DNA from: Pseudocercospora fijiensis CIRAD86
Taxonomy: Eukaryota > Ascomycota > Dothideomycetes > Mycosphaerellales > Mycosphaerellaceae
Direction of reading: 5' to 3'
DNA length: 64,000 nucleotides
Assembly: GCF_000340215.1 (NCBI RefSeq)
Contig: NW_006921538.1
Location: forward strand, 744,001 to 808,000
Shown here: in pieces, positions 1-64,000 of the stretch
Position numbering within the stretch: position 1 is the stretch's first letter
Layout of the letters: each line of letters opens with the position of its first letter
Translations under genes and position numbers: made by a program
The notes under the pieces: generated by a model
The model's database searches: none
Told to the model about the DNA's origin: nothing
What the model saw: only the letters and a program-made list of their open reading frames with translations

Positions 1-156
1 CTACAAGTAGTTCTGAGTAGCGTGAGCGCCAAAGATCAGTATAAAGACCAGGCTCGAGAAACGCTGGAGAAGCTGAGAGTGGAGTATGGAATTGGCCAGG
101 CCAGGACTACTCTGGAGAACTGCCATCATCTTGGACACTGGTCAACCTTACCTTGA
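1..156 (+). CDS. 3' end of a gene cut by the window edge (unrecognised)
   Basis: Frame 1 is open from the first base to a TGA at 154-156, giving 51 residues rich in charged and helical residues (Lys-Asp-Gln, Glu-Thr-Leu-Glu-Lys). The composition looks like the C-terminal helix of a larger protein whose start lies outside the window. No domain is recognisable. It could also be a chance open frame, since 51 codons is not a strong signal; the coding-like composition is the only support. Confidence 0.3.
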   Translation, partial: LQVVLSSVSAKDQYKDQARETLEKLRVEYGIGQARTTLENCHHLGHWSTLP

Positions 157-836
157 GCTCAGTTAAACAGAGTCAGCGTTTCAAAGAAAAATCTCACCAC
201 TTGGCAAAGGTGGGATAGCAACTTCGGAGGCCAGATGCCTTCCAGGCACTATTGGGTGCCGTGACGGAACTGGACCACAAATTTGGGTACACTGGAGCTG
301 AAGCTGCACAGATCAATCTCAGGCTTGAATGAAAGCAAGCGAACCTCTTGGCCCTGTGATGAGAGATGCAGCTTTCCTCAGATGCTTATACAAAGCCCCA
401 TGGGTGACCCAAGCGCCGCATCCACGGCTCCTTGTCATGCTGGTGGGACCGCTGTAGTCCCGTGGCCGTTTCTTCGAATCACAGACTGAGTGACTGGATC
501 TCGATCAAGCAATTACAGAGAGCTAGGTGGAATAGATTGAGATATATGGAGGACTCGGAAGTAGAGTGAGCGAATCATCAGACTTATGAGCATGCGGGAA
601 GCGGGACAATTGCATAGACGGATGCATTCGATGGCCAATGAGGGCGGCGAAACCCTGGTAGAGACATGAATTGATAAAGTACGAATCGTTGCTTAAAAGT
701 GGTCTTAGAGGTAAATGTTCGGCGTTCGGCAGAACATTTCTCCGCCAGTGCCAATCTTATCGATACGACTCTCCAAAATCTCCATCTCCACTTTGATTCT
801 TGCGACAACACGTCCTTCGCAGTCATCGCATTCAAA
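157..836. other. Intergenic, nothing recognised
   Basis: No convincing gene on either strand. It contains the 3' flank of the edge gene and the promoter side of RRS1. Short open frames here have no family resemblance. Confidence 0.5.
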
Positions 837-1462
837 ATGTCAGCCATGGACCTCGACAACCAGCGCCCCCAACCATACACCTTCGACCTCGGCCACCTAT
901 CCTGCTACGACCCCAACCCTCTTCCCTCCCTCCCCACCAACCCCTCAGAAAAAGAATCCATCCTCCAAACCACCGCGCAATCCTGCGCACAATCCCTCAT
1001 CCACCAGCTCCTCAAAACCTGCGCCATAACTCGAAACTCAGACGACGGGACCTTACAAATCCAACTCCCGCAACCCGAATACCGTCTCCCAAGGGAGAAA
1101 CCCGTGCCGAAAGAAAAGGAAAAGACGAAATGGGAAAGGTTTGCGGAGAAGAAGGGGATTAAGAAGAAAGGGAAGGATGGGAAACAGATGTTTGATGAGG
1201 AGAGAGGGGAATGGAGGCAAAAGTATGGGTATAAGCCGGGAGAGAAGAGGAGGGGGGAGGTGCAGGGGGATTGGATTGTGGAGGTTGATGAGAAGGCGGA
1301 GCGACAGGCGAAGAAGGAGGGGAATGGGAAGGTTAAGGGTAAGTTCGAGTTCATTCGTGAGCAGACAGATCATGGATTTCGGTGGTGGGCTAACGGAGAT
1401 TTTCAGGTGAGGGCGATATTGCGAGGAGGGATCGCAAGTTGAATAAGAGGAAAGGGAAATGA
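837..1462 (+). CDS. RRS1: Ribosome biogenesis regulatory protein Rrs1
   Basis: Two exons, 837-1338 and 1407-1462, give a 185-residue protein, close to the family's usual 190-200. Rrs1 acts in the nucleolus with Rpf2 to bring 5S rRNP into the 60S pre-ribosome. Seen: the N-terminal family signature TFDLGHLSCYDPNPLP, the central WERFAEKKGIKKKGKDG basic stretch, the EERGEWRQKYGYKPG motif, and after splicing a basic tail ending ARRDRKLNKRKGK. The 68-bp intron has donor GTAAGT, branch CTAAC and acceptor TTTCAG; reading through it would replace the conserved basic tail by an unrelated sequence. The start at 837 (MSAMDLDNQ) is preferred to non-ATG upstream extensions because the conserved region begins right after it. 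Confidence 0.92.
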
Positions 1463-2460
1463 AGAATTCATGCTGCGTGCGAACGAGAGGCGAAATTTTT
1501 ACTTGGAGAAAGACAAGACGTCCATGGACTATAAGCTTCGTGCACACGGAGAGGTCAGAAAGTAGGACGATTTGCACTGCTGTCGCTGCATCGATGCACG
1601 AAGATACCGAGACTGCAGAACACTTCGAGGTACGGAGGCGAAGCTTCCACAGCAAGCGGGCAGACGAAGAAGTCAAAAATTAGCATTCGACCTTCGACGT
1701 CTTTGTCTGCAAGTCGTGGGAACGAGGCTGGCAAAGCATGATCAACGCTAATGCTAGAGATGGAGGTTAGGCACTAGCGTTGTATGGGGATTTACTTGGG
1801 ATAGAGGTACCGATTGAGCGAGAAATTAACGCGATGTTGCCACAAGATAAGATCAGCCTCTCCCCCTCTTTAACTACATCGATACGATCCCCTAAAACGA
1901 GCACGATCACCGAAGTTCGGATGTGAGTCCTTCGAAGTGCCTATATGTCACGCCTGCGCGGTGTCCGTGCCAGAAATCGGGACCTTACACAACATGTGGA
2001 GGCTCTCCGGCATCTACTGCCTGGTGTATGAAGCATCTGGGTTTTTCTAGGTGAGGCTGGGCTCACAGTCGATCCCGTCAGGTGTCAAAAACGACCTCAT
2101 GACAAGCTAACGGCCCTGGCATCCAATATTTGACCGACCTCGCTACATACGTAGTTGCCCGCCTGCTCTTCACAAGGCACAGCTTGGGACTGAACACTGC
2201 AGGAAAATGCTCACGTCCATACAGCACAGCACAGGTATCCGAGGCTCTGCCAGACACTCCGCCCCTCGCCGATAGCGGGCGAGAAGTGTCTGAGGAACAC
2301 CCGGATAATGTTCCATCATCATTCCGAGTATATTTTCATTCTCGGAGCCGAAGCTACGATTCCTTTTCAAGGCTATCCCAACACGCCCGTGTCTCTTCAC
2401 CTACCTGCAACAAGGACTATGCCTGTACCTCTCCGGAATCTACCATTGATAGGCATATTA
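1463..2460. other. Intergenic, nothing recognised
   Basis: RRS1 3' flank followed by about 1 kb without a convincing gene. The 123-codon open frame at 2130-2501 runs into the MITE and lacks family resemblance. Confidence 0.5.
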
Positions 2461-2640
2461 CAGTGCGATTAAGCGAGATGGCGGACGGCGGTGATCCCTG
2501 AAAGCGGGATTTAACTGGTTAAAGCTAGCGTACTGCCTAAAGGAATTGTCCGTACCTTTAAAAAGTTCACGTCTAACGTTTTTAAGCTAGCTGCCGTTTA
2601 CGGGGATCGCCCCCGTCCGCCATCTCGCTTAATCGCACTG
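2461..2640. mobile_element. 180-bp MITE with TA target duplication (Tc1/mariner type)
   Basis: Perfect 28-bp terminal inverted repeats beginning CAGTGCGATTAAGCGAGATG, extended to about 38 bp with two mismatches, flanked by TA at 2459-2460 and 2641-2642. There is no coding capacity. TA duplication and CAGTG ends are typical of Tc1/mariner-superfamily non-autonomous elements. It shows no obvious RIP. It lies 131 bp upstream of the chosen start of the RBR ligase gene, so it forms part of that promoter or 5' leader. Confidence 0.88.
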
Positions 2641-2771
2641 TATCAATGCCATTGACTTGCGGGGTATCTTTGAATGATAAGATGAGACTGCCCGCTGTTC
2701 TGAAGGCAGTTGTGATTCCCCACTTCATTCAGAACAGTCTACCCAAACATCAACACAAGAATTCCCACACT

Positions 2772-4203
2772 ATGGCTATCTCGGCTTCTCTCCCGCCTGC
2801 CCATGCAACGATTGTTGACGATGAGACCATTGCGCTCGCGAGGCAGCTGGAAGAAATTGGACTATTCATGCAAGGCAGCAAAGGCAAACATCCAATCGGA
2901 TGCCCACCGGACCTGGAGGTCGCCTTCAAGAGCTTCCAGGACGAGTTGAACTCATACAAATGCTTTCTCGAGGATCAGAGGCTCGCTCAGAGCATCGCTG
3001 CGGCTGTGCACGATGACAGCGCTATCATAGCAGAGATGACAGCCAAGGAGCTACAATGTCATCGTGACAGGAGGATGGCTTTTGAGCTGGTCGAAGGAAG
3101 CGATGAGTATCAAGTCCCGGTGCACTCTGAGCTTGCAGAGAGTTATCATCATCATGCTGAGGATGACATCCTGTCTACGATTGCCGAAACGGTCACTGCC
3201 AACTCGGTCATCGATTTTAGCGATGATGAAGATGAATCTGGTCCTTCTATGACTTTTGCTGAGCGTCAGGCTGAGGTGCTGAAGAGAATGGCAACACAAT
3301 ATGTGTGCAGCGTCTGTCGCGATCGCTATCCTTCTGCACAGACGATCAAAGTCGAATGTGAGCACCGCTACTGCATCGATTGTGCAAAAGGCCTCTTTCG
3401 CCGAGCTACCAAGGACGAGACCTTGTTTCCGCCACGCTGCTGCAAGAAGAACATCGATCCCTTGCTTGTTAAGAGACACATGTCAGCTGAAGAAGCCCAG
3501 GCCTTCGATGCTGCCGCAGTGGAATTCTCTACTGTCGACAGAGTCTATTGTAGCAACCGTAGCTGTGGAAGATTCGTTCCACCTACTCTGATTGACTCTG
3601 GCACGCGAGCGGCCAGATGTGAGCAGTGCGGCATCTACACTTGCGCTATGTGCAAGAATGGGCAGCACCTGAATAAGGACTGTCCGGAAGATCCAGCCCT
3701 GCGAGAGACGCGAGCACTAGCGAAGGAGATGGGCTGGCAGACATGTCGTCGATGTCAGACTCTAGTAGAGCATCGCAGTGGATGCAATCACATGACGTAG
3801 GTCCAAAAAAAAAAGCTTCGCGGAACTTTTAGTATGAGGACTAATTGAACCCAGATGTCGCTGCCGTGCCCAGTTCTGCTACATCTGCGGAACGCCCTGG
3901 AAGAACTGCTCCTGCCCTGTTGCCGACGAGAATCGCATTGAGGAGCGCGCAGAAGAAGTCGTCGATCGTGATGCAGAGCCCGATCTCCCCGTCGCCGTAC
4001 GAAACCTTCGGGTCCGTCATGTGCAAGCTCAGCTTAGGGAGAGGCATGATTGCGAGCATCCAGGCCGCTTCCAAAGGATTTTTGGCGCTCCGAGAAGAGG
4101 CTTTCAATGTGAGGTTTGCGACGCTCGGCATTGGAAATATATCTTGCAGTGTCGACATTGTTATCTTAATGCTTGTGAGGATTGTCGGAGGCATAGGATT
4201 TGA
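2772..4203 (+). CDS. RBR-type E3 ubiquitin ligase (RING1-IBR-RING2)
   Basis: Exons 2772-3796 and 3855-4203 give 457 residues. RING1 starts at about residue 179 (CSVCRDRY, then CEHRYCIDC). The IBR follows at about 260-304 (YCSNRSCGRF, CEQCGIYTCAMC). RING2 starts at about 325 (CRRCQTLVEHRSGCNHMTC, then CRAQFCYICGTPW). Cys343, directly after GCNHMT, aligns with the catalytic cysteine of RBR ligases, which take ubiquitin from E2 as a thioester. The 58-bp intron (GTAGGT donor, CTAAT branch, CAG acceptor) splits the Thr codon just before it. An acidic patch (FSDDEDES) precedes RING1. After RING2 come two more CxxC-like pairs (CEVCDARHW, CRHCYLNACEDC). An in-frame ATG at 2646 would add 42 residues but lies four bases from the MITE; 2772 is preferred. 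Substrate unknown. Confidence 0.88.
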
Positions 4204-4591
4204 GATTGGTAGGGGCTTTCGAAATGTATGTTTGCAGGGGAGCTGCGTTGATACTTAGCGAGGTCTCTCTTTCATGACTTACTCGAGCCTTTCACGTGAC
4301 CGTAGATGGCCTTTTTTTGGTATAGTAGTCATTGAGTTCACAATCCGTCTATCTGTGAAATTGTGAATGTCTATGAGATGTGAGCATGCACGAAGAGTGC
4401 ACATGGTTCTACAGAAATGCGCGCTCATAGCGGTTTACAGGATCAAGCATACTGTACTGCTCTCTTCATTGCTGTGATCCAGTATCATCCATGTTCTCCG
4501 GCACGGCCTTGACCATGGCCAGTGCCGACTTCCGTCATTAAGAACATGTCGTGATGAGTCGACGAATCTGTGTATGGTGATGGTGGTATAG
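4204..4591. other. 3' flank of the RBR gene, nothing recognised
   Basis: About 390 bp between the RBR stop codon and the copia target duplication. No gene seen; base composition is like the gene-bearing part, without RIP. Confidence 0.5.
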
Positions 4592-4596
4592 TATGT
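4592..4596. repeat. Target site duplication TATGT (left)
   Basis: TATGT directly before the 5' LTR is repeated at 9925-9929 directly after the 3' LTR. A 5-bp duplication is normal for Ty1/copia integration and fixes the LTR ends. Confidence 0.9.
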
Positions 4597-4725
4597 ACTT
4601 GGAGTGTGTGTCCAGGTGTCAGGGTCTATTACGTGCCTGATGCCTGAGGCTGCAACTGCTGCACTTCATCTTCGGACTTCCAGATAGATTAGTCCTTCTT
4701 CCTAATTACATCAGTTACATCAAGT
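4597..4725 (+). repeat. 5' LTR of the copia element (129 bp)
   Basis: Starts ACTTGGAG and ends ATCAAGT, so the termini form a 5-bp inverted repeat (ACTTG/CAAGT). It keeps CA and TG dinucleotides where the 3' LTR has TA, so this copy is the less mutated one. Confidence 0.9.
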
Positions 4726-4737
4726 GGTTATGAGCCC
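4726..4737 (+). other. Primer binding site (half initiator-tRNA-Met type)
   Basis: GGTTATGAGCCC follows the LTR with no gap and is complementary to GGGCTCATAACC. That sequence resembles the anticodon arm of eukaryotic initiator tRNA-Met, the half-tRNA primer known for copia-type elements. The complementarity is read directly; use as a primer is inferred. Confidence 0.7.
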
Positions 4738-4799
4738 CCTGCGTTTCTAACGCATTCCACACGTTTTCTGATTGTTAATCCGACTGCTACGTAGCTAGC

Positions 4800-7700
4800 G
4801 CCTGTTACTAATAATTGCGCTAATACCGATATTGTCGCCGCTACCCTTACCGCCGCCCTCGAGTATTCCAGCAGGTGCTAGTCCGACTCGAGTCGGTCAT
4901 CATCAGTGTTAGCTGTCCGCTATACTAGTATTAGCTGTCCGCTATACTAGAACGTAGGCGCGCCTATCGGCCGCCCCTTAAAACAAGTCTATAGTCTCTT
5001 TCTATATCGCCGTCGCTGTCCGCAATAGCTCCCCCTACAACCACTAACGCTTATATAAGCAACATTCCCAAGCTGAAGAACAAGGAGAATTATCTAGTAT
5101 AGGCCTACGCCGCTAAAGGCGCCCTTAAAGGTATATCGGTCTAGCGCTATATATAAGGCACCCGCTAGCGACCCCTTACTAAGGTATCTAGTGAGACTTC
5201 TAAAGAGTTTAAAGACCGCTAAGATGAATAGGACTCTAAAGATCAAACAGTACGTACCTAGATCTTTGCTAATTGTGTTAGTAATATTCAACAATTACTA
5301 CTTAGTCTATCTATATCCTAGGAAGTGTAGGACTTCCTTAAGAAGAAATACACTAGTAAAGGTGGGTCTACTGAATTCATGCTCTACTAGGAATATATTA
5401 CCCTTCGGTATAATAGCAAGGACATTAAGAAGTTCTGTAATAAGTATAAGAAGAAGCTTAGTGCCTTAAAGGAGACCAAATTAGCTATTAGCTAATATTA
5501 GGCTGTCTATATATTTATTATGCAAATTGTACCGTTCTACGAGGCTTTCGCATAGATGCGCCGTAAGCAAATGCGCGCCTTAGAATACACTATTAATAAC
5601 AGCACCCTTAACAACATTATTAGCGCGTTGCTTAATAAGAATGTAGCTCAACTAAACTAGGCCTAATATAATGGCTTCTTTAGTCTTTAACGCTAGCTAC
5701 AATAGCAAGGTGGCAACAACAATAACGGCCGAGGTAACTCGAACCGTAGCGGTCGTAGTAGCCGCGGAAACAGCAACAATAGTCGAGGCCGCGGTAGAAG
5801 CAACCAGAATTAGAATAGTTACCAGTCCAACCGTAAGAAGTGCTTATACTATTAAGGCACTTACCCTTCCGACCGCTGCTACACTAAGTACCCTTATCTA
5901 AAGGAGGAAGACCGTCTTCGTCGCGAGAAGCAGAAGGCTAAGAAGAAGCAACAATAGGCGTTAACTACTTAGCAATAGCAGCCGTCTAGTTAGGGTAGTC
6001 AAAATGGTGCCTAGGGCCTATATGCGGCTAATGCTACCCTAGGGGTGTTATTAGACCCAAGCTACAATTACGCCTTCACTGCAAACACTATAGTTACTAT
6101 TAGCGACTAGGTTTCTACGGCTCTTACTGCTAGCACTCGTACTACTAATTGGGTTGTCGACTTAGGTACTAGCATATATATAGTTAACGACCCTTTATTG
6201 CTTATTAAATATAAAGGCTGTTACATTCCTATCCGGTTTAGTAGCAATACGAAGCACGCTACGATAGTCGGAATGGCTTAGACTAAGGTAGTTAATAAGC
6301 GTAGTATAAGCAGTATAAAGTTGTCTAATACGCTGTATATTCTAGGTCTAGTAGCTAACCTTCTATCTACTAAGAAGCTTGCCGATAAGGGCTGTTTCTA
6401 TCGGAATAACAAGCGAGTACTGTTTACTGTTATTGACGGCTCTAAGGTTACTGTTGCTCAAACATACCGAAAGAATAGTCTCCCCTATCTGCATATACTA
6501 ACCTCTAGTCTAGATAGTAAAGTGGTTGCCCTTCTATCGAAGAAGGGGGTGCCTATAGGCACTATAGATGAGTGGCATCTACGATATAGCTATATTCATT
6601 ACCGTAAGCTACTAAGAATGGAATCTGAGGGTCAGATTGTCATTACTAGTACTAAGAAGGACTTCCGCAACTGCATTGCCTATCGCATAGCTATGTTATA
6701 CAAGGAATACAATCGGCTGCTACGCGTACGACTATCTACGATCTATCACATTGTCTGTGTAGATGTAGTCACTATTACTAATCCTAGTCTGTTGCAGGAG
6801 CGCTATTTCACACTATTTATATACGCTAAGTTAGGCTATCGATACGAATATACTAGTACGCTCAAGTTAGGGGCTGTAGTAGCTATTAAGGACCATCGTG
6901 TACATATCCGTATATAGACTAGTTACTTAATCCTAATCTACTGCCTCGATAGAGGGAATAAATACGGCGGATATTAGCTGTTGAGCTAGGCTCGTAATTA
7001 GGGCATTATACTGCAGGTTACAGCTCCTTATTCTTCAACTTAGAATGGCCTTACTAAGGTTAGCAATCACATTATATATACGACTGCGAGAAAGATAATG
7101 CTATAGGCCAACCTTCTAAAGTCTCTGTAGCTATATACTGTTGCCTCCGCTATACAGGTCCTCAATATTACGCTAACCGCTAACGGAGGAAGCCTATACA
7201 CTATTGTAGCTAAGGAGCTTAATTAGTTACGAACACAGCTACGCCTGCAGCACCTTCGAGCTTATAGCTACACTACAATTGCCTACGATTACGGTGTTGC
7301 TCGTAGAAAGAAGATGGATAGCAGAGGTCTTGTTAGCAAGCTAGTTGGCTATGCTAAGGGCTCTATAGACTCTAGAAAATACATGATCTACCTGCCTAAT
7401 TAGTACAAGGTTGTCGCTTCTAAGGATGTTTAGTTTATTAAGTTAGATAGTGACCTTCTACTTCCAAATAGCATAGATCCATACACCAATCCTAATAACC
7501 CTTCTAAGAGCGAGTTTATCAGTATTGAGTCTATTATGCCGGCTCTATTCAATTCTACAAGCAACGAGGCTCCGTTACTAGCCGACGCCGCTAGTGTAGT
7601 CTAGCAGCTTCTAGCCTAGCAAGAAGAGCCTCTAGACGAGCCTGCTTAGGACATAGAGGTAACTAATAAGGTCGCTAGTCCGTTGCCACTCGATAACGAC

Positions 7701-9645
7701 CTTCTAGACGTTTAACTACTAGCTTCGAGTAATAAAGATAGCTTCTAATTAGCTAAGGAAGATCAAGCTCCGCCCTTTAATCCAAATGCGAAGAAGGGTG
7801 AGCCTAGCTAGTTGCTAGAGTTTAAGCGACCTAATACGATAGGCGCTCGTTCCACCCGTACAACCCGCAGCAATAAGTTAGCTCGGCTATCTAGCTAATT
7901 GTAGTATTAAGCGGTCGACTCGACGCACAATAGCCAATATGCCGATAGCCTATATAAAGGGCTTTATAGCTTCCTACTACATTACTAAACAGCCTAATAA
8001 GCCTAAGGAAACTATCCCTATTCCGAAGAGTTATAAGGAAGCGACTTAGTCGCTATACTAGCTACAATAGAAGGAGGCCTATAAGGCTAAATACAAGTTA
8101 CTAATCGACAACTATATATAGGTATATATATCTCGGTTAGAGGTGCTAGAAGGTCGCAAGGTTGTTCGTAGCCGATAGGTGTTTACTATCAAGCGTGACG
8201 CTAATAGCAAGGTTAGCCGGTTTAAGGCTCGTTAGGTCGTCCGTAGCTTTATACAGATCGAAGGACAGGATTATAATAAAACCTATACGGCTGTTGCCAA
8301 GCCTTGCACGCTTCGAGCCCTGTTTGGCCTAATTGCTTATCACGACCTAGAGGCTAAGCAGTATAATATCCTGACTGCCTTCCTTAATGCTCTTATTAGC
8401 GATAAGTACAAGATCTACGTTAAACAGCTATACGGCTTTAAAGACCGTAGTAGCAAGGGCATAGTTTGCCTATTGCTAAAAGCACTATATAGTCTAAAGC
8501 AGTTACTAATACTGTAGTATAAAGAGCTTCGGAAGTACTTAAAGAGCCTGAACTTTATTCTAATAATGTCCGACGTCTGTGTCTTTAAACACGTTGTTAG
8601 TAGCTCGATTATCGTTATCTACGTCGATGATATAATTATTATCGCCTACAGCCTGTTAGCACTAGAAGCCGTTGCTTAGTTACTAAAGGACCGTTTCAAT
8701 ATACGAGAACTAGGCGACCTGTACTACTATCTCGGCATGCGGATCATTCGTAACCGTAATTAGCGCACTATTCACGTCGTTTAAGATGCCTATTTGAATA
8801 GGCTTAGTAAGAAGTATAGGATGCAGGGCCGTGTAGTACCGGCTACGCTAATAGCGCCTCGATACGTTAAGACATCGATTTAGCGTACACCTAAAGGCTA
8901 TATAGCTAGTGCCGCCTTTAAGACTTAATATTAGGAGGGTGTTAGTAAAGCCCTCTAGCTAGCTATAATTACACGACCTAATGCTTGCTATACTATAGGC
9001 CTGTTATTACGATTTATCTCTAACCCTACTAAAGAGCATTATGCCGCACTCCTTTAGCTAATTGAGTACCTAGTTAGTACCCTTAGTCGTAGCATGCGCT
9101 TCTAAGGCATATAGAACGATAAGCTCAACTTTGCTAGATACTATAATGCCTTATAGGCTAATAACCTAGTCACTCGTCGCTCTATAGGTGGCTTCTACTT
9201 TACTATTGTAGGCGGACCTCTGTTATATAAGTCCGGTCGCTAGACGCTTGTTACACTGTCGTTAACTGAAGCTAAGTATATCTAACTTACTATAGGGGCT
9301 AAGGAAGCAGTTGCCTTAGCTCGTTTATTAAAGGAAATTAGCTATAAGGGCTATATTCTTCTAGTTACGCTCTACGAGGACAATTAGTCCGCTATTGCTA
9401 TTACTAAGTCGACTAGCATTAATAGCCGTACGAAGCATATAGATGCTCGTGTTTACTATATTCGAGAAAAGATTGCTAATAGTTCTATTGTCGTCTAATA
9501 GGTTAGCATATATAATTAGATAGCCGATAGCTTTACTAAGCCGCTTAATAAGATCAAGCACGGCCGCTTTGTTAAACAACTAAACCTAGTAGATTGCAAG
9601 GCCGCTATTAAGAATGCTGCAAAGCTAGCTACTAAATACTAAGGA
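4800..9645 (+). pseudogene. Copia gag-pol polyprotein, destroyed by RIP
   Basis: Recognisable pieces in order: a gag zinc knuckle near 5841 (Cys codon kept, following Cys and His codons altered to Tyr); protease and pre-integrase region with WHLRYSYIHYRKL near 6560; an integrase stretch near 7000 (TAPYSST.NGLTK); reverse transcriptase with IYVDDIIII at about 8617-8643; RNase H with TLSLTEAKYI near 9250 and EDN.SAIAITKS near 9380. Gag and integrase are in one frame and RT/RNase H in another, so at least one indel lies between about 7880 and 8030. Nearly all stops are TAG or TAA at expected Gln/Trp positions. The longest uninterrupted frame is only 6321-6917. Not functional. A 20-bp direct repeat lies near its 5' end (4908-4947). 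Confidence 0.9.
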
Positions 9646-9786
9646 GGGCCTTTGTTTGCTTTGTCTGTTCGACCTAAGAGTAGTCTAGTTTGTTCACCTG
9701 TTTCTGCTTACCTAATACCCCTGTTTGCTTCGCCAACAATAGCTATTGTGTTGGTTTGCTTCATTCTATGGCGATATGCACGTGCT

Positions 9787-9795
9787 AAGGGGGTG
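9787..9795 (+). other. Polypurine tract of the copia element
   Basis: AAGGGGGTG lies immediately upstream of the 3' LTR, the expected place for plus-strand priming. Confidence 0.65.
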
Positions 9796-9924
9796 ACTTG
9801 GAGTGTGTGTCCAGGTGTTAGGGTCTATTACGTGCCTAATGCCTGAGGCTGCAACTGCTGCACTTCATCTTCGGACTTCTAGATAGATTAGTCCTTCTTC
9901 CTAATTACATCAGTTACATCAAGT
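9796..9924 (+). repeat. 3' LTR of the copia element (129 bp)
   Basis: Same length and ends as the 5' LTR. It differs at three places, each a CA to TA or TG to TA change in this copy (in TTAGGG, CCTAATG and TTCTAGAT). Followed by TATGT at 9925-9929, the right target duplication. Confidence 0.9.
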
Positions 9925-9929
9925 TATGT

Positions 9930-11453
9930 CGCGTCGATGGCGTGGAGTGCTCGCTATGCACAAGTTCTTCTAAGACACAGTGGAAGGATGAGAGGTGAAG
10001 TCGATTCCCGACGGCGTGCTTGGCTTGGCTTCTTCCTCGGCATCATCGCTGCTCTTTTTCACTTCTCCGTTCACTCACGATTCTGCACTGCTTCCTCTAA
10101 CACCCTTCCTCTCACGACCCATAATAAATTGCTCAAGTCCCTTTGACCTGCCTACGGACGGACCGGCAGCGGGTAGAGGAAGGTTATTATGTAGAAGTAA
10201 GCGAACGCGAGATCAACACGTCGTCCTTCGGCTCATCAACTACTGAACAGAAGCTCCGGAGTAGAACTAGAACCTATGCACAGGATTGAACTGGGCTATC
10301 CTTGCCTCACGATCGAAATGGTGCTCCCCAAATTTAATAATAATATCGGTTCGGTCAGCTCGATGACCCATTCGGCTTTTTCACCCGACTTTCCGCTGGA
10401 GAATCAGACAAGGCATCGCTTGGAGCCACAGTCTTATTTTCATTGCTATGCTATCTATCGCAGTCGGGATGTTGTTGTCCAAAAGCCAAGGACAATAATT
10501 AATAACAATGGCACCCGCGTTCGGTGGCATTGCAGCTGGAACTCTATCCGGTGTTCTGTGATAGCATATGCTTCAGAAGTAATTTCCGCGAGCACCGGAC
10601 GCCAATCTCTGGCCTGTCATCGTGCGGGCATCACATCACGAGTCACACGAATCATTTTGCTACCACATGCATGCCACAGCATATCACAGACAAAGTGTTG
10701 CAGGGGAATCCAGAATACGAGCGGGATTCCAAATTTCCCGACTGCGTTCATTCGCATTTGCGAACAAACTCCTCAACAAAGCAGAATGCCTTTACAACTC
10801 AATCTCAATGGAGAGTCCCGGGAATATGTTTTCTCGAGAGAAAGGGTTGCTCTTGCACCGAGCGACTCCGCATAGCCCGCATAGATGCTGCTCCGCCTCC
10901 AGCATTCAGCTGTTCCCGGCAAAGTGTATACACCATGCAAAAGATCTATTCATAAGTTACGAGGTTGAGATGAATGCCCAGGGCGCCAGCTACAGTGGAT
11001 CCGCGGCAAACCCCGTATAGCCTTGTCATGCCACTGTTCAATCTGCTAACCGCTGCAATCCTGGATTCCAAGGGTGCGCGGGAAACGCATTGGCACTCCG
11101 ACGCCTCACTGTAAAAGCGTCATCCCAGCCACGGCCCAGGAAAGCTGTCAACAATACGAGGAGTAGACTGTGGTAGGGACCGTCCAAGCGCCATTTGTTA
11201 GGCACGGCTTCACATTGTACCTGAAGGGTACCTGCAGACGCCCGCCATTGCCGCTTGGCTATGCTAGTATGCTTTTCGCAGATGCGGGATCATCTAGCCA
11301 GCAAAAGTCGAAAACTTGGTCGGTAAGGATAGGATGTCATAAGTACTGCATCTTCCCTGCTCATCGTCCCACTCTTCTTCGCATACATATCTAATACATC
11401 TGGACCGCCCGACGTTCATTGATTCATCCAACTACGAACAGTCGCTCGCTACC
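9930..11453. other. 1.5-kb intergenic stretch, nothing recognised
   Basis: Several overlapping open frames of 130-200 codons occur in all three forward frames (10276-11020). None has a recognisable motif, they overlap one another, and none has a supporting intron pattern. Probably the promoter and upstream region of the GPI-protein gene. Confidence 0.5.
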
Positions 11454-12550
11454 ATGAGGTCCACCGCCGCCACCTTGGCAGCCATCTTTGGCTATGCCGC
11501 TGCTCAGCAGGCCTACGGTGCACCGCCTACCGGTGCATCGCCTACCGCGTCCTGCCCTGCAGCAGGTGCCACCGCAACTGATGGCCGCTACAGTTGCAAG
11601 TAAGTTGTCGCCGAACTCGTTAATGGTAGGCGGACTCTAATGAGGTCTTCAGCCCAGCACATCAGTATCCGCCGAACCAGTTCTGCTTGTTGAGCGACGG
11701 ATGCTACTACCTCGTCAACCAGGGCCCAGGTGTGAGCGTATCTGCAAGCGCAACTGCAAGCGCAACTGCAAGCGCAACTGCAAGCCCAACCCCTACTTCA
11801 ACCAGTTGCCCAGCACCAGGCACCAACAGTACAGACGGTCGCTATTCTTGTAAGAACCTCTCAATTGATCACAAGACATGACGGCTAATGCATCGGAAGG
11901 CAACCCAGCACATCAGTATCCGCAGAATCAGTTCTGCTTGTTGAGCGACGGATGCTACTACCTCGTCAACCAGGGCCCAGGTGTGAGCGTATCTGCAGCC
12001 CCAACCGCCGTCTTGACCACCGTCTGCCCAAGCCCAACAACCCTCACCTACGGAGGATCGACCGTAAGCAATACTCAAAATCCAAGACTAATACGACTAT
12101 TGCAACACACATGCTGATGTAAAGCGAATAGTACGCAATCACTTCCGCTACAACGCTCACTATCACGAGCTGCCCAGGTGGTTGCACTGCACCCCCACCT
12201 GCTCCAACTTCCGCCTGCCCTGCTCCAGGCGCCACGGATTCGCAGGGTCGATATTCTTGTAAGACCACTATCCCTCCCTCGCCTCGCTAATCCTTCTTAC
12301 TGACGTGTTTTCGCTTCGCTCAGGCAACCCGGCCCATTCCTACCCAGCAGGCCAAACCTGTGTCTTGAACAACAGCTGCTACTTCCTCGTCACGAGCTCT
12401 TCTAGCTCCTCTGCGATGCCATCCACCACTGCAAGGGGCAATGTTACTACCCCTACCAGCTTGCCGCCGCAGTATACTGGTGCTGCGGTGGCTTTCGCTA
12501 CTGCGGCGCCGGTTATGGCTGTTGCTGCTCTGGGTGCACTTTTCCTGTAG
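11454..12550 (+). CDS. Secreted GPI-anchor-type cysteine-repeat surface protein
   Basis: Five exons (11454-11599, 11653-11849, 11900-12063, 12132-12258, 12324-12550) give 286 residues. There is an N-terminal signal peptide (MRSTAATLAAIFGYAAAQQ) and a C-terminal hydrophobic tail ending AVAALGALFL after a small-residue region, as in GPI-anchored fungal wall proteins. Between them lie three copies of one cysteine module: CPAPG, a short linker, TDGRYSCNPAHQYP, then QFCLLSDGCYYLV (the last copy is more divergent). Thr/Ser/Ala-rich spacers and a TLTITSCPG motif typical of wall proteins separate them. Introns of 53, 50, 68 and 65 bp have GTAAG donors; introns 1, 2 and 4 fall at the same place in each module (the YSC-N codons), so the repeats arose by exon duplication. 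Function unknown; an adhesin or wall component is an inference. Confidence 0.82.
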
Positions 12551-13379
12551 AGGAGTGATGAAGAGAGATGGTTGCGCGGCGTTGCGCGGCGTAAGATGTG
12601 GAAGTGGAGGTGGAAGGTGGGAGGACCATTTTTTGATTTGATTGTGCAAAATAATAAGGTACTTTTATATACGCAATGTATGTACGGCATGCAAGCACAT
12701 CACGATGCAAAGGAACGCCACACACCGCCGCGCAGAGAAGAGATGATGGAGAGATTTTTTAAACCGTCTCAGATGGTATTTCTCGACTGCTTCACTCAAC
12801 ATCACTCAAAGTCCTTCAGGTATAGCAGGTGCGAGAATTCCGGAAAGACAAGAGTGAGCGCAGGCCTCATAATAGCTAAGGTGTTCTCCATGACGAACTA
12901 ACTAACGGTAGCAGCTTCAGGGAATCGAACGTTAGTGAAGAACAATGGATTATAATGTCGTCACAGCAAGACGTGTAGGTTTCCCGACCGAGTTCAGGAA
13001 CATCGGCTTCGGATGGAATGAAACAATCATGTATTGAGCGAGCACCGTTTCACTGACCCAGAGCAAACAAACCCGAAAATCTCATTTGTCTCAACCCATG
13101 AAATGGCCCCAGTCCGGAGAATCTAAGAATGCCATGAATTAGGCCCTTGGGATGGTTGGCTCCCCAGGGGTGATAGTGCGCACTTCAGCGCAAAGTTGGT
13201 CCGGATGCCCGGAGGCTTTATTGAAAGAGTTTCATTCATAGTGACTATTGACGAGTCATGGAGACCTCTTCAGCGCTTGCTTCAGTCCCTGCCCCAGAAC
13301 ATGCTATACCACCAACGCCTCGCTAATATATATCAATGCTGCCGGCAGTCCAGACGGCCCCCGTGCCTTCATGCCAGCT
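12551..13379. other. Convergent intergenic region between the GPI-protein gene and FCF1
   Basis: 3' flanks of two convergent genes. No gene or RNA seen; open frames here are short and unrelated to known families. Confidence 0.5.
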
Positions 13380-14081
13380 TCACGTTCCCGGCGCATCTGG
13401 CAAGCGCTCAATTACATACTTGCCCTTTGCACAACTGATGATCGGCACGCCAGGGATCTTGCGCAGTCGTCTCTTCAGGTCTCTAAAATTCGAGTGTCAG
13501 CAGAAATTTCCAGCTCAGGACGCGGCTCGCTTACCTATCATTCGTCGCGACCAAATATATTCTTTGCTGCATTACCCGTGTCACGATGCAATCATCCGCG
13601 TAAGTGCCGGTGTGATCGCACTTCAATCGTTCCCACCGCTCATCTCTTGCTATCTGCAACGCGATTCTGTACTTCGGTCCCAACTTCTCCAACTCAGCCA
13701 TGACACAGCTCGTAATGACCGGAGTACATGTTGCGTATAGCGTGTCCATGAGGGTCGGGAGTAAAGGTAGCTTGTGGTGGACTGTGTGCGAGAGGAAATT
13801 CGTGTCTACGAGTACTGAATATGGCGGTTGGAGTGCTGTATTGTGCTGGAAGAACATGGATGACGGCACTTGCGGTCTGCCACCCGTCAGCGATTATTCT
13901 TACGGCTCCGTATGTATGGCTGCCAAACGAACATTTCCCTCACAAGCTCGCCAGACTTGTCCTTCTTTTTGCTTTCTTGCTCTTTTTCCTCCTTCAATAT
14001 GTTCTTCTTCAGTCGCGCATCGCGTTGTCCGATGACTCGCTTGACGGCGGCGAACTTGCGAGTCTTCTTTGCGACCCCCAT
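13380..14081 (-). CDS. FCF1: rRNA-processing protein Fcf1 (PIN domain, SSU processome)
   Basis: Minus strand, exons 14081-13933, 13876-13535 and 13482-13380, give 197 residues (yeast Fcf1 is about 189). Fcf1/Utp24 is the nucleolar PIN-domain endonuclease for early 18S cleavages. Seen: the N-terminus [17 protein letters not shown], the conserved [14 protein letters not shown] acidic residues in [17 protein letters not shown] and GTYADDC, and the C-terminus [20 protein letters not shown]. The 52-bp second intron is standard (GTAAGC/TTTTAG). The 56-bp first intron has an unusual GTTCGT donor with a CTGAC branch; it is chosen because only it joins LVRE to PQVPSSMFF in frame. Shares a 602-bp divergent promoter with the CSI2-like gene. 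Confidence 0.9.
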
Positions 14082-14683
14082 ATTTGCTCCTGTGCGGAGG
14101 TGGAAGTCGTGATGTTGTCGATGGCAAGATGAGGTCGGCAGGCGAATCTTCAATTCTTTGCGGCTCTGCGATCTAGGCTCGGTCCGAGGCTTGAGCCGGA
14201 CCCCGACTACGGATGATCCAAATTTAGCAGGATCTGCGTATATCCCTGTCGCTGTCGCATCCTGGTCTCCTTCCTACGAGTACTTGTGGTGCGACAACAT
14301 CAGCACTTCGTCTTCGACGCTCCTTCACTCGCTATTCACGATTAAGTCTTGCGAGGAAACAGCATCAGCACAGCATCAGCAATAATTTGAGCGCAGACGC
14401 CTTGGCAGGGTGAAAAGGGGTTGTCCTGGTCGGCATTGGTTGGGAGGCGAAAGCAAAGGTTGAGTCCATACACAACTGCCAATTGCTCGACAAAGGATCC
14501 TGGTCCAGCCGCCAGTTGGCATAGCAGCATACCAGAGGACGACTCCTGCTACAGCGCAACTACATCACATAGCGAGATTAGCATATCATTACCGCGCCGA
14601 TTCGATTCTTCCCACCCCGACGAGACGGCGCCTGCAGACAGGCTGCATAACACTCGTTACACCACCAGCATCACTGTACCACC
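14082..14683. promoter_or_regulatory. Divergent promoter region FCF1 / CSI2-like
   Basis: 602 bp between two diverging start codons. No specific regulatory motif can be asserted. Confidence 0.5.
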
Positions 14684-15926
14684 ATGGCCAGGAGTTCACG
14701 GATACTGCATGCTGTCGCATCGTTGGTGCTGCTGAGTGCGACCGCGGTGCATGCCCAGAATGACCTTCCCAATCTCGCGACCGTGACAGACGCAACCACA
14801 ACCGCCGCGACAACAGCGAAATCTACGGGCGACACGACCGCAGCGTCGACGACGGGACAGACTACGGCGGAGAGTACAGGCGACACCACGGCCTCAGGCA
14901 CAGGCTTCACGGCTACGGCCTCCTTCCCAGATGCGACAACAACTACCTCGTCTGGCAGCGTTTTCCAGCTGACAGGTCTGCCGACGATTGCAGGTGTTGG
15001 TGTTCCTAGTCTTGTCATTCCATATACCGCCAACGCGCCATTCATGCAGAAGTCGTCTATGCCGGAGGGCACAGTCTTTATTGCTATCGGCGCTGTTCTC
15101 GGCTTCATGGGCGCGTGCGTGCTGGCATGGCGTGCCCTCTTGGCATGGAACATAAACAGATCCGTGAAGCGCGCAGCAATGGTTTCACTTCGTGGGACGG
15201 AGAAGTCTGGATGGCGAGGAAGCTACGCGGCAGGCGCAGGAAGCCACAAGAGCACGTTTTATAAGGATTATGATCCGGGCAGCAGCATGTCTCTCGACCA
15301 TCTCACGTCTACCGGCAAGACTGCGAAGCCCGGTAAATATGAGGATACAGGACACAGAAAGTCCTCCGCCGCCCCTCCGGCCGGACTCTTCTTCTCGCCC
15401 ACTGCCCAACAAGGACAACGGCATAGCAGTTTTGCCATGGACGGAAATCGCGAATCAACATATCTGCCTGCAGGATACTATGCGTCTCCTACAAGCGAGA
15501 TTGCTGGTGGCAGGAACAGTACCGTGATCGGAGGATCGTTGGCGCCTTACGCCCGTAATAGTGTTATTTCGCCTTCGCCGCCTGGGTCGCCGAACTTGCC
15601 TAATTCGAGATCGACTTCGAACTTCTACGGAGGTGGAGTCTACTCGTCGAGAGATGGAATCAGGAATAGTTCGAGAGAAGGATTGAAAGCGCCGCCCAGT
15701 AGAGATGGTGAGTTTTTCACTCCCAGTCAGATCCAAGAATTAGCCTCTTGCTAACATCTCCTTAGGCCACGCACCCTCCCGACACAGCAATCTCTATCCT
15801 CAACCTAGCAGCTCAAGTCTAGCCGTTGGAGACAGCACAAGCGATCTACCCGGACAACGAGCTCCCAGTCAAATTCTGGACGAAATGTTCGATAATCATG
15901 GAAATGGCCCCAGGGAGAGATTTTGA
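14684..15926 (+). CDS. CSI2-like vacuolar/plasma-membrane protein
   Basis: Exons 14684-15707 and 15766-15926 give 394 residues. An N-terminal signal peptide (about residues 1-24) is followed by a Thr/Ser/Ala-rich extracellular stretch to about 95, then the family core GLPTIAGVGVPSLVIPYTAN and a single membrane segment at about 129-152 (TVFIAIGAVLGFMGACVLAW). A long Ser/Pro/Gly-rich cytoplasmic tail ends in GQRAPSQILDEMF. The core and tail motifs match fungal Csi2-type proteins, linked in yeast to chitin synthesis and the vacuole. The 58-bp intron (GTGAGT donor, CTAAC branch, CTTAG acceptor) restores the conserved tail; without it the frame ends at 15754. Exact role here is inferred. Confidence 0.82.
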
Positions 15927-16592
15927 TGCGTCGAATAGCTCTTCTGGCGCCCCGAGCATATACGAATGAATCCCAGGCGGTGCCAAATTATGCTTGCATG
16001 ATGGTCAGGACACATTATGAAGGGTTTGTTTTGCGTTCAACAGGAGCATTAATGGAGTTGAGCGATTAATGATTACTTTTGTGTAAGTCTGGCGGGTATG
16101 CATGCATGCGCAAAAAACAAAATTCTTTATCGTTTGAGAGGAGAGGAATGAATGCGAAAGCAGAGAGAACTCGACAGTTGAGGCATGCATAGTATTGTTG
16201 TTACTTTTCAGCCTTCTGGTCTCATGAGAGCTTGAGATGGAAGGATGGATGGACAAATATCAATTTTCGATTATACGTTCGTTCGCTATTCTTAAGTTCT
16301 CAATGAACAAGTTTCTTGAGCGCTGCTGCTGCCAAATTGTTGGTTGGTATATGAGTTGAACATGCCTGCGGATGTATTTTTACTGCTGATCAGCAGTGGC
16401 AAATGCAAGATGGGAGGTTTCCATTCCCGAGTGAGGTCCTACGCAGCAGGGAATTGAACGGGCCATCTCATCTCATCCAGGAGAATCCATTATGGGTATA
16501 ATGAACCATACTGTGCAAAAGTATATTCCCATCATCCAGCTATCTAGCCAGAATCCCAGCAACCAGCTCCGTATCTCGAGCGTTCTTTAATA
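15927..16592. other. Convergent intergenic region between the CSI2-like gene and MSH3
   Basis: 3' untranslated flanks of two convergent genes; nothing else recognised. Confidence 0.5.
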
Positions 16593-19500
16593 TCACAACT
16601 CCTCAATCCCATTCACCAAAATCTCCAATACCTCACTGGCATCCTCCCCCTCCAAAATTCTCCCCATCACCTTCCCCAAATACCTCAACTTCCTCGACTT
16701 CTCCTCCTCTTCCATCTCCTTACTCTTCCGCCCCGCTTCCTCAAGCAAAGACCTAGGAAGTCCCGCGAGGCGAGCGACATTGAGACCATAAGATCGATGA
16801 GCCACGCCTTCTCCCACTTCATACAAAAACGTGATCTCAGCACCCTCGCGTTCCGTGAATTTCATGTGAACGTTCCGTAACTCGTGGTTTGGAAAACTGT
16901 CGGCTAAACGAGCGAGGGTTTGGTAGTGAGTGATGAAAAGCGTAAGACATTTTTTCTCCTCAACCACGTGCTGAAGAACGGATTGCGCGATCGCTACGCC
17001 GTCGTGTGTGCTCGTTCCTCTTCCTAGTTCGTCTAGTATCACTAGTGATTTTGGCGTGGCTTGTTTCAGAATATCTGATGTTTCACCGACTTCTACCATA
17101 AATGTGCTTTCGCCTTTCATCATGTTGTCGTGAGCACCCATGCGTGTGAAGACAGCGTCGAGTAAACCCATTTCGCAGGAAACGGCGGGGACGTAGGAAC
17201 CGATTTGTGCCATAATGGCGATGAGGGCTACGCTGCGGACGTAGGAGGATTTGCCGCCCATGTTGGGACCTGTGATTAGTAATGCGCGGGTAGCGGAGCT
17301 GGAGAGGGAGATGGAGTTGGGGACGAAGGAGTCGAGGAGGAGTTGTTCGATCATTGGGTGGCGGCCAGCTTCGATGCGAATTCCTGGGGAAGAGGTGAAG
17401 GTTGGTTTGGTGTAGCCTGGTTGTTGGGATATTGTGGCTAGGGAAAAGAGGCAGTCGAGGAGCGCGAGGGATTGGATGCATTCTCTGAAATGCGTGTATT
17501 TCATTCCAATTTCAGATAAGAGGGAGTGAAAGGCTGTGTCGCAGGCGTTGGAGAGGGATTCTTTATGTTGATCTCGTTCGCGGAGGAGTTTGACGACTTC
17601 TGGTGGATGGAAACGCGAGAGCTTCTTTGTGGAACTGATTTTCGTCCATGTTGCTGGTACGTTATTGAGTTGGGTGTTTTCCAGTTCGATGAGGTAGTCG
17701 ATTTCTGCGACTGTGACGTAGGAGACTTGTTTCCGTTTCAGAATGTTTGCGGCTGTGGTTTTGAAATCGTCGAGGTCGTGTTCGACTGCTACGATGCCGA
17801 CTTTGTGGTCGGTGATGTCTTCAGTCTCGTGCTCGTCGCGGAAGAAGTTGTATTTGTCGTTCTTTTTGGCGGCTTCGAGATTCATGCGGCCGAGGTAGTC
17901 GAGAACATCATCAGAAATGCGTGGGAGTGAGGAGATGGCTTCGTTGAGCATGGCAGATTCAAAGCCTGCGTCGGCTGCAGTCTGGACGTGAACGTACTCC
18001 TGCGCGATAGCTTGAAGGTTTTGCAGAAAGGCGAGAAGCTCCGGGCGTGCACATCGTTTGTAGTAGATGCGTATCAATGTCCGCTCGAGATCTGCCTTGG
18101 TCTTGCTCAAGAGTTGGCTGATTCTGGCAACACCAGCAGTACCCATGCCTTCTCTCAGCTCCTCGACTGCTGCCACGCGCTCGTCTAGTCTTGCGCGATT
18201 GAGCAATGGCCGGCCGACCCATTTTCGCAGCAGCCGTCGACCGAACTTGGTCTGCGTCCGGTCAAGCGTCCAAAATAGACTACCTCGTTCTGCTTGATCT
18301 GTTTGATTGCGGTAGATCTCCAGACTTGATAGAGTGTTGCCATTGAGGAGCATGTGAGATCTGGCGCTAAAAGATTGGAAGCACTTGGTCAGATCGAAGA
18401 CGTGCTGCAGGCCATAGTCTGTCAAATGCGTGATCATAGCTGACAAGCAGATTGTGGCGTTTTCGGACAGTCGATGCACTTTGTCTAGGAGAGTTCCTTT
18501 CCCTTGCGATGACTCTACTTGCGACGAGCTCGGTCCATCGGTTTTCATTTTGTCGGCATAGAACTTGGTAATGTGACTGTACGATTCTGCTGCCATAGTC
18601 TTGGGTTTCGGCTTTCGTTCTAATCGAGCATCATCGCCACCGGAGAGATAGTGGACGAGCTTATCTGTCGCTTTCGATAGTTCTCCGATGACGAGGAATT
18701 CAGCAGGAGAAATGTGCAGCAGTCTCGTCTCAAGCTCACTCCTCATCCAGCCGTCTTCGAAGTCGTCGTAAATTATGTCTCCGGTTGCCGGCTGCACAGC
18801 AATGAGACCAATCTGCACCTTCTCATCAGAGCCGACACCCTTTGGATAACTTTCAGTCAGGCAAAGGAGGTATCCAGAAGCCGGTGCACCTCCAGCAGCT
18901 CCAGATGGTGCTCCTAGCCCTTCCTCATCGTCAACATAGGTCGCTTTTGTGTAGAGATTGGTCAGGTCACGCTCGAATAGCTTGCTCTTGTTGGCTCCAG
19001 CTGCTTTCAGGGCGGCAGTCTCGAGCTGGCGAACGATGCCAACTTTGTGACCGGCATTGATTAGACGTTTCACATGAACGTGCAAGCGATGTGTTGGAAA
19101 GCTGGCAGATGCAAATTTGGTCATGTGTGCTTCTGACGGATGTTCGTCGAATCTAAACTTGCCTGGTATGCATACCACCGACAGCACTTTGGCAGCGACT
19201 CTTGCATCCTCACCAAAGAGACGATACTTGTAGCCGACCTCTACGACAAGCAAGGCGTCGGAATGTTTCCGCTTGAGCTCTACGATACGTTGCTCGAGCG
19301 GCGTAAGCTTGGCCTTGCGCGATGTGGGAGCTTTCCGGCCCTTTTTGGGCGCAGGGTCATGCTCTTCGTCTTCGGCATCCTCGTCATCCGCACCTTCTTC
19401 TTCTGCTTGTGTCTCTTCGGTGATGAAGCCATTTCTGCGCTTGATATCGGCTATACTGTCGGCTCTTCCCAGCTTCTTGACGAACTTCTGGTGCAGTCGC

Positions 19501-19964
19501 TCTTTCAACCTGCGAGTCTCCTCGTCGTCCACTTCATCCCGGTTGACTTCAGTCGCCGCACCGCTGGAACTGCCGAATGCATATTTCGATGTTCTTTCAG
19601 TAGCCTTCAGCTTTTTGCCACGATCGCCAGAAGCATCTCCCGATGGATCTCCGTGGCCATTGAGATCTGTCCTCCTATCGTCGCTCTTCGGCCGCTTTGG
19701 GTGTGGCTGCTGTACGTCTTCTTCGTCGATCTCGTCAATATTTCGCTTGGAGGTAGTCGGAGCTTGACGTCGATCATTTGCTTGATTCTCGTCATCGCTT
19801 ATGAAAAGGCCATTCGTATGGTCGGCAGGAGTCATGGGAGACGGCCTGAGGTCTCTGACTTTGGGCTTCGGGGGGGCGGTCGAGGTGAAGAAGCTGGAGA
19901 TCGACTGCTGCTTTTTCGATTGCGATGATTGCTCTGCCGACGACGGAGCTTTCGCCGACACCAT
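16593..19964 (-). CDS. MSH3: DNA mismatch repair protein Msh3
   Basis: A single exon of 1,123 residues, in the family's range (yeast about 1,050, Aspergillus about 1,100). Msh3 pairs with Msh2 (MutS-beta) to recognise insertion/deletion loops. Residues 19-26 (QQSISSFF) form a PCNA-interacting PIP box, typical for the Msh3/Msh6 N-terminus. The mismatch-binding MutS-I domain begins near 220 ([15 protein letters not shown], then [14 protein letters not shown]). [15 protein letters not shown] is the usual Msh3 motif. The ATPase has Walker [10 protein letters not shown] at about 898 and [16 protein letters not shown] at about 975. It is divergent from the next gene with 251 bp between start codons. 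Confidence 0.95.
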
Positions 19965-20215
19965 ACTGGCCAGCGGGGCGTCTGCATTTGGCAGGATAAT
20001 ATTTCGCAGAAAGTGGTGCAGCAGCAGCAGCAGCAGCGCGATGACGTGAAGTCGGTTCGGACGCGACCTCGACGCGACATGATTAGTAAGACTTTTCTAC
20101 CCAGCACACGACGGAGTGACCCGACCTCACCTTCACCATCGATGAATTGTCATATGCTCGCCCCACAGTTCTCCTCGACCTCCTGCGAAGAATCGCCAAC
20201 CATTCTCTGCCCGCC
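19965..20215. promoter_or_regulatory. Short divergent promoter MSH3 / hypothetical mitochondrial protein
   Basis: 251 bp separate the two start codons. It includes a CAG/GCA microsatellite (about 20018-20037). Confidence 0.5.
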
Positions 20216-21763
20216 ATGGCTCAGTCTCGCCAGCTTTGCATGCTCTCATTCCGCCATTCGCTTGACTACTGGCCATCGGGACTCATTCGATCACCGACGG
20301 TATGCGGAAAAGCACACTCGCGGGCACACCAGGCCACAAGAACGCGGCATCCAAGGCGCTTTTATTCAACAGAGACAGAGGCCGCCGGAGCAGCTGCTGT
20401 GGAGTCGGCACGTCAGCTGCTGCCACAAACTATTTCACTTCTGAAACGGAGTACCGCCATTGGGGCGTCGCTGCGACGCAGCAGGCTGAGCAAAATGGAG
20501 AGACATCAACAATTCTTTGAGCACATCTGTGGGCCGCCATCAGCTGCCGAGCAGCAGATTGCAGTCGAGCTCGACAAGCCTGCTGTGTCCGCTCGTGACG
20601 TGCTCCTGCGCTGCATAGCCAATGAAGAGGCAACAGTTCGGGTAGTATATTTCTGCATTTCGACGAGATGGAAGCAAATCAAGTCGCTGCCTCGCCGTAC
20701 GCGGCCCGACTTGCGTTCAGAGATATTGTCTGAAAAGCTTGGCACCCATGCGCTCCATCACATCCTGCGAGACCTCAATCTTTGGCTGGTTTTTGCAACC
20801 GCTGGGCTCGATATGCTTCTGCCGCTCTGCTATCTCGTCATCATCGAAGGAAATGAGCGCGCTCTCAGGACATGGCTGGACGTAGGCGTTGATGTCCCGC
20901 AGTTGCACGGGTGCAACGAGCATAACTGGCGGGGAAAGATCTTCGGAGGTTTAGTCCACGCACATGCTCATCTCGACACCACCCTTTGTGCCGACCCAAT
21001 TCTCAAGTGCCTATTCGAAGTCATGGCGGCCTTGGGAACCCGTGATTCCCTCGTGAAGGCGGAACCATCTGGGAGGGGCTTTACTGTCCTTGACTGTGCA
21101 GCTGCGCTTACCATTACGAAACAAAACTTGTGTGATCCTAGGAATCCTCGTGGATGGTATAACACTGATCCTGGACTCTACGAGAAATTCACTGCCCTGA
21201 TTGCACGCCGTCAAGATCCGATCGCTAATGCCCAACTTGATTTATACCATCCGACCGCGCCTAGTGAACAACAAGTAATGGCTTTGGCAAGAGACTACAT
21301 GACAGCGGGATCACGTTCTAAGATATATGACAAGTTTCGGGAGACACACAAGGCCCGAGCCATGCGAAGCATTCGTCATATCTTTGAACGTGCTGCCCAG
21401 GTGGCAGAGAACAACGAAAATAGTGCCGGTGCAGATTGGCTCCGGCGAGAGGTGCTCACGCAGTTCGATCGAGATACTAGCACCGCGAGAGATCAAAGCA
21501 GACCGTCCGAGGACTCCAATTCGGGCACTGCTTCTCTGCTGAGGCAAGTCCCTTTACCACAGTTTCGCCGAAGGGAACTTATTGCTCCAGGCTTTGTCAA
21601 GCAAGCTACATCTTCAACATCAGCAGAAGACCTGCTTTCTCGAGGGAAACAACACAGCAAGGCGTCGTTTCACAGCCTCATTCATCATGCTAGCGATCCA
21701 AATATCGCTCGAACGCATGCTTTCGCAGGTCCAATGAATCGCAGTCCTACCTACTGCCAATGA
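20216..21763 (+). CDS. Hypothetical protein, probably mitochondrial
   Basis: 515 residues in one exon. The first ATG in the long frame (20216, context GCCATGG) is taken as start. The N-terminal 55 residues are rich in Arg, Ser and His with few acids and end in RRFYSTE, which looks like a mitochondrial presequence with an Arg-minus-3 cleavage site. The rest is mostly helical with no motif I can name; the C-terminal 100 residues look disordered (Ser/Thr/Gln-rich). Unrecognised family; the divergent position beside MSH3 gives no functional clue. Confidence 0.72.
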   Translation: MAQSRQLCMLSFRHSLDYWPSGLIRSPTVCGKAHSRAHQATRTRHPRRFYSTETEAAGAAAVESARQLLPQTISLLKRSTAIGASLRRSRLSKMERHQQFFEHICGPPSAAEQQIAVELDKPAVSARDVLLRCIANEEATVRVVYFCISTRWKQIKSLPRRTRPDLRSEILSEKLGTHALHHILRDLNLWLVFATAGLDMLLPLCYLVIIEGNERALRTWLDVGVDVPQLHGCNEHNWRGKIFGGLVHAHAHLDTTLCADPILKCLFEVMAALGTRDSLVKAEPSGRGFTVLDCAAALTITKQNLCDPRNPRGWYNTDPGLYEKFTALIARRQDPIANAQLDLYHPTAPSEQQVMALARDYMTAGSRSKIYDKFRETHKARAMRSIRHIFERAAQVAENNENSAGADWLRREVLTQFDRDTSTARDQSRPSEDSNSGTASLLRQVPLPQFRRRELIAPGFVKQATSSTSAEDLLSRGKQHSKASFHSLIHHASDPNIARTHAFAGPMNRSPTYCQ

Positions 21764-22677
21764 TCAGCTTTAGGCTTGGTCTCAGAGTCAGCACTTTACT
21801 ATACACACCAAAGCTGCTGATCGCATATACCTTGATTTCAACACAACGCATTACGAAGTCAATCAGGCTTGGATTTCAGAGATTGTGGTCCACCAGAATC
21901 ATGATGCGAGCAATAGCTTGACGGCCTGGGAAGAGACGACACGACTCGTTCATCTGCATTCGATGTCGCCAGGGCTATTTACACATTTCCCCGGAGGACG
22001 GCTTGGAGATTGACATGCTTAATCTGCCCTGACGCATCTCCGATGACTGTTCACATCACCTGGCGTCTCTTCTTGCGCTGTGGTACCAAATTTCAGCTTT
22101 GTGGACTGGGAGCCTCGGTCCAGCCTAACAGTGCCGAACATGCCTGGTCAACCCCGTGATGAGTGCCATTGATCACATCATCGCTTCGTCGCCGTCACTG
22201 GCCTTCAAATGAAGTCTCTGCGAGCTCAGCTTCTGGCTCACTCTCTTCCAACAGGACCAGTGTTTCTTCGAGCATTCTGGTATGCAGCTCTTCCGGCCAT
22301 TGTTTCTCTGATCATGGGAGTAATCTCGCAGCGGGCACCCAGAAAAGTAAATATCATGAACTATCTCACACGCCAATGCTGTACATGTCACCTGGTCATT
22401 CAGCCAGCTCTCTGTGTCTGCCGCACGACATAGACTGAAGCGCTCGCTCCTCAACATGGTCGATGGCTTAGCTCGTGGTGAGCTGGCCTGTCTATCCTTC
22501 CATCCATTCCGGCTTGCGCCTCTTTTCCCACTCACCTCCTGGATCGTCATGCTTTGATCTCTTTCTTCTAGTTACTGGCCTAGTGGTTTTTTCATCGCTG
22601 CCATCTTGCTGAAAGGGAAAACGAGTTGCTGTCGCTGTTGCAAAGGAAGCATCCGTACCAGTCTCAAACGGAGACGC
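21764..22677. other. Intergenic, nothing recognised
   Basis: About 0.9 kb between the stop codon of the mitochondrial-type protein and the stop codon of the minus-strand hypothetical gene. Only short open frames without family resemblance. Confidence 0.45.
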
Positions 22678-24014
22678 CTACGACAGCCTACGAGGCTGGG
22701 AAAGGTCGTGGAAAGGCCGCGAATGGCTGTGCTTGGTGGCGCCATGCCATTTCTGGGTCTGATGTTCATGGTGTTGTGTTTGGACCACCTTGCCAGTATC
22801 TGTACTATTGCTGGGACTAACGTCATGAGAATATTGCAGCACTTTCGACTTCTTGGGTGTCTCAGCTTCCTTCATGCCGTCCACATTCGATGACAATCGA
22901 TATGGTTCTTCAAAAGCCTTTGGTGACTGGTTCCGCAGAACGTTGGAGGCTTCAGATGAGCCATGAGTCTGGCATTTTCCTGCCTGCAGTGGTAGATCTT
23001 TGTGGTCGGGGCTGCGGGCGTGCAACTTTCCTGTTTTGGCGCATACTTCTGTGACAATATCGTCCACGATGTTGTATCTCATTCCTGGCCGCGGAGCGCC
23101 TTTCGCGTTGACCTCTGCCGCGGCAGCTTCGGATAGGCTGCCTTTTTTGAGGGCCAAATCGATCAACGACTGATCGTGGCTGTTCCTCTTTTTCCGGTGC
23201 AGGATTCTCACCCAACTTTCCTTCGTCGGCCCATCACTGAGCGGCTTGACCCATTCATCGTATTGGAAGTCCTTATTCCTGAGATCCAGGATTCCATTCT
23301 TGTTTCCGATGTTTGTGCCGCTAAAGAAGATTGCTGTGTCACAGTGCTTCGGAAGTTGATAGGAGGCGCCTTCTTCGAAAATCGCCATAAACCATCCTTC
23401 TCATCGAGCGCGACTCCATTCATGCCACGGTCATCTCTGAATTCGATGATACATCCTTCCCAATGATCTTGGAGGGCGGCGGTAGCAAGTACTTTGTACG
23501 CGTTCCAGTATCCCGGAACACCATCCGGCGTGATAACACACTTGACATCGTCCACGAAAATCCTTCGGGACTTGCATCGTTCCAAGCGAAAAATCAAGTA
23601 TGATTTTCCGGGCACAATGCGGCCTTTGTTGATTTCTGCGACATTACTGAAGCCTCCTAAATTGTGAGCGCCCGTGTTGTAAGGCGCCCTCACATTGCAG
23701 GTAAGCGTGGACTCGACTGCGACCGCATGATATGTTTTGAAAGCGACGACAACGGCCTTTGATCCTTTGCATGGTCCAAGGTCTGCAATCTTGCGACTCC
23801 GTCTTTCTTGCACTTCTCCGTCCGCAAACCATCGAGGATCGGCCTTGCGAATGACATCGATGAACCATCGTGGTGGGCGACCAGCTGTTCCTTCGTCGAA
23901 CGCTCCCTCATGTTCGGCGACTGACTCGACTCTATCAGCGGCATCTTGAAGGTGTGCAATTGTGTCCCTCCAAGGCGGCAGGCAGCGGAATCTGTCGTAA
24001 AGTACGCCGTCCAT
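22678..24014 (-). pseudogene. Hypothetical protein gene with an apparent -1 frameshift
   Basis: Minus strand. The first part starts at ATG 24014 (context ACCACCATGG) and reads about 200 plausible residues (PRWFIDVIRKADPRWF, YLIFRLERCKSRRIF, PGYWNAYKVLATAALQDHWEG) to DEKDG near 23385. From there that frame loses character, while a second frame, overlapping and shifted by -1, carries WFMAIFEEGASYQLPKHC and continues about 230 residues to 22678. No intron with proper donor and acceptor fits between them, so a one-base deletion or a sequencing error near 23385-23395 is likely. No known domain. If the shift is an assembly error this is an intact gene of about 440 residues. Confidence 0.6.
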
Positions 24015-25916
24015 GGTGGTCAGCAAGCGGCGCGCTTGTGCTGCTCAATTCATCAGATGTGGACCTGCAATGAATACCGTATGTTGCTCCAGTCTCGAAC
24101 TCAGAGTGGAGTGGACTCCCGCTGCCGCGGACGGGAAGAGCGGAGCGCTTGGACCTCATCACGGCGGAGCGGGATCAGTTTCGCAGACGACAGCTCGGCC
24201 AGCGACACCCCGTTGTACAGCCGCTTACTGCGATGTTTATCGCGAGCATTGAGGCCGTAACGCCTGTCAAATGTCTCGTACTAAGATGTCCGTTAGGGAG
24301 TTTCAAGTTGATATACCCGAGTGACAACTCAACAGTACCATGTGGGCTGTGTCCAGACACAACCACGTCGGTTTTCTCTAGTAGACGTTCATGGAGACGC
24401 AAAGGGCGTTGCGGGATGGGGTTTGGGCGCGGCGAAAGCGATCAAAGGCCGGATGATAGGAAGGATGGGCTCGTCGAAACGTATTGGTATCGGAAGAGAA
24501 GGAGAAGTTGGAGTGAGAATGAGGAGGCGTGATAGATGTTGCCCATGCTGCTCGACGAGACGGCTGGATCGATAAGCCAGACCCCTGCCGGCGAGACGTC
24601 TCGAGTTGTATCGTGTCAAAATGCAATGCTCCAACGGAATCGAGAACGTGGTTCCATTCAGAGCGCCTGCAAGACCAGAAAGGTCGTCCTCATGTACCTT
24701 CAAAATCTCATTAGATATCGAGTCTCACACCAAAGCTTGTCTTGCGGTATTTGGCAACAGACTCGTTAGCCGATGCCGATTGATACGAGCCACGTTTAAG
24801 GGCCGTGTTCTGAGGTTGGCGAAGGTGGTAGAAAGTCGTTAGACAAGAGCGATCGATCTTCTTCCACCACGAAACAATCCAAGTTTCTGTTCCGCCGTGC
24901 CCCTGCAAGGAATGGCTCCTGGGCAAAGAGGCTATGACAAGGCTTTGGAACGGCGTCTCTTGGCAGGCTTCGCAAGCTTTCTCAGCGTATGATGTCAAGA
25001 GATAGCTGCAACGTCGATGCGCCTCGTTGCTGAGTTGTCGCCAGGTCCATCTTCTTGGCGGTCGCATGTGCGTTCCTGCGATGTCAGCGGAGGGTGCTTG
25101 GCGTCTCACAAATCACACAACCCGTGTGCCCATCACGGTGCTCACAATCCGCCGACAAAGAGAATCGTGCAAGCTGGTACTGCGGAGTATCGGGGGCCTG
25201 GTGCTCATGCAAGACCTGCCACGGCCCACGGTACAACTTCGCCAAGGCACGACTTGCCAAGCTGCCGAATCTCTGAGATGAAAACATCTCAAACGTCTTG
25301 CTGGTTCAGATCTCTTGGCTTTTTGCTATCTTATTACCGCCCGCTTGGCTGCGCTGGATGTCCGTTGCCAAGTCAGTTGGGAGTCGAAATAAGAAGATAC
25401 CAAGCAGTTACGGGACGCGGGGATTTTCATTGAGTTCTTGGCGGCTTGGCCCGAAAGTCTTGACATTCCACAGCCGGATCTCTCCAGAGTCTTCCATTGG
25501 CTGCGGCACTTTTAGACGCAGATGCCATCCCTGCTGCGGAAAGAGCTTCCATTCTTGGCTGCACCTCTCAAGGGCTTGGTCTTGGTCACATGGCCTCTAT
25601 ATCTGCCTTGTTGTGTGCGACGCATCTCTCGGCCTTATCAAACATCAGCTTGGCATGTCTGGCGTTCCATCCTCCTGGGAGGTACCAGTTTGTGGAGACG
25701 TGGGAGCTTGCTAGTCTACTTGGGAGCCTGGGTTTGGTGTCACATGTATGATGCTGATATGTATAAAGGCGGTAGCCCCCCAGAGGTGAGAGCAGTCCTG
25801 TTCTGCATGCATACCAGACCACTTGTCACACCAGGAATAAGACAATCTGCACCCCACCGCACTCCCGACTCAACTTACCAATCATCGCGAATAATAAGGC
25901 CGAACACAAAAGTAAC
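24015..25916. other. 1.9-kb intergenic stretch, nothing recognised
   Basis: Numerous short overlapping frames on both strands, none with recognisable features. A TATA-like TATAAAGG near 25758-25765 may serve the small gene that follows. Confidence 0.45.
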
Positions 25917-26318
25917 ATGTCGGGCCTTTGGAACAAGCAAGCTGCAGCTCAACAATCCCCCGTTCAACGTTTAAGAGCGGGCTTGGTCCCTGGCACCTGG
26001 CTTCAGCTTGCACCTTCCACCTCTCCCAAGTACGAAACAACTGAGAAGTGGCTCTCTCTCTCACCATCCCCATCTCCATTACCGTCACCAGCCATGGCCG
26101 CTGCGAAGGGAACAGTCGTCGAGGAGCTCTCACTATCCCCAAAGCCCGGCAACTTCTTGAGCAACGACATTAGCAACGGAAGTGCTGCCACCAGCCGTAC
26201 TACAAGCATGTCCGGACCACGACCAGTCGCCGCCGTGCCAGCCGAAGCTTCACTGGAGTTGAGGAGACTTCGCGGATCGGACGACGGCGAGCGTCTCGCT
26301 CGTTTCCTCTCGAACTGA
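25917..26318 (+). CDS. Small hypothetical protein (133 aa)
   Basis: An uninterrupted 133-codon frame from ATG 25917 to TGA 26316. The protein starts MSGLWNKQAAAQQSPVQ, has a Ser/Pro-rich middle and an ordered C-terminus (LRRLRGSDDGERLARFL). A TATA-like box lies about 155 bp upstream. No known domain or signal peptide. Codon choice (frequent C in third positions) looks like the neighbouring genes, which is the main reason for calling it. Confidence 0.5.
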   Translation: MSGLWNKQAAAQQSPVQRLRAGLVPGTWLQLAPSTSPKYETTEKWLSLSPSPSPLPSPAMAAAKGTVVEELSLSPKPGNFLSNDISNGSAATSRTTSMSGPRPVAAVPAEASLELRRLRGSDDGERLARFLSN

Positions 26319-27430
26319 AGGGAAGACAACTTCCCACGATCAACACCTATGAAAGCAAACCCGACTCCACCGAGCCAACAACTACCTACCTCCCTGGGCC
26401 GAGCAGAGCACCTTTGACTACGACGACCTATGGCCGCCCACATGAAAAGCCAAAAACGCTTCAAGCATCACTTCGCCGAATGGCAAACACCCTCGAGCTA
26501 CCAGACTGATGAGTGATGGAAACGTCGGATGAATACGCTTTGTCAAAAGCTCGATGCGGCGTGGAAGGGAATTGAGGAAAACACTTCTTATTTTTATTGT
26601 TTGTACGATAGCGTTGCATTACGTCCGCCAACGACGTGAATGAAGTTTTTGCTCGAAACTAGCGTGTTTTTCTTCTCGGTCGTTTAAAAGACTTTATGCT
26701 CTCTCGTTATGTCTTTACGTAGGCCTGAAGACTTGTTCATGCCTGCTCGCGACGCCATTCCCGAGACTTTAAAGGCAGTCCGAAAATATATAGAGAGAGT
26801 CCGAGAATCCGGTCTGCGACGAAGAATATCCCATTTCTCAAGCTCCGCTCTCCCCGCTAGATACAAGGAGATCGATCGCCGCATCGCGTAGGCGGCACAG
26901 TTTTGCCAAGACCTCGATCCCTGCCCCATCCGACATCCACCAATGCCAAAAGCTTTCAATCTGCTTCTTGTCGACATAACGAACCGTACCATGCCCACCA
27001 GCAGCTAACTGCCACCGCACGAAGATTTGCAAGCCCTAACCTACCAGACTTTCACTTCACCGAAGTTGAAGAAAGCGCAACGATGGGTCATTTAGACCAG
27101 GAACCGAGCGACAAACTGATCAGGCTGTGCGGCATGGGACTTGCTTGCAAGCGGTTCGGCGTCATACTAGGAGAAGGTAACGGGGTCAATCATATGCGGG
27201 TGGAGAGTCTTGGCGCGCAATGGACTCGATGCTGCCAGCGCCGGCGAGGGAGACGTGAAAGACATCGGTCGAGAAAAGCAAAGCTTGGGAGTGGATCGAA
27301 TGCGAGACTTTGTGTTGACCAGTGTCTGAAATACTTGACATGTGCTGGGGCTTGTGTATCGGCGAGAGAGATCCACGGAATCAAGACCTCAAGCGCCATA
27401 GGAAATTTTTAAGCCTCTCCCATGCCTTCA
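26319..27430. other. Intergenic, nothing recognised
   Basis: 1.1 kb between the small gene and the stop codon of the oxygenase gene. A 169-codon forward frame (26903-27412) starts with TTG and has no family resemblance. Confidence 0.45.
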
Positions 27431-28501
27431 TCACCAGAAAGCCACAACACGAATATCAATACTCTCCCTCGGCTCATCACTCGTCGCCGCATCCCCAATC
27501 TCAGGAGACCCATGCCAAGGCGCAGCAGCATGTTTCGCATCAGGCCCCAAAGCAAAACTATCAAACAACTTAACAAACAGCACCTCATCCGGTTCCTGCT
27601 CCGAAACATAAAACCATTGAATCCCCTTCCCCCTCCTCACCTCCCCATCCTTAACCCCAAGCATCGTATACTCCTTCAAGAAATCCCCCCTCAACTCCCC
27701 ATCCCCACGAATCCTATTCTCATAAAAATAATGCACGAAATCTTCCCCCGTCGTCATCATCTCCCCTTTCCCCCTCGGAGCCAGAGCGAGCGGATCACGC
27801 CCAACTTTCCGCAACGGTCGCCAGATACTATACGCCGCATACCGAGGCCCAGCATACCTCTCCGCAATCGCCTGATCAGAATCTTTCGTCACCGGATCCG
27901 CAAAAATCTCATTTTCGGCTTCAAAAATCCCAGAACGTTTCGCAACTTCGTAGATCTCTTTCTTCTCGAACCGGATCGTTTGGCGCGCGCCTAGAGGCGT
28001 GGAGTCCATGTGCGGGACGCGAACGGGTGCGGCGAGTTGGAGGTTGGATTGTGTGGCGAGTTTATGCTGTGGGGCTTGCGAGATGGATTTTCGCTCGGTG
28101 GGTAGGTGATAGGTTTCCGGAGCGCGTTTTCCTTGGCGGAAGACGCTACCTACGATGAAGACTTCTTTGCAACCTAGTGTCTTTTTTACGAGATGTAGGA
28201 TTTCTGGGTGGTAGGTTTCTGAGATGGCGGAAGGGGAGAGGTCTTCGCCGTTTAGTTGGGCGAGGAATGTGGAATTGTGTTTTACGACGCCGAAGCCGTG
28301 GCTTTGGAGGAGTTGTTCTGGTGATGTGCTGGCCAGTTTCGGGCGGATGTCGTGTAGTGGGTAGGTTCTTGGGACGAGAGGTTTTAGGGGTGGTGGTGCG
28401 TTGTAGTTTCTTTGCCAGGGGTCACTGTTTTTTGTTTCTGATGTGATGATTGGGTGCATGAATTCGCCGTAGATGGTGGCTTCTTCTTCGGTAGAGCCCA
28501 T
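27431..28501 (-). CDS. CmcJ/AsaB-like hydroxylase/desaturase
   Basis: 356 residues, single exon. Family features: an N-terminal region with the RTYPLHDIRP motif, a central HMDSTPLGARQTIRF, then YAAYSIWRPLRKVGRDPLAL and GIQWFYVSEQEPDEVLFVKLFDS (each typical of the fungal CmcJ/GA4-desaturase-like family), and a C-terminus HGSPEIGD then PRESIDIRVVAFW. Members are non-haem Fe/2-oxoglutarate-type oxidases found in many fungal secondary-metabolite clusters (for example aspergillic acid and cercosporin types). The substrate cannot be told. It is divergent from a UstYa-family gene, another secondary-metabolism family, which supports a shared pathway. Confidence 0.85.
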   Translation of the reverse strand: MGSTEEEATIYGEFMHPIITSETKNSDPWQRNYNAPPPLKPLVPRTYPLHDIRPKLASTSPEQLLQSHGFGVVKHNSTFLAQLNGEDLSPSAISETYHPEILHLVKKTLGCKEVFIVGSVFRQGKRAPETYHLPTERKSISQAPQHKLATQSNLQLAAPVRVPHMDSTPLGARQTIRFEKKEIYEVAKRSGIFEAENEIFADPVTKDSDQAIAERYAGPRYAAYSIWRPLRKVGRDPLALAPRGKGEMMTTGEDFVHYFYENRIRGDGELRGDFLKEYTMLGVKDGEVRRGKGIQWFYVSEQEPDEVLFVKLFDSFALGPDAKHAAAPWHGSPEIGDAATSDEPRESIDIRVVAFW

Positions 28502-29176
28502 GGCTGGTTACAGTGCTTTGCGAAGGGAGAGAAACGGTTTGAGGGATGTCAGGTATTGCTGAATTCTGCTTCGGATGTGCATCTAGATCTTAACGTTAAC
28601 CTGTTGGGGATTTTACAAATCTTGTACTATCGAAGTCCAGCTCTCAACTGGAACTTCGGCATCAGAAAGTCGATCCGTTATCATCACAGCTGGTGTAATA
28701 CTGGTATATAGTTCGGAGGGAAAACGATTGGACCCTTGAGGCGCCGTTGACGCCGCAACCAAGAGAGTTGAAGGATTTGTCGATCACCTAGAATCTCTAA
28801 GCTTCGCCAATGAACTCGCCAGACTCTTCTTTGCGACAAGCTCTTCGTGCGACATCGTGCAGGTGGGCACGAATGACTGGACAGGAACTTGGCCAGATGC
28901 TTTGGCCCCATTATTGAGATTTGGGGCCCTGTTTGCAGCTGATCCTCAGCTCCTGCACCTTCGCCTCGACGTGCGCCATTCCTTGAAGATCTTTGAGCTA
29001 GGTGAGGCACCGTCTTGATATGTGGCGGCTAGCAGATACCTCGTACGCACTATGATGATGGCAGGAGACGGAGGCAATTGAAGCCAAAGTACGATACTGG
29101 CGATAGGCATCCAAGCCTTCTCATTATCCATCTTTCCAACACATTCAGCAATACCTTACACACAGCAGATTCCAAG
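28502..29176. promoter_or_regulatory. Divergent promoter region, oxygenase / UstYa-like
   Basis: 675 bp between the two start codons. It could co-regulate the pair; no binding motif is asserted. Confidence 0.5.
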
Positions 29177-30137
29177 ATGTTGGCGCAGAAGTACGAACCA
29201 CTCCGCCAATCCTCTCCAGAACTTTCGAAGGAGAGCAATGAAGATGCGAAATGCCATTATTGCTACGAACGAAAGCAGGAAGCTAGACGGTCTTTTCGGA
29301 CCGTGTCAATACTTACCGCACTCCTTGTCCTTTCAATCGCATGCAACGCCATTCTTTTCGCAAGGATACAGGACGTGGAAGAGCACGGTCACGACCCAAC
29401 TTTTGGTCAGCATTCCAAAACTTGATCCCGCACACCACACTGACAGCAACGACAGTCGGCCTCGAAAGGAATCTCAACCTAGAAATCCCTCACGATGACC
29501 GAGCAATAGACGACCCAATGTGGGAAAATCCCTCATACGACTGGAACCTAGGCTGGGTCGCACTCGACAACGAAGTCGCAAAATCCAAAGGCATCCCAAC
29601 AGCAATGCACTGGCCTTGGGACGACTCCAAGAGTATCTACGTCTTGCATGGCTTTCATTCAATTCACTGCGTCGTATGTCGACTCCACAACTAAAACCTT
29701 GGATGTTAAGCTGACAATCTGTAGTTCGTCCTCCGCGACTCACTCATGCAATTCCGCGACGGCAAGCAGCAGACCTGGCCCTTCCCTCACGTCACACATT
29801 GTCTTCACGTTTTGCGAGAAGATACAACATGTAATGCCGATGATACACCGCGATACACCGGTCGTTTACACGCGCAAGAGAACAGTACGAAATTCTTTTC
29901 TGGAATTGGACAGATGAGGAAATGTAAGTTCTCAGCCTGGTTTCTTTGCGATGACTTGCGACGTGGACTGAGATTTTTGCTTTTCTACTAGGTCGCGATT
30001 GGAGTCAGTTACGGGAGTTTGCGATTCAGAATTCGGCGTGTTATCGGAGACCGTTGGATCACTTTGTGCCGTTGCTTGAGAGGTATAAGAATTGTCCGGA
30101 TGGGAGGAGGCCGTGGGAGGGGAGTGAGTTGGCTTGA
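29177..30137 (+). CDS. UstYa-family (DUF3328) protein
   Basis: Exons 29177-29387, 29456-29673, 29725-29923 and 29992-30137 give 257 residues. A short cytosolic N-terminus precedes one membrane helix at about 42-62 (TVSILTALLVLSIACNAILF). The lumenal domain then has the two HxxHC motifs that define UstYa proteins: HGFHSIHC, and HVTHCLHVLRED after the second intron. UstYa-type enzymes act in ribosomally made cyclic peptides and other fungal metabolites as oxidative cyclases or halogenases. Introns 2 and 3 are clear (GTATGT/TGTAG and GTAAGT/CTAG). Intron 1 (68 bp, GTCACG donor, CTGAC branch) is less certain; it is needed to join the membrane part to the second exon's frame. The stop lies 14 bp from a transposon. 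Confidence 0.8.
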
Positions 30138-30151
30138 GGAAGGGTACAGTA

Positions 30152-30699
30152 TCCGGGGTTTCGTCAGTCACACTTCACCCCGCGGTCGCGGGGATTCAAA
30201 CCATACGTAAAATCGCACTTTCTTAGTAGGCCATACGTAAATCTCGATATAATCGTACATTCCAGTCCTATTCGGATATCCAGGTAGGTGCAGTAAGGAA
30301 CCGCGAGTCCAAATATTATATATATAGCCTTGTCCGAGTGTGTAGTAGCTATAGACCTTACTACCGCCGTTTTCTTATATAATCCTTGGCAGGCGCGTCT
30401 ACCTTAGGCGCGTACCGCGCAATAGAGGCTAAATCGGGCTATCGGCTAAGAAGGTTAGTATTCGCGTACTCTATAAGGCCGAGAAGAGAGGTCCTACGGT
30501 CGCAATTTAGTTACTAATATACCGGAAATCTACTGTTTCTTGTCTCTTATTCTACTTATGTTTAGTCTCCTATTATATATGCTCTACAACATTGCTATCG
30601 TCGAGTTTTACGTATAGCCTACTAAGAAAGTGCGATTTTACGTATAGTTTAAATCCCTAAGCGCGGGCGAGGGGTAAAGTAGGCTAACGCAACCCCGGA
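30152..30699. mobile_element. 548-bp non-autonomous TIR element with TA duplication
   Basis: Long terminal inverted repeats of about 100 bp starting TCCGGGGTT, flanked by TA at 30150-30151 and 30700-30701. Both arms contain the same block (TACGTAAAATCGCACTTTCT). The left arm keeps CA dinucleotides (TTCAAACCATACG) where the right arm has TA (TTTAAACTATACG). It encodes no protein. Probably a Tc1/mariner-type derivative. Confidence 0.82.
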
Positions 30700-30701
30700 T
30701 A

Positions 30702-32186
30702 ATTTAATCGAAGCTAGATATTTGCTAGTATTACATGTCCGAGTTCCTTGCTAGTTAATACTATAACGACTTCGTTTAAGCTAGGAATATCTTCAAATCG
30801 CGCCGTTCTATTATTTCTCTTATTAATACATTACTATATATCTATCCTATCTCCCCTTAAGACCTCGTCTTAGCATTGTCTACTATCGTATAAGCCCCAA
30901 ACTCCTAGACTTGTAAGATACACTTAACTTACCCCTATTCTCAATCTCTACTATATTAATTATAGTATAATCCTCCGAGTCGTCCCTCCTTCTTATAGGT
31001 ACAGAATTATTATTATTCGCAATCTCAACTATATTAATAATAGCCGTGTCTTTAATGCTTCGTTTTTCTATAGTATTGTCTGCGAAAATCTTTAGTTAGC
31101 GGATTTGTCTATATAGCGAGATTGAGGGCTAACTCTGTCTCTACTTAGACCCTACTAAGACCGCCGGAGGCAAAATCCTGCTTGCAGGGTCTAAAGCTAG
31201 AATGTTAGAGCCTACCTACTTTTCGGTTATCTTAATATAAACATTATACGTAGTATATATTATAAAAATCTAGTTAGTACGATCGATAGGGAATGAAAAG
31301 GGAAGCCCTTTAATGTAAAAATCTTATAAATACGACGTTATAGCGTTAAGCTATATCGATCGCAAATTAGTTACCTTAGGAAGCCCGTCCTATCGAGAGC
31401 CCGGTCGACTAACTCGATATATCGCATTGTATAACCTACGTATAATATTACTCTTATCTTAAAGAGCGTACAATTTTAAGTATGTTTAGTATAGAGCGTA
31501 GTACTATATAGTGTTATAGGATTAAGGTATTCTATATACGAAAACGCTCCTTAAGCCGGCCTAAAAATACCCGATATCGTTTTAGCTAACATACCTCTAA
31601 GACATATGCTATTCGATAGATTATATAATTCTAAGCAGAAAACATATAGCAATAACTATTATACGACGTTATAGTGTTAAGATATTGTCGATACGCCGAA
31701 GCTACTTTTAGTCGGCCTTAGCTAGCTTTTAGTAAGGGAATATCTAGCATTTAATCGCGTATTCTACGATATAGCAATACTATATTAACCTATTACAGGG
31801 TAGATTAGTGTTATAAAGCATTCTATATCGATTAGTATTAGTCTTAGATACGTATAGTACTGCTATATTGTGCTATATCGACAATAGTAAATGTCTTCTA
31901 TAATACCTTAAACTATCGCGTAAAACGTGTATTCTATATATGTATATAGCGCGTAGATATAAAGGTAGTTCGATTAATGTTACGGAATCGTATACGCGTA
32001 GTTATTGCTATTATTATCGCCTTGCTACTTGATTAAGTTCCTTTACTTAAACAAAAAAAGTAGGTCTAGTACTAACCGTCTACGGTAAAGCCGCGCCCTC
32101 GCGCCTTCGCGACGCGTCTACTTAGTTCTTCCTCTTCTTCCTCTTCTATCTAGTCTATCTCTTCTATATATATAGTACGCTATACT
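30702..32186. other. RIP-degraded DNA upstream of the helicase, nothing recognised
   Basis: About 1.5 kb of TA-rich sequence without coding traces. A motif around ATACGACGTTATAG is repeated near 31,331 and 31,659. It may be the upstream region of the helicase gene. Confidence 0.45.
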
Positions 32187-35154
32187 ATGCCGGACTAGTA
32201 CTCTAACTTATTAAAGAAAGACCGCTAGAAGGCGAAGGCGGCATAGAAGAAAGTAGAGAAGGCTGCTACCGCCGCCGCCGCTACTACTACGGCATTATAC
32301 TAGGAGCTAGGCTATTACGATACGGACGTACTACTAAGACGTACTCGAGTCGCTATTAACCGATACTAACTAGTATTCGAGGTTGCTCGCTATCTAGAAC
32401 TGCTAGCGTCTAACGCTAGCCTCGCGACGTAGTAATAGTACTTCGAAGACCGCGTTAATATAGTCCCGGAGTATCTCCTCGAGGAGGTCTAGCGCCTTAT
32501 ATAGGATATCGCAATATATAACGAGGCGTAGTTTCTCTAAGAGCGTATAATCTAGGCCGGTCTTCGCAAGGTCCTAAAGTTGCTATATCTAACTCGCGAT
32601 ACTAAGCTAAGCCCGTTCTAGGTAGATGTCCTGTAGTCGCTAGTCTTTAGCTAATAGGATGTCTTTATAGTCGCTACGACTAGTTCTAGAAAGACACTAA
32701 TCTATTAGGCTTTTGCCCTTCTAACTAGCATAATCGTATAGTAAAGCCTACCTTTAACCCGTATTAGCGACGAACAATCTAAGGACCTCGAAGAAGCTGC
32801 CCGTTAGTTGTTAGCTATAGAACAAGGCCTGTTTAATGTCTGTCTTATTATAGTAGAGAGCAAGAGAAAGAATCCGTATATAATCGACGAGTTAAAGGTA
32901 GGAAACTATTAATACATCCTATATAGCCTAGAGCAGGCTATTATACTAGAGTTCTAAGAGGTACTCTAGGTCCTTGCTCCTCGGATCGGTTTATAGGCAC
33001 TCGACGAGGCTTATCTCTATTATCGCTAGTTAAGCTTCCGGCTAGTATATAGCAAGATAGCATTGCTCCGGGATATCCTTAATATTAACACTATCGCGGT
33101 AGCTACCTTAGCAACGATACCGCGTAATGTAATCGACTATCTAATCGAAAGCCGTACTATACAGAAGCTCGGAGATAAGGCCCTCTAGAGTATTATCTAG
33201 CGTACTAGCATCGATCGCCTAGATACGACGTACCTCTTTTAGACGATACCGAAGGGCAAGCTAAGCTTATTCGATTATTAGTATTTTGTCCTCCGCTTTG
33301 CCGTTAATAAGAATAGGCTAGGTACTCCTAAGCTAATCTAGAAGTCTTTAATCTTTATTAATAGCCGAGCTAGTATCGATAGGGGCTGTTTGCTTATACG
33401 AATATAGTTAATCTAGCTTACTACTAATATTACTAACCTAGACCTTGCGGATAGGAAGTATACTTAGACAGGTGCACTAATAGTTACCGGAGGAAAGCGG
33501 ACTATCGACGTTCGCAAGGTCTATTCCTTCTATACTATATATATCGCTACGGTCGATAAGAACCTGCGGTATAAGGAGTTTAAGAAGGAGGATTCCGAGA
33601 TCCGGATTATATAGGGCACACTAGCTACTACGATAGGTACTAATATTCCTAATATTAAGATCGTTAGCTAGTAAGGCCTACTAATTACTAAAGATCTCCT
33701 CGACCTATATTAGAAGCTTAGTCGTACCGGTCGACTTCGAGGCCTCTTATCGATAGTAGTACTATTCCTTCCTTATTAGTTTAACGACGGTTAAGGACGT
33801 ATATCTAAGAAGTCGAACTATCGGTCGATAATCCTACGCAACCTATTATCTATAACGGCGACTACGACTATCGCACTATACCGTTCTATATATACTCTAG
33901 CGCGACTAAGTTAGCTTCGTACGAATACAGTCTCTAATCTAGAGCTAGAGATTGTCCTAGGAGATAACTTCGACGATATCGACGAGTCGGCTTTCGATAG
34001 AGTAGATATACTTAACGCTAGTATAGACCGCCCTCCGCCTCGTACTCGCCTTTACGATAATATAGAGAACAAGTTCTATAATATAGTCGACGATATAATC
34101 GTAGATAACGTTAACTAGAACAACTAGACGAAGACTAAGATAGATTTGCGCGAGAAGGCGCTAGAATTGTATATACGGTTAGTAAATGCACGCTATTATC
34201 CTATAAAGAGCTAGCGCCAATGTATAAGAGCGGTTAGAAACGAATACCTTAGAGAAGATAAGTATATATACGACATTCCGGATAATCGTAAGGTCTAAGG
34301 TACTAACCTATACTATAGCATATATAACCTAGGGCTACTTAAGAAGAAGTTAGAGTAGGAGGAGCCTCCGCTAGTACCTCCTACGATAAAACGACTACGA
34401 CAAGGTCTACTATAGGCCTTCGTATTGCTATTAATCGCCGAGTAGGTATCTAATTAAGCTAATTGTATCTTTAGGGACGGCTACTAGAGCCGCGTATTCG
34501 ATATGCCGGCTAATGTAATAGTACCTAATTAGAAGCTATAGAACCTTTATAAGGTCTTTAAGCTAGCTACTAAGGAGGAATGTAGTAAGATCGATAAGGA
34601 GGTAGTAAAGCATAGGTCTCCTACATTTATAGCCTAGTACGAGGAGGATAGCACTAACGAAGCCGACATTCCTCTAGAAGAATTGATTATAGTATTAAAT
34701 TAGATAGTAGACGAGGTATATACCTAGCGCTAATAGTATAAGGCTAGGGCTACGAAGGCTCGTAAGGATCGTTAGACAAAGAAGGCTAGTAGTGCGACTA
34801 TAACTACGAGCCGTATAGATATTAAACAGGCGCCTAATACTACGAGCGCGCGCTACGCCCGGGCTAAGAAGCACTAGAATACTTCTTTAGTAGTAGCTCT
34901 TGCGCTTCGAAAGGATGTAGCCTAGAAGAGTAGTAAACTATCTCGAAATGCCGTATCTATAATACGTAGGGATAGATTAGACACACTAGGTATACCGACT
35001 GAATCCGATACACTATTAGCTAATGCACTATTAGCTAAAGGCGTTACTAGACCGCCTTCGTACGCTACTGTCGTAGCTACCGCTCTACGACTACGTCTAG
35101 GTCCTAGTAAGAAGCGTATAGCTAGTACGCTTACGCAAACTCGAACACTAAGTT
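32187..35154 (+). pseudogene. RecQ-like DEAD/H helicase gene, RIP-inactivated
   Basis: One frame holds for about 3 kb, broken only by TAG/TAA. Motif I is DVFIVATTSSRKTLIYQ (32,658-32,708). Motif II is LDEAY at about 33,000-33,014 (the His codon changed to Tyr by RIP), followed by the RecQ-like SFRLVYSKIALLRDIL. The second helicase domain has KSLIFINSRASIDRG, GTLATTIGTNIPNIKIV and motif VI KLSRTGRLRG (33,711-33,743). This is a superfamily-2 RecQ-type helicase, as in fungal telomere-linked helicases and some mobile elements. The frame continues past 35,154 only if an 8-bp insertion at 35,155-35,170 is ignored. Which element it belonged to is unknown. Confidence 0.78.
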
Positions 35155-35170
35155 ATCGTACGGTAGTACC
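35155..35170 (+). other. Probable hAT excision footprint (8-bp frame-breaking insertion)
   Basis: The sequence is ATCGTACGGTAGTACC. The right flank of the hAT element begins ATCGTACC (47,621-47,628). Two copies of that 8-mer would read ATCGTACCATCGTACC; the observed 16 bases match at 13 positions, with the changes only at positions 8, 9 and 11, around the centre. Removing 8 bp restores the helicase frame across the site. This is what hAT excision leaves behind. Confidence 0.65.
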
Positions 35171-38050
35171 GCTTCTCGTCGTAGAATAGATAATAGTATA
35201 CTAACTCTAATAGGCCGCCGTCGACCCGGCGATCCCGAAGACCCTAATACCTTTAGTCTAGACCGTATAACTGCTATATAGGCACGCGCTACGTAGGATG
35301 TAGCAGTTATATCTTCTCCTCGTTTATTAGGCCGTAGCCGTATACTATCTCGGCGGTAGATAGATCTTTAAGCGACGGAGGTACATTTCGAGCAGTATGC
35401 TATACTAGTTAGAGAGTTAGAGCCTAAGGCATCGACAAAGCGGACTTAGTATACTACGAGAGCCCCCTTCCGTACTTAGAACTTCTACCTCTCTATATAC
35501 CTATCGAATACACAGTTGCTATTACACTTCTACTAGCGAGTAGCAAGGGGCCTAAAAGTGCAATAGTTACTAGTATAGAATAGCAGGTACAGCGGCAGCG
35601 ACATATTTAGGCAGTTTTAAGGCATAGCGATAGGCGTTTAGTATATATAGTTTAAGCGAGAAAACGAGATAATATAGCATTAGAATACGGCATTAGAATA
35701 CAGCATTTACAGCATTAGTAATAGCATTAATAGTAACAGCATATTGAATATTATTTAGCATTAGTATCTTATAGTAATAGTATCGACCGGGCGCACGCAT
35801 TACCCTATAGCATTATTTATAGAAGATACAAATACAGCTTTAATAGTATACGCATATATTAGAATTTCCCCTACCGAAAGCACGAGATATATAGGAAGCC
35901 CTATATTAGCGTAGACAGCGGCTTTACGTAAGCGGAAATCACCTACCGAGCCTACCCGTATTTAGCAGTAGTATACCGAAGAGCCCGATACATCGAGAAC
36001 TACCCGCTCCGATAGGAGGCTTAAGTAGGTTACATATACCTAAGGAAGGCAGAAACAGGTAGAACTATATTAAAGGCACGTAGAAGGTCGTACGGAAGAA
36101 GCGTACTAGTTAGGATCTTAAGAGCCCGGAATTAGCTAAGAAGATTGCCAACTTTAAAGGATTTTATAGTTAAGGTAATCCTATAGAAATACCTTATCGA
36201 ACGAGCAGTAAGAGAGATTAGAACGAAGAGGACATTAAGCGGACTATCTATCGGTAAAGCCTAGTATTAAAAGCATTAAAGGCCTTATCTAGAACCTTAG
36301 CAAGCTCTCTATTACTATAGAAATAGGCCGGCGGAAAGGAGTAGATTTATAGCGATAAGGAGATTAATAGAATTCTCCTAGGGCTTGATCTATATCGCTA
36401 ATCTCGTAGTATAGGGCATATTAAGTTTCGATAGGTCTATAGAACAGTACGAAATTACTATAAGTACCTACGTAGTTGCGATAAGAAGAAGTAGGAGTAG
36501 GAATTTTAGAAGCGTTAGCGATTAGTACGGCAGAGATTACTCTTAGAGGGTTATATAGGACAACTAAAGGAAGCATTCGGGGACCTCGTAGGTACTAGAA
36601 AATTCCTATTACACTAGTGTAAAGAGCTAAGTAAAAGGGGGCGTCCGCAATTACTACGGTCTTATCCCTTATCTAGAAGTAGCTCTCGGCGTTCTTCTAG
36701 GTCTTACGCTAATACTAAGACATATATACCGCCGTATTCGCTACCTAACTCTCCTTAGAGACAAGGTAGCAGACCTCCTTCTTTATCCGGATTATTAATA
36801 TTATCGTTACGCTTATTAACACTATTACTACTAAGAAGTCTACTAGTTCCTCCGCTACTAGTACCAAACATAGCGACCGGCGTAGCTAACTTAGAGCTAG
36901 TTAGTATATTTGTCGGCGAAGAAGTTAAGGGTAACGTAGAGCGTTAGTAGGATCGATTTAAGCGGCAATAGGATTAGGTTAATAGTAGAGCTAACCTAGT
37001 CCGGTAGTACAAAACTTTAATATATAGATAAAGGGCGAGGCAGTACGATAGGTTAATATAGAACTAAAGGACCTAGTATAGAGACCTTACGTTAATAACG
37101 CTACGGCGGTTACTATATAGACTATTAAGGACAGGTTCTTTGCGAAATAGTCAAACGCAGTATTATTAGCTAATAACTCCGTCGAGACTATCGAAGCACT
37201 TACGGAAGTAGCATAGAAGAAAGATAAAGACCTAAGGGAATATTATTATCGTTGTATAGTCCTACTCCGCTAGGCAAACGGCAAAGATAATAACACCGCT
37301 ACTAGTACTAAGCGTACTGTTCTTACTATCGCTATTAAGGGTTTCGTTAATAGCCTCGTAGATAAGAAGCTCCGTACCGAGATATAGCGCAAGAAGCAGT
37401 CTACCCTAAAGGCGACATTAGCGGAGGCGGAGGCGGCTTAGCGCCTTATTAAGGATAAGGAGAAGGCTAAGAAGGAACAGAGGGAGCATAAACATATAGA
37501 AGTGCTAAAGGAGGCGGCTATATATTAGTCGGTTAGCAAGCAGTTACTATATAACCTTAATTAACGCTTAAAGAAGTACTGAGATGCTATAGAGCCTTAT
37601 AATGCCGACACTAATATAGTGTAGTCGGCTCCGCTAGAAGCTAAGGATTAGTAGGGCTACCTATATTAATATAGTAACGGCTACTATTATTATGCCTCGC
37701 TATTACCGATACCGCCGTAGCAACGTACGCTATACGCACTACCGAGAAACCAAGGCCCGCTAGCAATATAGCTACTAGCTTAGCAAGCAGGTTATTAGCA
37801 AGGACCTCCTTAGTAGCGCTAAGGCCTTTAGCCGCGTATACTACGCAACAATGCCGGACCTAGATATAGTAAGAACAACCTAATACTAGAGTACTATTAT
37901 ACGGCAGTCCGCCGTAGCCGTAAGTGTAATAGAGACGTCGACCTAACCCGGTCTTAGAATAGCTATATTAATAGCATAATCTAGTACCAATATAAGTTTA
38001 ATAATCTACTTTACTACGGGTACGGCTAGCGCGGACACCTCGAGCGTAAT
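35163..38050 (+). repeat. Duplicated segment S, copy 1 (2,888 bp)
   Basis: Repeated at 47,621-50,508 with a constant offset of 12,458 and no indel at any anchor compared. Its first part continues the helicase frame (RIDNSILTLIGRRRPGDPED). Its last part encodes a basic gag-like region (LRTEI.RKK.STLKATLAEAE) and ends in a CCHC-knuckle remnant (YYGYG.RGHLERN). The copy stops at AGCGTAAT exactly at the hAT left end. Confidence 0.9.
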
Positions 38051-38070
38051 TAGACCCCGCAGTAGTTCGG
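38051..38070 (+). repeat. hAT left terminal inverted repeat
   Basis: 20 bp, 19 of 20 matching the reverse complement of 47,601-47,620. The single difference is a CA versus TA site. Beyond it the two ends share only AT-rich TTTGGTTT-like words. Confidence 0.82.
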
Positions 38071-38179
38071 TTTCCGAACTACTAAACGTATATAGTTTGG
38101 TTTCTTAGCGGCGAACTAGCTCCCTAGTTCCGGTTTGGTTTTTTCGAACTATATAGATTCCTAGTTTAAACTAGAGACT

Positions 38180-38480
38180 ATATTAGTTTTACTATAAGGA
38201 CACTCTTATTCGACTGCCGGCCACGATTGCCGGCTATAATAGTAACTCTGTTACATTTACTACGCTCTTTTGCCGTTACTAGGGCATAGTTGCCGTTGCT
38301 AGGGCGTAGTTGCCGTTACTAGGGCGTGGTTTTGCTATAAGGACACTCTTATTCGACTGCCGGCTACGATTGCCGGCTATAATAGTTACTAGGTTGTATT
38401 TACTACGCTTTATTACCGTTGCTAGGGCGTAGTTACCGTTGCTAGGGCGTAGTTGCTGTTACCGGGGCGTAGTTGCTATA
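38180..38480 (+). repeat. Subterminal tandem duplication in the hAT left end
   Basis: Two tandem units of about 145 bp, each with GGACACTCTTATTCGACTGC, a GCCGGC pair and repeated GTTACTAGGGCGTAGTTGCC words. Subterminal repeats of this kind often bind hAT transposases; that role is inferred. Confidence 0.6.
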
Positions 38481-38619
38481 ATTACGAAAGCTTACCTATA
38501 TAACGTTACGTAGGCGGCAACAATTAGGGCTTCGCGATATTCTTATACTTTCAACTTCTTCCTTTATACCTATACCGACAACAACTACTATACGCTACGC
38601 CCCCGCCCCTTTCCCTTAC

Positions 38620-39540
38620 AATAGTAAGAGAGAAGCGCGCCGCGCGCTAAATAGAAGATAGAACTAAAGACCGCGAGTTTGTTTTGCCTAAGCGTCTAAC
38701 TAAAAAGCGTAAGACTAAAGAGGAGTACTCTACGAAGAAGAATTCCGTACGAGACCGCGAGAGAAAGGACAAGATAGATAAGGATAAAAGAGCTAAGGAT
38801 AAGAGAAGAAAGGCGCGGAATAAGGCATTCTATCGATAGCTAGCGCCTATAGAAAAAAGTGAAGGTTAGAATAAGAAGATAACCTAAGAGAAGGCTAAGA
38901 GGAGGAAAGAATTGCGGCTAGTTTTCGAGCGTAAAGTTCTAGTAGCGTAAGTCAATCTAGCTAGCGGCCGTAGCTAGCAGCTATAGCCGGCAGCCGTAGC
39001 CGGCAGCTATAGCCGGCATATTTTTCTTTAATACGTTAACTAATAGCATTTAGACCTATAGCCGCTACCTCTATCGATACGACCGATAGTAACGGAGATA
39101 TTCAGATAGCCGAGAACAACAATACTAGAGTTTAGGATGCCGCGATAGAGCTTAATACTACGAATAAAGGAACTAAAAAAAGCGAGGAGATACTATACGT
39201 CGATCTAGTAACAGGTGCAGTCTTAGGGCCTAACGCTATAGACGATAAGCGCTAGGAGTAGATCGAGTATAGTTAAAGAGACGAGATACTAGTAAAGGGC
39301 TAAGGTATAAGTCCTATCAATCTAGAAAATTATAGTTAAAGCTACTACGAAAAGCTAGCAAGGATTGGAATCGAGACTAGTCGTCTTTATATCCTCGATA
39401 TAGAGTAGAAGTTTCTTTATTAGTATTAGAGCGAAGCCTTTGCGTCTATAAAGGCAAAGTAGCTTGCGATTAATGCGATCGGGGCTAGGTATCTAGGGAC
39501 GGCAGAAGTGTTACTATAGGAGGAAGGGGTATAGGTAATT
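38620..39540 (+). pseudogene. Unrecognised basic cargo gene in the hAT element
   Basis: A frame broken only by TAG/TAA encodes a Lys/Arg-rich stretch (DRERKDKIDKDKRAKDKRRK). At about 38,949-39,053 an intron-like segment follows (GTAAGTC donor, CTAAT branch, TTTAG acceptor) holding several AGCCGGCA copies, then a second coding stretch (KLARIGIETSRLYILDIE) to an intron-like donor near 39,535. No domain recognised. Confidence 0.4.
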
Positions 39541-40229
39541 ATTCTATACTCGGCATATATAGCCGGCGTTCGTAGCCGGCAGATACTAACAGTTAAATAG
39601 AAAGCGTTTCTCGAAGGCAGAGTGCTACTGCTATATAAAATCTTTACTAAGGCAGAGAGGGCTTATATCCGGAATCTAAGCTACTAGTAGGATAGGTTAG
39701 CGTTAGAATTCTCTGAATCTCTATATAAGCCTCCGAAGGATTACCTATTTTAGCGATACGGCTTTATCTCGACTACTCCGTAGGTACCCGAAGAAGCTCG
39801 AGCGCTCTTTAAGGTCTTTACTAAGAAGCGGAAGGAGTTCGAGGATTAGGATTGGTTAATAGAGCTATTAGTTAGTCTTAGGTTTCGTAGTTAGACTCGG
39901 CCTAAGCATTTGCTTGTCGAGTATCTTATACTAAAAGAGGATAGATTGAGACTAAAAACGAGCTTAGATTCGTTAGGTATAGTAGCTCGGTTCCGTTAGT
40001 AGGAGAGAGCCGCCGTATAGAAGGCAAAATTTAGGTAGTTAGGGTAGCTAGGAAAGAAATTCTAGTAGTTAGGCTAGCTAGGGTAGCTAGGAAAAAAAAT
40101 CTAGTAGTTAGGTAGCTAGGAAACAAAAAAAAAAGGTAGCTAGCTATTTACTGCCTAGCTGTTCCTAACGATACGATGCTATAAAAGAAAGGGTGTTTCT
40201 CTATAGCTACTAGTATATATCTACTACTC

Positions 40230-43200
40230 CTAAGTCCTTACCTTACCGTACGAAACCTTAAAACATACCGACCGACATTGTATATATACTAGGCGCTATA
40301 CTAGGAAGGGTAACAACGAGACGACAGTCGAAACAGTCTAGTATACGAGCGAGATTGCGACAACGTCGAGAGGAGGTCGTATACTTACCTTCGAGCCTAT
40401 CGAGTCCTAGACTACGATTAGGGCTAGATTTATCCTCTCCGAATCCTAGTAGTAGGAATTCATTATAGGGTACTACTACCTAGTCCTTACCTTTACGGAG
40501 TCTAAGTAGAAGGTTATTCGGAGATATAAGAACATCGAGTATTAATCCGGAAATCTTCGAAAAGGCTAGCTAGGCATATCTTTAGAAACCCGAGTATATA
40601 GAGCAGTTCAATTAATAGGTCTATAAGATATAGTTCCCTTTATACTTACGTTCGAAGGAGTGTAAACTCCGGAAGTACTCGATGCGATAGGGGAGTAAGG
40701 AGCGAACGGACACATTCTAGAAGTTCTTTATAGAGGGGGCATTATACCGTTATACGACTTCTCGACTTAAAGGTCAACTAGTAATTGTCTATAACTTCTA
40801 CGGTTCAATCTTAAAACACCCGAAACTAGGGGATAGGAACTTATCGCCTACGAACTATCTCTATTCTAAACGGTGTCGGGAATCTTAAGGAGAGAGGAGA
40901 GTTAATATAGATATAGCGTTCTAGAAAGAGGTATATCTTCTAAAATGCCGGCTATAGCTGCCGGCTATAGCTGCCGGCTATAGCTACCGGCTATAGATTC
41001 CGGCTACCTAAATCAACCGTAGAGATCTAGCTAATTATTATAGGCTACGCTTAAGGAAGCTCTAGGATTAAAGGCTACCGATTTCTCCCCCGAAGACTTT
41101 AAGCAACTAGCAAACGAAATGCTAGCTATAAACGGTCTTCCGGAAGACTTCTACGAAAGGGAGTCTATATAGAAGACATACCTATATCTTATAAACTACC
41201 CTCCCCTATTTCTCGGCGCGACAACCTAGCGTATTATATTCGAAAAGAACAAAGAGGCTGCGTTAGACGACATTCGGGAGATCCTCCGTAATACTCGCCG
41301 AGTAGCTATTACTGTCGATAGCTAGTTAAGCCGGACTATAAGAGCCTCCTTCCTCTCGATTATACTATACTTTATTAATTCGGATTAGAAACTCTAGGAA
41401 CTTATAATCGGATTCCCTAAAATTCTAGGTTCCTATACTAGTAAGGATATAGCGAAGCTTGTCTATACGGTAATAGACAGGGTTAGCGTAACAACGAAAC
41501 TAATCTCGATTACTACGGATAACGCTAGTAATAATCGAATATTATATAAGGCGTTGTATATACAATTTACTCGTATATATCTTTAAAATCACTAATTGTA
41601 TCGATAGGGTCGAGTACGTAGAGGAGATTATAAGGTCTACAATCTAGCTTAATCTTCCGAATGTTAAGCTCGCTACGATTCCGGATACGTACGATAATAC
41701 GCACGATAATAACGATAAAGAGGAGCCTATTAATAGCCCTAGCCCTATTAAATCGGAGCCGACGTCGTTGCTAGTTACATCCCTATAGAAGTTTCCCTAC
41801 CTCGCTTATATAGTTCAAATCGCGATCCGAGCCCTCTTTAAGACGCTTAAAATTGCACTATTAAACGACGACTAATAGAAGATCCTAGATAAGGATAAAG
41901 CAAAGTCGAAAGTCGAGAAACTTATTATAGTAATAAGACGGGATAAGGTAGAGAGCCTCGCTCTCGTTTTATATAAAGTATAACTTTTGTCCGTAGCCGG
42001 CACCTATAGCTAGCAACCTAGTATAGTTCTAACTCTTTTTCTCTAGCTTCGTCGTCTAGTAATATATACGAACTCGAGCTTATAGAGATATAACCGATTC
42101 GAGGCTATTTAAAAGAACCTAATCGAGCGCCCTAAAACCGATGTCTAGAATATCGTATAGAATAAGCGATAGTAAAAGCGGCCTCCTTAGCGCCCACTCC
42201 GTTTTACCTAAGACGTTAAGACCTAGTTCGATTCGACTTTCTATATAGTTATAAGGGGATATACTTTACGTACCGCTCTCGAGATCTATTAGAGTTCCGA
42301 GGGTATTAAGTAGCTCGGCCTTACCGCCGCCGAATAGCGCTAAGCAGAGTATCTCGTCGATATTAGTAAGCATTACGCGAAGGTTACTACTACGATTAGA
42401 AGAACCCGAGGACCGACGATCTACCTTGTCTTTACGTACTATAACTAGCTCTTTAACGAGCTCGAGGAAACCGTAGCTAAGCTAGCTAAGAAGAGCGTTC
42501 CCTAGAAAGTAGCTATAACGAAAGCTATAAACACCTCCTATACTAAGTTGCATAAATATTACAGTGCTACCTTTAACTCGTTCGGGGATATCTATAGCGT
42601 TATATACTTGCTTAACCCGGTAGAAAAGGATATATACTAGCAGAGGCTAGAATAGAAGGCGGACGAGGTATAGCCGAAGCATTACTAGACTATTCTAGAA
42701 AAGATATTCTACGAGCGTCGGAAAGAAACTAGTCTAAATACAGCTCCTATAAAGAAAAAGAAGGTTTAGAAGGCTCCGACATTATACCTGTTTCGTAGGT
42801 AGGAAGTAGAGGCAGAAGAGGAAGTAACTACTAAAGTGAATAAAGAAGAGTTCGATCTCTATCGGCGCGCGAGTAAGTATAAACCCGTAGGCTTAGAAAG
42901 AGGGCTAATAATCTCTAGATCTTACCGGTCTTCTAGACGAATTCGGAGACGATATTCTCGCTATATAGTAGCGGTTAGAGCCTAAGTTTCTAACGATAGC
43001 GTCGGTCGCTCGGGACGTCCTCGCTATCCCGAGCGTAGGTATAGGCTATAAGAGGTCTTTTAGTATCGCTCGTTACTAGGGCCGCTTTAATCGAATATAC
43101 TCGCCTACTACCTTCGAATCTATTATAGTATTCCGATACTATCTCCTCTACTAGAATCGCTAAGGTAGGTTACTAAAGATTATACTAAAGGAGTTAATCG

Positions 43201-43390
43201 AGGAATTAGAAAACCTTAAGATCGAAGAAACCTAGGAGCGCGAAGAGAATACGAAATTTAGTCTAAGCGAAACCCTAATTAGCGATAACGAAGAGGAGGA
43301 GGGCGGAGGTAGAAGGCGATACCGGATCGAGAAGCGGAAACGTATATAGGCTTAGAGTAGCTTTAAAGAGACGAAGCGTTTACGTATAAG
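40230..43390 (+). pseudogene. hAT transposase, RIP-inactivated
   Basis: Coding traces over about 3 kb, divided by probable introns near 40,947-41,040 and 41,980-42,050. The diagnostic hAT stretch reads VAITVDS.LSRTIRASFLSI, then ELIIGFPKILGSYTSKDIAK, then KLISITTDNASNN (about 41,497-41,535), matching the conserved region around the catalytic Asp of hAT RNase-H-like transposases. Downstream are helical parts and a later block (YSATFNSFGDIYSVIYLLNP). Gln/Trp codons are TAG. The N-terminal DNA-binding zinc finger could not be identified. Confidence 0.75.
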
Positions 43391-43753
43391 GTAATATAGC
43401 CGGCGTATATAGCCGGCATATATCCGAAATGTGTTTCGAATTCCTAGGACCTAAACAGACTAGTTGCTATAGCAACCGACCCCGCTTACCTACGGACTAT
43501 TTCTAATTCTCTATTCGCTCTTCCTCTCCTTCTTCCCTTTCTCTATATTCTTAAAGACAAATATACCTTAAGGATTCGGCTCTTCGGGCCTTCCTAAGCC
43601 GGCTACCTCCCCTTCCTTAAGCTACTATCCTTTATTCGAATCTAACGATAACCTAATAAGGCGGTTTAATAGAAGACTATTTGTTCTAGAAGGTAAGAAG
43701 CATTAATATCTCCTTACGATTATATACTTATTAATTTTCTAGGTCCTACCGAT

Positions 43754-44437
43754 ATGCCCTCGTCGCCTAAACGCGCAGATAAATATCTTTAGAGGCTAAA
43801 GGGTAAAGGTAAAGTAAGCTAAGTATAGGGAGACCGTAGCGAGAACGAGATATCGGAAGAGCAAGGCTCTCCGTAGTATATATAAAGGAAGGGGGTTCCT
43901 CGGAAAATAGTACCGAAAAACAAGAAGGCTATAGGTAGATAGGAGAAGGCTAAAAAGAGTAGGCGGACGAAGACTATCGCGAAGAAAAGTTATCTTTCTA
44001 TTAAAAGAAAGGGAACAAGGCAGGACTCGACGACAAAGAAGCGGCGCTTCAAACTAGGTACTATTACCCTTCGCTAGATCCGGCTTTTCTAAAATAAAAG
44101 AGGGACCGAGCTTTTAATCCCTAAGACTCCCTTCTAGCGACTCGTCCGAGAAATTACATTAGATTTTCGGTCTAGTATACGATTTACGGCTAAGGCGATT
44201 AGTACTCTTTAGGAAGCTACGGAGGTATTTCTCGTAACTGAGCTTAAGCTTTTAAACCTCCTTGCTATCTATACGAAGCGGGTTACTCTTTAAAATAAAG
44301 ATATATAGCTTCTAGCTAAAATTCGGCGTCGGTTTATAGCGGATTAGTTGGAAATTGTATTTAGTCGTTAGATTAACCTAGGAGGAGGCCTATTTTCGCA
44401 TCCTTTTACCGGCTATAGGTGCCGGCTACATTTCTGA
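43754..44437 (+). pseudogene. Histone H3-fold gene 1 carried by the hAT element
   Basis: ATG 43,754 opens a frame with a basic tail (MPSSPKRADKYL, later KAKKSRRTKTIAKKS), then a full histone H3 fold at about 44,048-44,340: GTITLR.IRLF, TELLIPKTPF.RLVREI, LDFRSSIRFTAKAIS, L.EATEVFLV, LLAIYTKRVTL.NKDI.LL. Stops inside are TAG/TAA at positions where H3 has Gln or similar. Loop 1 (DFRSSIRF) has the length of canonical H3 (DFKTDLRF), without the extra residues of CENP-A. The tail does not resemble the ARTKQTARKS tail. So this is a divergent H3-like protein with its own tail. A TGA at 44,435 is the first stop that is not an expected RIP product. Confidence 0.75.
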
Positions 44438-45639
44438 TTTTATCTCCGCGCCGTCCCTAAATCTAAGGTACGAAGTAGAAACCTAGCGCTCTATATTTAC
44501 CCGGCTATTACAGAGACGAGCTATATTTAGATTAGTTTCTTCGTATATCGCGACCTAGCGGGTAGTAAGCGAAAGGGCGATAGAACGTTTATAATACGTC
44601 TCTATTTAGACCTAAAACATAAAGGTCCTAAGGAGCCCTAGTATCCTAACTATAAGGAGATTCTTTAGCATTAGCACTTTGATCCTCTATACTACGAGGT
44701 AGATAGTAAGCCTACGAGAGAGAAACTTTAACGAGAAATTCTCTATAATACGTAGCGCTATTGCATAGCTATAGATGCGTACTAAGTCCGGCAACTCGAA
44801 GAAGAATTAAGATAGCGTATTAGCGACCGAGGAAGAGATCGATAGTATACTAGTAGAGTCGAGGTCTTATAAGCGAAGCATAAGATAATATAGGCTCTTA
44901 GTCGTATAGAGTAACGTACTATATAAATAACTAGGCGTACTACTCTTATTTACTTACGACCTATATCCTAGGATACTCTTCTCGTACTTTTTATACTCTT
45001 TTCTAATACCTTACCTATAAGCGCTCCGCGACAACCGAGTGAATATAAGCTATAGGGTTTCCGCTCGGTACCTTAGCCTCCGAGATAGGGCGGAGTTGAA
45101 TTTAGAGCGATAGCCGGCACTCGTAGCCGGTATATAGAGACGGTAGTAGGCCTTTTCCTGCTAAATAACTAGCTTGTTTAGTATAGCCTACCTAATATTT
45201 CTTATATTTACTAGCAATAGGCCTAGGTTACTTATAAGATTACTATAGCTAGTAAAGGCATTACTAAAGAATATCTATACTATAGTAAGATACTATTATT
45301 ACGCCGGCTATTTATTAAAAGGAGGCTTTCGCCTATTACTATGCTAGCTATATATGCCGGCTATATTTCAAAGTCTCCCGTACCTGCCTTTTTTAGCCGT
45401 ACCTGCCTTTTTTAGCCGTGCCTGCCTTCTTTCCTTGCTCTAATGTTACTATAATATAGGCTTGCGCGAAGCTTACTCTATTGCCTAGCGATACCGCGAT
45501 ATTACCGCTATATTCAACCTTCGTATCGATACCTATACCTCTACGCTCTATATCTACTACTTCCGTAATACCCTCGCTCCGCGCGCGCCTTCGTATACCT
45601 TCGTAACGCACTTTTTTCCTTAATTCGACGACTTTTATA
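44438..45639. other. hAT interior between the two H3-like genes
   Basis: Coding traces without known domain (LAGSKRKGDRTFIIRLYLDL around 44,545-44,610), possibly a C-terminal extension of gene 1 after an intron or a separate cargo gene. GCCGGC-type repeats occur near 44,410, 45,110 and 45,340-45,365. Confidence 0.4.
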
Positions 45640-46470
45640 ATAGCGAGTCTACTTAACTAAGTTACGACGCCTCGTAAGAAGGGACCTAGTGCTTCTACGG
45701 GTCGTAATAAGACCGGAAATAGTAGAACGAGCATAGTACATTAACGTAAGAGGGCTGCTACTATTACCGCTAGCTCCGGTACTAGAAAGGGCGTCGCGAG
45801 CAAGGCTCCGCGTAAGACAACGGCGGGCAAGGCTCTACGCAAGACGACAACTAGCGCTTCTACTACTAGTAGCAATCGTGCGAAGCGTCGATAGCGCCTA
45901 GGAAGTAAGTCCTATTTATAGCCGGCAGCGTAGCCGGCAGCGTAGCCGGCAGCGTAGCCGGTAGCGTAGCCGGCATTCTTACTGTCTTTTTACTAATCCT
46001 TCTTTAGCCGTAGCCCTCCGTAAGATTCGGCAGTATTAGAAGAGTTCTTAGCTCCTAATCCGCAAAACTCCTTTCTAACGACTTATTCGCGAAATTGCCT
46101 AGGATTATAGAACGGACCTTCGCTTCTAAGCCTCCGCGATAGGCGCCCTTTAAGAGGCTATAGAAGCCTACCTAGTTCGTATCTTCGAATATATGTTTCT
46201 CTTCTACCTCTTTTCGGACTATACTAATACTATTTTAGCGGTCAACCTTATAGCTATCTACGCGAAGCGTATAACGATTATAGATAAGGATTTTAAAGCA
46301 CTCGATTAGATTCTAAAAGGCTAGAATGTCTATATTCGAGACGGTGCTAGGTAGGATAGATATTCTAGTAGAAAGGATGTTCGTAGTATTATCTGCAAGC
46401 TTTTCTATATACGAAATGAGCCGCTATTATACGGCGCTGTATACCGCGCTCTAAATACTCTCTAAGTATA
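45640..46470 (+). pseudogene. Histone H3-fold gene 2 (H3-like tail, introns) carried by the hAT element
   Basis: Exon 1 ends at 45,904 and encodes an H3-like tail with GRNKTGN and SKAPRKTTAGKALRKTT. Intron 45,905-46,007 (GTAAGT donor, CTAAT branch, TTTAG acceptor) carries five AGCCGGCAGCGT-type units. Joining gives the H3 sequence GTVALRKIRQY across the junction. Exon 2 reads LLIRKTPF.RLIREIA.DYRTDLRF.ASAIGAL.EAIEAYLVRIFE. A second 48-bp intron (46,191-46,238) has a good branch and acceptor but its donor reads ATATGT, as expected from RIP of TGTATGT. Exon 3 continues NLIAIYAKRITIIDKDF. The start codon is not certain (ATA where ATG is expected near 45,637-45,642). Confidence 0.75.
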
Positions 46471-47186
46471 TATATATAGTATAGTATGCTTTATTAGCCG
46501 TACGGAATAGAAGTCTCCTAAAATCCCGTTAGTACTAAGGAGTAAAAAGGCCGGCTACGCTGCCGGCTACGCTGCCGGCTACGCTACTAGCTACGCTACT
46601 AGGTTTTTCAAAGAACTAAAAGAAGATAGACATTCCGGTTAATTTGTATTAGTTTAGATTTTTATAAAAAGAAAACAGGGAAAAATAAGGAAGGTTGAAG
46701 AGCCTAATAGTTATAGTTATAGGCACTATCCCTGTTTTCTAGAGCATATTATATACCTGCCTTCGCAACTCTACCTAATACTCCCTCTAAATATCCTTAT
46801 ACTCTACCTACTGAAAATTCAACTAGGTACCTAGACCTATAGCTGCCTCTATATCTTTTACTATCTTCTATAGGTTAAAGGCCTCTTCTATAGTAGCCTC
46901 TACCTCCTTATACAATACGAAGTTACTACCTACCCTACCCTTTATATCTCCTAAATAACTAAGAGTTCTAAGGAACGAACTAGTATTCGGCCTTAGTATA
47001 GCGAGTAACTAGTAGAACGTTCTATAGAGCTGCCTTATAGCTCTTTTATATACTATACCGATACCGAGGGAGGAGCTATCCTAGTACTTAATATTGTCGA
47101 ATAGTTCGGTAGGAAAGTGTATAAACTTCTTAAGGAGGAGGACTTCTAAGGAAATCGATAAGTTCTGCCTAGATCTAGATAAAGAC

Positions 47187-47276
47187 ATTCTGCTAAGCAG
47201 TTAGGGAATTGAACCGTAAACGAAAGGATGAAATTCATACCTAAGGAGTGCAGTTTCCGAACTGAACTATAATGCC
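47187..47276 (-). other. tRNA-like sequence (pseudogene or SINE head)
   Basis: On the minus strand TAGTTCAGTTCGG (47,269-47,257) resembles a pol III A box and GGTTCAATTCC (47,215-47,205) fits the B box, 41 bases apart, with a possible 4-bp D stem. No complete cloverleaf can be drawn, so it is not called as a tRNA. TGG to TAG in the A box would fit RIP. Confidence 0.35.
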
Positions 47277-47600
47277 TTGTGTATATATATATATGCTTTT
47301 AATTAGTTAGTGCCCTTAGCTGATTATCTATAGATTTGAGGTTATATAAGTACCTTCATATAACTACGTAGCCTAAGTAGGATTCGAAAATTCTATAAGT
47401 ACTAAGGACTAAAAATGCCGGCTACGCTACCGGCTACACTCTCGTATCTTATAAAGGGCTTGCTTAAAGCTACGTATACATTCGTACACTTCTTAAAAAC
47501 CGATAAATTATATAGTTCGAACTAGCTACTTATATAGTTGCTTAGCAAACCAACCCAAACTAAACTAGAGTTTCGGCTTAGCAAACTAAACCAAACCAAC

Positions 47601-47620
47601 CCGAACTACTACGGGGTCTA
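47601..47620 (+). repeat. hAT right terminal inverted repeat
   Basis: CCGAACTACTACGGGGTCTA, inverted copy of the left end with one mismatch. Directly followed by ATCGTACC, then segment S. Confidence 0.82.
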
Positions 47621-50508
47621 ATCGTACCGCTTCTCGTCGTAGAATAGATAATAGTATACTAACTCTAATAGGCCGCCGTCGACCCGGCGATCCCGAAGAC
47701 CCTAATACCTTTAGTCTAGACCGTATAACTGCTATATAGGCACGCGCTACGTAGGATGTAGCAGTTATATCTTCTCCTCGTTTATTAGGCCGTAGCCGTA
47801 TACTATCTCGGCGGTAGATAGATCTTTAAGCGACGGAGGTACATTTCGAGTAGTATACTATACTAGTTAGAGAGTTAGAGCCTAAGGTATCGACAAAGCG
47901 GACTTAGTATACTACGAGAGCCCCCTTCCGTACTTAGAACTTCTACCTCTCTATATACCTATCGAATACACAGTTGCTATTACACTTCTACTAGCGAGTA
48001 GCAAGGGGCCTAAAAGTGCAATAGTTACCGGTATAGAATAGTAGGTGCAGCGGCAGCGACATATTTAGGCAGTTTTAAGGCATAGCGATAGGCGTTTAGT
48101 ATATATAGTTTAAGCGAGAAAACGAGATAATATAGCATTAGAATACAGCATTAGAATACAGCATTTACAGCATTAGTAATAGCATTAATAGTAACAGCAT
48201 ATTAAATATTATTTAGCATTAGTATCTTATAGTAATAGTATCGACCGGGCGCACGTATTACCCTATAGCATTATTTATAGAAGATACAAATACAGCTTTA
48301 ACAGTATACGCATATATTAGAATTTCCCCTACCGAAAGTACGAGATATATAGGAAGCCCTATATTAGCGTAGACAGCGGCTTTACGTAAGCGGAAATCAC
48401 CTACCGAGCCTACCCGTATTTAGTAGTAGTATACCGAAGAGCCCGATACATCGAGAACTACCCGCTCCGATAGGAGGCTTAAGTAGGTTATATATACCTA
48501 AGGAAGGCAGAAACAGGTAGAACTATATTAAAGGCACGTAGAAGGTCGTACGGAAGAAGCGTACTAGTTAGGATCTTAAGAGCCCGGAATTAGCTAAGAA
48601 GATTGCTAACTTTAAAGGATTTTATAGTTAAGGTAATCCTACGGAAATACCTTATCGAACGAGTAGTAAGAGAGATTAGAACGAAGAGGATATTAAGCGG
48701 ACTATCTATCGGCAAAGCCTAGTATTAAAAGCATTAAAGGCCTTATCTAGAACCTTAGTAAGCTCTCTATTACTATAGAAATAGGCCGGCGGAAAGGAGT
48801 AGATTTATAGCGATAAGGAGATTAATAGAATTCTCCTAGGGCTTAATCTATATCGCTAATCTCGTAGTATAGGGCATATTAAGTTTCGATAGGTCTATAG
48901 AACAGTACGAAATTACTACAAGTACCTACGCAGTTGCGATAAGAAGAAGTAGGAGTAGGAATTTTAGAAGCGTTAGCGATTAGTACGGTAGAGATTACTC
49001 TCGGAGGGTTATATAGGACAACTAAAGGAAGCATTCGGGGACCTCGTAGGTACTAGAAAATTCCTATTACACTAGTGTAAAGAGCTAAGTAAAAGGGGGC
49101 GTCCGCAATTACTACGGTCTTATCCCTTATCTAGAAGTAGCTCTCGGCGTTCTTCTAGGTCTTACGCTAATACTAAGACATATATACCGCCGTATTCGCT
49201 ACCTAACTCTCCTTAGAGATAAGGTAGCAGACCTCCTTCTTTATCCGGATTATTAATATTATCGTTACGCTTATTAACACTATTACTACTAAGAAGTCTA
49301 CTAGTTCCTCCGCTACTAGTACTAAACATAGCGACCGGCGTAGCTAACTTAGAGCTAGTTAGTATGTTTGTCGGCGAAGAAGTTAAGGGTAACGTAGAGC
49401 GTTAGTAGGATCGATTTAAGCGGCAATAGGATTAGGTTAATAGTAGAGCTAACCTAGTCCGGTAGTACAAAACTTTAATATATAGATAAAGGGCGAGGCA
49501 GTACGATAGGTTAATACAGAACTAAAGGACCTAGTATAGAGACCTTACGTTAATAACGCTACGGCGGTTACTATATAGACTATTAAGGACAGGTTCTTTG
49601 CGAAATAGTCAAACGCAGTATTATTAGCTAATAACTCCGTCGAGACTATCGAAGCACTTACGGAAGTAGCATAGAAGAAAGATAAAGACCTAAGGGAATA
49701 TTATTATCGTTGTATAGTCCTGCTCCGCTAGGCAAACGGCAAAGATAATAACACCGCTACTAGTACTAAGCGTACTGTTCTTACTATCGCTATTAAGGGT
49801 TTCGTTAATAGCCTCGTAGATAAGAAGCTCCGTACCGAGATATAGCGCAAGAAGCAGTCTACCCTAAAGGCGACATTAGCGGAGGCGGAGGCGGCTTAGC
49901 GCCTTATTAAGGATAAGGAGAAGGCTAAGAAGGAACAGAGGGAGCATAAACATATAGAAGTGCTAAAGGAGGCGGCTATATATTAGTCGGTTAGCAAGCA
50001 GTTACTATATAACCTTAATTAACGCTTAAAGAAGTACTAAGATGCTATAGAGCCTTATAATGCCGACACTAATACAGTATAGTCGGCTCCGCTAGAAGCT
50101 AAGGATTAGTAGGGCTACCTATATTAATATAGTAACGGCTACTATTATTATGCCTCGCTATTACCGATACCGCCGTAGCAACGCACGCTATACGCACTAC
50201 CGAGAAACTAAGGCCCGCTAGCAATATAGCTACTAGCTTAGCAAGCAGGTTATTAGCAAGGACCTCCTTAGTAGCGCTAAGGCCTTTAGCCGCGTATACT
50301 ACGCAACAATGCCGGACCTAGATATAGTAAGAACAACCTAATACTAGAGTACTATTATACGGCAGTCCGCCGTAGCCGTAAGTGTAATAGAGACGTCGAC
50401 CTAACCTAGTCTTAGAATAGCTACATTAATAGCATAATCTAGTACCGATATAAGTTTAATAATCTACTTTACTACGGGTACGGCTAGCGCGGACACCTCG
50501 AGCGTAAT
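47621..50508 (+). repeat. Duplicated segment S, copy 2 (2,888 bp)
   Basis: Collinear with 35,163-38,050. The differences read are all transitions, mostly CA/TA or TG/TA. Unlike copy 1 it runs without break past AGCGTAAT into the following coding sequence, so it represents the uninterrupted joint between S and the rest of the host element. Confidence 0.9.
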
Positions 50509-51840
50509 AATGTTTATACGGAAGATTAGCGGTTAATACTATAGGAGAGCAGGTTCCTTATATATCTTATACAGAAACAGCGAGAGGACTTCTTTACTAA
50601 GAACCTAGGTACTAATCGAGGTAAAGGCAATCGAGGTAGATACGGTAGAGGCTACGGTAACAATCGAGGAGGTTATAGGTTATACGGGGGAGGCCGCGGA
50701 GGCTATAGCGGCAATCGAGAATATAATAGAACACCTCCTCCTAGGCCTCTACTACCTAGCGATCGACTATTAAACGACGTACGAAATAGCAACCCTATAT
50801 TAGCGGATGCCTACTACATTAAGGTTTCTACAAGTTAGGCTAGCACGAAGATACCTAAAGAATTGCTTGCCGCTATTACGATTAGTAAGAAGGACTAGAG
50901 CTAGGATATAGATACTAATAAAGCTAAGGGTTAGGGCAATAGTAAGCCTACTAAGCTAGTAGGCTATACAAACAAGCGGGTCTACTATAACGAGGAGGGC
51001 AACGGAGACACCGATATACTAAACATTCTAATAGCACGCGTTATTAAGCTAATAAAGGTACGTATCTCAAAGGTCGACAAAGGCGCTAAGCCTATAAAGC
51101 CTATTAATAGCCTCTTTAATAAGCTACCGATCGATATAAAGAAGGTACTTAGCAACCTCGAGATTCGCTTGCTAATCTTGTAGCTTATATAATAGTCTCC
51201 GTTCTTCCGTAACCGGTATAAGCACCTATTCTCGCAACTACGCTTCCGTAAGGCAGGCAAGCGCAAGGCGAAGAGAGTAACCGGAGAGGAGGAAGATATA
51301 CTAGAGGGGATAGAATTAGCCGAGAGCGACAGCATTATAGTAATAGAGCTATGCGAGATAGTGCCGCCGGAAACAGTTATAGTAGAGGTAATAAAGGCCG
51401 TCTAATTATCGACTATAGCCGCTACCGGCTTCGGTAAAGGAATGCCTATAGTTACCGCCGAGGAAATAATAAAGGAGTATTAGCTTAGCTTAAGTGCTAT
51501 AGTTAGCGGTAATAGCAATAGTATTACCGCATAGGTATAGGCAAGCATTAGCAGCTAGCGTTAGCGAGATTTAAAGACTAAAGCATATATATTGCCGATT
51601 AAGATCTATAATACCGAGAGAGGGAGAGAGGTATAGGTCCCTCGTACCTAGTATATTATAGACTAAGGATTAGATTTGAACGTTATCTACTAATAGACCT
51701 CTTCGTATAGGAACTTAGCTATTTGCTATATACTAACCGACTTGCCCGAGCAGTTAAATATCCTCCCCTCTACCTAGCCGCTAATAACCTTACGCGCTAA
51801 GGCAATAGACCCCTTATTGTCGATATAAAGCATATCGGCA
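50509..51840 (+). pseudogene. Continuation of the S-encoded gag-like gene, RIP-inactivated
   Basis: The frame continues from the CCHC knuckle into an Arg/Gly-rich stretch (about 50,620-50,720: RGKGNRGRYGRGYGNN, GGGGRGGYSGNRE), then charged coding sequence (NKLPIDIKKVLSNLEIRLL; FRKAGKRKAKRVTGEEED) and a possible protease-like region near 51,640-51,700. Only TAG/TAA stops occur. A knuckle plus RGG box suggests the nucleic-acid-binding part of a retroelement Gag, but no reverse transcriptase follows on this strand. Confidence 0.5.
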
Positions 51841-51849
51841 ACCTAGCGA

Positions 51850-54800
51850 CGGCTAATAACTCGAATATAGGTAGGGTAAAGCGTCCTAGCAATCTTATAT
51901 CCCTCTCGTATCCGGTATATACGATAGGACCGAACCTATATAGCGATTTAGGACTATATTCTATACTAGAAGTACCTTTTCGAGGCTAGATAGTATACTG
52001 CCTCCCGGCCCTTATAGCTATAATCCTCGTAAAGTAATTAGATAATTTCCTCCCTAGCCTTTTCGCTATTAATTACTCGCTAAAGGGGACAATTCGGATA
52101 ACGCTAATAGAAAAGGAGCCGATCCTTAACAATATACTTCTAGGCAGCACGTCGAACTCTTCGGGCTTCGCTTCGAGAGATGCCTTATAGAAAGCGAAGG
52201 GTCGATTTAAAGTATCCGATAAGAAGCGATTCTCGAGACTAGTATTCGTCCTCGTTAAGGAAGCTAGACTTAGCTAAGGGATCGATAGGCTTAGACTATA
52301 CTATGCTATAAAAGAAGTCGTTGTCGATTATATTATCGTCGTCGATCTAGTTATCTCGTTCGACGATGTCCTCTTTAGTAGGGTTACGACGGGATAGACT
52401 ATTAGCCGTAGAGTGTTTTCGCCCGGGGATATACTTAACTTCGAAGTCGAATAGTCGGATCTAGGCTACCTAGCGAGCTATTACCGAGTTAGGGAGGTCC
52501 GAGGCGGATTTGTTAAGCTAGTAGACAAGGGTAGTAGTATCGATTTCGATCCGAAAGTACTACCTAACGAGATACTTCTTAAACTTCTTTAGTAGTTTAA
52601 GTATAGTAAGGCACTCTCGTTTACTAGCATTATATCGGGCTTTACTTTCGGTCTAAAGACCGCTTTCGTACCGAACAGGGTAACGCTTCTTTGTATTGTC
52701 CCTTTCGTACTAGTTTAAGCTACTACTATATCCGGATCCACTCGCGTCTAATAGAAGGATAATTAACCTAGTACCCTTAGTATAATCGATCGAGACAAGA
52801 GCAGGGGTAGTAGTTAGCGCAGCCTTTAAGGTATCTATAGCGACTTACTAATCCGGTCCCTATAAGAATTCGATATCGGCCTTTAGGAGGTAGAAGAGTA
52901 GTCTTACTATTGTTGCGAAGCCCTCGATCTAGATAGGGTAGTAGATACAAACCCTAAGGAAGGCCCGTACGCTAGACTAGTTCTTAGGTATTAGCTATAT
53001 AACAATCTTTGCAACTTTCTCTATATTAGGGTGCCTTCCGGAAATATTAATAACGTAGCCGACACATTTTAGCTTTTTATAGAGGAACTAAGATTTTAGA
53101 CCTAAAATAGTATACCTAGTACGCTTAATGTCTATAAGAACACTATCCATCTATTAAATATACTTAGTAACGAATCTTCTTAGGCTAGGTTCGACCTCTT
53201 TATCGTTATATCGGGTCTTTAGGCCCTTAATACTAATATCGTCGATAAACGGCCTCGTACGGTAGGAAATGTAGTTAAAAAGGATTCTTATTACTACTCG
53301 GACAAACTAGGCAACGGAGTTTGTCGCTCCTTGCGGAAGGGTAGTTATTCGTATAAGGCTAAGCGGGGTATTAAAGGCAGTTATATCTCGATCGGCCTCG
53401 TAAAGCGGGACTTAGTCGTATCCGGAAAAGAAATCGATTAGGGACGAGATAGTATAGTTAGCAAAATCCTCGGTAAAGCTATTAGTATTAGGAGGAAGGT
53501 TTCCGTCCCGTATTATATAGCGGTTTAGCTCTATAGCAGCGTTAATTAGGCGATATTTCTTAGTTCCTTTCTTCTAGACTAAGAACTATAGGTTCCGGTA
53601 TACTCCTTCGCTAACTTTAAGCACCCTATTCGTAATTCGTTCTCGGATTATTTCTTCTACAATGTTTACTAGGCTAGGCTAGAGGCGGAAGGTTGGTTTT
53701 CTCTAGGGTTTATAAGGAATTGTTCGGATCCGTTAGGGAGGTGCTATATCCGCGTCGACTCTTCTAATTTCGGCAAAGCTCTAGGTAAGAGCTTTCTCCC
53801 TATTATAAAGCATTTCGTAGAATAGATCTAGCTCCTTAGGAAGAAGTTCTATTCTAATAAGAAGCTTTGCTTTCCTTTCCTTAGTTAGGCGCGAGCTACG
53901 TAGTATATCTAAGAACTTCTTAATTAGATACTTCTAGTTATATAGCCCGGTTCTAGGCGGAAGTAACGCTTCTCGAGCAAGCCGTTTCTTTTTCTAGTAA
54001 GGGTTACTACCGGTCGTTATACTCCCGGTTATCGTAGTACTAGCTTCTATAGGTCTCACTTTGTCTGCCTTTTTCTTATATATGCTATAAACTCCGACTA
54101 TACGGCTAGTATCCGAATCTTCCTTAAGTATCTTCTTAATAGATAGCAGCTAGGTAGGGAACCTTCGAAAGCTCTAAAACCTATAGTGCCGCTTATACTA
54201 GTTACAAAATCTGTTCGCCTCCGACTATTAAAGGATTATCGCCTAGTCGTTACAAGTTATAGGCTCGAGAATCGCCTCCGTACGCCCGAGCCGGGTAAGG
54301 CTATTCGTCGGGTATAGCTAGGAAGAATCTTCGAGAAAGGACTAGCGTTATATAGCTAGGACCGATACGTCGTCGTATACCTGCTCCTAGATATAGTGCC
54401 TAGCTAGGCGGCTTTTGTATAGGGTACTACTAAAAGGCAATTACAGGGACGCGGGAATGCCGGGGCCGCCGGGAATGCCGGGACAAGCCGGGGCTAGTCT
54501 AAGCGAGGTCGGAAAAGGTAGCGGGAGCGGGGGCGGGCCGGCTACCGGACTAATTAATGTACCCTAGCTAGCTAGCTAGCATACCCTAGGGTTACTATCC
54601 TCCTTGCTATATAGCCCTATAACAACATTTCTTATTAAATAATAGGTCGCAACGGTGCGTATAATATTCCTACCTAGCGGTTTCGAAAAAGGGGCAGACT
54701 CGACGCTAGTTTCTCGTCCGCTACCTAGTTTTTTAACTACTAGGTATTATTGCGACTAAGGAGCTCCTTAAGTAGGACACAATTCTTAGAGCTAGTAAGG

Positions 54801-57700
54801 GTAGTAAAGGTAGTAGAGCGGCTCCCGCGCGTAGAAATAGTTCCTTCCTAGGAGCCGTCGTCTATGTTTCGAGCGATAAGGCGGTTCTTACGAGCCTACG
54901 GGCGACTAAGAATAATAGGGAGGTTGTTATCCCCTAGGGGTGTAATAAGGAAGTCGGTTTTATACTCGACATTAAAGGTAGAGACAGGAACGGAAGTACT
55001 AATACCGATAAATTTAGCTCTTCCTCTAGCTCCTCGTATATTTAGAATAAGACCCTTTAAAAGAGCAAGGCTAGCTCGCTATAGGAACTTCGCGTTTAAT
55101 ATATTCCCCTCGGAGCCTTTATTAATAAGAGCGCGGATCTTAAGGCACCTGTTAATAGTAATAGTAATATACGGACTAGGAACAAAAGCGAAGTTATCGT
55201 CGACTAATAAGAGGCGAATCTAGCTAGAGTCGATATAGAGCATCTCGTTAGGTAGGGCGTCTACCCCGGATAAAATAACCTGTACTATATAACAATTAAG
55301 TCTGTTTCTCCGGCTAATCGAATTAGGGTCCCGGACAACCTCTTCGTTAGCGGCCTCGTATTCCTCGTAGCTTTCTTCCTCGTCGAGGCTAGTAAAGAAC
55401 TCCCGGGCGGAGGTAAGGACTAGAACAGAGTAGTCTTTAGGCCGCCTAGGTCTGCCTTTCCTAGTAGCTAAGGTAGCTACCCTACCTACCATTTCTATAA
55501 TCTAGTAGGGGATCTTATCGGTTTTATCCTTTTCTAGCTCCCGAATTCTTATAGCAAGCGCGTTGTCGTTTAGCTAGCGTATAACGAGCTTTTAATACTC
55601 CGGAATATAGGCGAGGGCCTTAGCATTGCTAAGCTATATACCGTTCCTACTAAGGAATTTCTTTACCTAAAAGTCGGGGTCCTTATAGTGTTTCTAAAGA
55701 TTCTTTATAATGTTAGTTGTCTTAGGCTCTTTTCGCGTAGCTCTCTACCGGCTCGGAGGGTTTACCCCCTTCGATAGTTCTTTAGCGGTAGGCTTCGGGG
55801 TAGGCGGTAGTACGTTATCTATTTCCTAATTACTATCCTTAGGTAGGCTAGTGTTACTATTTAAGGATTTAGTAGTAGGCTGCCTATAGGTACTAGAAGG
55901 GCTAGTAGTAGGGGTTTTACGACTAACCGTTTCCTTAGACTAGGTTCTTGCTCTTAGAGGTAGTAGGCTCGGGGACCTTTAAGTAGTTCTTCGAGGCTAG
56001 GTCTATTTACGAATTGCTTCCTCTGCCTCGCGAACGCTAAGCCCTTAAACTACGTTACGAATGCCCTTAGTCTTCGTAGTACCTTTCTACTTAGTAGTAG
56101 CTTTCCGGATCCGATTTGTATCGGCAATAGCGGTAACGGGAAGACTATTCCTAAGCGGTGCATCCTAGCTACGAGTATAGGCAAGGGTATCTACAACTAT
56201 AGCCGCCTCGTAGTCGCTAAAATCTAGCTCTTTATCGGCCTCCTCGACTATACCTAGATCGTAGGGCCTTTAGTATAGCATAACCCGCCTAGTAGTAGTA
56301 GGGGCAGTAGTAGGGGCAGGAAGGCCGTTTCGAGCGTCGTTTAAAGCGATCCCTCCGTAGGGATTTCCCGGAGACCTTAAAGGTAGAGGGGGAAGAGTAG
56401 AAGGAATTATCGGAGCTAGGGCTCGAGGAGTCGGAACTCGAGGGCCTAGTTAAGCTATAGTACTAGGGGCTGCAGTTCGCCTTAGTTGCTAAGAAGGATA
56501 GTTAAATTGTTTTCGAAGGGCTTCTATTCTAAATTTAGGTAGGAAAACAATCTCCTACTAGTAATAGGCCTCGAGGAGAGGAAGTATAATAGCGAGCTTT
56601 AGGAGGGTAGGACTATTACGGAAGCGGAATAGGGTAGCGTATAGCGTACCTAGGGGCCCGAAGTACTACGCACGGTCCCTAATATAGCAGAACCCTTAGT
56701 CTTATATATACCGGTAGGGCCTATAGTTTAGACGAAGGTAGCCTTTAGCTCCGTAATAGTAATAGCGACCCTCTATACTAGGGATAGATTAAAAGGCAAA
56801 GGCATCGAAGGTTAGCCCTTATACAAACTAGTTGTTATATATCTAAGTTGTAGGGGTGTTGTCGCTCTAGAGGGGATAGAGGCGCTATAGGGTATACAAA
56901 TCGGTATTAGTATTAACCGGACCTATAGTAGGGCCCCTCTAATTGTCTCGGGAGAGGACGTAAAGCTTTAGTTCTTAGAACTGCTTAATAAGGTCGTCGA
57001 TACCGGGGTCCGTAACTAGCTTAAGGGCTACCCCCTATCGCTAGACATCTAGGGTAGGGCGTATGCTTAGCATTCTTTTCTTAACTGTCTCTCGCAGCTC
57101 TTTTAAATAGCTACTATCGTTACTAGTAAGGAGCGAGAAGCCCTATCGGCTATAAGCTAGGTCGTACCTAGTACGATAAATCTGTTCGAAGTCGGTATAG
57201 GATTCCTTATCGTAAGGGTAGATGCTACATTTTTCGTAGATCCGAGGCATAATAGTAGGTATAGAGCCTCCTAAGCCCTTTAGAAACAGACGGCTCCTCG
57301 TAACATTGTTAAGAAGCCTCCTCGGTATCCCTTTAGCGATGCTATAGAAGTCCTAGCAAAAGCGAAGGGCATTACTCTTAGCCGTTTGTCCTATATATAG
57401 CTGTTTAAGGTATTCGCGGGAGTTTAGACGAACCGCGACATCCTAGTTAGCAAACTCGCGCTTAAACTTCTTTAAGAAGGCTTCCTACGTAAGAGGCTTA
57501 CTACCTAGGAGCCGAGTAACTCGGGGTCGGATACTAGTTTTACAATTAGCTATAAGGAGCTTTACCGTAGTAGCCGTTTTAGCCCTTAGATAGTATCGCT
57601 TAAGGATAGTAGAAAACCTTTTAACAAAGTTAGTAGCGTTTTCTCTAGTAAAGAGGGGGTTCTTAACGGTCCCTAGGAGGGGCATCTACGGCTTTAAGTC
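51850..57700 (-). pseudogene. Gypsy-type gag-pol, minus strand, RIP-inactivated
   Basis: On the minus strand, from high to low coordinates: a gag fragment with LFTRENATNFVKRFSTIL (57,485-57,685); a retropepsin-like region near 55,000-55,200 (INRCLKIRALIN.GSEGNIF); reverse transcriptase with SLIDFFSGYD (about 53,430) and FIDDIS (53,232-53,249); RNase H with DASGSGY (52,728-52,748) and FDFEVKYIPGRKHSTANSLS; and an integrase zinc-binding region (YKGREAVYYLASKRYF) near 52,000. Order and motifs are those of Ty3/Gypsy. The 3' end stops near 51,850 against the plus-strand gag-like gene. No clear LTR pair was found. Confidence 0.7.
54550..54590. repeat. TAGC microsatellite-bearing repeat, copy 1
   Basis: TACCCTAGCTAGCTAGCTAGC occurs here in full and, slightly changed (TTACCTAGCTAGCTAGCTAG), at 58,228-58,250 in the same orientation. 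The two may be degenerate ends of one element in the 54.5-58.3 kb interval; the sequences beyond the core match only loosely. Confidence 0.35.
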
Positions 57701-60100
57701 TAAGAAGGCCTAAAGAAGACCTTAGAGAAGTTAAGGGGATAGCCCTCCGGTTGCCTAGATAAGCTACTAGGGAACTTCTCGAGTACCGCCTTCCTAGGTA
57801 GTGCCTCCTTAAGCCGCTTCTCTATTTTCTATACTAGTGTCCTTATCGCTTCCCGAGGCCGTAGTCCTCTCGGTATCCGAGTTAGTGTCGAGGTAGTTGC
57901 GAATAAAGTTTAGAGGTAGGTCCCGGTAGGTACCGGCATTAGAGGGGGCCTATAAAGGCGGCTCCGCCGGGGTAGGGTTGTTATTGTTTTCTTAGGAGCT
58001 TATCTCGTCGGTAGAACAAACAATTTATAGAAGACGATAAACGATTAGAATAAATAGGAAGGATATAGTATCGATAAAATTAGATAGGTTACTAGGTATA
58101 CTTAAGGTAAGGAGGGAGCGTAGACGGGCTATAGCGTACTTTGTAGTACGTATCGCGTCTATATCCTCGAAGCAAGGGGAGGGTAGGCGGTAGTCCGTAT
58201 ATATATAGAATAAAGGGGGCGGCGAATGTTACCTAGCTAGCTAGCTAGTATACCTACTATACCCGTTCTAGGCCCTCTTTGTTCCTCTCTTATTAATTTC
58301 TATTAACTCGCAATATACCGATTACGGCACCGCGGAAGGGTCGTAATAGCCCGGAAGGAGGTTTTAAGTTAGGCTCGCGCCGATTAGCGGAAGGGATAGG
58401 GGGCTATCGACTTTTCGGGGTTCTTTATATCCCTATCTCTAGTTTCTTATAGCGGGCTCTTAGGTTTCTTTCTATATAGGTCGTTTCTTATAAGGTCCCG
58501 CCTACTATAGACAGGTAGGGAGTCGTAACATTCGTAAACAGTATTTCCTTTTACTTTAAGTCGGTAACGGTATTCCTTTTACTTTAAGTCGGTAACGGTT
58601 TATTAGTAGTAGGACGTCTCGATACTACTAAGGTCTTTTTAGCGGTAGTATTACATTAGTAGTGTAGTCCTCGCTCTAGGCGAAGGCTGTAAACGTTTCT
58701 TCTTAACTATATATATACCTACACCTTTAAATGAATAAAGATGGCCCTACCTTCGGCTCTAGAAAATGTAGGCGGGACGAGTAGGTCGTAGGTAGAGGTA
58801 CATATATAGGGAACTGTATACTATAGGCCTAGTACTTAGTAAACTGCAAGGGGTCGGCGTAGCATTGTGTACTTCGAAGGGAAGGTGTTATAAATATTAA
58901 AAAGAAGAGAACGGCCGTAGGGAGGGCTACATTACAGCTAGATTAGGTACATTTCCTATGTCTCTCTTGCTGTATGTTATCGTAGCTGTATCTCCTTGTA
59001 CCGTATGTGTATATGTGTTCTAATTATAAAGGTAGTTATGTCTTCTAATACAAAAGCAGGGAGAGAGGATACAAGTATATACGCCTATGCTAAGCTAGGT
59101 TTCCCTACTATACTAGATACGCGTATATTATCCTATAAAGAATCCGAACGTAGGAAGCCTATAGTAATGCTACGAACCTATTAACCTACTTAGTAGAAGA
59201 GTCGCTATCGAGCCGCTACTTAAGGTATACCTTACTAAAGAGTTTTTACCGAGTTAGACCGTTAGCCGTATTATAGATATACCTTACTAAAGAGTTTTTA
59301 CCTCCGCTAATCTACCCGAGACCCGCAGTTTGTTATACTAAGACAAGACTGCAATCTAATAACTAGAAACTAATGCTTATTCGGTTAAGTACGCGGTTAG
59401 CGCCCGTTAAGCTATAGTATACCTACTCGCTAGGAGAGTCGCCTCGCAACGTCTTACTTAGCAAAGCCTATCGGAGACTAAACCTCGAAGAGGAAGGACT
59501 AAACAAACTACCTACCGAGGAACCTTAACTATTAGACAAGCGGCTCTATCGGTAGCAAGCCGCAGAACTAGCAAGGAATAGTATTAATCGCTATAGAGCT
59601 ACCTATATACGACAAAGAGGTATCGACACTGTTGCTATTAAGAGCCGATAGCTAGTATATTACTAGGGGTGTTAGTATATTAGTATATATATATAGAAGA
59701 AGAAGAAGAAGAAGTTAAACTAGAAAGCGGAGGTCTATATTAGCGTATCGTAGGTAAGGTTTGCCTCTACTAATAGCAATACGCTATTATAATAATAGCA
59801 AGGCAATAATAACGGCTATGCATTACCGCACCTTTAAGGCAATAGTCGCCGACTGCTAGTTCAGTGCCTAAGGCTACGCTAGCGACTAAGGCTACGCTAG
59901 CGACTAAGGCTACGCTAGCGACTAAGGCTACGCTAGCGACTAAGGCTACGCTAGCGACTAAGGCTACGCTAGCGACTAGAAGCTATACTAGTTCTTACTA
60001 TCGCAGAGGTATAACAAGCATTGTTCGAGCAATAATAGGAGATATAGCGAGCTAACAATAATATAATAGAAGAGTAGTAAGGAGCTAGACCTTATTAAAT
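57701..60100. other. RIP-degraded DNA with small tandem repeats
   Basis: No coding trace recognised. It holds a roughly 30-bp tandem duplication at 58,537-58,600 (TTCCTTTTACTTTAAGTCGG core), a repeated TATACCTTACTAAAGAG block near 59,226 and 59,277, a TA/GAA microsatellite at about 59,688-59,714, and an 18-bp tandem array at 59,866-59,975. Confidence 0.5.
59866..59975 (+). repeat. 18-bp tandem repeat, about six copies
   Basis: The unit AAGGCTACGCTAGCGACT is repeated almost perfectly. It happens to stay open as a Thr/Lys/Ala-Leu repeat frame, but nothing suggests a real gene. Confidence 0.85.
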
Positions 60101-60109
60101 GCTATCTCT

Positions 60110-63100
60110 AGCGAATCTAAAAGCTAGTCTCGTTAATCTTCGATCGCTTCTAGTACTATTGCTATTCTAAGAGCCTTATTATTATCTTAGCCTAGATCCT
60201 ACTACTTAGTAGCAGTAGTAGTAGCGGTCTCTTAGATAGTACTATATATAAGTGTTAGGTCGTTAGCTACTACGAATACGATCCGGACCTCTTCGGTAAA
60301 TCCGTGCCTTACGGTCTATACGACGATATGCCTCTTCCTCGCCTATCGATAGATCCTAGATATATAAGAAGTCCTATATAGCTAAAGCCCTCGATATAGT
60401 ACTACTCCTAGTCGTCGCTCTCGCTAGATCCCTAGATAGATCTATCTCTTCTACTAGTACGTCGAGATAAGCTAGTCTACGACTATCGATATAGTTAACA
60501 ATTAGTTAATAGAACTGCGAGACCTCTATATTAATATTAGTACTAGGAATACCGCGATTAGCGCTACTATTAATCCGCTCCTAGGCATTAGCTCTATCTA
60601 TACTATCGACCCTATTAATCGCATTGTTATTCTCTCTAGTATAGGTAACGCCGAGGGTTAATAAGTAGTTAGACTTATTTAGCGTATCGACGACCTCTAT
60701 AATATACGTAGCGCCGAGAGCGTATACGTCGTCGGATAGACTAAGCTTAGATTAGCCTATCTTAGCTGCTACTAGCTTATAGTTAGCAAGACCTTTATCG
60801 ACTAGCTTAGAGGCATACGAGAAAACCTAAGTTGTAGCCTTCTTATTAGTATAGTACGATATAGTCTCTATACTTATCGACTCTATTATCTCCTAGATAG
60901 TCGTAGTAGCCGTCCGGTTCTGCGAAACAAGCTCTATAGTCGTAGCTAAATTATAGGTAGCGTTGCCGTACGCTTTAATATCTATCTAGAATTCCTTATT
61001 AAGCAGTTCCTATATCTTATCTATAGCGACACTACGACCGTTACTCCTAGGATTAACTATAGAGGAGGCTATAATTGCGTCCTAAAGTAGAGTCTTTACT
61101 ATATTACTAAACAACTAGCGTAAGTAGACTATCTCGCGGCTATAGTTCTACTATCGAGCACTAAGGAACTATAGGATAAGATAATCTACTATACGGCGAA
61201 GATAACTAGTATCTATCTTGCGGATCGATTTATAGACAGTTAAATAGCTATCGATCTGTTAGACTATACGATATATAGTTGTAAATGCGGGATCCTTATA
61301 AGGAGTACTATTAGCAAGTTAGCTATTCTATATAGTGCGAGTAAATATAGCCTCGTAGATAGATTTAACGATCTCGATATACTTAAATAGGTCTATATAC
61401 TCGACAATAGTATCGATAATGTCCTTGCGGCTGCTAATATCTTCTATAGTAGAGAGAGCTACAATTACAACTAGATCAGTCGGCTTGCTACCTATATTAA
61501 TCTTATAGCGCTTTCTTAACTTATAAATAAAACGGGCGACGACCCGAGCCTAGAAAGACCGTACGACGACCTAGCGGACTAAATAGTACTACGGCTTGTC
61601 TTTGTTTATACGAGGAATACTAAGATTTATAGCATCGGCCTATAAGGAGTAGGCAAGGGGCTCGCTATTACTATTCTTATCGAAATAAGATCGCAAAGTC
61701 GTATAGTAGCAGTTTATTTCGATATAGAAGAAAGCCGGGATAGGAACAATAAACTCCTTACGGTCGTAGGCGCGCGTACTCTCTACGCTTTCGCATTTAA
61801 CAGTCTTGTTACGAGCAACCGTTATCTAGTTACTAATAACAAGGATTAGCTAGTCCTAGTACTTGTCGTTATCGGAATTTAGCTTAAGGAAGCTCTCGAA
61901 TATGTCGTTATAGACCTCGTATATCTCCTAGATCGAGGCTTCGTCGTATATAGAGACTAGTAAGGAGACAATCTAAGTCTTCTTCTTCGACTTAATCCTA
62001 ATTATAACCTAAGGAAAACGCTCCTTCGGACTACTACCTTTAACTAACTCTAGTAAGCGTCGCTGCTACTGTTTACGCTAGGCTTGCTATTTACGCTAGG
62101 CTTGCTATTTACGCTAGGCTTGCTATTTACGCTAGGCTTGCTGTTCGTCGGTCTACTAATTATCGGTCTGCTACTAGCGTTTAGACTTTCTCTTGCCCGT
62201 AGACTTGCCCTTCTGCTTAAAATCAAAGCTATTAAACAGACCTTAGATACTCGGGAAGATAGAACTAAGGGCCTAATCGATATAATATAGAGACATTAGC
62301 TTCTTATATCTATCGTTAGATATGCTCTAGAAGATAGACTTAGCGTTTAGCTTATATCGGTAATCTAATATATCCTTAGTTAGGCTACCTTCTAGCATCT
62401 CTAGATAGATTGCTAGATACGAGGTAGTAAAGTTCTACTATATAGTATTGCTTCTAAGCATCTAGAATCCTCTACGGTTCGCTTAGCGGTAGAAGTTGTC
62501 GTAAACAAGGACCTATTAACGAGAAGACTTTGCGATCTTAATAGCGTACCGTCGATGCATCTACGTCGTCTTCCGGGCAAGTCGCTAGAGTATACGGAAT
62601 AACGGGCAGATACCTATAGCGCTAAGAACGTTAACTATACGCGCCTTAATACTACTAGTATAAAGGTAGAGACCGATCTTCTTACTAAACTAGCCGGCCT
62701 TCCTTAGGGCAATCGATCGGACTACGAGCTATATAATAAACATAATACGCTTCTTTATACGCTAGTGTTTATCGCTAACGATATCCTCCTAAGCACTATT
62801 ACCGTTATCGGTAATAGTAGTAGTATCGGCGGCGGCTACGAGCTTCTCCTAGATCCTACTAGCGGTATATCGCTAATTAGGCAATATACTCTATAGAACG
62901 CGATACTAGACTAGAGTAATCCTCTTAATATTATAGTCTATCCGCTTAAGGAGATCGGTATTCGAAGTATTCTCGTCTTCTATTTCCTTAGTAATCGCCT
63001 CGAGATTATATTCGCTAAAGAACTCCCTTCTAACGAGTCGCTTTAGCTCTATACGCATCTCCGTCGTACTTATAAGGCCTTTACTTAGTAGAAAGGCCTT

Positions 63101-63800
63101 CTTTATAAGCTTGCGTACCTTCTAACGATAGTCTCTTATGCCTAAAACACCGACGTATATAGCTATAAACTTAGCTATTATTAGATATTGCTCGTCTATA
63201 GCACTTCGGACGTATTCGTACTTCTGTTCGTTAGATATACGAGTCTTACGCTTCTTACGCTTCTTGCTAGATTAACTAGGTCGCGTAGATATTAATCTTA
63301 GGTTCGGAGTTAACTCTATATTACGAGGACCTCTCGCAGTACCTAGAGCCTTACTACTACGTCTACTATAGCCGGTACGAGGAGTCGTATCGTTACCGTT
63401 GTTACTAGATTCATCTTGCGACTCTTCTTAGTCCTAGTCTCGGTCGAGTTTAGGGTCGTATCTAGGTATATTACTAGCGCGGTCTTCTATATCGAGTTTA
63501 TCCTCGCTTAATCTATCGTCTTGCTTCTTAATCTCCGAGTCTACGTTATCCTCGTCTTTAATATTAGACTATTTAGGTTCTTCTATAGCCGGCGGTAGCG
63601 GCTTACGTATACGGAGAGAACGCGGCTAGCGGCGATTCGCTTCTTCGATAGCCTTTTAACAGACTCGTTAGTTACGGCGTTAACGGGTAAGGCGCGCTCT
63701 ACGATTAGCGATTTCCTATATATATTTATTCGGGAGGGCGTCGCGTAGGTCGCTATATACCTAAGAGCTCGCGATACCTTCGTCTATAGTTAGTATCGTT
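60110..63800 (-). pseudogene. Minus-strand coding block, tentative DUF6589-like protein
   Basis: Reading the minus strand gives a long frame with mainly TAG/TAA stops. A stretch at about 62,470-62,700 (KKIGLYLYTSSIKARIVNVL, then QVLVYDNF-like with the Gln codons as TAG) resembles the pattern of DUF6589 proteins that are multiplied in fungal repeat DNA. Other parts (ISSRKDIIDTIVEYIDLFKY; RSNGRSVAIDKI) are not recognised. An 18-bp tandem repeat (62,086-62,140) encodes a repeated Lys-Pro-Ser-Val-like unit. Family assignment is weak; the coding nature is better supported than the name. Confidence 0.4.
62086..62142. repeat. 18-bp tandem repeat, about three and a half copies
   Basis: The unit GCTATTTACGCTAGGCTT is repeated in tandem within the minus-strand coding block. 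Confidence 0.8.
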
Positions 63801-63821
63801 AACGGATAGCGTTGAAGTCGA

Positions 63822-63905
63822 TATAGAGGGAAGAGAAGAGAAAGGGAAGAGAAAAGAAAGGGAAGAGAAGAGAAAGAAAAGAGAAGAGAAAGGGAAGAGA
63901 AGAGG
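63822..63905 (+). repeat. Purine-only tract (GGGAAGAGAAGAGAAA type)
   Basis: About 85 bases with almost only A and G on the plus strand, built from GAAGAGAA units. Being all-purine it holds no C-A or T-G site for RIP. Confidence 0.85.
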
Positions 63906-64000
63906 ATATCGCGTAAGTAGACAAATAGGAGAGTAAACTAAAATGCGCGTATATAGCTCTCGAGTCCTATATCCGATTCGTACTAGCGTAGACAAACGGA

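What the first reader, a model, noticed from the sequence alone, without database searches (positions are those of the whole stretch)
43754..46470. Two histone H3-fold genes as cargo of a hAT transposon
Between the hAT transposase traces and the right TIR lie two separate frames with an unmistakable H3 fold (TELLIPKTPF.RLVREI in one, LLIRKTPF.RLIREIA in the other, each followed by the alpha-2, L2 and alpha-3 motifs in order). Gene 2 also has an H3-like tail (SKAPRKTTAGKALRKTT) and an intron whose removal yields GTVALRKIRQY exactly as in H3. The two differ strongly from each other and from canonical H3, so they are not recent captures of the host gene. I know of no described hAT element carrying histone genes. 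A transposon-encoded H3 variant could mark the element's chromatin, affect silencing, or bias insertion toward certain chromatin; these roles are speculation.
Basis: partly seen in the sequence, partly recalled or inferred. Interest (0 to 1): 0.92.

Follow-up and report, generated by a model that had tools for sequence, protein, structure and literature searches.

The report
Dead transposon carrying two histone genes
This is one mutated copy of an already published fungal jumping gene that carries two histone H3-like genes; the new point is that these look like spliced, long-kept genes of the jumping gene and not like chance captured fragments.

Summary
Both frames are histone H3 relatives inside a 9,570-bp hAT element (38,051-47,620). 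Its ends recur in 8 of 10 fetched sister copies, all 8 with 8-bp target duplications. It is not new. Dhillon et al. 2019 (PMC6710886) described this family: 784 H3-like sequences in 471 hAT elements of Pseudocercospora fijiensis, all inactivated by RIP. A separate hAT-H3 element was reported in Pyrenophora in 2013 (PMC3538342). The genome here fits P. fijiensis (inferred).

What I add differs from the published 'captured transcript' view. By sequence, gene 2 has two introns; the second is the published '16-AA insertion', and removing it gives a gap-free H3 fold of 84 residues. Gene 1 has one likely intron upstream. Orthologous pairs of both genes occur in two diverged element families. Gene 2 exon lengths differ only by multiples of three (10 of 10 copies), unlike its flanks. 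Transversions hint weakly at purifying selection on the gene 2 fold (P about 0.02-0.11) and not on gene 1. No complete tail read keeps the RKSTG motif around H3K9. The boldest reading, a resident histone variant that resists H3K9-based silencing, is untested.

The parts
38051..47620 (+). whole hAT element copy (9,570 bp), RIP-damaged
   Evidence: 8 of 10 fetched sister copies share these ends, 5 exactly and 3 within 3 bp; TpA/ApT 1.70-2.03 in the 2-kb windows from 38,001 to 48,000
38051..38070 (+). left terminal inverted repeat (20 bp)
47601..47620 (-). right terminal inverted repeat (20 bp, one RIP-type mismatch to the left one)
41218..43091 (+). hAT transposase remnants: RNase H-like part 41,218-41,583 (recognised from recalled hAT motifs), 41,789-41,992, 42,215-42,769, C-terminal dimerisation part 42,945-43,091
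   Evidence: Dimer_Tnp_hAT 18.2 bits, E=0.0022, below its cut-off of 21.4, with stops read as a residue; transversion constraint on the RNase H-like part P=0.001
43563..43692 (+). gene 1 exon 1 (proposed)
   Evidence: frame read by eye; no indels in 11 of 12 other copies measured, a 56-nt loss in one; no purifying signal, 13 non-synonymous to 0 synonymous fixed transversions
43693..43742 (+). gene 1 intron (proposed, 50 bp)
   Evidence: GT..AG borders by eye; 1-nt length differences between copies fall here
43743..44371 (+). gene 1 exon 2: long basic tail plus H3 fold (fold 44,054-44,332)
   Evidence: Pfam Histone 4.8e-21; PDB H3 3.5e-24
45640..45904 (+). gene 2 exon 1: H3-like tail with in-frame KAPRK-type repeats
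   Evidence: exon length differences are multiples of 3 in 10 of 10 other copies measured; tails
45905..46007 (+). gene 2 intron 1, holding a 12-bp minisatellite; 67-103 bp in different copies
   Evidence: donor, branch-like and acceptor motifs in the copies aligned; lengths
46008..46190 (+). gene 2 exon 2 (first part of the H3 fold)
46191..46238 (+). gene 2 intron 2 (48 bp), reported in 2019 as a 16-AA insertion
   Evidence: removal gives a gap-free 84-residue H3 fold; pattern of this length in 0 of 60 first-order Markov resamplings, a test framed after seeing it; donor lost by a RIP-type change in every copy read
46239..46305 (+). gene 2 exon 3 (end of the H3 fold; true stop uncertain)

Best explanation
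This is a RIP-killed copy of the published P. fijiensis hAT-H3 element. The two H3-like genes are resident genes of that element. They were duplicated and diverged before its families A and B split, kept introns and frames while the element was alive, and died by RIP. The living ancestor most likely made H3-like proteins that paired with host H4 and entered nucleosomes. With an altered R8-G12 tail segment they would be poor substrates for the H3K9 methyltransferase and so would have weakened silencing of the element. Shown: element, H3 relationship, presence of both genes in both families, frame-keeping in gene 2. Supported by sequence only: the introns. Inferred: translation, nucleosome entry, anti-silencing. 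I put resident genes at about 0.5 (lowered from 0.55 after weakened the selection test) and the anti-silencing step at about 0.2.
For: Both genes are present in 8 of 8 complete family-A copies and in 5 of 6 family-B copies read. Gene 1 and gene 2 each form a clade spanning A and B (100/99 and 97/98). Gene 2 exon 1 differs by multiples of 3 in 10 of 10 copies (about four separate indel events) and exons 2-3 have no indel, while upstream, intron 1 and 3' parts carry other lengths. Gene 2 fold transversions with intron 2 left out: window vs c12, 15 non-synonymous against 19.7 expected, P=0.026; vs c17, 14 against 19.0, P=0.018; fixed plus internal 16 against 20.8, P=0.026; private 8 against 8.0. 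The transposase control shows constraint in 3 of 5 pieces. Gene 1 vs gene 2 transversions by codon position 16, 12, 24, P=0.037. RKSTG is in none of the 14 gene 1 and 11 gene 2 tails printed. In Neurospora, ectopic H3 with changes at positions 9-14 lowers DNA methylation beside wild-type H3, and R8-G12 is needed for DIM-5 in vitro (PMC3248561: abstract and two Results sections).
Against: My first gene 2 test (P=0.004) counted the proposed intron as codons; without it the fixed A|B changes alone give P=0.11, internal ones P=0.058 and all variable sites P=0.072. Gene 1 shows no purifying signal: fold 11 non-synonymous to 1 synonymous fixed (9.6 expected), exon 1 13 to 0 (10.6 expected). Tails evolve as if neutral. 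P values are uncorrected for many tests. Two family-B gene 2 tails contain RKST, though followed by I. Gene 1 has frameshifts in two B copies and a 56-nt loss in a third. A rearranged second element in the c14 stretch has gene 2 but only the start of gene 1. No transcript, protein or intact copy was available. The published authors read the same elements as captured transcripts.
Confidence: 0.45

Rival explanations
1. Transduplication (Dhillon 2019): a host H3 transcript was captured once by a hAT element, hitch-hiked as passenger DNA, and was destroyed by RIP. The genes never served the element.
For: All but two of 150 histone matches listed carry stops, and those two are host genes; all gene 2 matches listed carry stops. 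Gene 1 lacks an intron at the host exon junction and shows no purifying signal. Tails evolve as if neutral. It is the published reading (PMC6710886).
Against: By sequence gene 2 has introns, so it is not a plain processed copy. Orthologous pairs in both families and frame-keeping in gene 2. Weak transversion signal on the gene 2 fold.
Confidence: 0.42
2. The H3-like proteins worked for the element, but by steering insertion or packing element DNA, or as a dosage effect on H3, not by blocking H3K9 methylation.
For: The fold is retained while the tail is free to change. Gene 1 has a basic tail of about 100 residues.
Against: PMC6710886 found no insertion bias in the TSDs of 99 elements. Nothing here tests it directly.
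Confidence: 0.1
3. The 48-bp segment of gene 2 is a coding 16-residue insertion at the end of helix alpha-2, as published, not an intron.
For: It is a multiple of 3, open in the copies read and free of indels, with few transversions. No copy read keeps an intact donor.
Against: Removing it gives a gap-free H3 fold. Branch and acceptor motifs resemble those of intron 1. The pattern at length 48 was seen in 0 of 60 resamplings.
Confidence: 0.2
4. Ordinary host H3 or CenH3 paralogues into which a transposon happened to insert nearby.
For: The host does keep intact H3 and CenH3 genes (L001, L029).
Against: Both H3-like genes move with the element between the same ends in 8 of 8 complete family-A copies, each in a different target. 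Loop 1 of both genes has H3 length, shorter than that of the host CenH3.
Confidence: 0.01

Closest known systems
hAT-H3 family of Pseudocercospora fijiensis and five related species (Dhillon et al. 2019, PMC6710886; text parts 1-5 of 7 read)
   Same: Length 9.5-9.9 kb, 20-bp TIR, 8-bp TSD, one or two H3-like copies with the second 16 AA longer, RIP, intact host H3 on scaffold/contig 6, hundreds of copies. This window copy is a member.
   Different: They report transcript capture without introns, a 16-AA insertion, and DUF659 without a dimerisation domain. Here gene 2 has two proposed introns, gene 1 a likely one, a below-cut-off dimerisation match is found, and two families with orthologous gene pairs are separated. 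Their assembly has 56 scaffolds, this one 30 contigs.
hAT-H3L element of Pyrenophora tritici-repentis (Manning et al. 2013, PMC3538342; passages read)
   Same: hAT element with TIRs carrying an H3-like gene plus an ORF of unknown function; the authors ask whether altered chromatin helped elements amplify.
   Different: PMC6710886 found no similarity between the hAT sequences and calls it an independent event.
DNA transposons encoding TET/JBP dioxygenases in fungi (PMC12730594; passages read)
   Same: Transposons, hAT among them, with an epigenetic gene as cargo.
   Different: Other gene, other fungi.

Membership tests
hAT-H3 element of PMC6710886 | full length 9.5-9.9 kb with 20-bp TIR | tested here: met
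   9,570 bp; TIR 38,051-38,070 and 47,601-47,620
hAT-H3 element of PMC6710886 | one or two H3-like copies, the second 16 AA longer in straight translation | tested here: met
hAT-H3 element of PMC6710886 | hundreds of RIP-damaged copies and one intact host H3 on scaffold 6 | tested here: met
   150 scored of 772 candidates, 148 of the 150 with stops; intact H3 on contig C6 (L001)
hAT superfamily | 8-bp target site duplication | tested here: met
   8 of 8 complete family-A copies; the window copy itself has none
hAT superfamily | hAT transposase with C-terminal dimerisation domain | tested here: inconclusive
   PF05699 18.2 bits, below cut-off 21.4; whole-frame scans found nothing
hAT superfamily | catalytic RNase H-fold residues | not tested
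   recognised only from recalled motifs
histone H3 | H3 fold by curated profile and best relatives | tested here: met
   PF00125 75.7 and 68.2 bits; the 60 PDB hits shown for each are H3
histone H3 | canonical N-terminal tail (ARTKQTARKSTGGKAPRK) | tested here: not met
   tails longer and altered; RKSTG in none of 14 gene 1 and 11 gene 2 tails (the partial B5 dropped; two gene 1 tails frameshifted part-way)
CenH3 (CENP-A) | longer loop 1 than H3 | tested here: not met
   loop 1 has H3 length in both genes; host CenH3 is longer
processed (retro) copy of host H3 | no introns | tested here: not met
   for gene 2 only: intron 1, one codon from the host intron and in the same phase; no transcript to confirm splicing. 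Gene 1 has no intron at that junction

The most novel reading that the evidence does not exclude
A transposon-encoded, silencing-resistant histone. Two resident H3 variants keep the nucleosome fold but have lost the RKSTG recognition segment around K9, so that when expressed they dilute methylatable H3 and loosen the heterochromatin that would silence the element, as tail-mutant ectopic H3 does in Neurospora.
Probability: 0.2. Interest if true: 0.85.

Novelty: already known. Interest (0 to 1): 0.4.

Why it matters
The element and its H3 cargo are published, so the finding itself is not new. The corrected anatomy changes the question. If the genes are spliced, paired and kept in frame across element families, they are candidate working parts of a transposon. 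A mobile element that makes its own H3 would be a direct weapon against silencing. The intact H3L elements reported in Pyrenophora make this testable.

Tried and rejected
Protein database search with gene 1: 104 candidates, none at E<=0.001. With spliced gene 2: 7 relatives of 66 candidates, all with a histone domain, five of them unnamed. Whole-frame Pfam scans of the 5' part found nothing; shorter pieces gave the below-cut-off dimerisation match and weak noise. A structure model of the gene 1 fold was poor (pLDDT 63.7, pTM 0.36); its only PDB match at E<=0.001 was a nucleosome entry (4x23_A, TM 0.42), so I give it no weight. I first read the 48-bp insert as an intron with another donor, which broke the frame; the donor one step upstream keeps it. 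I first thought gene 1 intronless; the upstream exon came out. The first transversion test counted the proposed intron 2 as codons; one search repeats it without, and is weaker; the pooled test was also weaker. All are reported. Whether intron 1 is homologous to the host intron is undecided.

Not-in-print statements (gene 2 introns, orthologous pairs, K9 segment) rest on searches and on the parts of papers named; subscription papers and preprints are not covered.

Full report
The window is G000:C7:744,001-808,000 of a 73.9-Mb, 30-contig fungal genome. From 30 kb on, and at 4-10 kb, it shows the composition left by repeat-induced point mutation: TpA/ApT 1.43-2.45 and (CpA+TpG)/(ApC+GpT) 0.18-0.47 from 30 kb on, 1.37-1.79 and 0.68-0.91 at 4-10 kb, against 0.38-0.73 and 1.18-1.49 elsewhere.

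With stops as X, gene 1 matches Pfam Histone at E=4.8e-21 and gene 2 from exon 2 at E=1e-18. The 60 PDB hits shown for each (of 176 and 175 matched) are H3. Compared with host H3 (L001, no stops; two introns and a divergent H4 gene read by eye), gene 1 is identical at 43 of 78 comparable fold codons and gene 2 at 53 of 78.

The genes belong to the transposon. The 9-base TIR motif alone is not beyond chance. Ten copies were fetched, chosen among the best-scoring gene 1 hits, so the choice favours copies with gene 1. Eight of the ten share the ends 38,051 and 47,620 (5 exactly, 3 within 3 bp) at 93-96% identity, and all eight carry a perfect 8-bp target duplication, each with a different target (read by eye). 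The other two (c12, c17) are a diverged family B at 77-86% identity in the long shared segments. The c14 stretch also holds a rearranged second element at 79-88% with gene 2 but only the start of gene 1. The window copy has no target duplication and sits between 2,885-bp direct repeats that are 98.6% identical.

The family is published. PMC6710886 (text parts 1-5 of 7 read) describes 784 H3-like sequences in 471 hAT elements of P. fijiensis, 99 of them complete, with 20-bp TIR and 8-bp TSD, all inactivated by RIP, with the intact H3 on scaffold 6, and the same event in five relatives. The profile search here had 772 first-look candidates and scored 150; 148 of these carry stops, and the two without are host H3 (contig C6) and host CenH3. 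That the genome is P. fijiensis is an inference from this fit; the paper's assembly has 56 scaffolds, this one 30 contigs. PMC13041039 (passages) repeats the 784-copy result. PMC3538342 (passages) reported a transcribed H3-like gene in a hAT element of Pyrenophora tritici-repentis and asked whether altered chromatin helped elements multiply.

What differs from the published reading: PMC6710886 concludes that an H3 transcript was captured because introns are absent, and explains a 16-AA insertion in the second copy as a mutation. Here gene 2 has an intron at 45,905-46,007 with donor, branch-like and acceptor motifs in the copies aligned, one codon from the host intron and in the same phase, holding a 12-bp minisatellite whose repeat number varies. 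The 16 residues correspond to 48 bp (46,191-46,238) ending in a branch-like and acceptor sequence; its donor is lost in every copy read by a RIP-type change. Leaving it out gives 84 residues that align to host H3 without a gap. A pattern of this kind at length 48 occurs once in the 34-kb RIPped region and in 0 of 60 first-order Markov resamplings; at any length of 40-70 it occurs 4 times against a mean of 0.43. That test was framed after seeing the pattern. Gene 1 has a likely upstream exon and a 50-bp intron. No transcript was available to confirm any of these introns.

Were they genes of the element? Four tests. (1) Both genes are present in 8 of 8 complete family-A copies and 5 of 6 family-B copies read (the sixth, L032, showed only gene 2 in the stretch fetched). 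Twelve rows of the family-B gene 2 search have 81% identity or more, out of 150 scored of 786 candidates. (2) On a fold tree of 19 rows and 91 columns, gene 1 (100/99) and gene 2 (97/98) are clades spanning A and B; the nine other H3 and CenH3 rows group at 84/77, below the program's mark for firm support. So the two genes separated before the families did. (3) Gene 2 exon 1 differs from the window by multiples of 3 in 10 of 10 other copies measured, from about four separate indel events, and exons 2-3 have no indel, while upstream, intron 1 and 3' parts carry other lengths. Gene 1 exon 2 keeps frame in the 8 other A copies and in B1 and B4, but not in B3 and B6 (the partial copy B5 was left out, and B2 for gene 1). 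(4) RIP makes only transitions, so transversions were counted. Gene 2 fold without intron 2: window vs c12, 15 non-synonymous against 19.7 expected, P=0.026; vs c17, 14 against 19.0, P=0.018; fixed A|B 14 against 16.8, P=0.11; internal 2 against 4.0, P=0.058; fixed plus internal 16 against 20.8, P=0.026; private 8 against 8.0; all 27 against 31.2, P=0.072. Earlier versions that counted the 48 bp as codons gave P=0.004 and 0.003 pairwise, 0.049 for fixed changes and 0.083 pooled. Gene 1 fold: pairwise 6 against 7.0, P=0.33; fixed 11 against 9.6; pooled P=0.95; exon 1 fixed 13 to 0: no signal. The transposase control shows constraint in three of five pieces (P=0.001, 0.03, 0.047) and none in two. 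Between gene 1 and gene 2, transversions by codon position are 16, 12, 24 (P=0.037). P values are uncorrected. Read together: modest support for gene 2, none for gene 1 beyond its retained fold.

Mechanism: both genes keep the H3 fold, while the tails change freely and are altered around the K9 equivalent. RKSTG is in none of the tails printed (14 gene 1 and 11 gene 2 copies after removing repeats; the partial B5 dropped; the gene 1 tails of B3 and B6 are frameshifted part-way); two B gene 2 copies have RKST followed by isoleucine. In Neurospora, ectopic H3 with changes at positions 9-14 lowers DNA methylation beside wild-type H3, and R8-G12 is required for DIM-5 in vitro (PMC3248561: abstract and two Results sections read). 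From this I infer, without test, that such proteins could weaken H3K9-based silencing. The published passenger reading remains a strong rival.

Noticed in passing
35166-38050 and 47624-50508: A 2,885-bp direct duplication (98.6% identical) brackets the element, with 3 extra bases on the right and no 8-bp target duplication, unlike the 8 complete sister copies. It looks like an aberrant insertion or a tandem duplication at the insertion site.
   Followed up: partly
45918-45975, 38958-39022, 40942-41007, 46541-46597, 47410-47440: A 12-bp minisatellite (GTAGCCGGCAGC, its complement and variants) is scattered through the element, including gene 2 intron 1, where the repeat number varies between copies.
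   Followed up: partly
L023 (copy c17), just after the gene 2 fold: A short nested insertion with ends like those of the host hAT element (TAGACCC..GGGTCTA) and an apparent 8-bp target duplication: a likely non-autonomous derivative.
   Followed up: no
G000 contigs C11, C12, C17, C20, C23: The 12 rows of family-B gene 2 all lie on these five contigs, four of them with lengths of 0.33-1.67 Mb where shown (C11 not shown), while rows of family A lie on many contigs (capped list); possibly dispensable chromosomes.
   Followed up: no
39136-40300: A possible further masked frame upstream of the transposase, with no Pfam match; [quoted passage not shown]
   Followed up: no
P0004, P0006, P0007: Unnamed database H3 proteins with odd tails share a tyrosine (IYAKRV) with both H3-like genes where usual H3 has histidine; they could be other mobile H3 variants.
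   Followed up: no
59845-59988 and 62067-62138: 18-bp tandem repeats outside the element.
   Followed up: no
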